A stretch of DNA of 57,212 bases from Bacteroidales bacterium (lineage in GTDB: Bacteria > Bacteroidota > Bacteroidia > Bacteroidales > UBA7960), in the NCBI GenBank assembly GCA_019429365.1, contig JAHYJD010000011.1, forward strand, positions 1 to 57,212. Reading direction: 5' to 3'. Shown here piece after piece: positions 1 to 57,212 of this stretch. The number at the start of each line of letters is the position of its first letter. Position 1 is the stretch's first letter. The notes under the pieces are model-generated. The model saw only the letters and a program-made list of their open reading frames with translations. It was not told where the DNA came from and searched no databases. The position numbers were made by a program, and so were the translations under genes.

Positions 1-104
1 CTGTTAACCTTAATCGGGGTTGAATGCAGGGCTTGGTCAGCCCCTCGGCATCGCTCTCCCTCCGGTCGAACTCCGCTCGGGGACCATCAGCAGTTCTTAT
101 ATTT

Positions 105-142
105 GAACCCTATTGGCGTCTTTAGAACCGCCAATAGGGTTC
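105..142. repeat. 14-bp perfect inverted repeat in intergenic DNA
   Basis: Arms at 105-118 and 129-142 are exact reverse complements with a 10-nt loop, so the RNA would form a strong hairpin on either strand. No T-run follows directly, so it is not a typical terminator. It lies in 1-293, which has no gene I can support. That stretch also holds two imperfect GGTCC/CGAGCG-type palindromic pieces (about 64-87 and 165-215) that resemble the REP-like extragenic repeats common in Bacteroidota. Confidence 0.6.
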
Positions 143-221
143 TTCCCTAAAACCAACCGCCATCGGTCCTCGAGCGTAGGTCCCGCTGAAAGCGGAAACG
201 TAGTCGAGAGGTGGCTCGAAA

Positions 222-245
222 CAATAAAACCGGCATAAATGCCGG
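222..245 (-). terminator. Rho-independent terminator after the membrane protein gene
   Basis: Arms 230-236 (CCGGCAT) and 239-245 (ATGCCGG) form a short GC-rich hairpin. On the minus strand it is followed by TTTTATTGTTT. It sits about 50 nt after the stop codon of the minus-strand gene ending at 294. Confidence 0.6.
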
Positions 246-293
246 GCCTATTCATAAATTCAATACCCTCTGCTTCCAGCCCTGGGTCCTGCG

Positions 294-1565
294 CTATTCA
301 ACCACCCACCACCCAAAAATAATCGGGAAAACAAAAATCACAATTATGGTCCAGGCGGCATATACCGGCAGGTAGGCGGCAATGGTGTTTTCCACCTTTT
401 TAATGCCGGCCTTTCGGAAGTTGACTTTGAACAGATCTACCATGATCCAGGCCAGATGAATAAAGATCAGCAGGTTTGATCCAAGCACGGCGGTGCGGTT
501 GGGTGTGAAGCCATATTCGCCCAGGCGATAAACGATAGCTGAAAGTGCTATCAGGTTTACGAGCAGCGTTATGACTGAAAGAAGAAGCAAGGTCATTTCG
601 TTGAATCGCTGTTTACTGCCCGATGCCGCCTCTGACACAGAGAACACGATCAGGGCCATGACCCCGACCAGCAGCAGGTTGAAAATAATCAGAAAGTCGC
701 GGTCCTGGTAGGGATTTTTCCCGGAAACGGCCATGGCCACCAGGTAAACCAACAGGGTAATGAGCACCAGCGGACTGAAAATACGGGCAATAATGGGGGG
801 CACTTTGCTGGAAATGGCCGGGAAGAACCTGACAATGAAAGCGGTAAGTATCGGGGCCGCTACCAATCCCGTCATGGCAATGTAATTCATATAGAAGTTC
901 TCGATTTTAATGTCGATCACTTCAAAAAGGCCAATGGTAATGCCTGTTAGGGCCCCTCCCGCAATCAGTATGATGGCACCGAGTACGGCCAGTTCGCCAT
1001 TGTATTTGATATATTCGATGCGTTTGATTTTGCTGGAAAAATCCCAGTTCATGTAAACCATGCCGAAAATGGCCCACATAAGCAGCGGCAAATGCACATA
1101 AGCCAGGTTAATGGTATGGCTGAAGGGCAACACCGGCAACAGGTTCATATAAACCACCGGGATGAGGAAAGCCACCCCGGTATACATCAGTTTACGGATG
1201 TTGAAGCGCTTCAGGCTAAGAATGGTATACAGCGAAAGTCCGAAAAAGGCCGTCCAGATAGCGTTTCGCTGGATAAAATGAGTGGCATCGGGATCGAAGC
1301 CAAACAAGGCAGGCAGCTTAATGAGCAGCCCAGCCATGGCTGCGCTCACGAGCAATGCAAGAATGTCGTAGCGTTTAATGCCGGAAAAGAGGTCTTTGTC
1401 CTTTTCTTCGGCCAGGCGAGCTTTCCAGAATTCGGCCAGGGGCTGGCCCTCCATTTCAGGAAGGATTTGTTGGAATGCGGCTTCAAAAGCCTTTTTGTCG
1501 CGGCGATACAGCCGTTCCAGCTCCCGGGGGTTGTCCAGGTTTTCTTTGATCTTGTTTTCTGTCAT
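294..1565 (-). CDS. Multi-pass membrane protein of unknown function
   Basis: About 423 residues. After a charged, soluble N-terminus of about 60 residues there are some eleven hydrophobic segments of about 20 residues, the last close to the C-terminus (ends GWWVVE). I do not recognise a catalytic motif. The overall plan is like the DUF4153-type membrane proteins of Bacteroidetes, but this is a resemblance only. I start at the ATG at 1565 (MTENKIKENL), which gives a compact charged N-terminus. An in-frame ATG at 1598 would add 11 hydrophobic, poorly conserved-looking residues. It is separated from the upstream prmC by a 36-bp palindrome and is followed by a terminator, so it is probably its own transcript. 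The function is unknown; it may be a permease or integral regulator. Confidence 0.75.
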   Translation of the reverse strand: MTENKIKENLDNPRELERLYRRDKKAFEAAFQQILPEMEGQPLAEFWKARLAEEKDKDLFSGIKRYDILALLVSAAMAGLLIKLPALFGFDPDATHFIQRNAIWTAFFGLSLYTILSLKRFNIRKLMYTGVAFLIPVVYMNLLPVLPFSHTINLAYVHLPLLMWAIFGMVYMNWDFSSKIKRIEYIKYNGELAVLGAIILIAGGALTGITIGLFEVIDIKIENFYMNYIAMTGLVAAPILTAFIVRFFPAISSKVPPIIARIFSPLVLITLLVYLVAMAVSGKNPYQDRDFLIIFNLLLVGVMALIVFSVSEAASGSKQRFNEMTLLLLSVITLLVNLIALSAIVYRLGEYGFTPNRTAVLGSNLLIFIHLAWIMVDLFKVNFRKAGIKKVENTIAAYLPVYAAWTIIVIFVFPIIFGWWVVE

Positions 1566-1651
1566 GTCGGTTGGGAATTTGAATGCAAAACTACACAAGG
1601 CCTTGATTTATTTTGTACCCAACTAAATATTTCAGATAATTTATGAAATGG

Positions 1652-1687
1652 AAGTGTAAGGACAAGTCGCGACTTGTCCTTACACTT
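1652..1687. repeat. 36-bp perfect palindrome between prmC and the membrane protein gene
   Basis: The two 18-base halves meet at 1669/1670 and are exact reverse complements with no spacer (AAGTGTAAGGACAAGTCG and its complement). It begins 2 nt beyond the prmC stop. Neither side has a T-run, so it could be an mRNA 3' hairpin, a REP/MITE-like element or a protein-binding site. Confidence 0.8.
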
Positions 1688-1689
1688 GC

Positions 1690-2562
1690 CTACAACCTAG
1701 GTTTTTTCGCTCTGATCATCCTGTCGCGGCCATTGATGTCCTTCTTCAATTCAACGTGAATAAACCCTTCTTTTTCAACACATTCCTTTGTTTCTCTCCC
1801 TAAACTTTCATTGATTTCGAAGAACAGCCAACCGCCGGGTTTCAACCATGCCAGGGCTTTCCGGGCAATGACACGGTAAAAAAGCAAAGGATCTTCATTG
1901 CTTACAAATAAGGCTACGGCAGGTTCATATTCCAACACATTGGGTTGCATAAGGGCCTTCTCTTTTTCCATGACATAGGGAGGGTTGCTTACCACCACAT
2001 CCAGTTCGCGGAGCCCGGGCTGCTCATGTAAAATGTCGCAATGGAAGAAATTTACTTCCAGTTTGTTTCGGGCGGCATTTTCGCTGGCCAGCTTCAGTGC
2101 TTCGGTCGAAACATCGCAGGCGCTTACGGTGGCACCGAGAAGCTGCGAGGCCAATGAAACTGCAATGCAGCCACTACCGGTGCCCACATCGAGCAGGTTT
2201 AACTTTGCCTGCAGGCTGCCGAGGTCTTCTTTTAAGGTATCAAGCACCCAAAGCACCAATTCTTCGGTTTCAGACCTTGGAATGAGCACGTTTTCGTTCA
2301 CTTTAAATTCAAGACCAAAAAATGAAGCCTGGCCGGTAATGTATTGCAATGGCACGTGCTCTTTTAGTTTTCCGGCAACCCATTGCAGGGTTTGTTGCAG
2401 CTCTTCAGTAAAGGGTAAATCCTGTGTTAATACCCTTTCGGCAGGCCCCAAACAAAAAAAATGGCTGAAGACCTCCCGCGCAATGGCATGCCGTTCCTTT
2501 TCAGGATAAGTTTCTTCCAGGCTTTTTAAAAACCATTGCCAGGCATTGCCAACATTTTGCAT
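1690..2562 (-). CDS. prmC: Peptide chain release factor N5-glutamine methyltransferase PrmC
   Basis: 290 residues, the usual PrmC/HemK length. PrmC methylates the Gln of the GGQ motif of release factors RF1 and RF2 using S-adenosylmethionine, which supports efficient translation termination. Seen in the sequence: an N-terminal helical domain (about 1-85), a glycine-rich SAM-binding motif LDVGTGSGCIAVSLA (about 125-139), and the diagnostic NPPY motif (SNPPYV, about 188-193) that binds the glutamine side chain. The C-terminus GRDRMIRAKK matches the family's usual ending. The start ATG at 2562 faces an AT-rich 170-bp divergent region shared with the first DUF3857 gene. No standard partner gene (prfA) is adjacent. 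PrmB is unlikely because the release-factor-type N-domain and length fit PrmC. Confidence 0.95.
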   Translation of the reverse strand: MQNVGNAWQWFLKSLEETYPEKERHAIAREVFSHFFCLGPAERVLTQDLPFTEELQQTLQWVAGKLKEHVPLQYITGQASFFGLEFKVNENVLIPRSETEELVLWVLDTLKEDLGSLQAKLNLLDVGTGSGCIAVSLASQLLGATVSACDVSTEALKLASENAARNKLEVNFFHCDILHEQPGLRELDVVVSNPPYVMEKEKALMQPNVLEYEPAVALFVSNEDPLLFYRVIARKALAWLKPGGWLFFEINESLGRETKECVEKEGFIHVELKKDINGRDRMIRAKKPRL

Positions 2563-2735
2563 GTCAATAAATTACATTATTTATTGAAAAAAATTTCAGT
2601 GCAATTTTACGAAAAACAATCCTAACCTGATCTTTAATGCAATGGAAATTCTCCCAAATATGGAAAATTAATAAAAAAAATACTTCCTTAAAAAGAAATA
2701 ATTCTTTATTTTGGCCGAGCCAAAACAACTCCACC

Positions 2736-4754
2736 ATGAGACCATCGCTCACCTCACTGGCCATCATTGTACTAGTGGTCAATTTTTCACTCGCTCAGCA
2801 GCCTCCATTTGAATTTGGTAAGATCAATCCTGAGGAGATACACCTTGCTGAATTCCAGGCCAAATATCCAGATGAAACTGCAGCAGTGATTGGCGATATG
2901 GCCACCTGCCGTTTTGAGGTGGACAGCAGAACGGGTTACTTTAATTATTTAATTGACAGAACCATTCGCTACATTATCCTGAGTCCCGAAGGACTGGGTT
3001 ACGGCGATTTCCCCATCCCTTTTTATCAAACCCGCAATGAGAAGGAAGAAATATCAGGCTTAAGAGGGAATGTTTATAATCTGGAGGGAGGAAAAATTCA
3101 GCGGGAACGGATAAGAAACCGTGACGGCTTGGTGAATGACCTGGGCAATAACTGGAAAGAAATGGTAATTCCAATTGCAGGGGTAAAAACAGGTTCGGTG
3201 ATTGAGTTGCAGTACACCCTGAAATCGCCTTATCTGCATGTGCTTCCCAACTGGAAATTCCAGCGGGAGATACCTGTTATGCACAGTGAATTCAAACTTC
3301 GGCTCCCCAGCCTATACATATACAGGGTAAGATACAGGGGAGGAATTCAGAACCTGACCATTGAGCAGGAAACACCCATTATCGAAACCATGAGGATTCC
3401 CAAACCAAATGCAGGTTATGGCGGTTCTATCGGCAATGATTTTTTCACGGTAAATGTGCATGGCACAGAATTTCTCTGGGTAGCCAAAGACCTGCCTGCG
3501 CTCAGGCCGGAGCCTTATACCAGCAACATTCGCAATTACCAGGCCGCCATGGATTTTGAGCTTATTACCCAGCAATTCCCGGAGTCGCCGCCAAGGCATT
3601 ATTCAAACTCATGGGAGAGTGTGAGGGAGTTTCTGTTTGGCAATAAAGATTTTGGAGGATTCCTTAATGAATCTGCGGATGCGATGTTTCATGCCACTGG
3701 AATAAAGGCTACTGATGACTTATCGAAAGACATGGAATCAGCCATTCATGAAATACAGAAACGAATAAGGTGGAATAATAAAAATTCGCTTTTTGCCGAA
3801 AATACACCTGCCGAAGTTTTGCAACGGGGTAGTGGGAACTCGGCAGAAGTCAATTTGATGCTTTGCGGTTTATTGCGTAATATGGGTTACAAGGCTGAAA
3901 CAGTCGTATTGAGCACGGTTGGTAACGGAGACCTGTTATACGATACCCCCACCATTTCGAAACTCAATTACATCATTGTGGCTGTGGAACGTGCGCCCAA
4001 TGAATATATGGTTTTAGATGCTACGGAATCGTTATGGCCTCCCGGCTTCCTCCCCTCCAGATTATTAAACGGGAAAGGAAAATTCTTGTCGGCTGAAGCT
4101 ATGAAATGGATGGACCTGGAAAGCCCCAGGCCTATGAAGACAAAAAAATCATACAAACTTAGTCTTGATGCAGAGGGTAACCTAAACGGAAATTTACAAT
4201 ATGAGTATTTCGGTTACTCAAAATTTTCGGTTTTAAAGGGCATTGAAGAGAATCTACCGAATAATGTGGTAGAAGCGCTGGAAAAAAAATTCGGAGTGGA
4301 TAAAACCGAAATAGCAGTAACTAACAAAGATTTAAGTGAAGCCCCCATAACCATTTCTGCCTTCATTCATTTTAGCAACTTTGCCCAGTTTATCGGTAAT
4401 GAAATTATTCTTCCTTCATTACTTTTTGAAACCCGCGAAGATCATCCATTCAGTCTGGAGGAGAGAAAATACCCCGTACATTTTATCGCTCCCCTGTCGG
4501 AAGAGATAATTTTTGAAATCCAGCTTCCTGAGGGGTTCAAGATTTCTCACCTGCCAAAGGAGTATAGAATTCGTGCCAGGGGTGGATTAATGTATGAATA
4601 CCAGCCCAACTTTACCGATAATACCATACTGATCAGGGCTTTTCAGGAAGCAACCCAAACCAAGGTTGAACCAGAGAACTACAGCCACCTGAAAAGCTTT
4701 CATGACAGAATCGTTAGGGCTCATGGAGAAAAGATAATTATATCCATAAACTAA
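2736..4754 (+). CDS. Secreted DUF3857 protein with inactive transglutaminase-like domain (first of three)
   Basis: About 672 residues from ATG 2736; the N-terminus (MRPSLTSLAIIVLVVNFSLAQQ) is a good signal peptide ending at a signal peptidase I site, which is why I reject the longer upstream start. Residues about 60-230 are the DUF3857 beta-rich domain (RGNVYNLEGGKIQ). About 330-460 form the transglutaminase-like domain, and the rest is a C-terminal beta domain. The papain-like nucleophile position reads GSGNSAEV (Ser369 where the third copy has Cys), and the His position is Tyr412 (LNYIIV), so the domain looks catalytically dead. It heads a tandem set with the genes at 4861 and 6895. The function of the family is not known; a periplasmic binding or scaffold role is an inference. 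Confidence 0.85.
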   Translation: MRPSLTSLAIIVLVVNFSLAQQPPFEFGKINPEEIHLAEFQAKYPDETAAVIGDMATCRFEVDSRTGYFNYLIDRTIRYIILSPEGLGYGDFPIPFYQTRNEKEEISGLRGNVYNLEGGKIQRERIRNRDGLVNDLGNNWKEMVIPIAGVKTGSVIELQYTLKSPYLHVLPNWKFQREIPVMHSEFKLRLPSLYIYRVRYRGGIQNLTIEQETPIIETMRIPKPNAGYGGSIGNDFFTVNVHGTEFLWVAKDLPALRPEPYTSNIRNYQAAMDFELITQQFPESPPRHYSNSWESVREFLFGNKDFGGFLNESADAMFHATGIKATDDLSKDMESAIHEIQKRIRWNNKNSLFAENTPAEVLQRGSGNSAEVNLMLCGLLRNMGYKAETVVLSTVGNGDLLYDTPTISKLNYIIVAVERAPNEYMVLDATESLWPPGFLPSRLLNGKGKFLSAEAMKWMDLESPRPMKTKKSYKLSLDAEGNLNGNLQYEYFGYSKFSVLKGIEENLPNNVVEALEKKFGVDKTEIAVTNKDLSEAPITISAFIHFSNFAQFIGNEIILPSLLFETREDHPFSLEERKYPVHFIAPLSEEIIFEIQLPEGFKISHLPKEYRIRARGGLMYEYQPNFTDNTILIRAFQEATQTKVEPENYSHLKSFHDRIVRAHGEKIIISIN

Positions 4755-4860
4755 ATCAGGCAATAAATTTTTTAACCCCAATAGATTTCCAGTTGATTCT
4801 TAATTAGAAACGAATAAAATAAATCAAAAACAACCAAAACCACAACCAAAACCTAACGAC

Positions 4861-6879
4861 ATGAATCTTACTGCAAAATTTCTGGCAAGAGCACTATTTC
4901 TGGCTGTAATTATCCTGGCAATTTGCAGCCCCTCACTGTTAGCCCAATCCATCCGGCTGGGCAGAGTAACGCCCGAAGATTTTATACAGGGTACTTATGA
5001 AAAAGATCCTGAAGCCTCAGCAGTGGTCTTGTATGATTATGGCGAAACCCGCTTTGACATTGACGGGCAAGCTGGCCGCTTTTATTACAATTTAACGCGC
5101 ACCATGCGCATGCAAATTATTGATGAACGTGCCTTCAGCTATGCTGATCACAGCATTCGTTTATATGATAACCCTTCAAACAGGGAAACCATGTCGGGTT
5201 TCAATGCCTATGTGCATAACCTGGAGGACAACCGCATTAAAACGACCCGACTTCGTTCGCGTGACCTGCTCACAGAGAAAACCTCCGATAATATTAAGAC
5301 CTGTAAATTTACTTTTCCCGAAGTAAAAGCAGGTTCAATCATTGAGTTTACCTATACGGTAAAGTCATTTAGGATATTCAGTCCCAGGCCCTGGCAATTT
5401 CAGTATTCTCTGCCGGTAGAATATAGCGAATTCAATTTTATTGTGCCTGAATATTACAATTATAATTTCTTTATGCAGGGTTTTGAGGCCCCGGTTATCC
5501 AGGATCGCAAGTCTGTAAACCGGAGTTATATCATTTCAGGTGCAAGTGGTACGCAAACCGTTGTGGCTACCAATATCCATTACCATTGGGTAATGAAAGA
5601 TTTACCCGCTCTTCGCGACGAACCGTTTACTACCAATATCTCCAATTATTATTCTGCCATATTTTTTGAACTGGCCTCTGAAATTTTCCCCGGCAGCAGA
5701 CCTCAGTTATATGTATCGTCATGGGCCGATGTGGATAAGTTGCTTCGGGACTCGGAATATTTTGGAGGTTTTCTTTCGGGTACGAGGCAATTGCGCAACG
5801 AAATGTCGGGGTTAGCAAACGATGAGGCCAGCGAAGAAGAAAAAATCGCCTCAGTATTATCCTGGTTTCACAATAATATTCGCTGGAACAACAGCACCAG
5901 CATGTCGGCCGGGTCAACGGCCAGGCAGGTTATAAACCGGGGTTCAGGCAATTCGGCCGAGATCAACCTGTTGCTAGTTGCCGCATTGCGCGAAATGGGA
6001 CTTAACGCAAACCCGGTGGTAAGCAGCACCAGGCGCAACGGTGTTGTATTACAGCCCTTCCCAACGATAAACCGCTTTAATTATGTGGTAGCTGCTGTAG
6101 AACTCGAAAACAAGGAGTTACTGTTGTTGGATGCCACTGACCCAATGTGCCCCTTAGGCATGCTACCCTTGCGTGCCATTAATTATGATGGCAGGCTTAT
6201 TGGCGACAATTTTGCCCGATGGGTCGACCTTCACGTGGAAGCCCCCCGCAATGAAAAATATGAAATTCATGCCACCATCATGCCCGATGGTGAAATAGAA
6301 GGTAAAATGACTATTACAGCCAGCGATTTTGCGGCTTTCTCTAAAAGGAGCGACATTAAAGACCATGCCGACCTCGAGGAATATAAAGAAACCGTCAAAA
6401 AATCCTATTCAAATCTGGAAATCAATGAACTAAACATTGAATCCGTTGAAGACCTGTCTGTTCCTCTGGTAAAAACAGTGGGGTTTTTGGCCAAAGATGA
6501 TATTCAAATGGCAGCTGATTTTATTTATTTTACCCCTTTGCTGGTTGAAGCCTTTAAAGAAAATCCTTTCAAACTGGAAGACCGCAAATTCCCTGTTGAC
6601 TTCCAGGTACCTATTGTTGAAGAAATATCATTTGTCTACAACCTTCCCGAAGGGTACGAAATTGACCACCTGCCAGGAAGCGCCAATTTCAATTTTGGGA
6701 GAAATGCCCAATACAATTTTGAAGTGCAGACAAACGGCGATGGACAGATTGTAATTAACTCCTTGCTGAATATCAATAAAAGCTTTTTCTTGCCCGCTGA
6801 TTATGCCGGACTGAAAGAATTTTTCAACAAAATTGTTGATAAACAAAGCGAACAAATTGTTTTAAAATCAAGCAGTTAA
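4861..6879 (+). CDS. Secreted DUF3857 protein with inactive transglutaminase-like domain (second of three)
   Basis: 672 residues, the same length and architecture as its upstream neighbour, from which it lies 106 bp. The signal peptide is at about 1-30 (ILAICSPSLLAQS). The two proteins share blocks such as FSxYADHSIRLY-like and KDLPALRxEPxTxNIxNY in the DUF3857 part, so they are paralogues made by tandem duplication. The transglutaminase core has GSGNSAEI with Ser365 instead of the nucleophilic Cys, and Tyr408 (FNYVVA) instead of His. The acidic residue is still present in LLLDATD. It is therefore a likely pseudo-enzyme. The gap to the third gene is only 15 nt, which suggests co-transcription. 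Confidence 0.88.
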   Translation: MNLTAKFLARALFLAVIILAICSPSLLAQSIRLGRVTPEDFIQGTYEKDPEASAVVLYDYGETRFDIDGQAGRFYYNLTRTMRMQIIDERAFSYADHSIRLYDNPSNRETMSGFNAYVHNLEDNRIKTTRLRSRDLLTEKTSDNIKTCKFTFPEVKAGSIIEFTYTVKSFRIFSPRPWQFQYSLPVEYSEFNFIVPEYYNYNFFMQGFEAPVIQDRKSVNRSYIISGASGTQTVVATNIHYHWVMKDLPALRDEPFTTNISNYYSAIFFELASEIFPGSRPQLYVSSWADVDKLLRDSEYFGGFLSGTRQLRNEMSGLANDEASEEEKIASVLSWFHNNIRWNNSTSMSAGSTARQVINRGSGNSAEINLLLVAALREMGLNANPVVSSTRRNGVVLQPFPTINRFNYVVAAVELENKELLLLDATDPMCPLGMLPLRAINYDGRLIGDNFARWVDLHVEAPRNEKYEIHATIMPDGEIEGKMTITASDFAAFSKRSDIKDHADLEEYKETVKKSYSNLEINELNIESVEDLSVPLVKTVGFLAKDDIQMAADFIYFTPLLVEAFKENPFKLEDRKFPVDFQVPIVEEISFVYNLPEGYEIDHLPGSANFNFGRNAQYNFEVQTNGDGQIVINSLLNINKSFFLPADYAGLKEFFNKIVDKQSEQIVLKSSS

Positions 6880-6894
6880 AACTCCACTGACAAA

Positions 6895-8823
6895 ATGATA
6901 AATCTTCGTTTGTTTTTTAAAATTTTAGGTTGGTGCCTTTTGCCCGTAATTCTTGTCATAGCCAGCCCTCAAGTTCAGGCAGGAAAATATGCAGCAACAA
7001 ACATTCCTGATTCCCTGAAAGAAAACGCCATGGCAGTGATTCGTGAACACGACATTGAGTTTCGGATGATCTCAGCCACCCGCGCCCGGAAAAAGGAAAG
7101 AAAAGTAATTACCATACTCGACAAAAGAGGTGAAGGGCTTATTGATATCAGACTCGGATACGATTCATTCAGCAATATCCGAAGCATTTCAGGCACCTTG
7201 TATGATGAGCATGGCCGGAAAATCCGCGACTTAAGAAAAAATGAATTTGTTGACCAAAGCAGTGCAGCCAGTTTTGCCCTGTATGCCGAAACGCGGGTAA
7301 CCTATACTGATATTTACTCCAACAACTTCCCTGTGACGGTTGAATATGAGTTTGAGATCGAATATCGCAATGCCTTTTTCCCACCCGATTGGTTTCCCCA
7401 GGCCAGAATCGGTGTTTCTGTGCAGGAATCGACCTTTAGCCTGATTTTGCCTTCTGATATTGATCTCAGGTATAAATTCTCCAACTATGAAAACCTTGGC
7501 CCAGAACAACACAATCTCGGGCAAGCAGACACCAAAAAATGGTTTGTGCGTAATCTGAAAGCGATAAAATCAGAGCCCTATATGCCCTCTCTGGATAAGC
7601 TGGTGCCATTTATGCTGGTAAGCTATAATGATTTCACCTATGGGGGCTATAAAGGAAATATGAGCACCTGGCATGACTTCGGACTATGGATAGCTGAACT
7701 GAATAAAGGCAAACAAAAACTACCGCCGGCTACCGCAGCGCATGTTAAGTCGCTTGTTCAGAATGTGGATGACCCGCTGGAAAAAGCCAGGATTATTTAT
7801 GAGTACGTTCAGGGCCGCACCCGTTATGTTAGTATTACGCTGGGCATTGGAGGCTTGCAACCTTTTGATGCCGAAACGGTTGACAAAACAGGTTATGGTG
7901 ATTGCAAGGCCCTGACAAATTTCACCCAGGCACTCTTGCAGGAAGTGGGCGTAGATTCATATTATTCAATTATCAGAAGTGGCAATGATGGAATTGAGAC
8001 CGTTCCCGAATTCCCTGATAATTTATTCAATCACGTCATTCTTTGTGTTCCGCACAATGGTGATACCTTGTGGCTCGAAACCACCAGTAACCGCTATCCG
8101 GCAGGTTATATCGGGGGTAGCAATTCAAACCGTCCGGTACTGCTAATTACGGAAAACGGGGGCATTCTTACCCGCACACCCGCCTTTTCCAGGCAAAACA
8201 GCCAGCACAGCAGAAATATCACGGCAACCCTGCAGGCGGATGGCAGCGTACAAGCCACAGCAAACAGCCGTTTCGAAGGCCTTAACTACGGGCACCGCTT
8301 GCCTTTAATGCTCGAGGGACAAGAGGCCCGAAAAAGGTATTATCTCCAAAACCTTGGGGTAAATGCACCCAATATAGAAAGCTTTTCACTGGAAGAATTT
8401 AAATCCAGAAATCCAGTCATTGAAGAAGCGGTCAATTTCAGCACAAGACAATATGCCTCAAGGGCAGGCAATCGGATGTTTCTCGAACCAAACCTATTAG
8501 GGAAAGGAAGCTATAATCCGCCAGTAAACCTGCAGCGCACCCACGACATTTTCCTTACCAATTCGCCGGTTTACAGCGATACGGTTCACTGGACCATACC
8601 TGCCGGTTACAATTTCGCACACCTTCCTTCTGATGTTTTGGAAGATACCGACTTTGGTTTTTATGAGGCCAGATATGAAATCGATGGTGACAGACTTACT
8701 TTCTATACCACATTCTATACAAAAGGTGGCCGGCATCAACCTGAAAGATATGCCGAGTTTGCCGAATTTTTCCGAAAAGTTTATTCAACCGATCGGGCAC
8801 AACTGGTTTTAATGGCAAACTAA
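6895..8823 (+). CDS. Secreted DUF3857/transglutaminase-like protein with Cys-His retained (third of three)
   Basis: 642 residues. The N-terminal hydrophobic segment (about 5-28, ending QVQAG) is a signal peptide. The DUF3857 domain spans about 50-220 and the transglutaminase-like domain about 290-400. Here the nucleophile motif is GYGDCKALTN with Cys337, and His380 lies in FNHVIL. The third triad residue is Glu395 (WLETTSN) where the family normally has Asp. This copy may be an active peptidase or transglutaminase acting in the periplasm, while the two upstream copies are not. The C-terminal part (about 450-642) is another beta domain ending in a hydrophobic strand. The gene lies 15 nt after the second copy and ends 13 nt before the convergent namZ gene. 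The substrate is unknown. Confidence 0.88.
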   Translation: MINLRLFFKILGWCLLPVILVIASPQVQAGKYAATNIPDSLKENAMAVIREHDIEFRMISATRARKKERKVITILDKRGEGLIDIRLGYDSFSNIRSISGTLYDEHGRKIRDLRKNEFVDQSSAASFALYAETRVTYTDIYSNNFPVTVEYEFEIEYRNAFFPPDWFPQARIGVSVQESTFSLILPSDIDLRYKFSNYENLGPEQHNLGQADTKKWFVRNLKAIKSEPYMPSLDKLVPFMLVSYNDFTYGGYKGNMSTWHDFGLWIAELNKGKQKLPPATAAHVKSLVQNVDDPLEKARIIYEYVQGRTRYVSITLGIGGLQPFDAETVDKTGYGDCKALTNFTQALLQEVGVDSYYSIIRSGNDGIETVPEFPDNLFNHVILCVPHNGDTLWLETTSNRYPAGYIGGSNSNRPVLLITENGGILTRTPAFSRQNSQHSRNITATLQADGSVQATANSRFEGLNYGHRLPLMLEGQEARKRYYLQNLGVNAPNIESFSLEEFKSRNPVIEEAVNFSTRQYASRAGNRMFLEPNLLGKGSYNPPVNLQRTHDIFLTNSPVYSDTVHWTIPAGYNFAHLPSDVLEDTDFGFYEARYEIDGDRLTFYTTFYTKGGRHQPERYAEFAEFFRKVYSTDRAQLVLMAN

Positions 8824-8836
8824 CGATTTTCCATAT

Positions 8837-10075
8837 CTATTCAAAATCCGGGTAAAGCAGGTACTTTGTCCGGATTTTTTTGAATGCCTCCAGGCCTTCC
8901 TGCCACGATTGGCGGATTTGCTCTTCATTCAGGCCCGCCATAATCTGGTTGCGCAGCAGATTGCTGCCAGCCAGGCGGTCGAATGAGGCATTAATAAAGA
9001 ATTTTTCCTTCTCAGGAAAATCACGGTAAGCTTCGAGCAGGTAAAAGAGGTTGATGCGGGCTTCGGCCTGGAGGGTTTCCAAGGGTATGCTTCGCAGGTC
9101 GCGCCCCTGGCATTCCTGGCCCAGCAGCGGCGGATGGATGGAAGCCTGCACGCTTTGCGGGGTAAAGCGCAGCGGGTACTTTTCGGCCGGCAGCCTGGGG
9201 TGGCCAATCACCTGGAAAGGCATTTCGGTGCCCCGGCCCACGCTTATGGCCGTACCTTCGAAGAAACACAAGGAAGGATAAAGATACACTGCCAGCATAT
9301 TGGGCAAATTAGGTGAGGGCGCAAGGGGTAGTTGATAAAGGTCGTTGTGGGTATAGTTTTCCATAGGAATCACTTTCAGGTCGCAGGTTCGGCCGTGGCT
9401 GAGCCAGCCTTCGCCGTTCACCAGGCGGGCATATTCGCCAATGGTCATGCCGTGCACCACGGGTATGGGGTGCAAGCCCACAAAAGAAGTGTAAGCCAGA
9501 TCAAGCATGGGGCCGTCCACGTAATGTCCATGGGGATTGGGCCGGTCGAGCACTATCACGGGAATTCCCGCTGCAGCCGCCGCCTGCATAATCAGGGTCA
9601 TGGTAGAGATATAAGTATAGAAGCGCATGCCTACGTCCTGAATATCGAAAAGGATCAGGTCCACATCGGCCAGCTGTTCTGGTGTGGGCCTGCGGTTGAC
9701 TCCATACAGGCTTACAATGGGGATGCCGGTACGCTCGTCGACATGGCTCTGAATATGCTGACCGTCAGCAGCTTCACCCCTGAATCCATGCTCCGGACTA
9801 AAGACTTTTACCACATTAAACCCGGCCCACCGCAAAGAATCGACCAGGTGCACCTCTCCTATCCTGCTGCTATGATTGCCTGCCACGGCAATGCGCTTTC
9901 CAGGAAGCAGTGGAAAATACTCAGCCGTGCGTTCGGCACCGGTTATGATGCCGGCGCTTTCTTCTTTGGCCTGCTGCTCCTTTGCGCTGGGAGCGTTCAT
10001 GCACGATGGCAGTATGGGCATCAAAATAAAAAATGCCAGCAACATCGTTTTCCGGAAAGTAAGAGTGTCTTGCAT
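8837..10075 (-). CDS. namZ: DUF1343 lipoprotein, NamZ-type exo-beta-N-acetylmuramidase
   Basis: 412 residues. The family (YbbC/DUF1343; characterised member NamZ of Bacillus subtilis) releases terminal MurNAc from peptidoglycan fragments. Seen here: a signal sequence with lipobox LPSC and lipidation Cys25, then the conserved blocks FSPEHGFRG (about 95-103), SLYG, DVDLILFDIQDVG.RFYTY, and DRPNPHG..VDGP (about 180-195), followed by SVGRGTEMPFQVIGHP. It is therefore probably anchored in the periplasm or outer membrane and acts in cell-wall recycling. No other muropeptide-recycling gene (nagZ, murQ, amgK) lies next to it. A TTTG-N18-TAAAATTG promoter is seen at 10138-10109 on the same strand, giving a leader of about 30 nt. 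Confidence 0.88.
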   Translation of the reverse strand: MQDTLTFRKTMLLAFFILMPILPSCMNAPSAKEQQAKEESAGIITGAERTAEYFPLLPGKRIAVAGNHSSRIGEVHLVDSLRWAGFNVVKVFSPEHGFRGEAADGQHIQSHVDERTGIPIVSLYGVNRRPTPEQLADVDLILFDIQDVGMRFYTYISTMTLIMQAAAAAGIPVIVLDRPNPHGHYVDGPMLDLAYTSFVGLHPIPVVHGMTIGEYARLVNGEGWLSHGRTCDLKVIPMENYTHNDLYQLPLAPSPNLPNMLAVYLYPSLCFFEGTAISVGRGTEMPFQVIGHPRLPAEKYPLRFTPQSVQASIHPPLLGQECQGRDLRSIPLETLQAEARINLFYLLEAYRDFPEKEKFFINASFDRLAGSNLLRNQIMAGLNEEQIRQSWQEGLEAFKKIRTKYLLYPDFE

Positions 10076-10108
10076 GGTAAGCTATTTTCAGATTCAAAAA
10101 ACCTGTCA

Positions 10109-10138
10109 CAATTTTACGAAATTTCTCGCGGCCGCAAA
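10109..10138 (-). promoter_or_regulatory. Candidate promoter of namZ
   Basis: On the minus strand, TTTG (10138-10135) is followed after 18 nt by TAAAATTG (10116-10109), one mismatch from the Bacteroidetes -7 consensus TAnnTTTG. The predicted start of transcription is about 30 nt before the namZ ATG. Confidence 0.45.
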
Positions 10139-10167
10139 CAAAAAAAGGGGAACCTTTCATTCCCCTT
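10137..10167 (-). terminator. Rho-independent terminator of the 45-residue lipoprotein gene
   Basis: Arms 10145-10152 and 10160-10167 (AAGGGGAA/TTCCCCTT) pair around a 7-nt loop. On the minus strand the hairpin runs straight into a T-rich tail (CCCCTTTTTTTGTTT). It lies 26 nt after the small gene's stop and just before the namZ promoter. Confidence 0.85.
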
Positions 10168-10192
10168 ACCAAAATCGTCAACAAAAAAACCT

Positions 10193-10330
10193 TCAGGCGG
10201 TTTCCTGTACCAATTCTTCCACCGGCTGGCTGTCGGTATATGCCGGGCATAGCTCGCGGCTACGGCAGGACGACATACTCAATGACAGTACCATCAGGGC
10301 AAAGACCAACAGGCCAAGTTTTCTTTTCAT
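10193..10330 (-). CDS. Small lipoprotein, 45 residues, CPAY motif
   Basis: Too short for usual gene callers. The ATG at 10330 opens a frame ending TGA at 10195-10193. The product has a Lys/Arg start (MKRKLG), a hydrophobic stretch and a lipobox SMSSC with Cys22. After cleavage only 24 residues remain, including RELCPAYT and an acidic tail. I recall short lipoproteins with a CPAY segment in other Bacteroidetes, but have not checked this. The signal peptide, in-frame stop and a textbook terminator 26 nt downstream support a real gene. The function is unknown; the second Cys (Cys28) could form a disulfide or bind a metal. Confidence 0.72.
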   Translation of the reverse strand: MKRKLGLLVFALMVLSLSMSSCRSRELCPAYTDSQPVEELVQETA

Positions 10331-10417
10331 AAGGCAAAATTTATTGATTCAACACAATGCTTTAATATTCACTGCAGGTTCTTCCGACAAATATAATTGA
10401 ATTTTTGTCCCTGCATA

Positions 10418-10459
10418 TAAAAAAACCTTTCCGGGGGAGGCATTCATCGGAAAGGTTTT
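10418..10459 (-). terminator. Rho-independent terminator of the 81-residue gene
   Basis: Arms 10422-10432 and 10449-10459 (AAAACCTTTCC with its complement) form an 11-bp stem. On the minus strand it continues as GGTTTTTTTATATG. It lies 18 nt beyond the stop codon at 10477. Confidence 0.82.
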
Positions 10460-10476
10460 ACCACTTTTTCACCCGT

Positions 10477-10722
10477 TTAGTTGTTAACAACAAACATGGC
10501 AGCGCCAGTGGCCGGCTTCAATACGTCAAGTGCGCGTGCGTAATTAAGGATGTTGCTGATAATCTGCGGGTCCGGAAGGTCTGCCGCTGGCTGGTTCCGC
10601 TTTCTGCGCTGATGTATGCCCGTTTTGACATTTTCATCAGAAAAAAAAGCCGGAACATTAAATTCGGGAAACGCATTAACAAACATCGTTAATTCTTTTT
10701 CATTTGTAAAAAAATGTTTCAT
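10477..10722 (-). CDS. Small protein of unknown function, 81 residues
   Basis: The product is soluble and mixed in charge, with no signal peptide or membrane segment. The N-terminus reads MKHFFTNEKELTMFVNAFPE. A basic patch (HQRRKRN) is in the middle, and the C-terminus (DPQIISNILNYARALDVL, ending FVVNN) is likely helical. I do not recognise a family. It is bounded by a clear terminator downstream and 326 bp of AT-rich DNA upstream, so it is likely transcribed alone. The reading frame is uninterrupted and there is no larger ORF on the other strand. Its AT content resembles the surrounding intergenic DNA, so some doubt remains. Confidence 0.6.
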   Translation of the reverse strand: MKHFFTNEKELTMFVNAFPEFNVPAFFSDENVKTGIHQRRKRNQPAADLPDPQIISNILNYARALDVLKPATGAAMFVVNN

Positions 10723-10938
10723 TCATTGTTTTTTAGTGAATAACTGATTGATAGTTCCAAAAGGTATTTTTCTTCAAGAAAGACTTTAAATCAGCCGGAA
10801 CGTTAAAAACCCTTTTATTGGTTTTCACAATTTAAACGCAACATATAAAGAATTTATTTTTTAACATTAAAAAAAGCGCAAAATTTTTGTTTGCCTTTTG
10901 ATAACGGACCGGGGGCCGAAAAAGTACATGAAATTTCC
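10723..10938. other. AT-rich divergent intergenic region
   Basis: This stretch separates the 81-residue gene (minus) from sucC (plus). It contains runs of A and T and a possible minus-strand -7-like TACCTTTTG near 10761-10769. I see no ORF with coding character, RNA gene or repeat here. Confidence 0.5.
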
Positions 10939-10970
10939 TTGCAGGGGTGAAAAGTAAATTTGTATTTTTG
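10939..10970 (+). promoter_or_regulatory. sucC promoter
   Basis: TTG at 10939-10941 and an exact TAnnTTTG element (TATTTTTG) at 10963-10970, with a 21-nt spacer. Transcription would start near 10975, leaving a leader of about 70 nt before the sucC ATG. Confidence 0.65.
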
Positions 10971-11048
10971 TTTTCCGTGGCCATTGGGCTGGCCGCTATG
11001 AAAAGTTCCTGAATTTTCCGCAAACTGAATAAACCAAAACCTGATTGT

Positions 11049-12245
11049 ATGAACCTGCATGAATACCAGGGCAAGAGCCTGCTAAGAAAATATAATGTTC
11101 CGGTAGCTGAGAGCGTACTGGTAGAAAAGCCTGAAGATGCGGTAGCTGCCGCACAGGAGCTCGAAAAGCGCACCGGGATTAAGATCTGGGCTGTAAAAGC
11201 GCAGATTCATGCGGGTGGCCGCGGCAAGGGCGGCGGGGTAAAGATTGCCCGCTCGCTGGAAGAGGTAGATACCTTTGCCCACCAGATCATTGGCATGCAG
11301 CTGGTAACGCCCCAAACCAGCGCCGAAGGCAAGCTGGTAAGAAAAGTTTTGGTTGAACAGGGCATTTATTACCCGGGGCCAAGTGAGCCAAAGGAGTTCT
11401 ATTTCAGCATCCTGTTAAACCGGGGCACCTCACGCAATATGATCATGTACTCGCCCCGGGGCGGCATGAACATTGAAGAGGTGGCCGAAGAAACGCCCGA
11501 TCAGATCTTTACCGAAGAGATAGACCCTAAAGTGGGCGTGCTGCCATTCCAGTGCCGCCGCATTGCATTTAACCTGGGCCTGAGCGGCGAGGCGTTTAAG
11601 AATATGGTGAAGTTTGTACCCAAACTCTACCAGGCCTATATTGAAAACGACGCCACCCTGATAGAAATCAATCCCCTTTTCAAAACTTCCGACGATAAGA
11701 TCCTGGTGGTGGACACCAAGATGGTGGTCGACAACAACGCCCTTTTCCGCCACCCCGATATTGAGGCCATGCGCGACGTGCATGAGGAAGACCCAATGGA
11801 AGTGGAAGCCGGACAACACAACCTGAACTTCGTGAAACTCAACGGCAACGTAGGTTGTATGGTGAATGGCGCCGGACTGGCCATGGCTACCATGGACATT
11901 ATAAAACTCAGCGGTGGAGATCCAGCCAATTTCCTCGATGTGGGAGGATCGGCCAATGCCAAGCGCGTGGAAGAAGCCTTCCGCATTATTCTTAAAGACC
12001 CCAACGTGAAAGCCATTCTGGTCAACATTTTTGGCGGCATTGTGCGCTGCGACCGCGTAGCCAACGGTATTGTAGATGCCTACAAAAACATCGGCGAGAT
12101 CAACCTGCCCATCATCGTGCGCCTGCAAGGCACCAACGCCGAAGAAGCCAAAGAGATCATCGACAATTCGGGCTTGAAAGTGCATTCAGCCATTTTGCTC
12201 AAAGAAGCCGCCGACCTCATCACCGAAGTGCTGGCAGAGAAGTAA
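11049..12245 (+). CDS. sucC: Succinyl-CoA synthetase beta subunit (ADP-forming)
   Basis: 398 residues, normal for SucC. With the alpha subunit SucD it converts succinyl-CoA, Pi and ADP/GDP to succinate, CoA and NTP in the TCA cycle. It carries an N-terminal ATP-grasp domain ([31 protein letters not shown]) with the metal-binding NPL of EINPLF. A C-terminal CoA-ligase domain (about 245-390) has [27 protein letters not shown] and the loop [13 protein letters not shown]. The usual partner sucD is not adjacent; the next plus-strand gene is gcvT, 271 bp on. The alpha subunit must therefore be encoded elsewhere. Confidence 0.96.
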
Positions 12246-12353
12246 GACATCAAGAAAGTAATAAACCTCAAGGTGAAACCATAATTCAGGGATCAGTAAA
12301 ACTGAAGGACTTGGGGCGAATTCCTTGATCACCTTTATAATTTTTCATATTAA

Positions 12354-12414
12354 TGACCCTCCCCCAGCCCCTCCCTACTAGTAGGGAGGGGTGCCCGAAG
12401 GGCGGGGTGGGTCA
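12354..12414. repeat. GC-rich REP-like palindromic element
   Basis: This 61-bp stretch begins TGACCC and ends GGGTCA. It has a 24-bp perfect palindrome at its core (12368-12391, centre CTAG, arms CCCCTCCCTA). It stands out against AT-rich surroundings and sits between sucC and gcvT. Similar cccctccc/gggagggg units are scattered in intergenic DNA of many Bacteroidetes; copy number here cannot be judged from one window. Confidence 0.6.
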
Positions 12415-12463
12415 AAATAGACTTCTTTTCCCTTGAATCTTCCCCTCCTTCAAAGGTATTTAG

Positions 12464-12471
12464 TAATTTTG
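12464..12471 (+). promoter_or_regulatory. Candidate -7 element for gcvT
   Basis: Exact TAnnTTTG match (TAATTTTG) 46 nt before the gcvT ATG. No TTG is found at the expected spacing, so the assignment rests on the -7 box alone. Confidence 0.4.
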
Positions 12472-12516
12472 CGGGTATTGTCTCGAAACCTTTAATATTC
12501 CTATAAAATCATACGT

Positions 12517-13608
12517 ATGAAGACCACTGTTTTTAAAGAGAAGCACGAAGCCATGGGCGGAAAGATGGTTTCCTTCGCCGGCTTTAATATGCCCGTGCAG
12601 TTCGAAGGCGTAAACGCCGAACACGAAACCGTAAGGAAAGCCCTGGGTGTTTTTGATGTGTCGCACATGGGCGAGTTCTGGGTAGAAGGCCCAAAAGCCC
12701 TGGCATTGATTCAGCGTATCAGTTCAAATGATGCTTCTGTTCTGACCGATGGCAAGGTGCAATATGCATGCTTTCCAAACGAACAGGGCGGCATTGTCGA
12801 CGACTTCCTGGTATATCGTTTCAATGACGAGAAATACCTGCTGGTGGTGAACGCCGCCAATATCGACAAGGACTGGGCGTGGGTTAGCAAGCAAAACGAA
12901 AAAATCGGAGCAGTCATAAAAAATGCTTCCGACGATATTTCGCAGCTGGCCGTGCAAGGCCCCCTGGCCCTGAAAGCCATGCAAAAACTTACCAGCGAAC
13001 CCATCGAAGACATGCCTTACTACACCTTCAAGGTGCTCGAGTTTGCCGGCGTGGGTAACGTCATTCTTTCCACCACCGGCTATACCGGATCGGGCGGTTG
13101 TGAAATCTATTTTGAAAACAAGGATGGCCTGAAAATATACGATGCAGTGCTTGAGGCAGGAGCCGAATTTGGCATTAAGCCCATTGGACTGGCAGCCCGC
13201 GATACCCTCCGTCTTGAAATGGGGTTCTGCCTCTATGGCAACGACATCAACGATACTACTTCTCCCATTGAAGCTGGTTTGGGATGGATCACCAAATTTG
13301 CCGAAGGCAAGGACTTCATTAACCGCGAAAACCTGCTCAAGGAAAAAACCGAAGGCGTGAGCCGCAAACTGGTTGGCTTCCAAATGATCGACAAGGGCAT
13401 TCCGAGGCAGCATTACGCCATTGTGGATGCAGAGGGCAACAACATTGGCGAAGTCACCTCGGGCACCATGGCGCCCTCTGTAAAAGTGGGTATTGGCATG
13501 GGCTATGTTAAACCCGCTTTCGCGAAAGCCGGCACTGAAATTTATATCGACATCCGCGGCAAAGCCCTTAAAGCGGAAGTGGTAAAACTGCCTTTCTATA
13601 AAGGGTAG
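12517..13608 (+). CDS. gcvT: Aminomethyltransferase, glycine cleavage T-protein
   Basis: 363 residues, full length. GcvT transfers the methylene group from the aminomethyl-lipoyl arm of GcvH to tetrahydrofolate, releasing ammonia. Motifs seen are the N-terminal [13 protein letters not shown], the folate-binding region with HMGEFWVEG, the block [13 protein letters not shown] (about 188-200), [19 protein letters not shown] (about 227-245) and the C-terminal barrel domain with [12 protein letters not shown]. No gcvH or gcvP is adjacent, so the complex is split across the chromosome. comB follows 32 nt downstream on the same strand, suggesting co-transcription. YgfZ-like paralogues are less likely because the active-site blocks are intact. 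Confidence 0.95.
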
Positions 13609-13640
13609 GTAACTGAAGTTAGCCAATAAGGCACGAAGTA

Positions 13641-14399
13641 ATGTACAGCGAAAGCGGAAAATACCTGGTGGAGGTTTGCTTCTCCCCGCTATCCTGGCCT
13701 TTATACGACCGCGAGGATGCGGTGGTAGTCGTAACCGACATTTTCAGGGCCAGCACGGCCATGGTGGCGGCCTTTCACAACGGGGTAAAAAGCATTATTC
13801 CCGTGTCTGAGATCAGCGAAAGCGAAGAATATAAGCGCAAAGGTTATATTGTGGCTGGCGAACGCGACGGCAAGAAACTCGATTGCGCCGACTTTGGTAA
13901 TTCTCCATTTAACTTTCTGGAGCCCAACCTAAAAGGCCAGACCATTTGCATGAACACGACCAACGGCACCCAGGCCCTAAAGGCAGTGGCGCATGGCAAT
14001 AACGAGGTGGTGATCGGAGCCTTTATCAACATCAGCGCGGTAGCCCGTTATGTAATGGCACAAAAGAAACCGGTGGTCATCTTCTGTGCCGGCTGGAAAA
14101 ACCGCTTCAGCATGGAAGACACCCTGTTTGCAGGTGCCCTGGTGGAAAAACTGCTGGCCGAGGGGCGCGGTGAATATTTTACCAACTGCGATCCGGCCAT
14201 TGCCAGTGCCGACCTGTGGCTGCTGGCAAAGGGAAACCCCATGGAGTATATCGAAAAGGCTGCCCACCGCCACCGCCTGCGCCGAATGGGACTCGACGAC
14301 ATTATCGAATTTTCACTCACCGAGGACTTCACCAGCGTAGTGCCCGTGCTTCGCGGCACAAAACTTGTTGATGCCACCCTTGAAGGTATTGCAGGCTGA
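13641..14399 (+). CDS. comB: ComB-family 2-phosphosulfolactate phosphatase
   Basis: 252 residues, close to the family's usual 235-250. ComB removes phosphate from 2-phosphosulfolactate in the coenzyme M route of methanogens; bacterial members are widespread and mostly uncharacterised. Seen here: VVVTDIFRASTAMVAAF (about 28-44), GERDG..LDCADFGNSP (about 73-92) and MNTTNGTQAL (about 107-116), followed by FCAGWKNRFSMEDTLFAGALV, all typical of the family. No comA, comC or sulfonate transport genes are nearby. In this phylum the real substrate could lie in sulfolactate or sulfonolipid metabolism, which is inference. It sits 32 nt after gcvT. Confidence 0.88.
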   Translation: MYSESGKYLVEVCFSPLSWPLYDREDAVVVVTDIFRASTAMVAAFHNGVKSIIPVSEISESEEYKRKGYIVAGERDGKKLDCADFGNSPFNFLEPNLKGQTICMNTTNGTQALKAVAHGNNEVVIGAFINISAVARYVMAQKKPVVIFCAGWKNRFSMEDTLFAGALVEKLLAEGRGEYFTNCDPAIASADLWLLAKGNPMEYIEKAAHRHRLRRMGLDDIIEFSLTEDFTSVVPVLRGTKLVDATLEGIAG

Positions 14400-14403
14400 A
14401 AAA

Positions 14404-14435
14404 TTTGGCCGGGTTCAGGCAATTCCTTATTTTTA
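14404..14435 (+). promoter_or_regulatory. Weak candidate promoter for the phospholipase/nuclease-like gene
   Basis: TTTG at 14404-14407, a 20-nt spacer, then TATTTTTA at 14428-14435, one base from TAnnTTTG. It lies right after the comB stop. Confidence 0.35.
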
Positions 14436-14462
14436 AGGTTGGAAGTACCACACATGCACTGC

Positions 14463-15455
14463 ATGAAGTTTTTTAAAAATTACATACCTGCTTATTTTCT
14501 ACTCCTGGCTTTATGCCTGGCTCCTCCCCTCGATGGCTTTGGTTTTGGCTTTGCCGCCCATCGCAAAATAAACCGCATGGCCGTATTTACCCTGCCACCC
14601 GAAATGGTAGGCTTTTTCAAAAAGCATATAGAATACCTCTCAGAGCGCTCCATCGACCCCGACCGCCGCGCCCACGCCGTGCCCGGTGAGGCACCAAGAC
14701 ACTACATCGACATCGACCATTACGGCGAGAATCCTTTTGAGGTAATGCCCCGGCAATGGTATGCAGCCGTTGAGAAATATACCGAAGACACCCTGCAGCA
14801 GCACGGCGTTTTACCCTGGCACATCAATGTGATGATGGGACGACTCACCCGCGCTTTTGAAGACCGGGATGTGGACCGTATCCTATACAACGCAGCACAT
14901 ATCGGGCATTACATAAGCGATGCCTGCACCCCGCTGCACACCACCAAATATTACAACGGCCGCACCCCCGAACAGCGCGGCATACATGCACTCTGGGAAA
15001 GCCGCCTGCCCGAAATGATGGCCGATGAGTTTAACTATTTCGTGGGACGGGCCGAATACCTCGAATCGCCCCGCGACCGCGCCTGGGAGCTGGTGGAGAT
15101 CAGCCACAACCAGGTGGATTTTATTTACCAGGTGTACGACAGCCTGGTGCAGCATTTTTCGGCTGACCGGGTTTTTTCGCACGAGATGCGCGGGCAGGCC
15201 AGCGTGAGAGTATATTCACGCGAATTTTCTGAAGCCTTCCATTTGGGCATGGAGAAAATGGTAGAAGAGCATATGCGCCTGGCCGTAAAATCGGTGGGCG
15301 ACTTCTGGTACACTGCATGGATAAATGCCGGGCAGCCCGACCTGTATAAGCTCGAAGAAAGAGCCATAAGCCGCAACCACCGCCGCCAGATCGAACGCGA
15401 GCAGCAAGCCTGGGAACAAGTTGACAAGCCTGTTGGCAGGCCAAATCCGGAGTAA
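14463..15455 (+). CDS. Secreted zinc-dependent phospholipase C / S1-P1 nuclease-like protein
   Basis: About 330 residues. I start at ATG 14463 because MKFFKNYIPAYFLLLALC is a clean signal peptide; ATGs at 14439 and 14454 add a few residues before it. The mature protein begins around FGFGFAAHRKINR. The pattern of His/Asp residues fits the all-helical, tri-zinc phospholipase C/S1-P1 nuclease fold: AAHRKIN, HYIDIDHYG, NAAHIGHYISDACTPLHTT (about 145-163) and EISHNQVDF. It is likely exported to the periplasm or outside. The C-terminal 40 residues are strongly charged (EERAISRNHRRQIEREQQ). Whether it acts on phospholipids or nucleic acid cannot be told here. It follows comB by 63 nt. Confidence 0.75.
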   Translation: MKFFKNYIPAYFLLLALCLAPPLDGFGFGFAAHRKINRMAVFTLPPEMVGFFKKHIEYLSERSIDPDRRAHAVPGEAPRHYIDIDHYGENPFEVMPRQWYAAVEKYTEDTLQQHGVLPWHINVMMGRLTRAFEDRDVDRILYNAAHIGHYISDACTPLHTTKYYNGRTPEQRGIHALWESRLPEMMADEFNYFVGRAEYLESPRDRAWELVEISHNQVDFIYQVYDSLVQHFSADRVFSHEMRGQASVRVYSREFSEAFHLGMEKMVEEHMRLAVKSVGDFWYTAWINAGQPDLYKLEERAISRNHRRQIEREQQAWEQVDKPVGRPNPE

Positions 15456-15500
15456 ATAATCAGATGATTGTATTTTGAATAACTGGAAAAGCCGGCCGGC

Positions 15501-15938
15501 TTATTCCATATGCCTGATATTGTAGTGAAAAAGCAGGATAAAAAGTCCGGCAATCACTACAAAGGGCGAAAGGGTTTTGAAAAGCCACAGAAATGGCACT
15601 TTCAAAAAAACAAATGGAAGTATTAAGAAAAGCAGCATTGAAATGGAAAAAATCCAGAAACCAAGCCTTACCCTGTTCCAAATCTGGATCAGCCCGACAA
15701 AAGCCACCACCGAAAGCACAAAAGCGCTGATGGAATAGATCAATCCTCCCAAAGGCTCAAGGCTCTGGGGCAAAATGCCCGGACGCGTAAACTCCAGCAA
15801 ATCGTTCTGTATCCCGCCAAGGATAAGGAAAAACAGGGAGAAAATGAGCGTAAAACCCCCGAAAATAAAGGCCATTATGCAAAGAACCTTATATTGCAAC
15901 GGCCGCTCCTGGTATGATTGGATGTATTCTGAGGTCAT
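15501..15938 (-). CDS. Small membrane protein, four predicted transmembrane helices
   Basis: About 145 residues from ATG 15938 (MTSEYIQSYQERPLQYKVLC). Hydrophobic segments lie at about 20-43, 60-85, 90-113 and 117-138, so both ends are probably cytoplasmic. There are no recognisable catalytic or binding motifs, and I do not know the family. It lies between the convergent end of the secreted hydrolase gene and the hutH gene, with 80-95 bp of AT-rich DNA upstream. A longer start at 15950 would add only MCCI. Confidence 0.65.
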   Translation of the reverse strand: MTSEYIQSYQERPLQYKVLCIMAFIFGGFTLIFSLFFLILGGIQNDLLEFTRPGILPQSLEPLGGLIYSISAFVLSVVAFVGLIQIWNRVRLGFWIFSISMLLFLILPFVFLKVPFLWLFKTLSPFVVIAGLFILLFHYNIRHME

Positions 15939-16031
15939 GATACAACACAAGATTTGGTTGCATCAAATATACGCATTTATTGAATGCCACCAAAGATTAA
16001 ATCGCATTCATGAAAAAATAAATTATTACGA

Positions 16032-17534
16032 CTAAAGCAAGTAATGGGCCGGATTATTATGCCTTATAAATTGCAGGGCTTTGTCCATTTCCACATACAT
16101 TACTTTGTCGTCCTCCACAAAAGGCACCTCTTTGCGGAAATCGTCCAGGAGGCGTTTCAGGGCAGGCGATGTTTTGTCGCTTTCGCGGAAAGCCATGGCC
16201 TGGCTGGCGTTGAGCAACTCAATGGCAAGGAGTTTTTCGAGGTTCTCCAAAATTTTCATCGTTTTCACCGCCCCATTGGCTCCCATGCTCACATGGTCTT
16301 CCTGTCCCTGGCTCGACTCGATAGAGTCGACCGAGGCCGGTGTACAGAGCTGTTTGTTCTGGCTCACAATCGATGCCGCAGTGTATTGTGGAATCATCAA
16401 CCCGGAGTTGAGGCCGGGATGGGCCACCAGGAAGGCCGGTAAATTCCTTGCGCCAGAAATAAGTCGATACACCCTGCGTTCGGAGATATTGCCCAGTTCG
16501 GCCAGGGCAATGCCCAAAAAGTCGAGGGTGATGGCCAGGGGCTGCCCGTGGAAGTTGCCGGCCGAAATGATCAGGTCATCTTCTGGAAACAGCGTTGGAT
16601 TGTCGGTAACGGCATTGATCTCATTTTCGAATACACTGGCCACGTAATGGATGGCATCTTTCGAGGCGCCGTGCACCTGGGGTATGCAGCGGAAGGAATA
16701 CGGATCCTGCACGTGCTGTTTTTTGCGGCTGATGAGCTGGCTGCCCTTGAGTATCTGCCTGAAGTTTGCAGCGGTTTCAATTTGCCCCTTGTGATGACGC
16801 ACCTGGTGCACCTGGTCGAAGAAAGGCTCTATACGACCATCGAAGCCTTCGAGCGAAAGCGCTCCAACCAAATCGGCCCAGTGGCTGAGTTCGAACGCCC
16901 TGATAAGGCAAAAGCTGCCAATGGCAGCCATAAACTGGGTGCCGTTGAGCAGTGCCAGACCTTCTTTCGATGCCAGTTCGAGGGCTTGCCAGCCCTTCAG
17001 TTTCAGCGCATCAGAAGCCGGCATGCGCCTGCCCTGAAAATCGACCTCGCCCATGCCCAGCAAAGGCAGCGACAAGTGAGCAAGGGGCGAAAGGTCGCCT
17101 GAAGCACCCAGTGAGCCCTGGCAGTAAACCACGGGCAAAATGTCGTGGTTGTAGAAATTCACCAGGCGTTCTACGGTTTCAAGTCGAACACCCGAGTGGC
17201 CGTAAGAAAGCGACTGTATTTTCAATACCAGCATCAGCCTTACCAGGTCGGCGGGTAACTCCTCTCCCATTCCACAGGCGTGCGACATGACCAGGTTCTT
17301 CTGCAGGGTTCCGAGCTCCTCGGGCGAAATGCTGTGGTTGCATAGTGAGCCAAAGCCGGTAGTAACGCCATAAATGGGGTCTTGCTGGTTTTTTATCTTT
17401 TCATCGAGGTAGTTGCGGCAGGCTATAATCTTTTCTTTTGAAATGCCGGAAAGCGCAAGCTTTTTCTTTCCTGTCAGCAGGTCTTTTAACGTATCAAAAT
17501 CAATTCTCCCGGGGCTGATGTGATGAACTTCCAT
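16032..17534 (-). CDS. hutH: Histidine ammonia-lyase
   Basis: 500 residues, normal for HutH. It deaminates L-histidine to urocanate. The self-forming MIO electrophile arises from Ala144-Ser145-Gly146 in GSLGASGDLSPLAHL. Other family blocks are YGVTTGFG (about 55-62), LLNGTQFM, the NPTLF region with GNFHGQPLA, and the C-terminal SSQGQEDHVSMGANG. The rest of the hut pathway (hutU, hutI, hutG or ftcD) is not adjacent. It lies only 16 nt downstream of hisS on the same strand, so histidine charging and histidine breakdown appear co-transcribed. A tyrosine or phenylalanine ammonia-lyase is less likely given the typical HutH blocks. Confidence 0.93.
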   Translation of the reverse strand: MEVHHISPGRIDFDTLKDLLTGKKKLALSGISKEKIIACRNYLDEKIKNQQDPIYGVTTGFGSLCNHSISPEELGTLQKNLVMSHACGMGEELPADLVRLMLVLKIQSLSYGHSGVRLETVERLVNFYNHDILPVVYCQGSLGASGDLSPLAHLSLPLLGMGEVDFQGRRMPASDALKLKGWQALELASKEGLALLNGTQFMAAIGSFCLIRAFELSHWADLVGALSLEGFDGRIEPFFDQVHQVRHHKGQIETAANFRQILKGSQLISRKKQHVQDPYSFRCIPQVHGASKDAIHYVASVFENEINAVTDNPTLFPEDDLIISAGNFHGQPLAITLDFLGIALAELGNISERRVYRLISGARNLPAFLVAHPGLNSGLMIPQYTAASIVSQNKQLCTPASVDSIESSQGQEDHVSMGANGAVKTMKILENLEKLLAIELLNASQAMAFRESDKTSPALKRLLDDFRKEVPFVEDDKVMYVEMDKALQFIRHNNPAHYLL

Positions 17535-17550
17535 TAGTATAAATACATTA

Positions 17551-18924
17551 TTAAATATGAGTAGATACCTTTTTTATCAATTCTTCGGCCGGCAGTTGCA
17601 GCTGCTCGCCGGTTTTCATGTTCTTTAAAGAATACAAGCCCTGATTCATCTCGCTTTCGCCTGCCAGCACTACAAAAGGAATCTGGTTTTTATCGGCATA
17701 CTGCATTTGCTTCTTCATTTTTGCAGGCTCCGGGTACATTTCGCAGCTGACGCCTCTCATGCGCAATTTCTGAAGCAGAGCCAGACAGTAGTCCCGCTCA
17801 CGCTGCCCGAAGTTTACTGCCAGCACCTTAGTAAATGTGCCAAGCTCTTGCGGGAAGAGGCCCAGTTCTTTCATGACGTCGTAAATACGGTCGGCCCCAA
17901 AAGAGACACCCACACCCGAAACCCCCTGCAGGCCGAAAATGCCCGTCAGGTCGTCGTAGCGCCCACCGCCGCAAATACTGCCCATGGCGGCATCCAGGGC
18001 TTTCACCTCAATAATGGCGCCGGTGTAATAGTTGAGGCCGCGGGCCAGGGTCAGGTCGAGCTCTACCGCACAAGCCGTTGGCGCCAGGGCATTGATGGCA
18101 AACACTTCCCGGATTTCCTCAATGCCATTCATGCCCACTTCTGAAGAAGCCAGCAAGGACGAAAGCACCTGCAGTTTTTCTTCGTCGCTTCCGCTGAGCT
18201 GCAAAATGGGTTGCAACTTTCCAATGGCTTCTTGGCTAAGCCCCCTTTCCAGCAATTCCTCATTCACCTTTTCCAGGCCAATCTTTTCAATCTTGTCGAT
18301 GGCTATGGTAATATCAGTCAGCTTGTCTTCGAAGCCAATATATTGGGCAATTCCAGCCAGAATTTTTCGGTTGTTGAACTTAATAACCACCCTGATTCCC
18401 AGGCTGGAAAAGACCTCGTCGATGATCTGTAAAAACTCTGCTTCATTGAGCAGGGAGTCGCTTCCCACCACGTCCACATCGCACTGAAAAAATTCGCGGT
18501 AGCGTCCTTTCTGGGGGCGGTCGGCGCGCCAAACAGGCTGTATCTGGTAGCGTTTGAAGGGGAAGGTAATGTCGTTCTGATACTGCACCACATAGCGTGC
18601 AAAAGGCACGGTGAGGTCGTAGCGCAGGGCCTTTTCGCAAATCTGTGCCGAGAGTCTGCCCGGGTCGCGCTGCTGCCAATCGGCCTCGCTCACCTTCGAG
18701 GTAAAATCGCCAGAGTTAAGAATGCGAAATATCAGGCGGTCGCCCTCCTCCCCATATTTTCCCATAAGGGTCGACAACGACTCCATGGCAGGCGTTTCAA
18801 TGGGTTTATAACCATGTAGTTGAAAAATTTTTCTAACGGTAGTAAAGATCAGTTCCCTTCCGGCGATCTCCGCAGGAGAAAAGTCGCGGGTACCTTTGGG
18901 AATGCCTGGTTTTTGCAATGCCAT
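17551..18924 (-). CDS. hisS: Histidyl-tRNA synthetase
   Basis: About 457 residues from ATG 18924 ([19 protein letters not shown]). I prefer this to the ATG at 19017, which adds 31 residues not seen in HisRS, and because a -7 box lies just before it at 18952-18945. It is a class II synthetase: motif 1 region, motif 2 [20 protein letters not shown], the histidine-specific block [16 protein letters not shown], and motif 3 with [15 protein letters not shown]. The C-terminal anticodon-binding domain follows ([21 protein letters not shown] and KKQMQYADK). It charges tRNA-His. It heads a two-gene unit with hutH. Confidence 0.96.
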
Positions 18925-18944
18925 ATCACTTTTTTTGGTTGGCA

Positions 18945-18952
18945 CAAAATTA
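18945..18952 (-). promoter_or_regulatory. -7 element of the hisS-hutH unit
   Basis: Exact TAnnTTTG match (TAATTTTG on the minus strand) 20 nt before the hisS ATG at 18924. It implies a short leader of about 15 nt and supports that start over the upstream ATG. No clear -33 box at the right distance. Confidence 0.5.
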
Positions 18953-19058
18953 AGCCCTTTTTCCAAAAGGGTAAGGCCAAAAAAATAAAAACAAATGTCA
19001 TTTAAACGATTGAACAAAATTTCTTAAATTTGTTTAAAGTTATAGCCACTTTTAGCTA

Positions 19059-19066
19059 TATATTTG
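19059..19066 (+). promoter_or_regulatory. Candidate -7 element for the NYN-CSD gene
   Basis: Exact TAnnTTTG match (TATATTTG). A TTTG occurs at 19029-19032 but the 26-nt spacer is long. The leader to the ATG at 19150 would be about 80 nt. Confidence 0.4.
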
Positions 19067-19149
19067 CATTTTTAACAAAACTCAATACTTACATTAGGTA
19101 TACCACAATTCTCAGTTTATCTATTATAAATCATTAATTATCCAACTTT

Positions 19150-20094
19150 ATGAGCAACCTGAAAGGTCCCCTGACCCGTATCGGGGTTTTTTATGATGGT
19201 AACTATTTCTTACATGTTAGCAACTATTACAATTACGTACATCCCCGGAAAAGACGCCTGAGCATAGCCGGATTGCATGAATTTATCCGACAGCAGGTAG
19301 CTGCCGAAGATGGCGGCGATTATAATCTTTGCCACATTGTCGATGCGCACTACTTCCGTGGCCGCATCAGCGCCCAGGAGGCCGCTCAGCGAGGCAACCA
19401 GCTTTATTACGAGCGGGTTTTCGACGATATACTCATGTCGGAAGGTGTGGTAACGCATTATTTTCCGCTGAAGTCATTTTTTGGCAAGCGCGAAGAAAAG
19501 AGCGTGGATGTTTACCTGGCACTGGAAGCTTATGAAAGGGCTGTTTCGGGCAAGATCGATGTATTGGTGCTGATCAGCTCCGATGGCGACTTCGTTCCAC
19601 TCATTCGCAAGGTAAACGGCCTGGGCGTAAGGGTTATGGTTATGTGCTGGGACTTTGAATTTACCAACGACGAGGGCCAGAAAATGGTTACCCGCACCTC
19701 GCAGCACCTGCTCGAAGAGGTGTCGTACCCGTTGCAAATGCACGAGCTCATCGACAGCCGCCTGAAGAAAAACGACCCGTTGATCAATGCATTGTTTGTG
19801 CAGGAGGAGTTTAACACCCCAACCAACCCGGCTCCTGTGGAAGGAGAAGAGGATGAGGATGAGGACGACAAGTTCAATCGCATCGACCAGGGTGAAGCAC
19901 AAATTAGCGAGGTGCTGAGCCTCAAAAATGGTTATGGGTTTATTAAATACCCCAACAACAACCTGTTTTTCCATTATACCGATGTGCTCAACGTGGATTT
20001 CAACGAGCTGTTGACCGGTGACGAAGTGGAATTTACCGTGGAGCGAAAATATAACGGGCAGGATGTGGCCAAAAACGTAAAAAAGATCAATTAA
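19150..20094 (+). CDS. NYN-domain putative RNase fused to a cold shock domain
   Basis: 314 residues. About 10-185 is a LabA/DUF88-type NYN (PIN-like) nuclease domain. Its acidic active-site residues appear to be Asp in VFYDGNYF (about 14-20), Asp in SVDVYLALEAYE (about 118-129) and Asp in ISSDGDFVPLIRK (about 142-154). A low-complexity acidic linker (EGEEDEDEDD) joins it to a C-terminal OB-fold cold shock domain (about 250-314), with the RNA-binding face visible as KNGYGFIKY and LFFHYTDV. The natural reading is a single-strand RNA-binding endoribonuclease in the cytoplasm. It ends 6 nt before the convergent RtcB ligase gene, which is suggestive of RNA processing or repair, though the two are not co-transcribed. 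The target RNA is unknown. Confidence 0.85.
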   Translation: MSNLKGPLTRIGVFYDGNYFLHVSNYYNYVHPRKRRLSIAGLHEFIRQQVAAEDGGDYNLCHIVDAHYFRGRISAQEAAQRGNQLYYERVFDDILMSEGVVTHYFPLKSFFGKREEKSVDVYLALEAYERAVSGKIDVLVLISSDGDFVPLIRKVNGLGVRVMVMCWDFEFTNDEGQKMVTRTSQHLLEEVSYPLQMHELIDSRLKKNDPLINALFVQEEFNTPTNPAPVEGEEDEDEDDKFNRIDQGEAQISEVLSLKNGYGFIKYPNNNLFFHYTDVLNVDFNELLTGDEVEFTVERKYNGQDVAKNVKKIN

Positions 20095-20100
20095 TTTTGA

Positions 20101-21270
20101 TTACCCTTTAATTACTGCCAAAGGATTTAGTTCAACCAGGATGTCCACCAGGTCGTCCTGGTTTTTCATTACCACGACAATGTCTTTGTAAGCGCCTGAA
20201 GCCTCTTCCAGATCGCCGGCACGGCGCAGGGCATGGATAATGCCTTGTTGCTCCAGCTTTTCAATCTCCTTTTTGAGGTCCAGTGAGCGTATGGCCTCTT
20301 TGCGTCCCATTTTTCGTCCCGCACCATGGGAGCAGCTTTCGAAACTCTCGGGATTGCCCTTGCCCCTCACAATAAAGCTGCTGGCACCCTGGCTGCCCGG
20401 AATAATACCCACGGTGTCCTTTCCGGCTTTGGTAGCTCCCTTGCGATGCACGATCACTTCCTGCCCGAAATGCTTTTCCGCGGAAGCGTAATTATGGGCA
20501 ATATTGATCATGGGTGCTGAGCGGAATGCCCCCTTGAAATGCTCCTGAAAAACCCCCAGTATATTGTCCATCATAAGCCGGCGGTTGGCCAGTGCGAAAT
20601 CGATGCAATAGTTCATTTCGGCCAGGTATTGCTGCCCCTCGGGGCTTTCTATCGGCAGCCAGGCCAGCTGCGCCGAACGCGGCACCGTGCTTTTCCATTG
20701 CTCATTTAATTGAATGGCCAGGCGGTTGTAATAGTCGGCCACCTGTTTGCCAATGTTCCGGCTGCCCGAATGCACCATGATCCAAATGAGCCCATCGGAA
20801 CCTTTCTGCACTTCAATGAAGTGGTTTCCTCCGCCCAGGGTGCCGACCTGATAAATGGCACTTTCGTATTCGCGTTCGACCACGGGCATTGTCTGCCGTG
20901 GCATTCGCCCGGGCATGCATCGCTCATCCTGCCGTTGGTTGTGATGTTTAAAACCCAGGGGCACCAGCTTGCGGACATCCGACATGATATTTTTCAGGGT
21001 GCTGCGGTCAATTTCGTGCAGCGAGGTTTGCACGGCGCACATGCCGCAGCCGATATCCACTCCCACCGCATTGGGAATGATCACGTCCAGGGTGGCCAGC
21101 ACTCCGCCAATGGGCATGCCAAATCCCTGGTGGCAGTCGGGCATCAGCGCTATGTGGCTATAGGCAAAAGGCAGGCGCGCCAGGTTGCGGGCTTGTAACA
21201 GGGCACCTGCCTCAATATCATTGAGCCAGAGCTTAATGGGAATGGGTTCGTCGGTTATTTGGCGAATCAT
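20101..21270 (-). CDS. rtcB: RtcB-family RNA ligase
   Basis: About 389 residues from ATG 21270 (MIRQITDEPIPIKLWL); the ATG at 21300 adds 10 unlikely residues. RtcB joins RNA ends with 2',3'-cyclic phosphate or 3'-phosphate to 5'-OH, using GTP and Mn2+. Motifs seen are MPDCHQGFGMPIGGV (about 43-57), GVDIGCGMCAV (metal-binding Asp and Cys), the block GTLGGGNHFIEV with HSGSRNIGKQVADYY, and the C-terminal SHGAGRKMGRKEA with the guanylylated His. The slightly short length matches the small bacterial RtcB group (RtcB2-like). No archease or RtcR/RtcA gene is adjacent. It converges on the NYN-CSD nuclease gene. Confidence 0.93.
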   Translation of the reverse strand: MIRQITDEPIPIKLWLNDIEAGALLQARNLARLPFAYSHIALMPDCHQGFGMPIGGVLATLDVIIPNAVGVDIGCGMCAVQTSLHEIDRSTLKNIMSDVRKLVPLGFKHHNQRQDERCMPGRMPRQTMPVVEREYESAIYQVGTLGGGNHFIEVQKGSDGLIWIMVHSGSRNIGKQVADYYNRLAIQLNEQWKSTVPRSAQLAWLPIESPEGQQYLAEMNYCIDFALANRRLMMDNILGVFQEHFKGAFRSAPMINIAHNYASAEKHFGQEVIVHRKGATKAGKDTVGIIPGSQGASSFIVRGKGNPESFESCSHGAGRKMGRKEAIRSLDLKKEIEKLEQQGIIHALRRAGDLEEASGAYKDIVVVMKNQDDLVDILVELNPLAVIKG

Positions 21271-21368
21271 AGTCAAATGCTGAAAGTTGAAGATACACAA
21301 TTTTCAGCTTCTTGCACGAAATTTACTGTAATAACTGGTTTGCTCCAAAATTCAATGTGCATTATTAG

Positions 21369-21376
21369 TACCTTTG
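21369..21376 (+). promoter_or_regulatory. -7 element of the YchF-type gene
   Basis: Exact TACCTTTG (TAnnTTTG) 23 nt before the ATG at 21400. A TTTG lies at 21339-21342, but a 26-nt spacer is longer than usual. Confidence 0.5.
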
Positions 21377-21399
21377 CAAGCTGAAAAAACACACTGATT

Positions 21400-22485
21400 A
21401 TGGCACTAAACTGCGGAATGGTAGGGATAGCCGGGAGCGGCAAAACCACCCTGTTCAACTCATTATCGAAAGGTCGCATGGAAGACACCCAGGTTGCCGG
21501 CAAGGCCAACCTCGGACAGATAGAAGTGCCCGATCCGCGCCTGGATGCCATCGCGGCCATTGTGAAGCCTGTAAAGGTAGTTCGCACCACTGTGGAGATT
21601 ATCGACATTCCGGGTCTGACCAAAGGCGGGGCCACCCAGAAAGGTGCAGGGCAGTTCCTGGCCGAGATCAGGCAAACCGATGCCATTATACATGTGCTTC
21701 GCTGCTTCGACGACCCCATGGTGCCGCATATCGAAGGTTCGGTAAACCCGCTGCGCGACAAGGAAACCATAGACCTGGAGCTTATTTCCAAGGACCTGGA
21801 AACCCTTGAAAAAAAGATTCAACGGACAGATAAGCTTGCCCGCGTAGGTGATAAGGATGCGAAAAAAGCCTTGACGGTGCTTACTGCCCTTCAGGAGCAT
21901 TTCGAGAACGGTGAGCCCGCGCGCAGTTTCCAAATTGAAGAAACCGACAGGGAAATTCTTGACGATTGCTTTTTCCTGACCATAAAACCAGTGATTTACG
22001 TTTGTAACGTTGATGAAGCATCTGCCTCCGGGGGAAACAAATACACCGAAATGGTGGCATCTACCATTGAAAAGGAAGGTGCTGAAATGCTTACTATTGC
22101 CGCCAAGGCAGAAGCAGAGATAGCCCAGCTCGACGGCGAAGAAGACCGCATGGCATTTCTGGAAGACATGGGACTGCAGGAACCGGGTGTGAACAAGTTG
22201 ATCAGGGCGGCCTACCGCACCCTGAACCTGCACACCTTTTTTACCGAAGGGCCCAAAGAAGTCAGGGCCTGGACCATACATGCCGGCACCCCTGCACCCA
22301 AAGCAGCCGGCGTAATCCACTCCGACCTTGAAAGAGGGTTTATCCGGGCAGAAGTAAAACGCTGGGAAGACTTTGTGGAGCTTGGGTCAGAACATGCCTG
22401 CAAGCAAGCAGGGAAGTTCCACATTGAGGGAAAAACTTACATCGTAAAAGACGGCGACATCTTCCACGTGCGCTTTAACGTCTAA
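21400..22485 (+). CDS. YchF/Obg-type GTPase with divergent P-loop
   Basis: 361 residues, the YchF length. The G-domain has Walker A GIAGSGKTTLFNSLSKG (about 9-25), G3 DIPGLTKGG (about 69-77) and an NVDE signature in VIYVCNVDEAS (about 202-212), which in YchF gives ATP preference. The C-terminal TGS-like domain (about 275-361) has FTEGPKEVRAWTIHAGTPAPKAAGVIHSD and ends VRFNV. The P-loop reads AGSGKTT instead of the usual PNVGKST, and the usual FPFCTIxPN segment is replaced by QVAGKANLGQIEVPD. It may be a second, specialised YchF paralogue (the DUF933 group) rather than the ribosome-linked canonical protein. It ends 55 bp before the IS. Confidence 0.85.
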   Translation: MALNCGMVGIAGSGKTTLFNSLSKGRMEDTQVAGKANLGQIEVPDPRLDAIAAIVKPVKVVRTTVEIIDIPGLTKGGATQKGAGQFLAEIRQTDAIIHVLRCFDDPMVPHIEGSVNPLRDKETIDLELISKDLETLEKKIQRTDKLARVGDKDAKKALTVLTALQEHFENGEPARSFQIEETDREILDDCFFLTIKPVIYVCNVDEASASGGNKYTEMVASTIEKEGAEMLTIAAKAEAEIAQLDGEEDRMAFLEDMGLQEPGVNKLIRAAYRTLNLHTFFTEGPKEVRAWTIHAGTPAPKAAGVIHSDLERGFIRAEVKRWEDFVELGSEHACKQAGKFHIEGKTYIVKDGDIFHVRFNV

Positions 22486-22540
22486 AGAAATTGATGAATA
22501 ATGATTGCGGATTTATGATTTTATAATTATTATCATTAAT

Positions 22541-23917
22541 GTCCGATAAAAAATAAGAATTGGTTTTTTCGTTTTGTAACCCATTGAATATAAGGTTGTT
22601 TTGATTTTGACTTCATGAATCATCGATGCCAAGCCCCCCAAACAGGTCTAACTGACCGGAGTAAATTTTACTTTTTCTCCAGTCTCGGTCGGGATTTTCA
22701 AGAAAGCTTAGCAACAAGATATAGTTGAACAAATGTATTTTACAAAAGCTAACCAAGTTTGAAAAGGCCCATTTTCTTTTGAGCATTTTCTGTATTACCG
22801 TCATTAATAAGTTAGCTATCAATGCACAGTATATCTGAATCTTTATAGCGTTCTCATTGTCACCTAAAAAATATTTTAAGGGAAAATTCTGCTTTAACTG
22901 CTTAAAAAGCAATTCAATCTGCCATCTAAGCTTGTAAATGGCTGCAACCAAATCTGCCCTCATATCGAACAAATTGGTAAGAAATTCAAATTCACGCTTT
23001 AGCACTCTATCGTAGAAAGTTATTTTTCTAAGGCTTAGTTTGGGTTTATGGCCATCCTTAACAAATACTTCAATGGTAATATCTTCTAAAACCCCACTAT
23101 GGATATTCTGCTCAATAAAGTGTTGCTCGGTAACATTGTAAACGGCATTATCCTTTATTCGGGTAACAAAACCAACCTCAGCATTGGTGAAAGCCTCAAA
23201 GGCTTTGTAGTCATTATACCCTTTATCAAACACATAAATTGTATCCGCCTTATGCTTAAGCTTGTTCAATAAAACATGGTCATGGGTGGCTGCATCCGTA
23301 AACCAGACCATTTTAGGGACTGTTTCGTCCACATTGATAACTGAATGTACTTTTATCCCCCCTTTACGTTTGCCCGAAGAAGGATTACGGCCAACACACT
23401 TGAGAATATCCTGAAACAAGCTTATTGTTGTGCTATCGAATATTTCTATTTGCTTGTTTATTACATCTTTAATCCGGGTGTCCGATAAAAAATGGCCATA
23501 CTTTTTCAAAAGCTTGTTATAAACCAGGCAGAATACATTTGCATCGCGTCTTTTATTGGCATCAGACAAGGTGCTCCTGTAAGGAATGTGCTCCAGTTTA
23601 AAGTGCATGGTTTTACCTGCCAGACCAAGCATGGCTCCAGACACCTCCCGCAATGATGTGCATTTGGCAAAAGAGCAAAACAACATACTAATCAAGTGAT
23701 CCCTGGTTTTAAACCGTTTAATGTAATAATCTGAACCCTGCTTTTTGGCTGAATCTGTAATGATATTATCATCAATAAGAGAAACTAGCTGTCCGAAAAC
23801 CGACTGTCCAAAGAAATGTGTAGATTTGCTCATCGTAGCTTTTTTTGTTTAGCGACTCAAATCTACGAAAAGGAAGGGGAGGTTTAATCACCCCCCTTCC
23901 CAATTTTTTTATCGGAC
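22541..23917 (-). mobile_element. IS4-family insertion sequence, complete, about 1.38 kb
   Basis: Terminal inverted repeats of 13 bp (GTCCGATAAAAAA) lie at 22541-22553 and, inverted, 23905-23917. One transposase gene fills the inside on the minus strand. The only direct repeat at the ends is AAT (22538-22540 and 23918-23920), too short to be sure of a target duplication. The element lies between the YchF gene and the start of the accessory operon and ends 24 bp before the next gene's ATG, so it has replaced or displaced that gene's native promoter. Both ends and the ORF look intact, so it may still be mobile. Confidence 0.85.
22613..23833 (-). CDS. IS4-family DDE transposase
   Basis: 406 residues, uninterrupted. 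The N-terminal half has the DUF4372-like region (DHLISMLFCSFAKCTSLREV), followed by PYRSTLSDANKRRD, typical of IS4 elements of Bacteroidetes. Catalytic residues: first Asp in EIFDSTTISLF (about 131), second Asp in YVFDKGYNDY (about 205), and Glu in the YREK signature YKLRWQIELLFKQLK (about 315-329). It cuts and rejoins DNA at the element ends. No frameshift is seen, and the ATG at 23833 is 72 nt inside the right inverted repeat. Confidence 0.93.
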   Translation of the reverse strand: MSKSTHFFGQSVFGQLVSLIDDNIITDSAKKQGSDYYIKRFKTRDHLISMLFCSFAKCTSLREVSGAMLGLAGKTMHFKLEHIPYRSTLSDANKRRDANVFCLVYNKLLKKYGHFLSDTRIKDVINKQIEIFDSTTISLFQDILKCVGRNPSSGKRKGGIKVHSVINVDETVPKMVWFTDAATHDHVLLNKLKHKADTIYVFDKGYNDYKAFEAFTNAEVGFVTRIKDNAVYNVTEQHFIEQNIHSGVLEDITIEVFVKDGHKPKLSLRKITFYDRVLKREFEFLTNLFDMRADLVAAIYKLRWQIELLFKQLKQNFPLKYFLGDNENAIKIQIYCALIANLLMTVIQKMLKRKWAFSNLVSFCKIHLFNYILLLSFLENPDRDWRKSKIYSGQLDLFGGLGIDDS

Positions 23918-23941
23918 AATAGTGAATTAAAATGAAAAAAA

Positions 23942-26191
23942 ATGAAAAAATTACTTGTTAATTCATTCGTAATTGCTGTTTTATCAGCGTTTTTATTTAC
24001 CGCATCGGCACAGGAGAAAACATTGAAAAGCCTGTCGCTCGAAGATTTGTACAAAAACAATGTCTTCCGGCAAAAAGGAATTAATGCAATCCGATGGATG
24101 AAGGACAACAAAGGGTATTCAGTTTTGGAAGAAAACGAAACTGTTGGGGGAAAAGATATTGTGGTGTACGATGTGGAATCGGGCCAAAGGGAAGTGCTGG
24201 TTTCGGCCCAACGGTTGATACCTGCCGGTGAAAAGAATCCGTTGAATATTTACAATTACTCCTGGTCGGATGATAACAGCAAATTACTGATTTTTACCAA
24301 TACCCGTAAAGTTTGGCGGCTTCATACCCGCGGCGATTACTGGGTTTTGGATATGAATACCGGGAAGCTGGTTCAGCTTGGTCCGGAGATGGAAGAAGCG
24401 CGTCTGATGTTTGCTAAATTTTCGCCCGACAGGAAAATGGCAGGATTTGTTTATAAAAACAACATTTATGTGCAAAACCTTGAGGATGGGAAGGTTGAAC
24501 AACTCACCCACGACGGAAACGACCATATCATAAACGGGACATTCGACTGGGCTTACGAAGAGGAATTTCATTGCCGCGACGGATTCCGGTGGAGCCCCGA
24601 CAGCAAAAAAATTGCTTTCTGGCAGATGGATACAAAAGGCACCGGTGTTTTTTATCTGATTAATAACATTGATTCCATTTATCCCAAAATCATCCCGTTA
24701 CCTTATCCGAAAGTGGGAACTGATAATTCTTCTGCAAAAATTGGTTCGATTAATCTTGAAGATAAAAAAATAACCTGGATGAATATTCCGGGTGATTCAC
24801 GAAACAATTATCTCCCACGGATGGAATGGGCCAACTCTTCAGGCGAATTAATTATTCAGCAACTGAATCGGCAACAAAACACGAACAATGTTTTTCTTGC
24901 AAATGTCAATTCCGGTAACGCAAAACAAATATTTACAGAAGAAAGTGAAACTTGGCTCGATACCAATGACGCTTTGATGTGGATTGAAAAAGGTTCAAAA
25001 TTTACCTGGATGAGCGATATCTCGGGGTGGATGCATTTAAACAAAGTTTCGCCCGCTGATGGAACAATGAGCCCGATAACCTCAGGTAATTTTGAAATTA
25101 TCAATTTGCTGAAGATAGACAAGGAAAAAGGCTGGGTGTATTACATTGCCTCACCCGACAATGCAACCCAGCGCTATTTGTTCAGGAGCAGGCTCGATGG
25201 AAAGGGAAAACCTGAAAGATTGTCGCCTGCTAACCAAACCGGGCAGCATTCCTACAACATTTCGCCCAACTGTAAATATGCAATTCACACTTTTTCAAAC
25301 CATAAAACTCCCCCGGTTTACGAGGTGGTTTCATTATCCGAACACAAGATAATCAGGGTTTTGGAAGATAATTCAGACCTGAAGAACAAACTGGCTGAGT
25401 ATGCAATTGCTCAAAAAGAATTTTTCAGAATAAATACCGATGACGGTCTGGAGTTTGATGCCTGGATGATAAAACCTCTGAATTTCAATCCCGAAAAGAA
25501 ATACCCGGTTATTTTTTATGTGTATGGCGAGCCTGCAGGGGCTACGGTTCAGGACAGTTGGTCGTCAAATTTATGGGACCAGTTGCTTGCACAGGAAGGA
25601 TACATCGTAATCAGCGTTGATAACCGGGGAACAAAAACACCTCGGGGGCGGGATTGGAGGAAAATTGTGTATGAAAAAATTGGAATTATTGCTCCCATTG
25701 ACCAGGCAGCTTGTGCAAAGAAAATAATGGAATGGGATTTTATTGATGCCGACAGAATAGGGATTTGGGGTTGGAGCGGAGGCGGTTCAAATACATTAAA
25801 TTCAATGTTCCGCTATCCCGAAATTTATAAAACGGGTATTGCCATTGCATTTGTTAGCAATCAATTATTGTACGATAATATTTATCAGGAGCGGTATATG
25901 AATTTGCCCGAAAACAACATGGAAGGATATCGGGATGGCAGCCCTATAACCCATGCAAAAAACCTGGAAGGAAATTTAATGCTAATCTATGGCTCTGGCG
26001 ATGACAATTGCCATTACCAAAATTGTCAGGTGTTAGCAGATGAGTTGATAAAACATAACAAGTATTTCACAATGATAGACTATCCAATGCGTTCTCACAG
26101 TATCAATGAAAGAGAAAATACTACAATGCATTTGCGGATGACCATGCTCAATTACTGGAAACAAAATTTGCCGGCAGTAATGAATAAATAA
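23942..26191 (+). CDS. Secreted S9-family prolyl peptidase, DPP IV type
   Basis: 749 residues. The signal peptide is MKKLLVNSFVIAVLSAFLFTASAQ, so it acts in the periplasm or outside. Residues about 50-490 form the DPPIV N-terminal beta-propeller, including WAYEEEFHCRDGFRWSPDSK, the Glu-Glu motif that binds the substrate amino end. About 510-745 is the alpha/beta-hydrolase domain: nucleophile Ser in GIWGWSGGGSN, Asp in YGSGDDNCHYQN, His in YPMRSHSI. It removes X-Pro (or X-Ala) dipeptides from peptide N-termini. Its start is 24 bp past the IS end, so it may be read from a promoter in or at the IS. The next gene follows by 16 nt. Together with the Xaa-Pro aminopeptidase at 31056 it points to breakdown of proline-rich peptides. 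Confidence 0.92.
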   Translation: MKKLLVNSFVIAVLSAFLFTASAQEKTLKSLSLEDLYKNNVFRQKGINAIRWMKDNKGYSVLEENETVGGKDIVVYDVESGQREVLVSAQRLIPAGEKNPLNIYNYSWSDDNSKLLIFTNTRKVWRLHTRGDYWVLDMNTGKLVQLGPEMEEARLMFAKFSPDRKMAGFVYKNNIYVQNLEDGKVEQLTHDGNDHIINGTFDWAYEEEFHCRDGFRWSPDSKKIAFWQMDTKGTGVFYLINNIDSIYPKIIPLPYPKVGTDNSSAKIGSINLEDKKITWMNIPGDSRNNYLPRMEWANSSGELIIQQLNRQQNTNNVFLANVNSGNAKQIFTEESETWLDTNDALMWIEKGSKFTWMSDISGWMHLNKVSPADGTMSPITSGNFEIINLLKIDKEKGWVYYIASPDNATQRYLFRSRLDGKGKPERLSPANQTGQHSYNISPNCKYAIHTFSNHKTPPVYEVVSLSEHKIIRVLEDNSDLKNKLAEYAIAQKEFFRINTDDGLEFDAWMIKPLNFNPEKKYPVIFYVYGEPAGATVQDSWSSNLWDQLLAQEGYIVISVDNRGTKTPRGRDWRKIVYEKIGIIAPIDQAACAKKIMEWDFIDADRIGIWGWSGGGSNTLNSMFRYPEIYKTGIAIAFVSNQLLYDNIYQERYMNLPENNMEGYRDGSPITHAKNLEGNLMLIYGSGDDNCHYQNCQVLADELIKHNKYFTMIDYPMRSHSINERENTTMHLRMTMLNYWKQNLPAVMNK

Positions 26192-26207
26192 TTATAAATA
26201 CTTTTTT

Positions 26208-27218
26208 ATGAGTACCGAAAGAATGACCCGGCAGCCGATGCGGATTATAAAGGCAAATGAAATAAAAAAATATTATTCCATGCAAATGGCAATTGATGCC
26301 ATGCACAGGGCATTTTCCTTATTATCATCGAAAGATAGTTTTGTTCCTGTTCGTTTTGTTACAAAACTTCCTTCAGGGAAATTATTGATGTTATTTAAAC
26401 CGGCCTATGTTGAGAACGATAATCGTATATCTGTTAAAATTTTAACGCAACGCGAAAAGAGCTGTATTTTGGGAATTCCTGTGATTCAGGGCTTAGTTAT
26501 GGTAGTTGATTCTGTAACAGGCGAAATATTGTCTATAATGGATGGAGAATACATAACAGCACTTCGCACCGGAGCAGCAAGTGGATTGGCAACCCGCTTT
26601 TTTGCCCGCCAGGATTCCGAAGTTCTGGCACTGTTTGGTTGCGGGGCGCAGGGAATAACCCAACTGGAAGCGGTGCTCTGCGAAAGGGAAATTAAAAAGG
26701 TATTTGTTTTCGACAAAAACAAGAACCGCGCAAACCGGCTGATTGAAGAAATGCAGGAAAAAACAAAAGCTGAACTGGTTTTTAGCAGAGATACTTCTGT
26801 TCTTTCCGATGCCGATATTATTTGTACGGCAACCAATTCAACAAATCCATTGTTTCGCAGGGAGGAGGTAAAAAATGGAGTGCACATTAATGCCATTGGG
26901 TCTTTTCAACCGCACATGAAGGAACTCGACCCATTTTTGTTCAGGGAAGCGAAAATTTATTTTGACCAGAGAGAATCCTGTCTCAGGGAAAGTGGAGATT
27001 TTATTAAGCCACTGTCTGATGGTTTATTAACAGAAAAACAAATAATTGGTGAAATTGGTGATTACTGTCTGAATAAAATTCCGGGAAGGGAATCGGAAGA
27101 TGAAATTACAATTTTCAAGAGCGTTGGCGTTGCCATTCAGGATTATGCTGTGGCGACTGATATTTACAACTTTGCTTTGAATGAAGGATTTGGCGTGGAG
27201 TTGAACCTTTTTGATTAA
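26208..27218 (+). CDS. Ornithine cyclodeaminase/mu-crystallin family protein
   Basis: 336 residues. The family's NAD(P)-dependent members make proline from ornithine, reduce cyclic imines (1-pyrroline-2-carboxylate), or act as alanine dehydrogenase. Seen here: KILTQRE with the conserved Lys that contacts the substrate (about 76-82), ALRTGAASGLATRFFAR (about 118-134), the Rossmann motif LFGCGAQGITQLE (about 143-155), INAIGSFQPHMKELD and the closing SVGVAIQDYAVA. Exact activity cannot be told from sequence. In this setting (X-Pro peptidase, serine ammonia-lyase) a role in proline or imino-acid metabolism is plausible but inferred. Starts at 26208 or 26238 are both possible. It is 16 nt after the peptidase gene. 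Confidence 0.85.
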   Translation: MSTERMTRQPMRIIKANEIKKYYSMQMAIDAMHRAFSLLSSKDSFVPVRFVTKLPSGKLLMLFKPAYVENDNRISVKILTQREKSCILGIPVIQGLVMVVDSVTGEILSIMDGEYITALRTGAASGLATRFFARQDSEVLALFGCGAQGITQLEAVLCEREIKKVFVFDKNKNRANRLIEEMQEKTKAELVFSRDTSVLSDADIICTATNSTNPLFRREEVKNGVHINAIGSFQPHMKELDPFLFREAKIYFDQRESCLRESGDFIKPLSDGLLTEKQIIGEIGDYCLNKIPGRESEDEITIFKSVGVAIQDYAVATDIYNFALNEGFGVELNLFD

Positions 27219-27324
27219 ATGAGAGTTCCAGATTTATTACAAGGTGAAAAGAATTATTTCCGGCTTAAATTTCAATCCGGAAATTCATAGATTAAACAGA
27301 TTGTAAACCTGTAAATTATCAATT

Positions 27325-28782
27325 ATGAAAAGAAAAAGAAACCTGGTTTTTTACGCATTACTTATGGCAAGTTTGCTGCTTGCAAATATCGGTTATGGAA
27401 AAGTAAAGTTGCCCGCAATTGTATCGTCCAATATGGTATTGCAGCGTGATGCAACAGTCAACATATGGGGCTGGGCAGATAGCGGCGAAGAAATTGATAT
27501 TTCGGTTTCATGGTTAGAAGAGTCAATTAAAATTTCTGCGGGAAAGAGTGAAACCTGGAAAATTCAGGTCAAAACCACAAACAGTCTGGAACCTCAAACT
27601 ATTAGGATAAAAAGCCGGGAATCGGACATATTTTTGGAGAATATTTTATTTGGGGAAGTATGGTTGTGTTCAGGTCAATCCAATATGGAACAACCACTTA
27701 GTGGATACATGGGCCAACCTGTATTGGGAGCACAACAGGTTATAGCAACCGCAAATAATGAAAACATACGGTTATTTACTGTCGAACGGCAGGCCAGCAT
27801 TACCCCCAAAGAAGATTTGGAAAAATATTTGGGTTGGCAATCTGCCAGTCATGCGACGGTGAAAGAATTTAGTGCAATTGCCTGGTTCTTCGGAGAACAA
27901 TTGCAAAATATTCTGGATGTGCCGGTGGGATTGATTCATACCTCATGGGGCGGGAGTCTGATCGAAGCCTGGATGAGTGAAGAGGTTTTAAGCCAAATCC
28001 AGAATATCGATTTAACTGAAGTTGACCTTAATCGCGGAAATCGTTTTCCGACCGTTCTTTTCAATGGTATGATAAATCCGCTGATTCCCTACACCATCAA
28101 AGGGGCTCTTTGGTACCAGGGGGAATCGAACGTAGGCAATCCGGAACTGTATAAAATACTTTTTCCTGCGATGGTAAAAGATTGGAGAATGCGCTGGGAA
28201 ATTGGTGACTTTCCTTTTTATTATGTTCAGATTGCTCCTTTCAAATATGGTGGAAATAACCGGTTTGATGCCGAAAATAACGCTGCATTTATGCGCGAGG
28301 CACAAATGCATTGTCTCGATTCAATACCGAATTCGGGCATAGCAATCACTCTTGATGCGGGCGAGGAAAATATTATCCATCCGGCTGAAAAGAAAATTGT
28401 TGCCGACAGACTTCTTTACAATGCTTTGAATCAGACTTATGGATACAATTCCGTGGATTTTTCAGGGCCGGTTTATGATTCTTTACAGATTCAGGATGAA
28501 GGAATCTATCTGATGTTCAGCCAGGCTGAAAAGGGATTGTATGCTCCTGTAAAACTTGGTGGATTTGACATCGCCGGCGAAGATAAAGTATTTTTTCCAG
28601 CTGAAGCTTCAATAGTTCAGGGCAGAAAAGTGTTTGTTAAAAGTGAACAGGTAAAAAATCCTGTCGCCGTGCGTTATGGTTGGCGCAGCTGGACTGTGGG
28701 GACACTTTATGATACCAACCTTTTACCCGCCTCATCTTTTAGAACCGATAATTGGGTTGATGCTGTTGAATCGAACAAATAA
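27325..28782 (+). CDS. Secreted SGNH esterase, sialate O-acetylesterase family
   Basis: 485 residues with signal peptide (about 1-25, ending NIGYG). It resembles the sialate O-acetylesterase family of Bacteroidetes: an N-terminal beta domain with LPAIVSSNMVLQRD, then the SGNH hydrolase with catalytic Ser in CSGQSNMEQPL, Gly/Asn in WYQGESNVG (about 266-274), and the His of NIIHPAEK (about 352-359). The residue usually Asp in D-x-H-P is here Asn/Ile context (ENIIHP), a mild departure. It removes acyl groups, often acetyl, from sugars or related molecules outside the cell. It comes after a 106-bp gap that holds an 8-bp inverted repeat (27256-27263/27277-27284), and it precedes the serine ammonia-lyase by 9 nt. 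Confidence 0.85.
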   Translation: MKRKRNLVFYALLMASLLLANIGYGKVKLPAIVSSNMVLQRDATVNIWGWADSGEEIDISVSWLEESIKISAGKSETWKIQVKTTNSLEPQTIRIKSRESDIFLENILFGEVWLCSGQSNMEQPLSGYMGQPVLGAQQVIATANNENIRLFTVERQASITPKEDLEKYLGWQSASHATVKEFSAIAWFFGEQLQNILDVPVGLIHTSWGGSLIEAWMSEEVLSQIQNIDLTEVDLNRGNRFPTVLFNGMINPLIPYTIKGALWYQGESNVGNPELYKILFPAMVKDWRMRWEIGDFPFYYVQIAPFKYGGNNRFDAENNAAFMREAQMHCLDSIPNSGIAITLDAGEENIIHPAEKKIVADRLLYNALNQTYGYNSVDFSGPVYDSLQIQDEGIYLMFSQAEKGLYAPVKLGGFDIAGEDKVFFPAEASIVQGRKVFVKSEQVKNPVAVRYGWRSWTVGTLYDTNLLPASSFRTDNWVDAVESNK

Positions 28783-28791
28783 AACAAAAGA

Positions 28792-30396
28792 ATGAAAAAA
28801 TTACCTGGAATTTTTAATGATGTAATCGGACCTGTGATGCGTGGTCCTTCCAGTTCGCATACGGCAGCTTCGTGGCGGATTGGAAGACTTGGGCTTGATA
28901 TTTTAAATGAACCGTTAAAGAAAGCGCTGATTGAATTCGACCGTGATGGCGCGTGGGCTCCAAATTACAGGGAGCAGGGAACTACGCTGGGTATAGAAGG
29001 TGGGCTTTTGGGGCTTGAAATTACTGATGAAAGGATGAAATATACTGAAAGCTATGCGCGTGAAAAAGGAATTACATTTGAATACCAGATTAGCTCATTT
29101 CAAACCAGTCATGCTAATACTGTTCGACTCACGCTTTGGGGGATTTCGGATAAAAGTGCTCAGATTATTGCCGTTTCTTTGGGAGGTGGTTCATTTGAGA
29201 TTCGAGCCATCAACGAATTTCCCGTGCAGTTGAGTGGAGATTTGTATGGAATAATGGTATTCAATAAAAACAAGCTGGATTTAACAGACGAACTTAAGGC
29301 GGCAATTTCTTCCGAAATTGAGTTTTCATCAGAGCAAAAAGGGGATGTCTTTAAATACGAATTAAAATCTTCCTATCCGTTTACTCCTGAACTGGTCACA
29401 CAGTTGCAGCATCATCCGCTGATTGATGAAATTGCATTCATTCATCCAATTATGCCAATTATTTCAGGCAGACAAAAAGAGATGCCATTTACTACAGTGC
29501 AATCCTTAATCGATTATGCGAAGAAAAATGAGTCGGATTTAGGGGATTTGGGCATGATTTACGAAAAATGTATCAGCGGAATTTCTGAGGAAGAGTTGAT
29601 TGATAAAATGAAGGAGATAATCCATATCATTCATAAAAGCAGTGAAACAGGATTAAAGGGAACGCATTATGCCGATCGGATTTTACAGCAACAGTCGCAT
29701 CTGATTGGAAATGCAGAAAGGGCAGGTAAAATTAAAAATTCCGTTGTTAACCAGATAATTGCAAATGTTTCGGCGTTAATGGAATCAAAAAGCGCAATGG
29801 AAGTGGTTGTTGCCGTTCCCACTGCGGGCTCCTGCGGAACTGTTGGAGGCTCATTGCTGGCCTTTTCCGAATTTATTGGTTCAACTGAAGATGAATTGAT
29901 TAAAGCTTATTTTGCAGCAGGAATTGTTGGTGCTTATTTTGCCCAGGGGCCCGGATTTTCGGCCGAAGAACACGGCTGCCAGGTAGAGTGCGGTGCTTCA
30001 GCCGGAATGGCTGCAGCTGCCATGGTACAATTAATGGGAGGTTCCGCAGAACAAGCGCTCGGGGCAGCTTCAATGGCCATTCAGAATATGATTGGACTTA
30101 TTTGCGATCCGGTAGCTGACCGCGTGGAAGTTCCGTGTTTGGGAAAAAATATCAGCGCCGCGGTTAATGCCTATGCTTCTGCTACAATGGCAGTTGCAGG
30201 CTATAATCCTGTCATTCCGCTAAATCAGGTTATTCAAACCGTTTCACGAGTGAGTAAAACAATGCCAAATTGCAATAAATGTACGGGTAAAGGAGGCCTG
30301 GCCATAACGGAAACTGCACTGAACTTAAAAAACATGCTGAAAGAAATGGCGGATGTAACGGATTTGCAAAATGTTCAATTATTAAAGGACGAATAA
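28792..30396 (+). CDS. Single-chain Fe-S L-serine ammonia-lyase-like enzyme
   Basis: 534 residues, longer than the common 450-residue single-chain SdaA. Residues 10-35 show the beta-domain signature GPVMRGPSSSHTAASWRIGRL. About 140-235 is probably an ACT-like region, and about 235-515 is the alpha domain: PTAGSCGTVGG (Cys348), GCQVECGASAGMAAAAMVQLMGG (Cys396, Cys400) and ICDPVADRVEVPCLGKN (Cys438, Cys449). This looks like a fusion of the two-subunit type SdaAB-SdaAA. An extra CxxC near the end (MPNCNKCTGKGG, Cys494/497) is unusual to me. Members deaminate L-serine to pyruvate with a [4Fe-4S] cluster; a related substrate is possible. Last gene of the operon, 9 nt after the esterase. Confidence 0.82.
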   Translation: MKKLPGIFNDVIGPVMRGPSSSHTAASWRIGRLGLDILNEPLKKALIEFDRDGAWAPNYREQGTTLGIEGGLLGLEITDERMKYTESYAREKGITFEYQISSFQTSHANTVRLTLWGISDKSAQIIAVSLGGGSFEIRAINEFPVQLSGDLYGIMVFNKNKLDLTDELKAAISSEIEFSSEQKGDVFKYELKSSYPFTPELVTQLQHHPLIDEIAFIHPIMPIISGRQKEMPFTTVQSLIDYAKKNESDLGDLGMIYEKCISGISEEELIDKMKEIIHIIHKSSETGLKGTHYADRILQQQSHLIGNAERAGKIKNSVVNQIIANVSALMESKSAMEVVVAVPTAGSCGTVGGSLLAFSEFIGSTEDELIKAYFAAGIVGAYFAQGPGFSAEEHGCQVECGASAGMAAAAMVQLMGGSAEQALGAASMAIQNMIGLICDPVADRVEVPCLGKNISAAVNAYASATMAVAGYNPVIPLNQVIQTVSRVSKTMPNCNKCTGKGGLAITETALNLKNMLKEMADVTDLQNVQLLKDE

Positions 30397-30814
30397 AAAC
30401 AATAAAAGTTTGTGCTAAATTTTTTTCGGTAAGTCATTGGAGAGACTTTCATGATTCGTTTAAACTGCTGGTTAAAATAAGAAATGCTATTGTATCCGCA
30501 TTCCATTTCAATATTTCCAAAGTTACTCTCGCTGCCTGCAATTAATTTTGCCGCGTATTCATTCAATGCGCATTTCGTTGAGAAATATCGTGAAGGTTTT
30601 GCCGGTTCGTTGTTTGAAGTACCTGCAAAATTTATTGGGAGTCATGTTAACAATCGATGCGATTTGAGATATATCTATCTCCTTCCGGAAATTTATTGAA
30701 AGAAACTGAAAAAAACACATTAATACGCTCGTTTTCAGATTCTTTCGACGGAGATGCATGGCGTACAGAAGGCAAGGTTTTCAATGAGTCGGATTTGGCA
30801 CATAAAAAAAGTAC
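30375..30814 (-). pseudogene. AraC-family regulator remnant, C-terminal two thirds, frameshifted
   Basis: Read in three frames, this stretch spells an AraC/XylS DNA-binding domain. First comes a region around TLPSVRHASPSKESENERIN (about 30780-30720), then FRKEIDISQIASIVNMTPNKFCRYFKQRTGKTF (first helix-turn-helix), then YAAKLIAGSESNFGNIEMECGYNSISYFNQQFKRI (second) and SPMTYRKKF. The frame breaks at a seven-base poly-A/T run (30709-30715, one base too many) and at a 4-bp tandem duplication attc-attc (30557-30564). Its 3' end overlaps the end of the ammonia-lyase gene. The N-terminal sensing domain is missing and replaced by an unrelated fragment (next entry). It cannot make a working regulator. 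Confidence 0.8.
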
Positions 30815-30951
30815 ATTAAAACTTTCAATCTTTTGCTTTATCAGACATAGATAATTTTCCAGGTTTTTCAGCAATCCTTCAAACTGGCCCCAGTAAGTAT
30901 CGAGGCCTATTCCAAACAGTCCGGCTTTTATTATAACAATCTATTTTTCAT
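30815..30951 (-). pseudogene. N-terminal fragment of an L-arabinose/L-fucose isomerase-family gene
   Basis: From an ATG at 30951 (MKN) and, after a one-base frame break near 30941, the minus strand reads IVIIKAGLFGIGLDTYWGQF followed by EGLLKNLENY. This matches, from memory, the N-terminus of arabinose isomerase-like proteins of Bacteroidetes. About 40 codons remain before the sequence changes, near 30814, into the AraC remnant in the same frame. This suggests a deletion joined the start of one gene to the inside of another. No functional product is expected. Confidence 0.65.
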
Positions 30952-31055
30952 CTTAATTCTGTTGCTCGGTATGTTTTGATTGAAAAAGTTAAAATGGTTC
31001 GAAATTCCGTAATCTATCAGAAATTAGTCCGATGCTCGGGGAATTTTCTGAATTA

Positions 31056-32456
31056 CTAACCAAACTCCAGTCGAATAGCCTCAATTTCTTCAATCGTCAT
31101 GGGTTTCTGTTTGCCCAATAATTTTGCACCTGATTCAGTCATCAAATAATCTTCTTCGTTTCTTATGCCTCCAAAATCGCGGTATTCATTCACTTTCTCC
31201 CAAATAATAAAATCGTTGAATTTGTTCTGTGAGCGCCACAGATCCATCAATTCAGGAATAAAATAGATACCCGGTTCAATGGTGAAGACATGTCCCGTCT
31301 GCAATCTCTTGGCCAATCGCAGCGATTTTAATCCGAATTGCATACTTTTAGGTTGACCATCGTAACCAACCCAAACTTCACCGAGGTCTTCCATATCATG
31401 CACATCCAGTCCCATCATATGACCGGTACCACAAGGGAAAAAAAGCGCGTGGGCGCCAACTTCAATGGCATCATTGGTATTCCCTTTAGTAAAACCCATG
31501 GTTTTTAATCCATCGAAGATGGTTTTACAGGCTGCCAGGTGGGCATTCCGGAAAGGGATTCCCACACCTAATGAATAAACTGCGGCACGGTGCGCATCAA
31601 GTGTCAACTGATAAATCTCTTTTTGTTCCACCGTAAATTTTTTTGCTATAGGAATGGTGCTTGACAAATCGCCAGCATACATCATTTCATTTTCAAAACC
31701 GGCATCAATTAAAAAAAGATCTCCTTCTTTAATCGTATTTCCATGATAATGATTATGAAGTGTCTGACCATTTATGGTTGCAATTATCGGAAATGAAATA
31801 TTTCCGCCGGCAGCCAGCGCAATCCTGTGAATTTCGGCTGCAACCTGAACTTCGGTCATTCCCGGCTTTGCAAATTTCATTGCCGCAACGTGCATATCCA
31901 CTGAAATATCAACAGCTTGGGTCAGTTGCCGGATTTCTTCATCCGTTTTGACTTCACGCTGACTTACAACAGCCTTTACCAAATCAACAGAATATTTCAT
32001 TTTTACTTCCGCCGGTCTTATTCCGATTAAATCTTGCAGTTTTATTTTGTTTTCAGGCCTGTAAAGTGGCAAAAAATGAATGTGCTGTTTTTGAGCCACG
32101 GCATCTCCAATCACTTTCTCAAGGTCCGCAGTTTTCATGGCAGTTTTAACGCCACATTGTTCAGCTCTTTCAAAGATTTTTGGTTTTGGCCCCATAAAAA
32201 CGATATCGTCGATGGTAAAATCATCCCCAAAAATTATCTCTTTATCGTTATCAATATCAATAATCGCTATTAATCCTGGGTGCTGAATACCAAAGTAATA
32301 GAGGAATGTGCTGTCTTGTCTGAAATGATAGGTGTTATCGGTGTAATTCATTGGCGATTCATCGTTGCCTAAGAATAAAATCAGTCCTTTCCCCAATTTT
32401 TCTTTTAAAACTTTTCTTCTGTTTACATAAGTACTTTTTGAAAACATAGTATTCAT
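31056..32456 (-). CDS. Xaa-Pro aminopeptidase (M24B)
   Basis: 466 residues, cytoplasmic (no signal peptide). The N-terminal creatinase-like domain spans about 1-170, the C-terminal pita-bread domain about 175-450. The dinuclear metal ligands are visible: Asp in LIDAGFENEMMYAGDLSSTIPI (two Asp), His in GTGHMMGLDVHDME, Glu in FTIEPGIYFIP and Glu in GGIRNEEDYLMT. It removes N-terminal residues that precede proline, so it would finish what the exported DPP IV-type enzyme starts. It is on the opposite strand to that operon, behind a region of gene remnants, with its own AT-rich upstream region. Starts at 32456 or three codons later are possible. Prolidase (PepQ) is an alternative name. Confidence 0.9.
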   Translation of the reverse strand: MNTMFSKSTYVNRRKVLKEKLGKGLILFLGNDESPMNYTDNTYHFRQDSTFLYYFGIQHPGLIAIIDIDNDKEIIFGDDFTIDDIVFMGPKPKIFERAEQCGVKTAMKTADLEKVIGDAVAQKQHIHFLPLYRPENKIKLQDLIGIRPAEVKMKYSVDLVKAVVSQREVKTDEEIRQLTQAVDISVDMHVAAMKFAKPGMTEVQVAAEIHRIALAAGGNISFPIIATINGQTLHNHYHGNTIKEGDLFLIDAGFENEMMYAGDLSSTIPIAKKFTVEQKEIYQLTLDAHRAAVYSLGVGIPFRNAHLAACKTIFDGLKTMGFTKGNTNDAIEVGAHALFFPCGTGHMMGLDVHDMEDLGEVWVGYDGQPKSMQFGLKSLRLAKRLQTGHVFTIEPGIYFIPELMDLWRSQNKFNDFIIWEKVNEYRDFGGIRNEEDYLMTESGAKLLGKQKPMTIEEIEAIRLEFG

Positions 32457-32532
32457 AATTTAATGATTTATTGTTATTTATCTCTTTTTCAAATTATTAC
32501 ACAAAGCCATTTTGTCAATGAAAACAAACTTT

Positions 32533-32569
32533 GACTTCGCTCAGGGTGACTGTCAGACTGAGCGAAGTC
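32533..32569. repeat. Inverted repeat of the TTCGCTCAG/CTGAGCGAA type
   Basis: Arms 32533-32544 (GACTTCGCTCAG) and 32558-32569 (CTGAGCGAAGTC) are exact complements with a 13-nt loop. Such TTCGCTCAG hairpins are frequent extragenic repeats in Bacteroidetes (from general knowledge). It lies in the gap upstream of the aminopeptidase gene. Confidence 0.6.
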
Positions 32570-32608
32570 GAAGGGTATTTATTTTTCATTTAAGCTGAAG
32601 ACACTAAA

Positions 32609-32713
32609 TCACTGCATATCAATCTTCAAAGTTACAACTTCACCGGCTTTCAGTGAAATCATTTTTTCATTGTTTTTTTGTATGTTTTCGGTCAACACAT
32701 AATTATTATTCAT
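32609..32713 (-). pseudogene. Short ORF, likely 3' remnant of a lost gene
   Basis: An ATG at 32713 opens a 34-codon frame ending TGA at 32611-32609. The product ends KMISLKAGEVVTLKIDMQ. The S-L-K-x-x-E-V-x-T-L-K pattern is the sort of closing strand seen at the C-termini of glycoside hydrolases and similar multi-domain enzymes, so this may be the tail of a deleted gene. It could equally be chance. Confidence 0.35.
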
Positions 32714-32742
32714 AAATCCTAAATCATGAATAAGAAAGTGGT

Positions 32743-33126
32743 TTATGCTTCGAAAAAGTCCTGTAAAGCATCGAGGTAAAATTCTTTCCAGCCCTGGAGC
32801 ATATTTTCGTAGGCTTCGTCGGGAATGCCATCGTGCACCACATGCAGCTGTGTGCCGCCCTTTTCTTCATATAACTTTATGGTGACAACGGACTCTTCCT
32901 CCTCCCCTTCAAAAAACCATTGCTGCTTCAACCGTTTGTTGGTTTCGAATTCAATGTTGCGTCCGGTAATTTCGCCATTGAGCAGACTGAACTCTGAGTC
33001 AGGTTCCAGGCTCATTACGGCAGGTTCGCCGCTCCAAAGCTCGATGGTAAAAGGGTTGGTAAGTGCACGGTAAACCTCTTCGGGCGTGCCTTTAATCTTG
33101 CGGTACAGTTTTATGCTTTTCGACAT
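32743..33126 (-). CDS. AHSA1/SRPBCC-domain protein
   Basis: 127 residues, one START/Bet v1-like domain of the AHSA1 group (activator of Hsp90 homologue 1 family, used widely for small ligand-binding proteins). Typical features are the opening IKLYRKIKGTPEEVYRALTNP (family pattern i.i.ap.e.Vw.alt.p), the central WSGEPAVMSLEPDSEFSL, TIKLYEEKGGTQLHVVHDGIP and the C-terminal long helix GWKEFYLDALQDFF. The ligand is unknown. It ends the transcript of glgB: its ATG at 33126 lies 2 nt from the glgB stop at 33129. Confidence 0.85.
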   Translation of the reverse strand: MSKSIKLYRKIKGTPEEVYRALTNPFTIELWSGEPAVMSLEPDSEFSLLNGEITGRNIEFETNKRLKQQWFFEGEEEESVVTIKLYEEKGGTQLHVVHDGIPDEAYENMLQGWKEFYLDALQDFFEA

Positions 33127-33128
33127 GG

Positions 33129-35117
33129 CTATTTTTTCTTTTTTAATGCAAAGCCAGTAAGGGCGGGTATGTAAAGTTTCAACTTGCCATCAGATCCGTC
33201 TGCATTGGTGGAATACAGCAACTTTTCGTCAATCCGGCTGAAGCCGCCAAACTGCGGGCTATCGGTGCTAAGCACCAGCGAATAGTCTCCCGGAGGTACA
33301 TCAACAGCGTAATCGGCATATGAATCGAAGGGGTTGAAGTTGAAAACAAACACCAGGTCTTTGCGGCCGATCACCAGTATCTGGTCAGATATATGCTCCA
33401 TCAAACGGTTTACAGTGGGGTGTTTGAGCAACTTTTCCTTTTGTACAAGGGCCATCATTGCCTGGTCGAAATCATTCAGAAACCTGTATCTCAGTTCAGG
33501 GTTGTTCATTAGGCTCCACTGCCGCCTGGCATAGTGATACGACCAATTGTTGTGCCTCCCTGGAAAGTCGATCCATTCGGGGTGGCCAAATTCGTTGCCC
33601 ATAAAATTCAGATAGCCATTGCCGGCCGTTACAAGGGTAACCAACCTGATCATTTTATGCAGGGCTATGCCGTTGTTTATGGCCAGGCTTTGCTGATCGA
33701 TACGCATGCTGTAATACATGTCCTGATCGATAAGCCAGAAAATAATGGTTTTGTCGCCCACCAGGGCCTGGTCGTGCGATTCGGCATAGTGAACGGTTTT
33801 CTCGTCCCAGCGTTTGTTCGACAGCTGATTGAACATTTCGCCCACATGCCAGAATTGTACGCGTTCTTCCTTAATGGTCCGGATCCAGTAATCGGGCACA
33901 CCCATGGCCAGCCGATAGTCAAATCCCATTCCTCCCAAAGCCTGAGAAGTAGCCAGACCCGGCATGCCGCTCATTTCCTCGGCAATGCTTAAGGCGCCAG
34001 GCTTCACCTCGTGTATTAGCTTATTTGCCAGATACAGGTAGGTGATGGCATCCTCGTCCTGGCTGTCGTTGAAATACTGATCGTAACTAACAAAGGCCGT
34101 TCCCAGGCCATGATCGAGATACAGCATGCTTGTAACACCATCGAAGCGGAAACCATCAAAACCGTATTCTTCGAGCCAGAACTTACAGTTTGAAAGCAGG
34201 AAATGCAGCACTTCATTTTTGCCATAGTCGAAGCAACGGCTGTCCCATGCCGGGTGGTCGCCCCTGGGGCCATCGTGGAAAAACTGGTAGTAAGTGCCAT
34301 CGTAGCAACTGATGCCTTCTACCTCATTTTTTACCGCGTGGGAATGTACTATATCCATGATGACCCTGATACCCCTTCCATGGGCATCATCAACCAGTGC
34401 TTTTAGCTCTTCGGGGGTACCAAAACGGCTTGAGGCGGCAAAAAAACTGCTCACATGGTAGCCAAAAGATCCGTAGAATGGATGCTCCTGCACCGCCATC
34501 AGCTGTATAGTATTGTATCCGGCCTTATCGATATGCGGCAGCACATTTACGCGGAAGTCTTCCCATGAACCTACCTTATACTCTTCGGTGGCCATGCCCG
34601 AATGGGCTTCATAAATAAGCGGAAAAAAGTCTTTAACGGGTTTAAGTGTGTTCTTCCAGGTATAGGGTTTGGGCGGATCCCAAACCTGCGCACTCCAGAT
34701 ATGTGTGGTGGGATCCTGCACCACCCGGCGGGCCCAGGCCGGAATACGGTCGCCCGAGCCGCCCTCCCAGCACATAAATAACTTGTAAAGGTCTTTATGC
34801 TTGAGGGTTTGAGCAGGCAGGCTTATCTCCCAGTTGCCATTACCCTGGGGCTGCAACTTATACTCCTCTTCCAGTCGCCAGTTCGAAAATTCACCCACCA
34901 GAAATATGCAGGTGGCATTGGGGGCCCATTCGCGCAACACCCAACTTCCTTCATAGCGATGCAGCCCAAAATAGTTGTGGCCATTGGCAAATTCGGTCAT
35001 GCGCCCGCCACCAGTCAGCTGCATTTCCTTTTCGTAAGCCTTGCGCAAGCGGCCAACGATCGTATGGGCGTGGGGAGCGAGAAAAGGGTCTTTTTTTACA
35101 AAATCGGGAATCAGCAT
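33129..35117 (-). CDS. glgB: 1,4-alpha-glucan (glycogen) branching enzyme
   Basis: 662 residues. It makes alpha-1,6 branches in glycogen. The N-terminal CBM48-like domain (about 50-140; VLREWAPNATCIFLVGEFSNW) is followed by the GH13 barrel. Catalytic blocks are MDIVHSHAVKN, DGFRFDGVTSM (nucleophile Asp), SIAEEMSGMPG (acid/base Glu) and YAESHDQALVGDKT (third Asp). A C-terminal beta domain ends LTGFALKKKK. The length and the FMGNEFGHPEW block are like the eukaryote-type branching enzymes (GBE1), a form known in Bacteroidetes, rather than the E. coli type. No other glycogen gene is adjacent. A -7 box is seen at 35180-35173. Confidence 0.94.
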   Translation of the reverse strand: MLIPDFVKKDPFLAPHAHTIVGRLRKAYEKEMQLTGGGRMTEFANGHNYFGLHRYEGSWVLREWAPNATCIFLVGEFSNWRLEEEYKLQPQGNGNWEISLPAQTLKHKDLYKLFMCWEGGSGDRIPAWARRVVQDPTTHIWSAQVWDPPKPYTWKNTLKPVKDFFPLIYEAHSGMATEEYKVGSWEDFRVNVLPHIDKAGYNTIQLMAVQEHPFYGSFGYHVSSFFAASSRFGTPEELKALVDDAHGRGIRVIMDIVHSHAVKNEVEGISCYDGTYYQFFHDGPRGDHPAWDSRCFDYGKNEVLHFLLSNCKFWLEEYGFDGFRFDGVTSMLYLDHGLGTAFVSYDQYFNDSQDEDAITYLYLANKLIHEVKPGALSIAEEMSGMPGLATSQALGGMGFDYRLAMGVPDYWIRTIKEERVQFWHVGEMFNQLSNKRWDEKTVHYAESHDQALVGDKTIIFWLIDQDMYYSMRIDQQSLAINNGIALHKMIRLVTLVTAGNGYLNFMGNEFGHPEWIDFPGRHNNWSYHYARRQWSLMNNPELRYRFLNDFDQAMMALVQKEKLLKHPTVNRLMEHISDQILVIGRKDLVFVFNFNPFDSYADYAVDVPPGDYSLVLSTDSPQFGGFSRIDEKLLYSTNADGSDGKLKLYIPALTGFALKKKK

Positions 35118-35172
35118 TGGCTGCGGGTTTTAGAAAGCATCAAAAATTGAATTCCAACTAAAAACAATACAT

Positions 35173-35180
35173 CAAACATA
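35173..35180 (-). promoter_or_regulatory. Candidate -7 element for glgB
   Basis: Exact TAnnTTTG on the minus strand (TATGTTTG), 55 nt before the glgB ATG; no -33 TTG at the right distance. Confidence 0.35.
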
Positions 35181-35266
35181 AACTTTTTTATTTAATCGAC
35201 CGCTATTTGCATTGGCCTTTTTTCTCCCATATTAAGGTTTTTATGCTTACAAATAGGTTCACAGCC

Positions 35267-35296
35267 TTGGCAGAAGCGCAAAAATAAATACCTTTG
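35267..35296 (+). promoter_or_regulatory. feoAB promoter
   Basis: TTG at 35267-35269, a 19-nt spacer and exact TACCTTTG at 35289-35296, an ideal Bacteroidetes promoter. Transcription would start near 35301, about 43 nt before the ATG. I see no convincing Fur-box palindrome over it. Confidence 0.75.
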
Positions 35297-35343
35297 CATA
35301 ATTTTTATTCAATCTTAATAAACGTTGTGATTTTCTTAACATC

Positions 35344-37863
35344 ATGAATCTTTGTGATCTGAAAAATGGCGAACGCGGTATCATCCTGAAGGTAAAAGGG
35401 CGTGGTGCGTTTCGTAAGCGGATCATTGAAATGGGATTCGTGGTGGGAAAAACCGTGGAGGTAGTCAAGAAAGCTCCTTTGCGCGACCCTATCGAGTACA
35501 GCATTATGGGCTACAATGTTTCGCTTCGCAACAGCGAGGCCCAGCTCATAGAGGTGGCGCGCGAAAAAGATTTTAAGCCTTCAGAGAATAAGATTTTTGA
35601 TGGCACCATTACCCGCGAGCGCATCAACACCCTGAGGCGCGGAAAAACAATCAATGTGGCCTTGGTGGGCAATCCCAACAGCGGGAAGACCACTTTTTTC
35701 AATTATGCCTCGGGCTCGCGCGAGCGCGTGGGCAATTACAGCGGGGTTACCGTTGATGCCAAGGAAGCCCGCTTCCGCCAAAGCGGCTATCAGTTCAGGA
35801 TAACCGACCTGCCCGGCACCTACTCCATCTCTGCATACACCCCCGAAGAGATTTTCGTCAGAGATTTTATACTGGAGCAACTGCCTGATGTGGTCATCAA
35901 CATTGTGGATGCCTCCAACCTGGAGCGCAACCTTTACCTTACCACCCAGCTTATCGACATGGACATTAGGGTGGTTATGGTGCTCAACATGTTTGACGAA
36001 ATGCAGCAGAAGGGCGACATGCTCGATTATGAATCGCTGGGAAAGATGATCGGCATTCCCATAGTCCCTTCCGTAAGTTCAAAGGGCAAAGGCATTAAAG
36101 AAACGTTCGAAAAGGTGATCGAGGTGTTTGAAGACCGTAACCCGGTGGTGCGCCACATTCACATTAACTACGGCGTTAGCCCGGAACGTTCAATTAAAGA
36201 AATTCAGGATCTGATCAATGCTCCTGGCAACCAACATCTTACCGACAGGATTTCCACACGTTTTCTGGCAATTAAACTGCTCGAAAACGACAAAGAGGCC
36301 GTGAAGAAGATCATGGAGAACTGCCACAACCATGAGGAGATATTGTATTATACCGGTCAGGAAACCCACCGTCTGGAGAAAGAATATGGTGAACACCCAG
36401 AAACGGTCATCACCGACCTGAAATACGGTTTTATTTCTGGTGCACTAAAAGAAACAATGAAGCCGGGCGTTACGGAGCAGCGCAAAACAAGTGAAGTGAT
36501 TGACACGCTCATTACGCACAAGCTATTCGGCTTTCCTATCTTTTTGTTTTTTATGTGGCTTATGTTTTCTGCCACTTTCTGGCTGGGCAGCTATCCCATG
36601 GACTGGATTGAATCGGGGGTGGGTGTGCTTGCCGACTGGCTCAGCGGGCAGATGAGTGAAGGCCCCCTTAAGGACCTGCTGATAAACGGTATTGTAAGCG
36701 GCGTGGGCGGCGTTATTGTATTCCTGCCCAATATCATGCTGCTATTTTTCTTCATCAGCCTGATGGAGGACACCGGGTATATGTCGCGGGCCGTATTTAT
36801 TATGGACAAACTCATGCACAAAATAGGGCTGCATGGCAAGTCGTTTATTCCATTGCTGATGGGCTTTGGCTGCAACGTGCCGGCTATTATGGCTACGCGC
36901 ACCCTGTCGAACCGCAACGACCGTTTGCTTACCATGCTCATCAATCCCTTCATGTCGTGCAGCGCCCGCTTGCCCATTTATGTGCTGCTTATTAGCGCCT
37001 TTTTTCCCGAAAACCAGGGGAGTATGCTTTTTCTGATTTACCTTATTGGGGTGATGATGGCCATTGGAGTGGCACTGCTGTTCAAGAAAACCCTTTTCAG
37101 GGCCCAGGAAGTGCCCTTTGTAATGGAGCTTCCCCCCTACCGCATGCCTACAGCCAGGGCCTCTACCTCGCATATGTGGAGCAAGGCCGTTCAGTACCTG
37201 CGGAAAATCGGGGGCATCATACTGGTAGCATCCATAATCATTTGGGCATTGGGCTATTTCCCCAACGGCAGCAGTTTCCAGGAGCAGGTGCAGGCTCAGC
37301 GTGAAACCATAATAGCACAGCACAAGGCTGAATTGGCCGCTCTGCCCGAAACGGCGGTTGCAGAAAGGCAACAACTTGCAGAACAATTTGACCTTCGTCT
37401 GTATCAAGCCGAAGCCATAGCCTACTCCAAAAGATTAGAAAACAGCTATATAGGAAGGATTGGCAAGGCCGTTCACCCCGTAATGGCGCCACTGGGATTC
37501 GACTGGAAAATGACCATTAGTATAATCTCTGGTGTAGCTGCAAAGGAAATAGTGGTGAGTACCCTGGGTGTGCTTTACCAGGTAGATGAAAATGTGCAGA
37601 CTCAAAGTCAGTCACTTATTGAAAAGTTGCAGAGCCAGACTTACACGGAAGGGCCACGTGCCGGACAAAAAGTGTTCAATAAACGGGTAGCTTTCAGCCT
37701 CATGCTGTTCGTGCTGCTTTATTTTCCGTGCATTGGCGTGATTGCAGCCATTAGCAAGGAGTCGGGGCACTGGAAATGGGGCTTGTTTACGGTAGGCTAT
37801 ACCACCCTGATTGCCTGGCTGGTATCATTTATCTTTTATCAGACCACGGGTCTTTTCATTTAA
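35344..37863 (+). CDS. feoB: FeoA-FeoB fusion, ferrous iron transporter
   Basis: 839 residues. Residues 1-75 are a FeoA SH3-like domain (MNLCDLKNGERGIILKVKG), here fused to FeoB as often found in Bacteroidetes. The G-domain spans about 103-265: P-loop GNPNSGKTTFFN (109-120), switch GNYSGVTVDAKEA, G3 DLPGTYSI and G4 NMFDE. The membrane part (about 395-839) has about nine helices with the two Gate regions (FIPLLMGFGCNVPAIMATRTL, SCSARLPIYVLL) and Feo Cys in GCNVP. A charged cytoplasmic stretch (about 645-690, rich in Gln/Glu) separates the last groups of helices. It imports Fe2+ across the inner membrane. Its accessory gene follows by 12 nt. Confidence 0.96.
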   Translation: MNLCDLKNGERGIILKVKGRGAFRKRIIEMGFVVGKTVEVVKKAPLRDPIEYSIMGYNVSLRNSEAQLIEVAREKDFKPSENKIFDGTITRERINTLRRGKTINVALVGNPNSGKTTFFNYASGSRERVGNYSGVTVDAKEARFRQSGYQFRITDLPGTYSISAYTPEEIFVRDFILEQLPDVVINIVDASNLERNLYLTTQLIDMDIRVVMVLNMFDEMQQKGDMLDYESLGKMIGIPIVPSVSSKGKGIKETFEKVIEVFEDRNPVVRHIHINYGVSPERSIKEIQDLINAPGNQHLTDRISTRFLAIKLLENDKEAVKKIMENCHNHEEILYYTGQETHRLEKEYGEHPETVITDLKYGFISGALKETMKPGVTEQRKTSEVIDTLITHKLFGFPIFLFFMWLMFSATFWLGSYPMDWIESGVGVLADWLSGQMSEGPLKDLLINGIVSGVGGVIVFLPNIMLLFFFISLMEDTGYMSRAVFIMDKLMHKIGLHGKSFIPLLMGFGCNVPAIMATRTLSNRNDRLLTMLINPFMSCSARLPIYVLLISAFFPENQGSMLFLIYLIGVMMAIGVALLFKKTLFRAQEVPFVMELPPYRMPTARASTSHMWSKAVQYLRKIGGIILVASIIIWALGYFPNGSSFQEQVQAQRETIIAQHKAELAALPETAVAERQQLAEQFDLRLYQAEAIAYSKRLENSYIGRIGKAVHPVMAPLGFDWKMTISIISGVAAKEIVVSTLGVLYQVDENVQTQSQSLIEKLQSQTYTEGPRAGQKVFNKRVAFSLMLFVLLYFPCIGVIAAISKESGHWKWGLFTVGYTTLIAWLVSFIFYQTTGLFI

Positions 37864-37875
37864 ATATCCCGAAGA

Positions 37876-38058
37876 ATGACACAATGGATCATAACCATAG
37901 TTATACTGGCCCTCGCATTTGGCTTTGCCATTTATAAGCTGGTGCGCATTATCCGGCGTCCGAAAAAAGGTCCGTCCGATCCCTGCGGAGGTTGCGTGAG
38001 CGATTGTGCCGGTTGCCAGTTCATGACCAAGGATAAAATCCCCTACAAATTGAAATGA
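37876..38058 (+). CDS. FeoB-associated Cys-rich membrane protein
   Basis: 60 residues. One N-terminal helix (about 4-24) is followed by a basic patch (RIIRRPKKG) and a cluster of four Cys in CGGCVSDCAGC. This is the small FeoB-associated Cys-rich protein that often follows feoB; its role is not settled, but the Cys cluster could bind iron or receive it. It lies 12 nt after feoAB, and its stop codon overlaps the first base of the terminator stem. Confidence 0.88.
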   Translation: MTQWIITIVILALAFGFAIYKLVRIIRRPKKGPSDPCGGCVSDCAGCQFMTKDKIPYKLK

Positions 38059-38083
38059 AAGCCCGTATTCATGGGCTTTTTTT
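38058..38083 (+). terminator. Rho-independent terminator of the feo operon
   Basis: Arms AAAGCCC (38058-38064) and GGGCTTT (38073-38079) pair around an 8-nt loop and run into seven Ts (38077-38083). It separates feo from recQ, whose ATG is at 38111. Confidence 0.85.
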
Positions 38084-38110
38084 CTTATTTTCGGGTAGCC
38101 TAAAAACCCG

Positions 38111-40027
38111 ATGAGCTACGACCTTCATTCCATATTGCTTAAGTATTGGGGATTCAGTGCATTCAGGCCCTTGCAGGAAGACATTATCCGTTCGGTGCTC
38201 GAAGGCCACGACACCCTCGCCCTGCTGCCTACCGGTGGTGGAAAGTCGCTTTGCTACCAGGTGCCAGGCCTTGCCCGCGAAGGTTTGTGTATTGTGGTAA
38301 CGCCCCTGGTGGCCCTTATGAAGGACCAGGTACAGAACCTGAAAGACCGGGGCATTAAAGCCGTAGGCGTTTATTACGGGCTAAGCAAGATGGAAATGGA
38401 TATTGCCATCGACAACTGTGTATATGGCGATGTGAAGTTCCTGTACCTTTCGCCTGAAAGACTCACCACCGAACTTTTACGTGCCCGCATACCAAAGATG
38501 AAGGTCAACCTGCTGGCGGTAGATGAAGCGCACTGTATTTCGCAGTGGGGCTACGACTTCAGGCCACCTTACCTGAGAATTGCCGAGGTAAGGGAGCTTA
38601 TGCCCAACACGCCTGTGCTGGCCTTAACGGCCACCGCCACTACCCAAGTGGTGGAAGACATTCAGCAAAAGCTTGATTTTAGCATCCCAAACGTGTTTCA
38701 AAAAAGTTTTGAGCGCAAAAACCTCGCTTACGTGGTGCTGGAAGAAGAGGACAAACTGAACCGCTTGCTCAGGATTTGTAACAAGGTGGGCGGGCCGGGC
38801 ATTGTGTATGTGCGCAACCGCAAAAAGACACGCGAAATGGCCCTTTTTCTGAAGAAAAATAATGTATCGGCCGATTTTTACCATGCAGGCCTCACCACCC
38901 TGGAGCGCGACGTAAAACAGAATGCATGGATGAAGGAAAAAGCCAGGGTAATGGTTTCGACCAATGCTTTTGGCATGGGTATCGACAAGCCCAATGTTCG
39001 CTTTGTGGTGCATATGGACCTGCCCGACAGCCCCGAGGCTTATTTCCAGGAAGCAGGGAGGGCCGGGCGCGATGGAAAAAAATCGTTCGCCGTGCTGCTG
39101 TGCAACAAGGCCGATGTAATTGAGCTGGAACGCAACCACGAGCGCTCCTACCCGCCCATCGAGTTTATTAAAAAAGTTTATAACAGCCTGGGCAATTATT
39201 TTCAGCTGGCCATTGGGGCCGGGCGCGATCAGACCTTTCCATTCAGCCTCAGCGAGTTTGCCGAAAATTATACCTATGATCCGGTACTGGCTTTTAATGC
39301 CCTGAAATTTCTCGAAAGAGAAGGCTATATTGCCATGTCGGACGCCCTGGCAAACCCCTCAAGGGTTTTTTTCTCTATCAATAAAGAAGAACTCTATCGT
39401 TTCCAGGTGGCCACACCGGCTTACGATCCGTTTATCAAAGTATTGCTCCGCTCTTACACCGGCATGTTTTCGGAGTTTGTAAAGGTCAGCGAGAGCGACA
39501 TAGCCAAAAGAGCCGGCATTACCAAAGATGAGGCGATTAAGCGGCTGCGCTGGCTCAGGCAGGTCAGCATCCTGCAATACGAAGAGCAAAACGAACAGGC
39601 CGCCATCACCTTCCTGGAAGAGCGCATGCAGGAGCATCAGCTTCGCATCACCCCCGAGGTGTATCACGAGCGACGGGAGTTTTCGCGCGAGCGTATGGAA
39701 GCGATGAAGCAATACGTGCTTTCTTCCAACAAATGCCGCAGCATGATGCTGCTGGCTTATTTCGGAGAGGAGATAAGTCATCGCTGCGGGCAGTGCGATG
39801 TATGCCTGGAACGCAACAAAGCGGATGTTTCGGCCTATGAGTTCGATATGGTACTGAAAGAGGTTAAACCTTTGCTGCAAGGCAAACCCATGAGCACCAA
39901 AGAGCTGTTGAATATTATTCCTTCCACCATCAGCGAAGGCAAAGTGCTGAAAGTGCTGCAATGGCTCATTGACAACGGAAAGGTGGAAACCCTTGAGGAG
40001 GAAGGAAAGTTGAGGTGGGCAGACTAG
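38111..40027 (+). CDS. recQ: ATP-dependent DNA helicase RecQ
   Basis: 638 residues. Superfamily 2, 3'-5' helicase used in recombinational repair. Motif 0 FSAFRPLQEDII, motif I LPTGGGKSLCYQ (about 41-52), motif II AVDEAHCISQWGYDF (the DEAH box and the aromatic-rich loop), motif III LTATATTQV, then motifs V-VI (ATNAFGMGIDKPNV-like and QEAGRAGRDG). The RQC zinc site is atypically placed but present: CRSMMLLAYFGE.....RCGQCDVC. The C-terminus (about 575-638) is a short helical tail (LLNIIPSTISEGKVLKVLQWL) instead of a full HRDC domain. Read from its own start 28 nt after the feo terminator. Confidence 0.95.
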   Translation: MSYDLHSILLKYWGFSAFRPLQEDIIRSVLEGHDTLALLPTGGGKSLCYQVPGLAREGLCIVVTPLVALMKDQVQNLKDRGIKAVGVYYGLSKMEMDIAIDNCVYGDVKFLYLSPERLTTELLRARIPKMKVNLLAVDEAHCISQWGYDFRPPYLRIAEVRELMPNTPVLALTATATTQVVEDIQQKLDFSIPNVFQKSFERKNLAYVVLEEEDKLNRLLRICNKVGGPGIVYVRNRKKTREMALFLKKNNVSADFYHAGLTTLERDVKQNAWMKEKARVMVSTNAFGMGIDKPNVRFVVHMDLPDSPEAYFQEAGRAGRDGKKSFAVLLCNKADVIELERNHERSYPPIEFIKKVYNSLGNYFQLAIGAGRDQTFPFSLSEFAENYTYDPVLAFNALKFLEREGYIAMSDALANPSRVFFSINKEELYRFQVATPAYDPFIKVLLRSYTGMFSEFVKVSESDIAKRAGITKDEAIKRLRWLRQVSILQYEEQNEQAAITFLEERMQEHQLRITPEVYHERREFSRERMEAMKQYVLSSNKCRSMMLLAYFGEEISHRCGQCDVCLERNKADVSAYEFDMVLKEVKPLLQGKPMSTKELLNIIPSTISEGKVLKVLQWLIDNGKVETLEEEGKLRWAD

Positions 40028-40058
40028 CTATAGCTCAGGTTTTCTCCCCGGTTTTAAG

Positions 40059-40066
40059 TATTTTTG
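40059..40066 (+). promoter_or_regulatory. -7 element of the HAD phosphatase gene
   Basis: Exact TATTTTTG (TAnnTTTG), 41 nt before the ATG at 40107. It lies just after the recQ stop. No TTG at normal spacing. Confidence 0.45.
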
Positions 40067-40106
40067 CAGATAAGAATTACCTTGAGTTTAATCAAATTTG
40101 GATTTC

Positions 40107-40799
40107 ATGCAAAAATACCGGCATATTTTTTTCGATCTCGACCGCACGCTTTACGATTTTGACCGCAACAACCGCGAAACCATTTACCAACTTTATTGCG
40201 ACTTTGGGCTGGCTGAAATGGGAGTGGCCGATTTCGACACTTTTCATAAAACCTATAAAAGCATAAACCTGCCCCTTTGGGAGCGCTACAAAAAACAGGA
40301 AATTACCAAGAAATACCTCAATGTGGCCCGCTTCTCTGATACCCTGAAAGCCTTCGGTATCAATCATGGGTTGGCCGAAAAGTTTGCTTCTGAATACATC
40401 AGGCTTAGCCCCATGCAGGTGCATTTGCTGCCGGGCACCAAAGAACTGCTCGACTACCTTTTTCCGAAATACCCGCTACACATTATCACCAACGGTTTCG
40501 ACGAAATTCAGTTTCTGAAGATCAGTCGTTGCGGGCTGGAGAAATACTTTCAGCATGTAATTGTAAGTGAGGATGCCGGGGCGCAAAAGCCCGATCCACG
40601 CATATTTGATTATGCTTTTGAAAAAACGGGTGCTCTGCCCAAAGAGTCTCTGCTGGTGGGTGATGACCCCCAGTCTGATATTTTCGGGGCGCAGCAGGCG
40701 GGTATGGATCAGGTGTGGCTAGCGCAGCCGGGCGAAACATCGGCCTACGAGCCTACCTACCAGATTGGTCAATTGAAAGAATTAATGGATTTTCTGTAA
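40107..40799 (+). CDS. yjjG: YjjG-type noncanonical pyrimidine nucleotidase (HAD family)
   Basis: About 230 residues from ATG 40107 (MQKYRHIFFDLDRTLYDFD); a TTG three codons earlier is less likely. HAD motif I is DLDRT with nucleophile Asp (about 10), motif II is HIITNG (Thr), motif III is Lys in EDAGAQKPDPRIFDYAF, and motif IV is LVGDDPQSDIFGAQQAG. The cap domain is alpha-helical (about 15-95). Family members clear noncanonical nucleoside monophosphates such as damaged pyrimidines. It ends 29 nt before the convergent psd gene. Confidence 0.88.
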   Translation: MQKYRHIFFDLDRTLYDFDRNNRETIYQLYCDFGLAEMGVADFDTFHKTYKSINLPLWERYKKQEITKKYLNVARFSDTLKAFGINHGLAEKFASEYIRLSPMQVHLLPGTKELLDYLFPKYPLHIITNGFDEIQFLKISRCGLEKYFQHVIVSEDAGAQKPDPRIFDYAFEKTGALPKESLLVGDDPQSDIFGAQQAGMDQVWLAQPGETSAYEPTYQIGQLKELMDFL

Positions 40800-40828
40800 G
40801 ATTTCAGAATCCGGGGAATATTCAATGT

Positions 40829-41518
40829 TTAATCCTGTACCCGCTTACCAGCGGATTCAATGTCCAATGTGGCAATTGAACTTATGCCACCTTTAACTTT
40901 ATCGCCGATTTCCACATTTACTTTGGTCCCAAGGGGCAGATAAAGGTCGGCGCGAGAGCCGAATTTGATGAAGCCCAGCTCGTCGCCCTGTTTTACCGTG
41001 GTGCCTTCCCTGGTGTAGCAAACAATGCGGCGGGCCACAAAACCTGCCACCTGGTGCATTAAAATCTGGTGATCGTTTTCGGTTTCAAAAACTATGGAAG
41101 TGCGCTCGTTGAGGGTGCTCGACTTAGGGCTCCAGGCCAGCAAGAATTTGCCTTGGTGATGCCTCTTATACAGGACTTTTCCAGTTACCGGATAGCGGTT
41201 CTGATGCACGTTTAGAGGAGACATGAAGATAGACACCTGCAGCATGGGCTTTTTGAAGAATTCTTTTTCAAAAGCCTCTTCAACCACGACCACACGGCCA
41301 TCGGCCGGGCTCAGCACCGCGGTGGGGTCTGGGGTAATCTTCCGGTTGGGCGAGCGAAAAAACTGCAACATCATGATCCATAAAACAATCAGCGGGGCAT
41401 AAATGAACCAAACCCAGTTGCCCGCCTCGGGAAAAAAGATGCGCATAACAAAAACGGCAATGATCAGCAGTGCTGTAACAAGAGTAATGGTGGGATAACC
41501 TTCCCTGTGAATTTTCAT
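40829..41518 (-). CDS. psd: Phosphatidylserine decarboxylase family protein
   Basis: About 229 residues from ATG 41518 (MKIHREGYPTITLVTALL), not the upstream 41560, which overlaps cdsA. Two hydrophobic segments lie near the N-terminus (about 10-50), anchoring it in the inner membrane. The core has PADGRVVVVEEAF, SPLNVHQNRYP, and the self-cleavage region GDELGFIKFGSRADLYLP, where cleavage at the Gly-Ser bond makes the pyruvoyl group. The short form is typical of Bacteroidetes. It converts phosphatidylserine to phosphatidylethanolamine, the phylum's main phospholipid, and follows cdsA by 10 nt. Confidence 0.93.
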   Translation of the reverse strand: MKIHREGYPTITLVTALLIIAVFVMRIFFPEAGNWVWFIYAPLIVLWIMMLQFFRSPNRKITPDPTAVLSPADGRVVVVEEAFEKEFFKKPMLQVSIFMSPLNVHQNRYPVTGKVLYKRHHQGKFLLAWSPKSSTLNERTSIVFETENDHQILMHQVAGFVARRIVCYTREGTTVKQGDELGFIKFGSRADLYLPLGTKVNVEIGDKVKGGISSIATLDIESAGKRVQD

Positions 41519-41528
41519 AGGATTTTGG

Positions 41529-42347
41529 TCAGAATACAATATTAAGATAAACAAAAACAAAAGGTGCAGCCATGATCACTCCGTCGAAACGGTCGAGGAT
41601 GCCTCCGTGCCCCGGCAGCAGACGACCGCTGTCCTTGGCATTGATGCTGCGTTTAAACATGGACTCAAAAAGATCGCCATAGGAACTGAAAACTACCACG
41701 ATCAGGGAAATGGCCAGCCAGTCGATGGTGTCGATCTGGGTGAAATACCTTGAAATCATAAATCCCGTAAACATAGCCAGCACACCGCCGCCAATGGTTC
41801 CTTCCCAGGTTTTTTTTGGTGAAATGCGCTCAAAAAGCCGGTGCTTGCCAATGGCCGAACCTACCAGATAAGCACCGGTTTCGTTCATCCATACCAGGAA
41901 GAAGAAACCCATCAGAAGGCTCGAATGATAGGTGCCCGGCATTAAGTTGGGATTGGGAAAATAATTGAGCAGCGAAAAAGGCAGGGCAATGTAAAGCAGG
42001 CCAAAAAAAGTAAAAGCAATATTGGTAAACGGGTTGGGCAGTTTTCGGTAAAGTTCGAAAAGAAAAATCAGAAAAATGAAAACAAAGTTAAACATCAGAA
42101 TACCCCAGCCGGTGTGACCATGGGCAATAAATGCGTTGGACAGAAAAAGAAAAACCCCTGAAAGGATGCCTGCGAATTTATTTGGGAAAATGCCTGCGGT
42201 TTCGACCAGTTTAAAAAATTCCCATAAACCCATTACGGTGATGATCAGAAAGAGTATGACAAAAAATCGGTGATGCATGTTAATAGACAAAATCACCAGC
42301 ACTACAAAAACGATTCCGGTCAGCGTACGTTTTACAAGGTTGTTCAC
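41529..42347 (-). CDS. cdsA: Phosphatidate cytidylyltransferase
   Basis: 272 residues with about eight transmembrane helices. It makes CDP-diacylglycerol from phosphatidate and CTP, the branch point for phospholipids. The family signature is near the C-terminus: KDSGRLLPGHGGILDRFDG (about 238-256), preceded by the block SPKKTWEGTIGG (about 170-181) and SYGDLFESMFKR. It overlaps the DUF2007 gene by 4 bp (ATGA) and precedes psd, the next step of phospholipid synthesis but one, so the pair makes metabolic sense. Confidence 0.95.
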   Translation of the reverse strand: MNNLVKRTLTGIVFVVLVILSINMHHRFFVILFLIITVMGLWEFFKLVETAGIFPNKFAGILSGVFLFLSNAFIAHGHTGWGILMFNFVFIFLIFLFELYRKLPNPFTNIAFTFFGLLYIALPFSLLNYFPNPNLMPGTYHSSLLMGFFFLVWMNETGAYLVGSAIGKHRLFERISPKKTWEGTIGGGVLAMFTGFMISRYFTQIDTIDWLAISLIVVVFSSYGDLFESMFKRSINAKDSGRLLPGHGGILDRFDGVIMAAPFVFVYLNIVF

Positions 42348-42547
42348 AACTCCTCCCTGTTTATGATTAACCTGGCCCTGAGCACATTATCGACATGTAC
42401 GTAAAGCTCAACCTCACCAAAAAGATAGGCAGAATCTTTTTTATTTACCACCACGCTCTCAATCTCAAAATCTTCCAACACGGCTTTCACAATCTCTACC
42501 TTGTGCAGATACGTGGAACTATATATCAGATGCCAGTTTTCTTCCAT
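42344..42547 (-). CDS. DUF2007 small protein
   Basis: 67 residues. The DUF2007 (putative signal-transducing) domain, an alpha/beta ferredoxin-like fold, fills the whole protein: LIYSSTYLHKVEIVKAVLEDFEIESVVVNKKDSA, then VELYVHVDNVLRARLII. Its function is not known. It sits between the LUD protein and cdsA, 17 nt after the former, and its stop overlaps the cdsA start, so translational coupling is likely. Confidence 0.85.
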   Translation of the reverse strand: MEENWHLIYSSTYLHKVEIVKAVLEDFEIESVVVNKKDSAYLFGEVELYVHVDNVLRARLIINREEL

Positions 42548-42564
42548 AAAAATGCCTAATGGGC

Positions 42565-43209
42565 TTAACGGGTCTCAACCAGAAAAAGGAACACTTCTTT
42601 GGGGCCATGGGCGCCGTGCACCAGGGTTTTTTCTATATCTGCCGTTCGGCTGGGACCTGTCACAAAGGTAATCATCGACGGAAGCCCCCCATCATATTTT
42701 TTGTGCATAAATTGAAACGCATCCTTAATATCCCAAACCAGTTGCCGGCTGTTTGCTACCACAATATGCACGGGCGGATAAATGAAACTGCGGCGTCCGC
42801 CACCCTGCCTGCTACTCATAACAATGGTTCCCAGCCTGCTTACCAGCACTTCGCAACCTGTGAGGGCCGCCTGGCATTCGTCAAGCTCCTTGCAGTCCTT
42901 TATGCAGCCAATGCCTTTTTCGTCGAGCAAACCGCTGAAGAAGGCCTCGCCACAAAACAATTTCTCAATGTTTTTCTTTTTCAGCAGGGCTTTGAGGCTC
43001 AAGCTAAGCTCTTCATAATCGGCACAATACACAAACTGACCATTGACTTTAGAAAAAGCCTCGGCAAAAGAAACATCAAGGAATTCGGAGTCAGGAGCAG
43101 CATGGACCGGACTTTCCAGGTCGACACTTTCGTAAGGGGGTAGCATTTTGTTAACCAGCGCGTCCCTTACTTTCTTCAGAACCTTTTCCTTTGATGTGCT
43201 TTCCTTCAT
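42565..43209 (-). CDS. LUD-domain (LutC/YkgG-type) protein
   Basis: 214 residues. The LUD domain of LutC proteins, with the closing block VTGPSRTADIEKTLVHGAHGPKEVFLFLVE as the clear marker. In other bacteria LutC works with LutA and LutB in lactate oxidation, but those genes are absent here, and in this phylum the lone gene sits beside ftsH as a conserved neighbour. Its role is therefore open. The start is 4 nt from the ftsH stop (43214), so the two are tightly coupled. Confidence 0.88.
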   Translation of the reverse strand: MKESTSKEKVLKKVRDALVNKMLPPYESVDLESPVHAAPDSEFLDVSFAEAFSKVNGQFVYCADYEELSLSLKALLKKKNIEKLFCGEAFFSGLLDEKGIGCIKDCKELDECQAALTGCEVLVSRLGTIVMSSRQGGGRRSFIYPPVHIVVANSRQLVWDIKDAFQFMHKKYDGGLPSMITFVTGPSRTADIEKTLVHGAHGPKEVFLFLVETR

Positions 43210-43213
43210 AGAA

Positions 43214-45313
43214 TCAGGATGATGGATTCGTTATGGGAGGATGGTTTGGATCTGATTCATCAAGAGGTGTTTCGGCGGAATGTCCGTCAGGAGTATTTTC
43301 TGGCAGAGACACTTCACTGGACGTTTCAATATTTTTTTCAGCCAAAGTTTCAGACTCCGGCTCGAAGGGACGTTTGCCAAAGATGTGCTCCAGGTCTTCA
43401 CCGAAAATTACCTCCTTTTCGAGCAAAAGATCGCCAAGTTTAATGAGTTTGTCCTTGTTTTCGGTGAGAATTTTTTTGGCACGCTCGTAGGCTTCTTCAA
43501 TCAGTTTGCTTACCTCCTCATCGATCACTTGGGCGGTGCGCTCTGAGTAAGGCCTGTTAAAAGCATACTCACTCTGTCCGGTGCTGTCGTAATAGCTCAC
43601 GTTGCCGATTTTCTTATTCAAACCAAAGAAAACCACCATGGCATACACCTGCTTGGTTACTTTCTCGAGGTCGTTGAGCGCCCCGGTCGAAATTTTGCCA
43701 AAAATAATTTCTTCGGCGGCCCTGCCTCCAAGAATAGATGTAATCTCGTCGTACATTTGTTCGGTGGTAGTAATTTGCCGCTCTTCGGGCAGGTACCATG
43801 CGGCTCCCAGGGCTTTACCGCGGGGAACTATGGTAACCTTAACGAGGGGGTGAGCATGTTCGAGCAGCCAGCTCACCGATGCGTGTCCGGCCTCATGATA
43901 AGCAATGACTTTCTTTTCAGATGGTGAAATGATCTTATTGCGCTTTTCCAGCCCGCCAATGATACGGTCAACTGCATCAAGAAAGTCCTGACGTTCTACC
44001 ACCTTTTTATTGCGCCTTGCGGCGATAAGTGCGGCTTCATTACACACGTTGGCAATGTCGGCACCCGAGAAACCCGGGGTTTGCTTTGCCAGGAAATCAG
44101 ATTCGACCTCGGGCGCAAGTTTAATAGGCTTCATGTGCACCTTAAAGATGGCCTTGCGTTCTTCCAGGTCGGGCATTTCCACATGTATCTGCCGGTCGAA
44201 TCGTCCGGCACGCATCAATGCCCTGTCGAGGATGTCGGCACGGTTGGTGGCAGCCAGAATAATTACGCCCTGGTTGGTACCAAAACCATCCATTTCAGTA
44301 AGCAGCTGGTTCAGCGTATTTTCACGCTCATCGTTGGCTCCGGTCATTGGGTTTTTGCCCCGGGCACGGCCAATGGCGTCGATTTCATCAATAAAAATAA
44401 TGCATGGGGCCTTTTCCTTGGCTTGTTTAAAGAGGTCGCGCACCCGCGAAGCACCCACCCCCACAAACATTTCCACAAAGTCGGAACCGCTCAATGAGAA
44501 AAAAGGCACCTGGGCCTGGCCAGCCACTGCCTTGGCAAGCAAGGTCTTTCCGGTGCCGGGAGGGCCTACCAGCAAAGCACCTTTGGGTATTTGTCCACCC
44601 AGGTCGGTATATTTCTTGGGGTTTTTTAGGAAGTCAACGATCTCCATCAATTCAATCTTGGCTTCTTCCAGGCCTGCCACATCCTTAAAGGTAACATTCA
44701 CATGGGTATCCTTATCGAAAAGGGTTGCCTTGGATTTGCCTATGTTGAAAATCTGTCCGCCGCCCGAGGCTCCTGCCATTCGGCGCATGATAAATAGCCA
44801 GAAAACGATTAGCAGACCAATGGGCAGTATCCAGCCCAGAATGTCCGTACCCCAGTTGCGGCGCTGCTCAAAGAAAATGGGCACCCGCTGTTCCACAGGG
44901 AACTCCTCCTGGGCTTCCCTCACCAGCTTTTCGAAACCTTCAACCGAGCCTATCTTGAAGGTATAATGCGGGCGAAGGGCATCCATCGTGCTGGTGCGGC
45001 CCTCAATGTCGTTGTATTTTTCCTGGTCCAGCCGGTCCTGCTTAATGAAAACCTCCACCATTTCATGGTTCACTACAATGAGTTTTTCCATATCGTTGGT
45101 ACGGAGCATTTCCACTTCGAAGCGTTGCTGCGATATTTCAATGGCGCCACCGCCCCAGTTGAAGAAATTGAGCCCAATGAGCAAAAGGGCCAGCATCCCA
45201 TAAACCCAGTAAAAGTTAAAGGGAGGCTTCTTTTTTCCCTTACCACCCTTTGAATTTTCGGGATTGGGTTTGCCGGAGGGATTATTTACTTTGTTTTTAT
45301 TTTCTGTATCCAT
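43214..45313 (-). CDS. ftsH: ATP-dependent zinc metalloprotease FtsH
   Basis: 699 residues. Membrane-bound hexameric AAA+ protease for quality control. Transmembrane helices at about 35-52 and 157-176 flank a periplasmic FtsH extracellular domain. AAA module: Walker A GPPGTGKT (250-257), Walker B CIIFIDE (304-310), second region of homology [18 protein letters not shown]. The M41 protease has HEAGH (473-477), with the third zinc ligand expected later in the [11 protein letters not shown] region. The C-terminus is a disordered acidic tail of about 60 residues. Part of the rsfS-ftsH-LUD-DUF2007-cdsA-psd operon. Confidence 0.97.
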
Positions 45314-45357
45314 TTATTTCTATTGAAAAAAATCAAACTACCCTTTCGGGGAAAGTA

Positions 45358-45726
45358 TTACTCAAACGTGGTGCGCGGTGCATCGGCCCAGAGGGCTTCG
45401 AGCTTGTAAAAATTGCGCACCGGTTCCTGAAAAACGTGCACCACCACATCAAGATAATCAAGCAAAATCCACTCGGCATTCGAAAAGCCTTCGCGCCGCC
45501 TGGGAAATTGCCCGGTAGCTTTCTTGGCTTCAGCCTCTACCGAGTCGGCAATGGCGCCGGTGTGCGGGCGCGAGGTGCCATGGCAAATCACAAAATAATC
45601 GCAAACGGTTGAATTTAATTTTGCTAAATCAAGAATGACAATATCAAGTCCTTTCTTTTCCTGAATGCCTTTAACTATTGAATCAATAAGGGTTTGGGTG
45701 TCGTCTTTCTTTTTTGTTTTAACCAT
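45358..45726 (-). CDS. rsfS: Ribosomal silencing factor RsfS
   Basis: About 122 residues from ATG 45726 (MVKTKKKDDTQTLIDSIV), chosen over the ATG at 45774 because the -7 box at 45757-45750 lies between them and because it gives the family's usual length. RsfS binds ribosomal protein uL14 and blocks joining of the subunits when nutrients are short. Family blocks: DIVILDLAKLNSTVCDYFVICHGTSRPHTGAIADSVE and EWILLDYLDVVVHVFQEPVRNFYKLEALW. First gene of a six-gene minus-strand operon. Confidence 0.94.
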   Translation of the reverse strand: MVKTKKKDDTQTLIDSIVKGIQEKKGLDIVILDLAKLNSTVCDYFVICHGTSRPHTGAIADSVEAEAKKATGQFPRRREGFSNAEWILLDYLDVVVHVFQEPVRNFYKLEALWADAPRTTFE

Positions 45727-45749
45727 TCTCTGGATGTTATATTTAACTG

Positions 45750-45757
45750 CAAATTTA
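45750..45757 (-). promoter_or_regulatory. -7 element of the rsfS-ftsH operon
   Basis: Exact TAAATTTG (TAnnTTTG) on the minus strand, 23 nt before the rsfS ATG. No -33 TTG at 19 nt. It is back to back with the birA promoter. Confidence 0.5.
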
Positions 45758-45799
45758 ACATTATTTACGCACATATTGTTTTTGCATTATTCCGAATAA

Positions 45800-45829
45800 T
45801 TGTTAATCAGGCATTATTAACTAATTTTG
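45800..45829 (+). promoter_or_regulatory. birA promoter
   Basis: TTG 45800-45802, a 19-nt spacer and exact TAATTTTG 45822-45829. Only 16 nt separate it from the birA ATG, so the leader would be about 12 nt. Confidence 0.7.
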
Positions 45830-45845
45830 GCAAAGCGCTCGAAAA

Positions 45846-46595
45846 ATGTACCCTTTCAACCCCATAATCCATCGCCTGCAGGCCATCGACTCCACCAACC
45901 GCGAAGCCTTTCGGCTTCTCGAAACCGGGAGTTTAAAAGAAGGAACAGTCATTGTGGCCGAAAGCCAGTCAGCGGGTCGCGGACAGGGAAAAACCATGTG
46001 GGAAAGTGCGCCTGGTCTGAACCTTACCTTTTCGCTGTTGCTAAGGCCTGTATTCCTGCCTCCTGCCCAGCAGTTTCTGCTCAACCAAACCATTGCATTG
46101 GGAATCAGAGATTGCCTTTCTGATAAACTTTTCCCCGAAAGGGTGAGCATAAAATGGCCCAACGACATTTACTGCAAAATGGGGAAAGTATCCGGAACCC
46201 TGATTGAAAACCGCATTATGGGCGGCACTTTTGATTGGTGCGTGGCAGGCATCGGCATTAATGTGAACCAGGAGGTCTTCTCTTCTGATGCGCCTAATCC
46301 ACTTTCAATCAAGAATTTAACAAACAGAGCCTACGACCTGGAAGAAATGCTGAATAACTGTCTGGCGGCCATTGGGAAGTGGTATGGCATGCTTCGCAAC
46401 GGTCAATTGCGAAACATACAAAAGGTTTACCTCGAACACCTAATGGGGTTGAACGAGAAAGGCCGTTTCAAAGCGGGAAAGGAAACCTTTGCCGGAACCA
46501 TAACCGGAGTTGACCAATACGGGAGGCTGCAAATTCTTGACGAAAACCAGCAAAACCTGACTTTCGACATCAAAGAGGTGCAATTTCTGCTATGA
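45846..46595 (+). CDS. birA: Biotin--[acetyl-CoA-carboxylase] ligase
   Basis: 249 residues, a single-domain ligase without the N-terminal DNA-binding domain of E. coli BirA, so it should not repress transcription. The biotinyl-AMP loop is ESQSAGRGQGKTMWES (about 39-54), and the catalytic Lys is in SIKWPNDIYC (about 102-111). ENRIMGG, GIGINVNQE (about 137-145) and the C-terminal SH3-like domain (about 205-249; KAGKETFAGTITGVDQYGRLQI) follow. It attaches biotin to carboxylases. Its last 6 nt overlap the end of the convergent SRPBCC gene. Confidence 0.94.
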   Translation: MYPFNPIIHRLQAIDSTNREAFRLLETGSLKEGTVIVAESQSAGRGQGKTMWESAPGLNLTFSLLLRPVFLPPAQQFLLNQTIALGIRDCLSDKLFPERVSIKWPNDIYCKMGKVSGTLIENRIMGGTFDWCVAGIGINVNQEVFSSDAPNPLSIKNLTNRAYDLEEMLNNCLAAIGKWYGMLRNGQLRNIQKVYLEHLMGLNEKGRFKAGKETFAGTITGVDQYGRLQILDENQQNLTFDIKEVQFLL

Positions 46596-47000
46596 TTTTT
46601 TTGAGAAAATCTCCTGCAGCTTATCGGCAAGCATATTGACGAGGTTTTGCAGGGGCCTTGATGCCACCATGCTGAGAAATGGATTAAGTTCGGCATCAAA
46701 CACAATCTCTGCATAACTCTTCCCCCCGGCATCCGGCTCAAAAAAGCAATCAAGTGTATAATCGATGGGGTTGTTGCCCTCGGCCGCAATGTGAATGTTG
46801 CTATGGGGTTTTTTATTTATCATGCGCATCGACAACTCGGCCATGCCCTGAATGGTAAAAGAACAACTTTGCTCATCGGCTTTCCAGTTTACAATTTGTG
46901 GGGGCATTAGGTCTTTGAAGTTGCGGAAATCACTCAAAAATTCAAACACTTCCTGCTCCGGAGCATCAATTTGCACGCGTTCACTTTGAAACTTTGCCAT
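46590..47000 (-). CDS. SRPBCC-family protein
   Basis: 136 residues, one START-like/polyketide cyclase fold. Pattern: an N-terminal strand FQSERVQIDAPEQEVFEFLSDFRNFKDLMP, a middle of alternating strands and a long C-terminal helix PLQNLVNMLADKLQEIF. The ligand is unknown. It follows pyrE by 26 nt and is probably co-transcribed with it. The ends of this gene and birA overlap. Confidence 0.8.
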   Translation of the reverse strand: MAKFQSERVQIDAPEQEVFEFLSDFRNFKDLMPPQIVNWKADEQSCSFTIQGMAELSMRMINKKPHSNIHIAAEGNNPIDYTLDCFFEPDAGGKSYAEIVFDAELNPFLSMVASRPLQNLVNMLADKLQEIFSKKS

Positions 47001-47026
47001 TAAAGTTAATCTTGGTTAAAGGAAAA

Positions 47027-47668
47027 TTATTTTCCCCAGGCGTGGGGGTCTTCTCGCCATTTGGCCAGCAATTCAAGTTCTTCCTGATTTATGCGGCCTT
47101 CCTGCAGCGCGGTTTCAAGCAGGCAGCTGTAATTGCTCAGGGTCACAAGCTCGCAATGGTTCTCGGCCATGGCCTTGTCGGCTTCGGGCAGCCCATAGGA
47201 GAAGATAGCCAGCATGCCGGCTACATCGAAACCTGCTTCGCGCAAAGCTTTAACGGCGGCAATACTGCTCTTGCCAGTCGACACCAGGTCTTCGATCACA
47301 AGGGTTTTCTCACCCTTAAGGATACGCCCTTCCACCATGTTTCCAAGCCCGTGACCTTTGGGCGCGCTACGCACATACACAAAAGGCAGGCCCAGCTCTT
47401 CGGCCACCAGTATGCCATGAGCAATGGCGCCGGTAGCTACCCCTGCAATCACGGCAGCATCAGGAAAAAATTCCTTAATCAGTTTGGTGAGCTGAAGTGC
47501 AATTTGCCGGCGTACCTGCGGGTATGAAAGGGTTTGTCGGTTATCGCAATAAATAGGTGACTTGATACCAGAAGCCCAGGTAAAAGGGTTTTCTGCATTC
47601 AGTTTTATTGCTTTACTTTGCAGCAATAAACTGGCAATAATACGGGCAATTTCGCTGTCGCATTTCAT
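47027..47668 (-). CDS. pyrE: Orotate phosphoribosyltransferase
   Basis: 213 residues. It forms OMP from orotate and PRPP in pyrimidine synthesis. The PRPP-binding motif is TLVIEDLVSTGKSSI (about 121-135), preceded by the flexible-loop segment VYVRSAPKGHGLGNMVEG. The SPIYCDNRQTLSYP block is near the N-terminus. An exact -7 box (TAGGTTTG) at 47680-47673 on the same strand ends only 4 nt before the ATG, so the mRNA could be leaderless. SRPBCC follows 26 nt downstream. Confidence 0.95.
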   Translation of the reverse strand: MKCDSEIARIIASLLLQSKAIKLNAENPFTWASGIKSPIYCDNRQTLSYPQVRRQIALQLTKLIKEFFPDAAVIAGVATGAIAHGILVAEELGLPFVYVRSAPKGHGLGNMVEGRILKGEKTLVIEDLVSTGKSSIAAVKALREAGFDVAGMLAIFSYGLPEADKAMAENHCELVTLSNYSCLLETALQEGRINQEELELLAKWREDPHAWGK

Positions 47669-47672
47669 GGTG

Positions 47673-47680
47673 CAAACCTA
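47673..47680 (-). promoter_or_regulatory. -7 element at the pyrE start
   Basis: Exact TAGGTTTG on the minus strand, ending 4 nt before the ATG. If used, transcription would begin at or next to the start codon. Confidence 0.4.
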
Positions 47681-47752
47681 CTTCATTTTTTAGTAATTTT
47701 TCACTTGCCAGTCAATTTTCCGTCAAAAAAGGCAAACAATAAAAAATCAGCC

Positions 47753-48376
47753 ATGCTTACCATTTACCTGGCCGACCGTCAAATAAAACTAACCGCAGCC
47801 GGTGAGGAAGGCAAAACCGAAAACGTCATCCAGGTCGCTCCCGGACAGGCCTTTCCTTTCTGGGAATATTTCAATAAACTTCTTTCCGCTTCCGCGGAAA
47901 AAGAACTGGTTTTCAGCTCCAGCGACATCCAATGGCTGTTTCGTTTCATTGCCAGCTTTTTTGAACCTTCTGAGGCTGCCGGCGGACTGGTGAAGGATGA
48001 AAAAGGGCAACTGTTGTTCATCTTTCGGCAGGGCAAATGGGACCTTCCCAAAGGCCATACCGAGAAAAATGAATCGATAGAAGAAACCGCCCTTCGCGAA
48101 GTGGAAGAAGAATGCGGCATTGACCAATTGAAAATAATAAAATCCCTGCCCACAACTTATCATGTGTTCGAGCTAAAAAAAGACCGCTGGGTCATGAAAA
48201 AAACCTGGTGGTACCTGATGCACACCAAGACCAAAAAAGAACCACGGCCTCAAACCAACGAGCAAATAGAAATAGCAAAGTGGTTCGAAAGAGGGAGTCT
48301 AAATGAAATTTTTGAGAATACTTACGGATCGGTTAAAGAGGTGGTGCGCTACGCCATTGAATTAAAACTGGCATAA
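47753..48376 (+). CDS. NUDIX hydrolase
   Basis: About 207 residues from ATG 47753 (MLTIYLADRQIKLTAAGE); an upstream ATG-like start at 47705 would add unlikely residues. The NUDIX box is clear: GHTEKNESIEETALREVEEECGI (GX5EX7REUXEEXGU), about 118-140. The N-terminal 75 residues form an extra region seen in Bacteroidetes homologues. The substrate cannot be deduced. It is divergent from pyrE, and downstream is the tandem repeat. Confidence 0.88.
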   Translation: MLTIYLADRQIKLTAAGEEGKTENVIQVAPGQAFPFWEYFNKLLSASAEKELVFSSSDIQWLFRFIASFFEPSEAAGGLVKDEKGQLLFIFRQGKWDLPKGHTEKNESIEETALREVEEECGIDQLKIIKSLPTTYHVFELKKDRWVMKKTWWYLMHTKTKKEPRPQTNEQIEIAKWFERGSLNEIFENTYGSVKEVVRYAIELKLA

Positions 48377-48445
48377 AGGGGTAAAAGGTTTCAGGTTTGA
48401 AGTTTGGAGTTCAGGAACGCAATCAAATCACTGACATGCAAATGG

Positions 48446-48500
48446 TTATCCTTTATCCTTTATCCTTTATCCTTTATCCTTTATCCTTTATCCTTTATCC
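48446..48500. repeat. Tandem 7-bp repeat, eight copies of TTATCCT
   Basis: Seven perfect units and a six-base eighth one in 55 bp, between the ends of the NUDIX gene and coaD, which point towards each other. Such arrays change length by slippage. The repeat has no hairpin potential, and no ORF crosses it. Confidence 0.95.
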
Positions 48501-48506
48501 CTGACC

Positions 48507-48965
48507 CTACAAAACGACCTGATCCGGAACAAATTGGGAAGCGTCGCCTCCGTTTTTTATAATGTCGCGAACCAGTGAGGAGTTAATGGCGGTATGCTCG
48601 GGCACGGTGAGCATGAATAAGGTTTCGAGCTCGGGCATCATTTTTTTGTTCATCTGCCCTATGCTCCTCTCAAATTCAAAGTCGGCACTGGTTCGCAACC
48701 CACGAAGGATAAACCGCACATTGAGTTTTCGGCACAGCTCAACAGTAAGACCCTCGTATTCAATGATTTCTATTGTCGGGTAGTTTTCAAAAACTTTCCT
48801 TAGCCATTCCTTGCGTTTTTCTATGGGAAAAAAGCCCGATTTTTCGGCATTGCGTCCAATAGCAATAATGATCTTGTCGAAAAGCGGAACAGCCCGAAGA
48901 ATGATGGATTCGTGGCCTTTGGTTATGGGGTCGAAGCTCCCTGGAAACAATGCTACACGGTTCAT
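48507..48965 (-). CDS. coaD: Pantetheine-phosphate adenylyltransferase
   Basis: 152 residues. It makes dephospho-CoA from 4'-phosphopantetheine and ATP, the fourth step of CoA synthesis. It has the nucleotidyltransferase motif PGSFDPITKGHESII (about 8-22; T/HxGH form), RGLRTSADFEFER in the middle and the ISSR-like SSLVRDIIKNGG (about 129-140). It is last in the operon DUF3822-rsmD-coaD; rsmD and coaD lie 12 nt apart, the usual pairing in bacteria. Confidence 0.96.
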   Translation of the reverse strand: MNRVALFPGSFDPITKGHESIILRAVPLFDKIIIAIGRNAEKSGFFPIEKRKEWLRKVFENYPTIEIIEYEGLTVELCRKLNVRFILRGLRTSADFEFERSIGQMNKKMMPELETLFMLTVPEHTAINSSLVRDIIKNGGDASQFVPDQVVL

Positions 48966-48977
48966 GGTTCACTAGTT

Positions 48978-49523
48978 TTATGAAATGTCGGGCTTTTCAA
49001 AAATTGAAAAATGTACCCGTCCATATTTTCGTTCCTTCACAAAGTTAGGGAATGTTTCAAAATGTTTGCCAGCCGGGTGCTCTAGCACCAGCCAGCCGCC
49101 AGGTGCCAGCAGGTCTCGTTCAAAAACCACCTGCGGAATTTTTTCAATGCCGTCCATATCGTAGGGAGGATCGGCAAAGATTACATCGAAGCCTGGCCGG
49201 CAATACAAAAGGAAGCGAAACACGTCGGCACGCACCACCTTTAAATTATCAAGCTTAAGCTCACGAATGGATTGTTGAATAAATTCCACACATTTGAAGT
49301 GATTCTCCACAGCAATAACCTCGGCCGCTCCCCTGGAGGCAAACTCGTAAGAGATGCTTCCGGTACCGGCAAACAGGTCAATTACCAGCAGGCCTTCAAA
49401 ATCGAAATGATTGTTGAGCACGTTGAATAGTGCTTCTTTTGCCAGATCGGTAGTTGGCCTCACCGGCAAGTTTGATGGCGGATGAATGATCCTTCGCTGA
49501 TGTTTTCCTGCAATTATCCGCAT
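48978..49523 (-). CDS. rsmD: 16S rRNA (guanine-966-N2)-methyltransferase RsmD
   Basis: 181 residues. It methylates G966 of 16S rRNA in the 30S subunit. Markers are MRIIAGKHQRRI, the VRPTTDLAKEALFNVL block, the SAM-binding VIDLFAGTGSISYEFASRGA (about 45-65) and catalytic DPPYDM (about 117-122). It overlaps the upstream DUF3822 gene by 10 nt, so translation is likely coupled. Confidence 0.95.
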   Translation of the reverse strand: MRIIAGKHQRRIIHPPSNLPVRPTTDLAKEALFNVLNNHFDFEGLLVIDLFAGTGSISYEFASRGAAEVIAVENHFKCVEFIQQSIRELKLDNLKVVRADVFRFLLYCRPGFDVIFADPPYDMDGIEKIPQVVFERDLLAPGGWLVLEHPAGKHFETFPNFVKERKYGRVHFSIFEKPDIS

Positions 49524-50383
49524 GTGTTCAGGTTAAGCAAATTGAAAAAATAATGATGTGGAACCTCGTCGAACTCTGGCCCGTATTTATACACGTCGCT
49601 GCGCCCGACAAAATGTACCTTTTTAAAATACTGGCTGAGCATCTCATAATTCCTGGAGTCGAGACTGATCTCTCCGGCCAGCATGGCTTCCGTCTGGCTG
49701 GCATCGAGCCCAAACTGTTCCATGGCATAAAACAAAAAATACATAAGATCGTCGAAAGTCTGGTAGGCAAACGAATTGTAAAAAACCAGGCGTGCGCCTT
49801 CTAGCAGCAGAAGTTCGAAATGGCCGGGTTTAATGTGCAGCAAAAGGTCAGCTTTCAACTCGTCCAGCCTGAAAGCTGCCAGGGTACTCTCAATAAGTAC
49901 GGTGCCGGTATGCCTTAGCCGGTAAGATGGGTATAAATAATCCAGCTTCTTTCGCAGCACTTCGGGAAATGGGTAAATTCCAAAAGCCTCCAGGTTATTG
50001 AGTTTATCGGCCTTAAGGTCATGATTGTCAGGTGTTGGCCCGCAAAACTGCTGATAAGCGTCCTTGCCAGCATGCAAAAAAAGGTCGGCAGGCACAAGCG
50101 TATATTGAGGCTGATACCATGCAATGTTAACCCTTTCGAAAGAGCCAAGCAGCAAGGGGTGTTCTTTAATAAATATCTCCAGTTCATCTGCCAGCCTGTC
50201 GGCCTGCCCGGGCTTGGCAGAATGAAAAGACTCGAGCATCTGGTAGCGAAAATGCCTTGGGTCGAGAATGGCAAAAGAAAATCCATCGAGCGAAAGCTCG
50301 ATGGATAATATTACGTTTCTTTCCGACCCTGGGGAAAACGTGCTGTCGACAATGCTAATTGTCCTGCGAAAAGGGCCAGACAT
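49514..50383 (-). CDS. DUF3822 family protein
   Basis: 289 residues. Family of unknown function found in Bacteroidetes, usually just upstream of rsmD. The fold looks like the ASKHA/pilus-assembly ATPase-like type: ILSIELSLDGFSFAILDPR near the N-terminus, LHIKPGHFELLLLEGARLVFYNSF at about 190-213, then DLMYFLFYAMEQFGLD. No signal peptide. It is 11 nt after the gene at 50395 and overlaps rsmD by 10 nt. A PilM-like cytoplasmic role is a guess. Confidence 0.8.
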   Translation of the reverse strand: MSGPFRRTISIVDSTFSPGSERNVILSIELSLDGFSFAILDPRHFRYQMLESFHSAKPGQADRLADELEIFIKEHPLLLGSFERVNIAWYQPQYTLVPADLFLHAGKDAYQQFCGPTPDNHDLKADKLNNLEAFGIYPFPEVLRKKLDYLYPSYRLRHTGTVLIESTLAAFRLDELKADLLLHIKPGHFELLLLEGARLVFYNSFAYQTFDDLMYFLFYAMEQFGLDASQTEAMLAGEISLDSRNYEMLSQYFKKVHFVGRSDVYKYGPEFDEVPHHYFFNLLNLNTCG

Positions 50384-50394
50384 GCAAATCGTTT

Positions 50395-50979
50395 TTATTC
50401 CCAGTTGCCGTCGATGGAAGCTTCAAACAGGGAGCCCACCTTAAGGCCATCGAGACGGGTATAATACACAAGGTACTGCAGGTTGCTCATGTACTGTTCG
50501 GGTGTGGCATAGGCCTCGAATACAGGCAATTGCACCAGCCCGCGCTCAATCATGCTTGCAGCCATGGTGAAACGCTGGCCGCCACTGAAGGGGATATAGG
50601 GCAGCGAATCGATGGGGTACCTGGAGCGTACCAGCAGGGTGTCTTTTGCAGGCATCCAAATAGTATCCCTTTGCACAATGCCCAGGCGCACGGCTTCGGC
50701 TTCGGTAAGCGAATCGGGTACAGTACCAATAGCCCTGAGGATCACGATAGAGTCATACTTCACAAAGTTCACAAGTGAATCCAGGTCGCCGAGAAAAGTT
50801 CCGAAGCGGGTACGGTGGGCAACCTGAGCAGTGCGAATGTCTTTCAGGCGCTCAATGATGCGGGCTTCACGACGGGCTGCTTCCTGGTTAAAACGAACCG
50901 GCTCCATAATACTGTCGTAAATAAGGTAGCCAAGCACCACAATCACAAGGGCTAAAACAATTTGAATAGCTGTTTTCAT
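50395..50979 (-). CDS. Membrane-anchored protein of unknown function
   Basis: About 194 residues from ATG 50979 (MKTAIQIVLALVIVVLGYLIYDS). One N-terminal helix (about 4-24) is followed by a periplasmic part. The stretch RIIERLKDIRTAQVAHRTRFGTFLGDLDSLV resembles the region after the helix in pseudopilins, which suggests a pilin-like fold, but no prepilin peptidase site is seen. An exact -7 box at 51018-51011 lies just before this start and argues against the ATG at 51057. It is followed by DUF3822 (11 nt), rsmD and coaD in one operon. The function is unknown. Confidence 0.72.
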   Translation of the reverse strand: MKTAIQIVLALVIVVLGYLIYDSIMEPVRFNQEAARREARIIERLKDIRTAQVAHRTRFGTFLGDLDSLVNFVKYDSIVILRAIGTVPDSLTEAEAVRLGIVQRDTIWMPAKDTLLVRSRYPIDSLPYIPFSGGQRFTMAASMIERGLVQLPVFEAYATPEQYMSNLQYLVYYTRLDGLKVGSLFEASIDGNWE

Positions 50980-51010
50980 ACTATCTGGTGGTTTTTTTAA
51001 AGTGAATATG

Positions 51011-51018
51011 CAAAGGTA
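51011..51018 (-). promoter_or_regulatory. -7 element of the coaD operon
   Basis: Exact TACCTTTG (TAnnTTTG) on the minus strand, 31 nt before the ATG at 50979. Confidence 0.5.
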
Positions 51019-51214
51019 AAACAAAAATCGGAACGAAAGGAAACTGAGGAAAACCAAGTTAAAAAACCTGCGTCAACCATTTCAGAAATCCAACTGCAAA
51101 TATTCTAATTTTTTTTTAATCGCCCATAATAAAATCATAAAAACATCATAAGAAATGCATGATTTGTTGTTTTGATTCAGCAAAATGAACGGCATACTAT
51201 TGAAAACCCGACTG

Positions 51215-53989
51215 TTAAAAGGTCTGGAAGGCCCGGTCGAGGTGGTGCGTGCGGCGGTTTATCTTGAGGTCCTGCAGCATCGACGATTTTACCCTAATAG
51301 TAAGGTTGTAGCTTTTCCTGAAACCAAAGGGAATCCAGTTGAGGGTCATTTCCCAGCAATGCAAATCGCGGTAAATATCCACTGAGGTGTAGGTAATTTC
51401 CTTGCGGTCGAAATCATAACCACTCCTGAAGCCCAGCCTCCATTTTGGCGTAAGTTGCATGTCTCCGCTAAAGTTGAGCGACTGCACATAGGTTTTATCG
51501 AAGCGGTCCTGGGCATAATTGTAGCGCGAGCCGTAGTTAAAGGTATATCCAAACTGCATTGACCATGGTACGGAATAATCGACCATTCCCGGCGTAACCT
51601 GGAGCACATCAGGCCCCGGAGCCAGTCCTTCATCGGGTTCGCCATTACCCAATCCATTGTCGGGGCCACCAATATCTTGCCCCATACCACCTCTCAGCTG
51701 AGATCCCGCCCCGGTGGATGGTCTTGTTTTGGAGCTCAACGAGTAATTGAAACCCAGGCTCCAGTTAGTATTGTTCAGCTTCATCAGCTTTTTCTGGGTA
51801 TCCCATAAAAAGCGGTTAATGTAGCGTCCGGTCGAATCGGTGTCGTAAACCGTCCAACCGCTTGAATAGGTTATGTCAAAGTTGTTGAAAAGCCGGGTGC
51901 GGGCCGAAATCCTGATGTCGTTAAAATTCAGCGAGTCGCGGGCAATATCGTACCCACCGTTTATGGAAAGATTATCAATCAGGGCGATCTTGCGCTCGCC
52001 CCGGGCAGTAGTGTCGCGCCGGTTTCGCACTTTCATTTCCAGGTTGTTGGTCACCGAAAAGTTGATGTTTCCCGAGCGGTTGGGCTGTGGCCCCGAATAA
52101 ATCCCATCCTCAAAAATGGCATATCTTACTTCTTCCTGGCGCCGCTCGTCGAAGTAGGTCTGGTAATACCCCCAAAAAGGATTGGCAAAGTCAGGACGGT
52201 AGCTAAAGCCCACATTGGGTGAGACCACATGCCGAAGCGCCCTCAACGGCCCCCTGCGAAACTGCACCATGCCATAAAAGCGTGTGTTGAGGCTGGCGCT
52301 ATAGCTGAAATCGTGAATGGCCTTAAAGCCCGGAATGGTATCTTTTACCATATTTCCGAAGAGGGTATCGCCCTGCTGTATAAAAATGGCCTGCGGATCC
52401 CAGTACTTTTCGACCGATGAGAGATACCAGTTCATGTTGTAATTAAAACTGTTGCTCAGGTTAAAATGCCTGAGCACCCGCATGGAGTGGCTTATCGGAA
52501 TGCTGTGCCTCATGCCGTTGCGGAAGCGCGACCAAGTTTCTCTTTCAAACAACAGGGAGTCGACGGTGCGCAAATCGTTTCGGGCATTCATGGTGTAGTT
52601 CATGGTAATATTTTCATACCATCGGGCTTCACCTGAGCCGCTTTTTCTCCTGAATGGGTGCAGGCGGTTTACGCTGAAGGCAATTTCGGGCAGGCTCAGG
52701 TCGACCGTGCGATTCAGCGTATTCTGGCTGTGCCGGAAGTTGGCCGAGAAGTTGTAACGGCTTGCCCAGGTGGCCCTGTATGAAACGTTGGAAGAAAAGG
52801 TATTAGACAGGTAATCCTGGTCTGAAACGGGGTTGAAGCGGCTGGCCTGCGAGCTACCCGCATTAACGCTTGCCTGGAACACGCTGTTTGGTCTTGCCTT
52901 GGGGTCCTGGTTGTGGCTCCACACTACCCTGAAATCGCGGCTGCGCTCGTATCCGGGAAGGTTTTCCTCGCCCAGAATGTTGATAGCATAACTCAGGTTG
53001 ATCGAACCCGAGTAGCGATAACGGACCCTGTAGGATGAGCCCAGTTTTGCTGCCCAGCTGCCGCGGGTGTATATATCGCCGCGCAACGAAAGGTCAACGT
53101 AATCGTTGATACCCCAGTAAAAACCACCATTCTCCAAATAAAAGCCGCGGTTGGAGGTTTCCCCGTAGGAGGGCATCAAAATACCCGAGGCCTGCCCCTT
53201 TTTGTTAGGGAAAAAACCAAAAGGTACCACCAGCGGAGTTGGCACACCTTCTATGACAAGGAAAGCCAGGCTGGTGATAATCTTGTCGTCTGGAATCATC
53301 TTTGCCTTACGGAAACCAATGTGAAAGTGTGGGTCGGGGTCGTCGCAGGTGGTGTATTTTCCGTCCTGCACATGAATGATTTTGTCAGGTTGAATCTTTA
53401 CAAGTTCTCCGTGCAAATAGCCATCGGCTTCTTCGGTAAACACTTGCCGGGTGCGGCCGCGTTTGGTTTCGAAGTTATACCACATTTCTTTCGACTGAAA
53501 CGACTGCGACCCTTCTGTGAAAATCGGGTACTGCTGCACCACCCCTGCCGAATCGGCAATGCCGGTAGCATAAAGCAGGTTTTCGCGAAAGTCTATTTCC
53601 ACATACCCGGCCTCCAGGTGTATGTCGCCGTATTTTAGGTCGGCAGTTCCATAGAGGTAAACCTTTCGCTCGCGCACGTTGAAAAAAATACTGTCGATGG
53701 CCGAATAATCGACCCTGGCATCAAGAATGGTTCCCGATCCCCTGAGCCGCGGTTGTTCAGCCAGCCCAACATCGTTGGTGTCGGTAAGCATTGTTGGCAA
53801 GGTATCTGCTGGAAGCAGGCTGTCGGGAATCTCTGTTGGTAGTATGGATTGGAATCTTTGTGGAATAGTATCGGCATCAGCCTTGGGATAAACCCGGAAA
53901 CTACCTGCTGAAGCGGATGCTACTGCTAGCCCAAAAAGGGTGAAAAGCAGCAGGAGCACAAAAAACTTAAATCCCAGGTTTGTACCCAA
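51215..53989 (-). CDS. lptD: LptD-like outer membrane LPS assembly protein
   Basis: 924 residues with a signal peptide (about 5-30, FVLLLLFTLFGLAVASASA). Residues about 85-230 form an OstA/LptA-like periplasmic jellyroll (DARVDYSAIDSIFF, KVYLYGTADLKYGDIHLEAGYVEID). The rest is a beta-barrel of many amphipathic strands (SGILMPSYGETSNRGFYLENGGFYWGINDYVDL). It inserts lipopolysaccharide or lipooligosaccharide into the outer leaflet of the outer membrane. The only reading-frame start is TTG at 53989; there is no ATG before the signal peptide, and a stop lies 9 nt upstream. Next to it are the amidase, MCE and dacB genes, all of the envelope. Confidence 0.9.
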   Translation of the reverse strand: MGTNLGFKFFVLLLLFTLFGLAVASASAGSFRVYPKADADTIPQRFQSILPTEIPDSLLPADTLPTMLTDTNDVGLAEQPRLRGSGTILDARVDYSAIDSIFFNVRERKVYLYGTADLKYGDIHLEAGYVEIDFRENLLYATGIADSAGVVQQYPIFTEGSQSFQSKEMWYNFETKRGRTRQVFTEEADGYLHGELVKIQPDKIIHVQDGKYTTCDDPDPHFHIGFRKAKMIPDDKIITSLAFLVIEGVPTPLVVPFGFFPNKKGQASGILMPSYGETSNRGFYLENGGFYWGINDYVDLSLRGDIYTRGSWAAKLGSSYRVRYRYSGSINLSYAINILGEENLPGYERSRDFRVVWSHNQDPKARPNSVFQASVNAGSSQASRFNPVSDQDYLSNTFSSNVSYRATWASRYNFSANFRHSQNTLNRTVDLSLPEIAFSVNRLHPFRRKSGSGEARWYENITMNYTMNARNDLRTVDSLLFERETWSRFRNGMRHSIPISHSMRVLRHFNLSNSFNYNMNWYLSSVEKYWDPQAIFIQQGDTLFGNMVKDTIPGFKAIHDFSYSASLNTRFYGMVQFRRGPLRALRHVVSPNVGFSYRPDFANPFWGYYQTYFDERRQEEVRYAIFEDGIYSGPQPNRSGNINFSVTNNLEMKVRNRRDTTARGERKIALIDNLSINGGYDIARDSLNFNDIRISARTRLFNNFDITYSSGWTVYDTDSTGRYINRFLWDTQKKLMKLNNTNWSLGFNYSLSSKTRPSTGAGSQLRGGMGQDIGGPDNGLGNGEPDEGLAPGPDVLQVTPGMVDYSVPWSMQFGYTFNYGSRYNYAQDRFDKTYVQSLNFSGDMQLTPKWRLGFRSGYDFDRKEITYTSVDIYRDLHCWEMTLNWIPFGFRKSYNLTIRVKSSMLQDLKINRRTHHLDRAFQTF

Positions 53990-54010
53990 TTTTAATTAAT
54001 GTTACTTTTG
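53979..54010 (+). promoter_or_regulatory. Amidase gene promoter
   Basis: TTTG 53979-53982, a 20-nt spacer and exact TACTTTTG 54003-54010. The -33 box lies inside the first codons of lptD on the other strand. Start of transcription near 54015; leader of about 74 nt. Confidence 0.65.
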
Positions 54011-54043
54011 TATAATAAGAATGGGCCTTTTGCGTAATATTAC

Positions 54044-54051
54044 CAAAGGTA
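54044..54051 (-). promoter_or_regulatory. Candidate -7 element for lptD
   Basis: Exact TACCTTTG on the minus strand, 54 nt before the TTG start. It faces the amidase promoter, and the two predicted transcripts would overlap by about 20-25 bases. No -33 TTG at 19 nt (a T-run lies there). Confidence 0.45.
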
Positions 54052-54088
54052 AGCAGGGGCAAAACTAATTAAAAATCGCATATTACTG

Positions 54089-55279
54089 GTGAAACGTTTC
54101 TTTATAATTTTTGGTATGCTGGTTCTGCTGGCATTGCTGCCGGCGGAGGTTTATGCTGACCGGCTCGGTTACGTCCGCACCGTAGTGATTGACCCCGGCC
54201 ACGGAGGCCATGAGCCCGGTGCAGTGGGACGAAAGGTAAAAGAGAAGGACCTTACCCTGGCCATTTCCCTTAAAGTTGGCGAATACATTAAGGAAAACCT
54301 TCCGGATGTGAAGGTAATCTATACCCGCGATACCGACAAGCATGTGGAGCTGCGCGACAGGACCCGGATTGCCAATGAAAACCAGGCCGACCTATTTATC
54401 AGCATTCACTGCAACAGCGTTACCAACCGTTCGGCTTACGGCACCGAGACTTTCGTAATGGGACCACACCGCAATCAGGCCAACCTGGAAGTGGCCAAGC
54501 TTGAAAATGCTTCTATCCTCTATGAAGACAACTACCTGGAGGCCTACGATGGCTATGATCCAAATTCGCCCGAGTCGAATATTATTTTTACCCTTTTTCA
54601 GAACGCCTACCTGAACCAGAGTCTTACCATTGCCTCGCTGGTGCAGGACCAGTTCAGAGAAAGAGCCAGGCGCGTTGACAGGGGTGTGAAACAGGCTGGC
54701 TTTTTGGTGCTTTACCGCGCCACCATGCCGGCCATTCTTGTGGAAACAGGGTTTATCAGCAATGCCCGGGAGGAAGAATATCTGGCCTCCGAAGAAGGAC
54801 AAAATCACATTGCCTCAGCCATTTACCGGGCTTTTCGCGATTACAAGACCAGCCAGGATCAGCTTGCCGCCGCCCACGAGCAGCAAATGCTGGCCAGCGC
54901 AAACACACAGTCCCAGCTCAGCCAGCCTGCAACCCCCAACCCGCCTGCCAGGCAAAGCCAGCAAAACACGCAGCCAGCAAACAATATACATAGCAATTCC
55001 GATATCGTTTTTAAGGTACAGTTTGCCTCTACCAGCACCCTGATGCCGCCCGATTCACCCGAGTTCATGGGCCTTCAAAATGTGGAATTTTATTTTCATG
55101 ATGGGCTGTATAAATATACCGTCGGAAACGAAACCAGCCTCGAATCCGCCGCGGCCTTACAGGAAAGAGTGCAAAGAGCAGGCTTAAGAGATGCCTTTGT
55201 GGTGGCCTTTCAAAACAACGACCGAATATCGCCTGCCGAAGCGGTGCGGCTGATTAACCAAAGAACCATCAAACCCTAA
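54089..55279 (+). CDS. N-acetylmuramoyl-L-alanine amidase (Amidase_3)
   Basis: 396 residues with a GTG start at 54089 and a signal peptide (MKRFFIIFGMLVLLALLPAEVYA). Amidase_3 domain (about 30-255): zinc ligands His38 (VIDPGHGGHEPGA), Glu52 (KEKDL) and His106 (ISIHCN); catalytic Glu in LVETGFISN (about 215-223). It cuts the bond between MurNAc and the stem peptide in peptidoglycan, as in cell separation. A Gln/Pro-rich linker (about 262-308) leads to a C-terminal SPOR-like domain (FKVQFASTS, AAALQERVQRAGLRDAFVVAF), which may bind peptidoglycan. The MCE protein follows 105 nt on. Confidence 0.93.
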   Translation: MKRFFIIFGMLVLLALLPAEVYADRLGYVRTVVIDPGHGGHEPGAVGRKVKEKDLTLAISLKVGEYIKENLPDVKVIYTRDTDKHVELRDRTRIANENQADLFISIHCNSVTNRSAYGTETFVMGPHRNQANLEVAKLENASILYEDNYLEAYDGYDPNSPESNIIFTLFQNAYLNQSLTIASLVQDQFRERARRVDRGVKQAGFLVLYRATMPAILVETGFISNAREEEYLASEEGQNHIASAIYRAFRDYKTSQDQLAAAHEQQMLASANTQSQLSQPATPNPPARQSQQNTQPANNIHSNSDIVFKVQFASTSTLMPPDSPEFMGLQNVEFYFHDGLYKYTVGNETSLESAAALQERVQRAGLRDAFVVAFQNNDRISPAEAVRLINQRTIKP

Positions 55280-55384
55280 ACTTTTTACCCGATTTACTGT
55301 TTTATTTGACATGCATGTTAATAAATCCATTGTGCCATTTTTCATGCAAGTTCAACTTAACCTATTTATTACAACTTGTTATCA

Positions 55385-56341
55385 ATGAAAATTACCAGAG
55401 AAGTTAAACTTGGATTAATAATGGCCATAACCCTTTTCCTTTTTATCTGGGGTTTGACCTACCTGAAGGGGAAAGACATTTTCTCGCGCCAGCTTAGCGT
55501 TTATGCAGTGTATGAAAATGTGAGCGGACTGGTAGAGTCCAATCCCGTGGTGTTGAGTGGGGTAAAAATCGGTCAGGTCGATCAGATCTACTTTCATCCC
55601 GATGGCTCAGGACGCATCATGGTTAAAATGATCATGAAAATGGAGATCAATATTCCCAATAACTCTGTGGCACGACTCACAGGAGCCGACTTTATGGGCT
55701 TTCGCGAAATCGAAATTTTGCTGGGCAATTCCGGCATTCCCGTCATCAACGGCGATACCCTGCCTTCCCTTATCTCGGCTTCGGTCATCGAAGAAGTGGG
55801 GCAGCAAATGCTTCCGCTGAAACATCAGGCCGAAAACCTGCTTGCACAGGCTGATTCAGTGTTGGCCGTGATACAATACATTTTCGATGCCGAAACCCGA
55901 GACAACATCACCCGCAGCTTCGATGGCATCAGGCAAACCATTGTCAACCTGGAGGAAACCACGGCCACTATCGATTCTACCTTCTCGCAACAGGCAAGTC
56001 GCCTGGCTGTGATTGTGGCCAACGCTGAGTCTATTTCGACCAACCTGCGCCAGAACAACGAGGCCATAACCAATATCATTCAGAACTTTTCCGAAATAAG
56101 CGATACGCTGGCTGCCCTTGAGCTTGCCAAGACCATGGAGGATGTGAACAAAACCATGGAGGCTTTTTCTGAAACCATGGAAAAAATCAACCGGGGCGAA
56201 GGTAGCGTTGGGCTGCTGGTAAACGACGAAGAGCTGTACCGTAACCTCGAGCAATCCTCTAAACAACTCGATTTGTTGCTCGAAGATATTCGTGAAAATC
56301 CGCGGCGATACATAAATGTTTCGGTTTTCGGAAGAAACTAA
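55385..56341 (+). CDS. MlaD/MCE-domain lipid-transport protein
   Basis: About 318 residues from ATG 55385 (MKITREVKLGLIMAITLFLFIWGLTYLKG); the TTG at 55376 is discounted. One N-terminal transmembrane helix and one MCE domain (about 35-115; YAVYENVSGLVESNPVVLSGVKIGQV, and TGADFMGFREIEILLG) are followed by a long helical stretch (about 140-285). Family members form hexameric rings that move phospholipids or other lipids across the periplasm, with an MlaE permease and MlaF ATPase. Those genes are not adjacent here. It shares one base (TAATG) with the dacB start, so translation may be coupled. Confidence 0.88.
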   Translation: MKITREVKLGLIMAITLFLFIWGLTYLKGKDIFSRQLSVYAVYENVSGLVESNPVVLSGVKIGQVDQIYFHPDGSGRIMVKMIMKMEINIPNNSVARLTGADFMGFREIEILLGNSGIPVINGDTLPSLISASVIEEVGQQMLPLKHQAENLLAQADSVLAVIQYIFDAETRDNITRSFDGIRQTIVNLEETTATIDSTFSQQASRLAVIVANAESISTNLRQNNEAITNIIQNFSEISDTLAALELAKTMEDVNKTMEAFSETMEKINRGEGSVGLLVNDEELYRNLEQSSKQLDLLLEDIRENPRRYINVSVFGRN

Positions 56342-57212
56342 TGTTGCCTATGCCTAAACCCCGCCTGTTATTACTGGTACCCGCCCTGCTGTTTTTTTTC
56401 TCTTTCTCCGGGCAGTCACCGGCACCAAACTATCTTGAACGGGAATTGAACCGCTTTGCCAGTGACCCTGCCCTCAAGAACGCCTCCTGGGGGTTTTGTG
56501 TAATTGACATAGAAACCGGTCGAACTGTCGTTTCGCGCAACGAGCATCAGGCCCTGGTACCCGCTTCCACTCAAAAAGTGCTTACTACTGCTTCGGCCCT
56601 GATGGTATTGGGACCCGATTTTCGCTACGAAACAACCATTGGCTACTCTGGCCGGATTGATGCCGGCGGGGTTTTGCATGGGGACCTGATCATAAAAGGC
56701 AGCGGCGACCCTTCTTTTGGCTCCAGCACAATGGACGACTCGCTGAACCTCGAAAAGGTTTTTTCTGTGTGGCTGCTGGCTGTCTACAAGGCCGGTATCA
56801 GGCAAATTAACGGGCGGGTGCTGGCCGATGAATCGGTTTTCGACCAGGAACTCATCCCACGCAAATGGTTGTGGGAAGACATGGGCAACTATTACGGTGC
56901 CGGGGCCAGTGGCCTCACTGCCAACGAAAACATGTACACGGTGTATTTCCAGCCAGGCAATGCCGTGGGGCAGCCTGCAAGGGTGGTGATGACCGAGCCG
57001 CAAATTCCCGCTATGGAATTTAACAACCAGGTAACCACTGGTCCCCGGGGTTCGGGCGACCAGGTGTATATTTTTGGGGCACCCTACCAAATGCAGCGGA
57101 CACTGACCGGAACTGTGCCTTTGGGCAGCAGCAATTTCCCCGTTAGGGGCTCCATACCCGACCCGCCATTCTTTGTGGCAGCGGCCTTCAGCGAATTTCT
57201 CAGCCGCAATAA
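56341..57212 (+). CDS. dacB: D-alanyl-D-alanine carboxypeptidase/endopeptidase (PBP4, S13), partial
   Basis: Runs off the window after 290 codons; the usual length is about 450-480. Signal peptide MLPMPKPRLLLLVPALLFFFSFSGQ. The penicillin-binding SxxK is in PASTQKVLTTA (nucleophile Ser, Lys; about 77-87); KGSGDPSFGS, and the block YGAGASGLTANENMYT, with SGLTANEN in the position of the SxN motif. KTG must lie beyond the end. It trims or cuts peptidoglycan stem peptides in the periplasm. Its ATG overlaps the MCE stop by one base, so it belongs to the amidase-MCE-dacB unit. Confidence 0.92.
   Translation, partial: MLPMPKPRLLLLVPALLFFFSFSGQSPAPNYLERELNRFASDPALKNASWGFCVIDIETGRTVVSRNEHQALVPASTQKVLTTASALMVLGPDFRYETTIGYSGRIDAGGVLHGDLIIKGSGDPSFGSSTMDDSLNLEKVFSVWLLAVYKAGIRQINGRVLADESVFDQELIPRKWLWEDMGNYYGAGASGLTANENMYTVYFQPGNAVGQPARVVMTEPQIPAMEFNNQVTTGPRGSGDQVYIFGAPYQMQRTLTGTVPLGSSNFPVRGSIPDPPFFVAAAFSEFLSRN

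Follow-up and report, generated by a model that had tools for sequence, protein, structure and literature searches.

The window, meaning the whole stretch of 57,212 nucleotides that was analyzed, belongs to a draft genome of the order Bacteroidales (hereafter the host). It contains an inserted block, or island, with the following features:

22486..32742, no strand: inserted block (island), between YchF and AHSA1/GlgB, delimited by an empty site in G241 and a G+C step
22540..23918, minus strand: IS4-type insertion sequence, with inverted ends TGTCCGATAAAAAA at 22540 and 23918
22613..23833, minus strand: IS4-family transposase (NF033592, 191 bits against a cut-off of 115)
23942..26191, plus strand: dipeptidyl peptidase IV-type serine peptidase, S9B (PF00930, DPPIV_N, and PF00326, Peptidase_S9; signal peptide by eye)
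26208..27218, plus strand: OCD/mu-crystallin family imine reductase, predicted pyrroline-2-carboxylate reductase (PF02423, OCD_Mu_crystall; 6t3e; tree)
27325..28782, plus strand: SASA-type (sialate O-acetylesterase-like) carbohydrate esterase (PF03629; 9h4u, 9ega; signal peptide by eye)
28792..30396, plus strand: single-chain [4Fe-4S] lyase of the L-serine dehydratase family, predicted 3-hydroxyproline dehydratase (PF03313; 4rqo; residue table)
about 30420..30711, minus strand: AraC-type regulator remnant, frame broken (tblastn)
31056..32456, minus strand: M24B peptidase, prolidase/aminopeptidase P type (PF05195, AMP_N, and PF00557, Peptidase_M24)

In a genome of the same family (G241, locus L214), YchF is followed after 7 nt by AHSA1, then by GlgB and a FeoB-like gene, corresponding to an empty site. 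The G+C content is 37–41% within positions 22486–32742, against 48% in both flanks. The insertion sequence (IS) and the minus-strand M24B peptidase both lie inside this single block, together with the DPP IV-type gene (DPP), the OCD-family gene (OCD), the acetylesterase, the Fe-S lyase and the AraC remnant. An earlier note on this DNA had proposed an accessory block, which these observations support; the five genes that it named likewise lie at the coordinates given there, and Pfam domains confirm their broad families.

The IS4-type element is present in a single copy in the host assembly, and no direct repeat was seen at its ends in the printed flanking sequence. The first ATG of the DPP gene (23942) lies 24 positions beyond the IS end at 23918, and the gaps between DPP, OCD, esterase and lyase are 16, 106 and 9 nt, exactly as previously described. 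The Xaa-Pro aminopeptidase reported to follow is indeed present as an M24B gene, of prolidase or aminopeptidase P type, but it is on the opposite strand and therefore outside the operon here.

The closest solved structures to the DPP are dipeptidyl peptidase IV entries (5olj, 7y4f), and alignment to 5olj identifies the residues expected of an S9B peptidase: the Glu-Glu motif (yeeef), Gly-Trp-Ser-x-Gly-Gly (gwsggg), Asp (sgddn) and His (shsi). In the M24B peptidase, the AMP_N and M24 domains score above the Pfam cut-offs, and no signal peptide was seen by eye. Its best solved matches are Xaa-Pro dipeptidase entries (175.6 bits), with aminopeptidase P 5wze at 132.5 bits; the curated prolidase and aminopeptidase P models give 147.8 and 147.4 bits, both under cut-off. 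None of 28 related Bacteroidota loci, that of Lentimicrobium sp. KA12 (L002) included, has a match to the acetylesterase, which therefore lies outside the recurring core; the idea that it first removes an acyl group finds no support.

The lyase is annotated as an L-serine ammonia-lyase. I aligned 61 rows, of which 53 belong to its subfamily and 8 are canonical; 59 are distinct, and all 30 Synergistota loci are included (an earlier set had 40 rows, 20 + 20, with duplicates and unmatched loci removed). Because L003 and L153 are one gene, and some Synergistota rows nearly duplicate each other, the 53 rows amount to no more than 52 genes, with a smaller number of independent cases. L122 (G298) was rejected as a subfamily member, being a canonical two-chain enzyme, and placed among the canonical rows, while L121 (G429), a fragment on an odd contig, was excluded from neighborhood counts. 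The three [4Fe-4S] cluster cysteines (C396, C438 and C449 in the window) are kept in all 61 rows. The Legionella His61 position, described in an excerpt of PMC12647591 as the likely catalytic base of L-serine dehydratase, was transferred to the window lyase through the 4rqo alignment, and corresponds to Gln62. This column is His in 8/8 canonical rows and Gln in 52 of the 53 subfamily rows, the remaining one being truncated there. Glu392 is found in 53/53 and Cys497 in 51/53 subfamily rows, where all eight canonical rows have Ala/Ser and Glu/Asp, respectively. By these residues, the lyase belongs to a clean, distinct subfamily of the L-serine dehydratase family. The lost His marks it as not ordinary, but by itself says nothing for hydroxyproline. 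A structure prediction from the window, L002 and L003 sequences (mean pLDDT 56.9) was too poor for placing Gln62, Glu392 and Cys497.

For the OCD, the best solved match is the pyrroline-2-carboxylate reductase 6t3e, at 206.6 bits, the next being an alanine dehydrogenase (AlaDH) at 156.8. 6t3e comes from another organism, Thermococcus litoralis, with other gene neighbors; the activity of the window OCD is predicted. The OCD scores under the curated reductase cut-offs (PRK06141, 243 of 322 bits; PRK07340, 136 of 266), and also under that of PRK08618, an OCD-family model with no stated activity (321 of 417). The catalytic Asp is D228 in ornithine cyclodeaminase and D219 in AlaDH; in the alignment with AlaDH, the window OCD has Phe at the position of this Asp.

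In the tree, ten OCDs that all adjoin a proline-racemase-family gene form the sister group of the clade holding the window OCD (87/81, a moderate support). Nine of these ten partners were read, and all nine have the Cys/Thr motif, which an excerpt of PMC4364671 assigns to the trans-3-hydroxyproline dehydratase type within that family. In the window, the OCD partner is instead the candidate lyase. A second OCD group (OCD2) adjoins Cys/Thr genes in G125, G131, G228 and G014, and the lyase in G136, G022, G233 and G032; the lyase-partner label requires at least five gains or losses on starred branches of the OCD tree. OCD genes thus switch partner between the lyase and trans-3-hydroxyproline dehydratase-type genes. 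The proline racemase family (PF05544) has no match in the host draft genome, and a strict replacement of the racemase-family dehydratase by the lyase was considered. This idea was dropped: 18 of 21 lyase genomes possess a PF05544 gene, the others being the host (G000), G222 and G022, all three draft assemblies. Since in addition the lyase sits beside a Cys/Thr gene in L222, simple replacement fails to explain all cases.

The core of DPP, OCD, lyase and prolidase recurs together in other genomes, in differing arrangements. The four plus-strand genes of the block recur in part: the Lentimicrobium contig has DPP, OCD and lyase on one strand, but its fourth member, on that strand too, is a prolidase rather than the acetylesterase. 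DPP relatives (55–81%) adjoin the lyase or sit two genes away in G222, G125, G488 and G428, and adjoin the OCD in G022 and G136; in G136, a prolidase homologue (56%) directly adjoins a Cys/Thr gene. The lyase is present in 11 of 295 genomes of the host's order, including all six with an OCD of ≥45% (hypergeometric 5e-10, or 1e-8 without the host's own genome, relatedness being ignored). This joint recurrence is more than chance. It is not universal: 3/12 lyase loci within the order have neither OCD nor DPP/prolidase, 7/9 in Bacteroidota outside it lack a nearby OCD as well as any nearby DPP or prolidase of ≥50%, and none of 24 OCD loci (L004–L027) has a match to lyase, DPP or prolidase, three of them (L010, L024, L027) possessing a racemase-family gene.

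In Synergistota, a homologue of HypD (trans-4-hydroxyproline dehydratase) is found near the lyase in 9 of 36 loci, with scores over the curated cut-off in all three tested, and aconitase X (AcnX) in two more (L226, L227). The remaining 25 have neither within the retrieved sequence, which spans at most 19 kb and lies on short contigs in several cases. An OCD adjoins the lyase in 4/30 short Synergistota loci. The AcnX model exceeds its cut-off in only one of 21 lyase genomes tested, and does not do so in the host.

The genes present, their insertion and recurrence, the residues of the lyase subfamily, the switching of OCD partners and the neighborhoods with hydroxyproline genes are directly supported. 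From these I infer a substrate, step order, cell locations and physiological role: with a probability of roughly 0.55, the island serves as a cassette for the use of peptides rich in proline and hydroxyproline, in which the lyase acts on 3-hydroxyproline and the OCD makes proline. Outside the cytoplasmic membrane, the DPP would release X-Pro, and probably also X-hydroxyproline, dipeptides from peptides, which the cytosolic prolidase-type enzyme would cleave to free proline and hydroxyproline. The lyase would then dehydrate a 3-hydroxyproline, most probably the isomer trans-3-hydroxy-L-proline. As assumed for L-serine dehydratase, the alpha proton would be abstracted and the beta-hydroxyl lost with the help of the cluster, here with other residues replacing the His base. 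The enamine product would tautomerise to pyrroline-2-carboxylate, which the OCD would reduce to L-proline. The previously suggested link between X-Pro peptidases and an imino-acid enzyme is supported; of the pathway for proline- and serine-containing peptides, the peptide and imino-acid limb makes better sense as a recycling of hydroxyproline, and the serine limb is doubtful.

Among the nearest known systems is the trans-3-hydroxy-L-proline pathway of Bacilli (t3HypD and an OCD-family pyrroline-2-carboxylate reductase). An excerpt of the eLife 2014 report (PMC4113996) describes OCD and peptidase genes, along with TRAP/ABC transporters, in the neighborhood of trans-3-hydroxyproline dehydratases; the reductase and nearby peptidases are common to both, and the predicted chemistry and product are alike, but the island has a [4Fe-4S] serine-dehydratase-family enzyme in place of the proline-racemase-family t3HypD. 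Aconitase X-type dehydratases also perform an iron-dependent dehydration of 3-hydroxyproline to pyrroline-2-carboxylate within a hydroxyproline gene cluster; unlike the island lyase, they belong to the aconitase superfamily. LhpJ has dehydratase activity and represents one more family that breaks down 3-hydroxyproline, next to the proline racemase family and aconitase X. Its published description names the enolase superfamily and an epimerase activity. Fe-S L-serine dehydratase (SdaA; Legionella 4rqo) and the L-cysteine desulfidase CyuA share protein family and three cluster cysteines with the lyase, which differs in its Gln for His61, new Glu392 and Cys497, and other gene partners. In CyuA, a Cys/Glu pair replaces the His base (excerpt of PMC12647591). 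There is about an even chance that the Bacteroidota/Synergistota "L-serine ammonia-lyase" subfamily really consists of [4Fe-4S] hydroxyproline dehydratases and adds an independent protein family for 3-hydroxyproline breakdown, with a relocated base (Glu392 and Cys497 being candidates). If so, a coherent group of enzymes carries a wrong, though common, annotation, 3-hydroxyproline breakdown gains a further, presumably oxygen-sensitive enzyme family, and a single cassette connects the use of peptides from material rich in proline and hydroxyproline with proline. As in the earlier note, no description of these linked core genes as a system was found among the literature matches listed. A point against the cassette reading is that an excerpt of PMC5144071 considers peptide antibiotics, and not collagen, to be where the free hydroxyprolines used by such bacteria come from.

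The substrate of the lyase may instead be a different amino acid with a beta-hydroxyl or other beta substituent, such as 3,4-dihydroxyproline, beta-hydroxyaspartate, allo-threonine or a D-isomer; the OCD would then reduce the imine that results. The beta-hydroxyaspartate cycle, where BhcB and BhcD perform a lyase step and then an imine reduction, provides a precedent. Such a substrate would account for coexistence with Cys/Thr racemase-family genes (L222, G172, G136) and with aconitase X (L226, L227). I consider it unlikely, as the OCD is nearer to pyrroline-2-carboxylate reductase than to the iminosuccinate reductase 6rqa (103 bits), and the X-Pro peptidases indicate a proline ring.

A genuine L-serine ammonia-lyase, in a cassette degrading Ser- and Pro-containing peptides where the OCD balances redox by reducing an imine to either alanine or proline, would fit the shared superfamily (PF03313, 4rqo), the GPSSSH motif of the window protein and its retained cluster cysteines. 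It would also fit the seven genomes where the lyase is the only SDH_alpha match (G222, G172, G131, G032, G022, G228, G125). This is quite improbable: besides the near-invariant Gln at the likely catalytic His, the window lyase scores under both NCBIfam cut-offs (TIGR00720, 142.7 of 345.1 bits; TIGR00718, 192.7 of 243.2), and OCD relatives sit with hydroxyproline dehydratases. The host also has a separate canonical L-serine dehydratase (432.5 bits against 345.1), and a canonical single-chain enzyme occurs elsewhere in five further lyase genomes, by residues, the cut-off being checked for the host's alone. The serine-degrading role suggested by the earlier note is accordingly weak.

That the genes are passengers of a glycan-utilization locus, without a joint role, is very improbable: the SASA esterase, and sulfatases and/or GH95-, GH78- or GH106-like genes (families by eye) near OCD or DPP in G131, G022, G136 and L002, suggest sulfatases, glycosidases and the esterase as the real theme, but glycan genes vary between loci (a SASA match in 0/28), and DPP, OCD, lyase and prolidase recur also without any glycan-degradation gene recognized by eye (G488, G125, G172).

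A promoter scan was uninformative on transcription here, both for sigma-70-like sites (38, against 29.0, sd 6.7, in shuffles) and for TANNTTTG, a Bacteroidota -7 motif (53 against 47.7). The gene remnants mentioned in the earlier note proved to be the frame-broken AraC-type regulator, which matches the AraC-type genes of two other loci (L055, L058) at 47–49% over 49 amino acids (tblastn, E 4e-17 and 9e-16).

The region between YchF and AHSA1 contains the following features:

22540-23918: IS4-type element, with inverted ends TGTCCGATAAAAAA
23942-26191, plus strand: dipeptidyl peptidase IV-type peptidase (DPP)
26208-27218, plus strand: ornithine cyclodeaminase/mu-crystallin family (OCD) gene
27325-28782, plus strand: SASA esterase
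28792-30396, plus strand: single-chain Fe-S lyase
31056-32456, minus strand: M24B peptidase, prolidase/aminopeptidase P type (prolidase)

The DPP, OCD, esterase, lyase and last peptidase genes are present as the earlier note had stated, with gaps of 16, 106 and 9 nt along the plus-strand run. The M24B peptidase lies on the minus strand, and is therefore outside the transcript of the plus-strand genes in the window. Between the lyase and this peptidase is an AraC-type regulator with a broken frame, which matches the AraC-type genes of the two OCD loci compared (G131 and G022) at 47–49% over 49 residues; no terminator-like hairpin is listed from the lyase end (30396) to this remnant. Across 22480–32800, such hairpins are commoner than in shuffled sequences (17 against 8.9, sd 2.9).

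In G241, a genome of the host's family, YchF is followed after 7 nt by AHSA1 on the opposite strand, then by GlgB and a FeoB-like gene. All four are also found in the window, where 22486–32742 separates YchF from AHSA1; G032, another genome of this family, likewise has GlgB next to YchF, in a different arrangement. Because the window and G241 have these flanks in common, an insertion into this chromosome is favoured over a mis-binned contig. The IS has a G+C content of 37.3%; the stretch after it has 41.0% up to the lyase end and 37.3% from that point to AHSA1, and the two flanks have 48.0 and 48.5%. The IS, present as one copy in the host assembly, is located at an edge of the island; its inverted ends appear intact, and no direct repeat was seen flanking it (22520–22539 against 23919–23938).

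The lyase matches SDH_alpha and the Legionella L-serine dehydratase 4rqo, and falls short of the curated L-serine ammonia-lyase cut-offs. A 61-row residue table splits cleanly into 53 subfamily rows (21 Bacteroidota, including the incomplete L092, the fragment L121, Thermovirga L003 and 30 Synergistota loci) and 8 canonical rows, with the cluster cysteines kept in all 61. The accessible text of PMC12647591 describes His61 of L-serine dehydratase as the likely base, whose replacement by Ala abolishes activity. This position was mapped by aligning the host's canonical enzyme (contig C218, passing TIGR00720) with 4rqo, as chain residue 79 minus 18, an offset inferred from chain length. It is Gln in 52/53 subfamily rows (L121 is incomplete there), and His in 8/8 canonical rows. 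Position 392 is Glu in 53/53, against Ala or Ser in 8/8, and position 497 is Cys in 51/53 (one Asn, one incomplete), against Glu or Asp in 8/8. The sole complete lyase with Asn for Cys497 (L089, 2437–8151 of a G131 contig) adjoins an S9 peptidase, with a methionine gamma-lyase-like gene and an Rrf2-like regulator, identified by eye, in its neighbourhood. The partial lyase L121 is on contig C57 of G429, whose other frames resemble, by eye, a very G+C-rich organism; this contig is possibly mis-binned.

Co-occurrence of the four plus-strand genes elsewhere, which the earlier note had proposed to look for, holds for DPP, OCD and lyase, found together in G222 (a Lentimicrobium sp. KA12 contig), and fails for the esterase, with 0 matches in 28 related Bacteroidota loci. 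The G222 order is a sulfatase fragment (identified by eye), DPP (81% identity to the window), OCD (74%), a remnant, lyase (83%) and a prolidase-type peptidase (76%); these genes share a strand, and there is no esterase. In the order, the lyase is present in 11 of 295 genomes, at 12 loci. An OCD-family gene lies at most two genes away in seven (window, G222, G172, G136, G022, G233 and G032), and in two more (G014-C193 and G125) the lyase has a prolidase- or DPP-type gene (55%) next to it. The remaining three (G131-C172, G228 and G014-C223) have neither, that of G131-C172 adjoining a distant S9 peptidase only. OCD genes of at least 45% identity occur in 6 of the 295 genomes, all 6 also with the lyase; the chance estimate for this co-occurrence takes no account of kinship among genomes. 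Of the 395 genomes sampled across the phylum, 12 match, the host's own among them. One of the 11 others has a canonical two-chain enzyme, not a subfamily lyase, and one has a lyase fragment only. Among the remaining nine, DPP (57%) and prolidase (53%) adjoin the lyase in G488, and DPP (74%) is two genes from it in G428; the other seven have no DPP or prolidase of at least 50% near the lyase, and no OCD. A 29% S9 peptidase is found ∼5 kb from the G358 lyase.

The closest solved relative of the window OCD is the pyrroline-2-carboxylate reductase 6t3e (206.6 bits), followed by alanine dehydrogenase (156.8), mu-crystallin (139.9), iminosuccinate reductase (103) and ornithine cyclodeaminase (64.9); no curated reductase cut-off is reached. 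It possesses a Phe where alanine dehydrogenase has its catalytic Asp. A proline-racemase-family gene adjoins all ten best OCD matches of the phylum sample (window excluded), with the Cys/Thr motif in 9/9 of those whose second motif was read (L066 left out). In the accessible text of PMC4364671, trans-3-hydroxyproline dehydratase is assigned the Cys/Thr pair, and racemase and epimerase are assigned Cys/Cys. In a tree of 56 OCD proteins, the window clade (six rows, support 100/99) is sister to these ten, with support of 87/81, below the tool's star. A second clade, OCD2 (9 rows, 100/100), has mixed lyase and racemase-family partners. On starred branches, a minimum of five gains or losses is required to explain the lyase-partner label, and OCD genes have thus switched between the two dehydratase-type partners several times. 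These repeated changes are the strongest reason to think that the lyase and the Cys/Thr dehydratase yield the same product. In G136, a 56% homologue of the window prolidase directly adjoins a Cys/Thr gene.

Relatives of the Thermovirga lyase were found in 46 of 120 Synergistota genomes (E 1e-60). Across all 36 loci of at least 44% identity (L003 included; regions of at most 19 kb, several on short contigs), a homologue of HypD, the trans-4-hydroxyproline dehydratase, is present in 9, and aconitase X (AcnX) adjoins the lyase in 2 further regions. The three HypD genes tested score 1139, 1206 and 1327, all above the curated cut-off of 1100. For the Thermovirga activase, the HypD activase is the nearest match, at 412 bits, short of the 425-bit cut-off. 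Outside a ten-region set, in which four regions (L222–L225) were picked because an OCD or racemase-family gene is close by and three because of TRAP or GntR genes, HypD is found in 4/25; among these four, L231, L232 and L253 may be a single arrangement shared by descent. OCD directly adjoins the lyase in 4/30 short loci. From these HypD, AcnX and OCD counts, the lyase is in hydroxyproline neighbourhoods over part of its range, not everywhere.

A pathway is proposed on the basis of what was observed, namely the genes present, their insertion, the recurrence of the core, the changed residues, the switching of partners and the neighbourhoods. DPP and prolidase would release hydroxyproline from X-Hyp peptides, the lyase would remove water from 3-hydroxyproline by alpha,beta-elimination as with serine, and the OCD would reduce pyrroline-2-carboxylate to proline. 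The trans-3-hydroxyproline route is a dehydration then a reduction (PMC4364671, accessible text). The lyase and a Cys/Thr gene occur together in the Synergistota locus L222, in G172 and in others, and it is therefore possible that the lyase acts on another hydroxyproline isomer, or on 3,4-dihydroxyproline. Trans-3-hydroxyproline is the first choice, since the accessible text of PMC5144071 reports it in mammalian proteins, and cis-3 from one antibiotic; there, the source of free hydroxyprolines is held to be peptide antibiotics, not collagen.

Among the open-literature matches listed, a scope outside which most subscription papers fall, no title or abstract opening describes this gene combination, a serine-dehydratase-type hydroxyproline dehydratase, or an OCD with a serine dehydratase; one of these searches covers the best 15 of 113 matches. 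The nearest precedent is in Bacilli, where OCD, peptidases and transporters surround trans-3-hydroxyproline dehydratases (eLife 2014, accessible text). With this precedent, and no description in the literature searched, the cassette counts as a variant of an already known kind of pathway, which includes a predicted new enzyme family, that of the lyase.

Further neighbourhoods were observed. Two Synergistota clusters (L226, 551–9892 of a G772 contig; L227, 9036–18261 of a G709 contig) contain an OCD-family gene, a TRAP transporter, the AcnX large and swivel subunits, a Gln62-type lyase and a second SDH_alpha protein (∼431 aa, just 26 bits to TIGR00718), with an additional RidA-family gene (PF01042) in L226. 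By eye, OCD/DPP genes are near sulfatase- and GH95/GH78/GH106-like genes in L055 (1672–18213, G131), L058 (6062–12358, G022) and L056 (3958–5742, G136), two of which have a uroporphyrinogen-decarboxylase-like gene close to the OCD. The order has another, distinct group of OCDs (L037, L040, L035 and L047) that adjoins, by eye, RidA-like or tryptophanase-like genes (beside the OCD at 1492 in L037 and 1489 in L040), which suggests a different imine-handling role.
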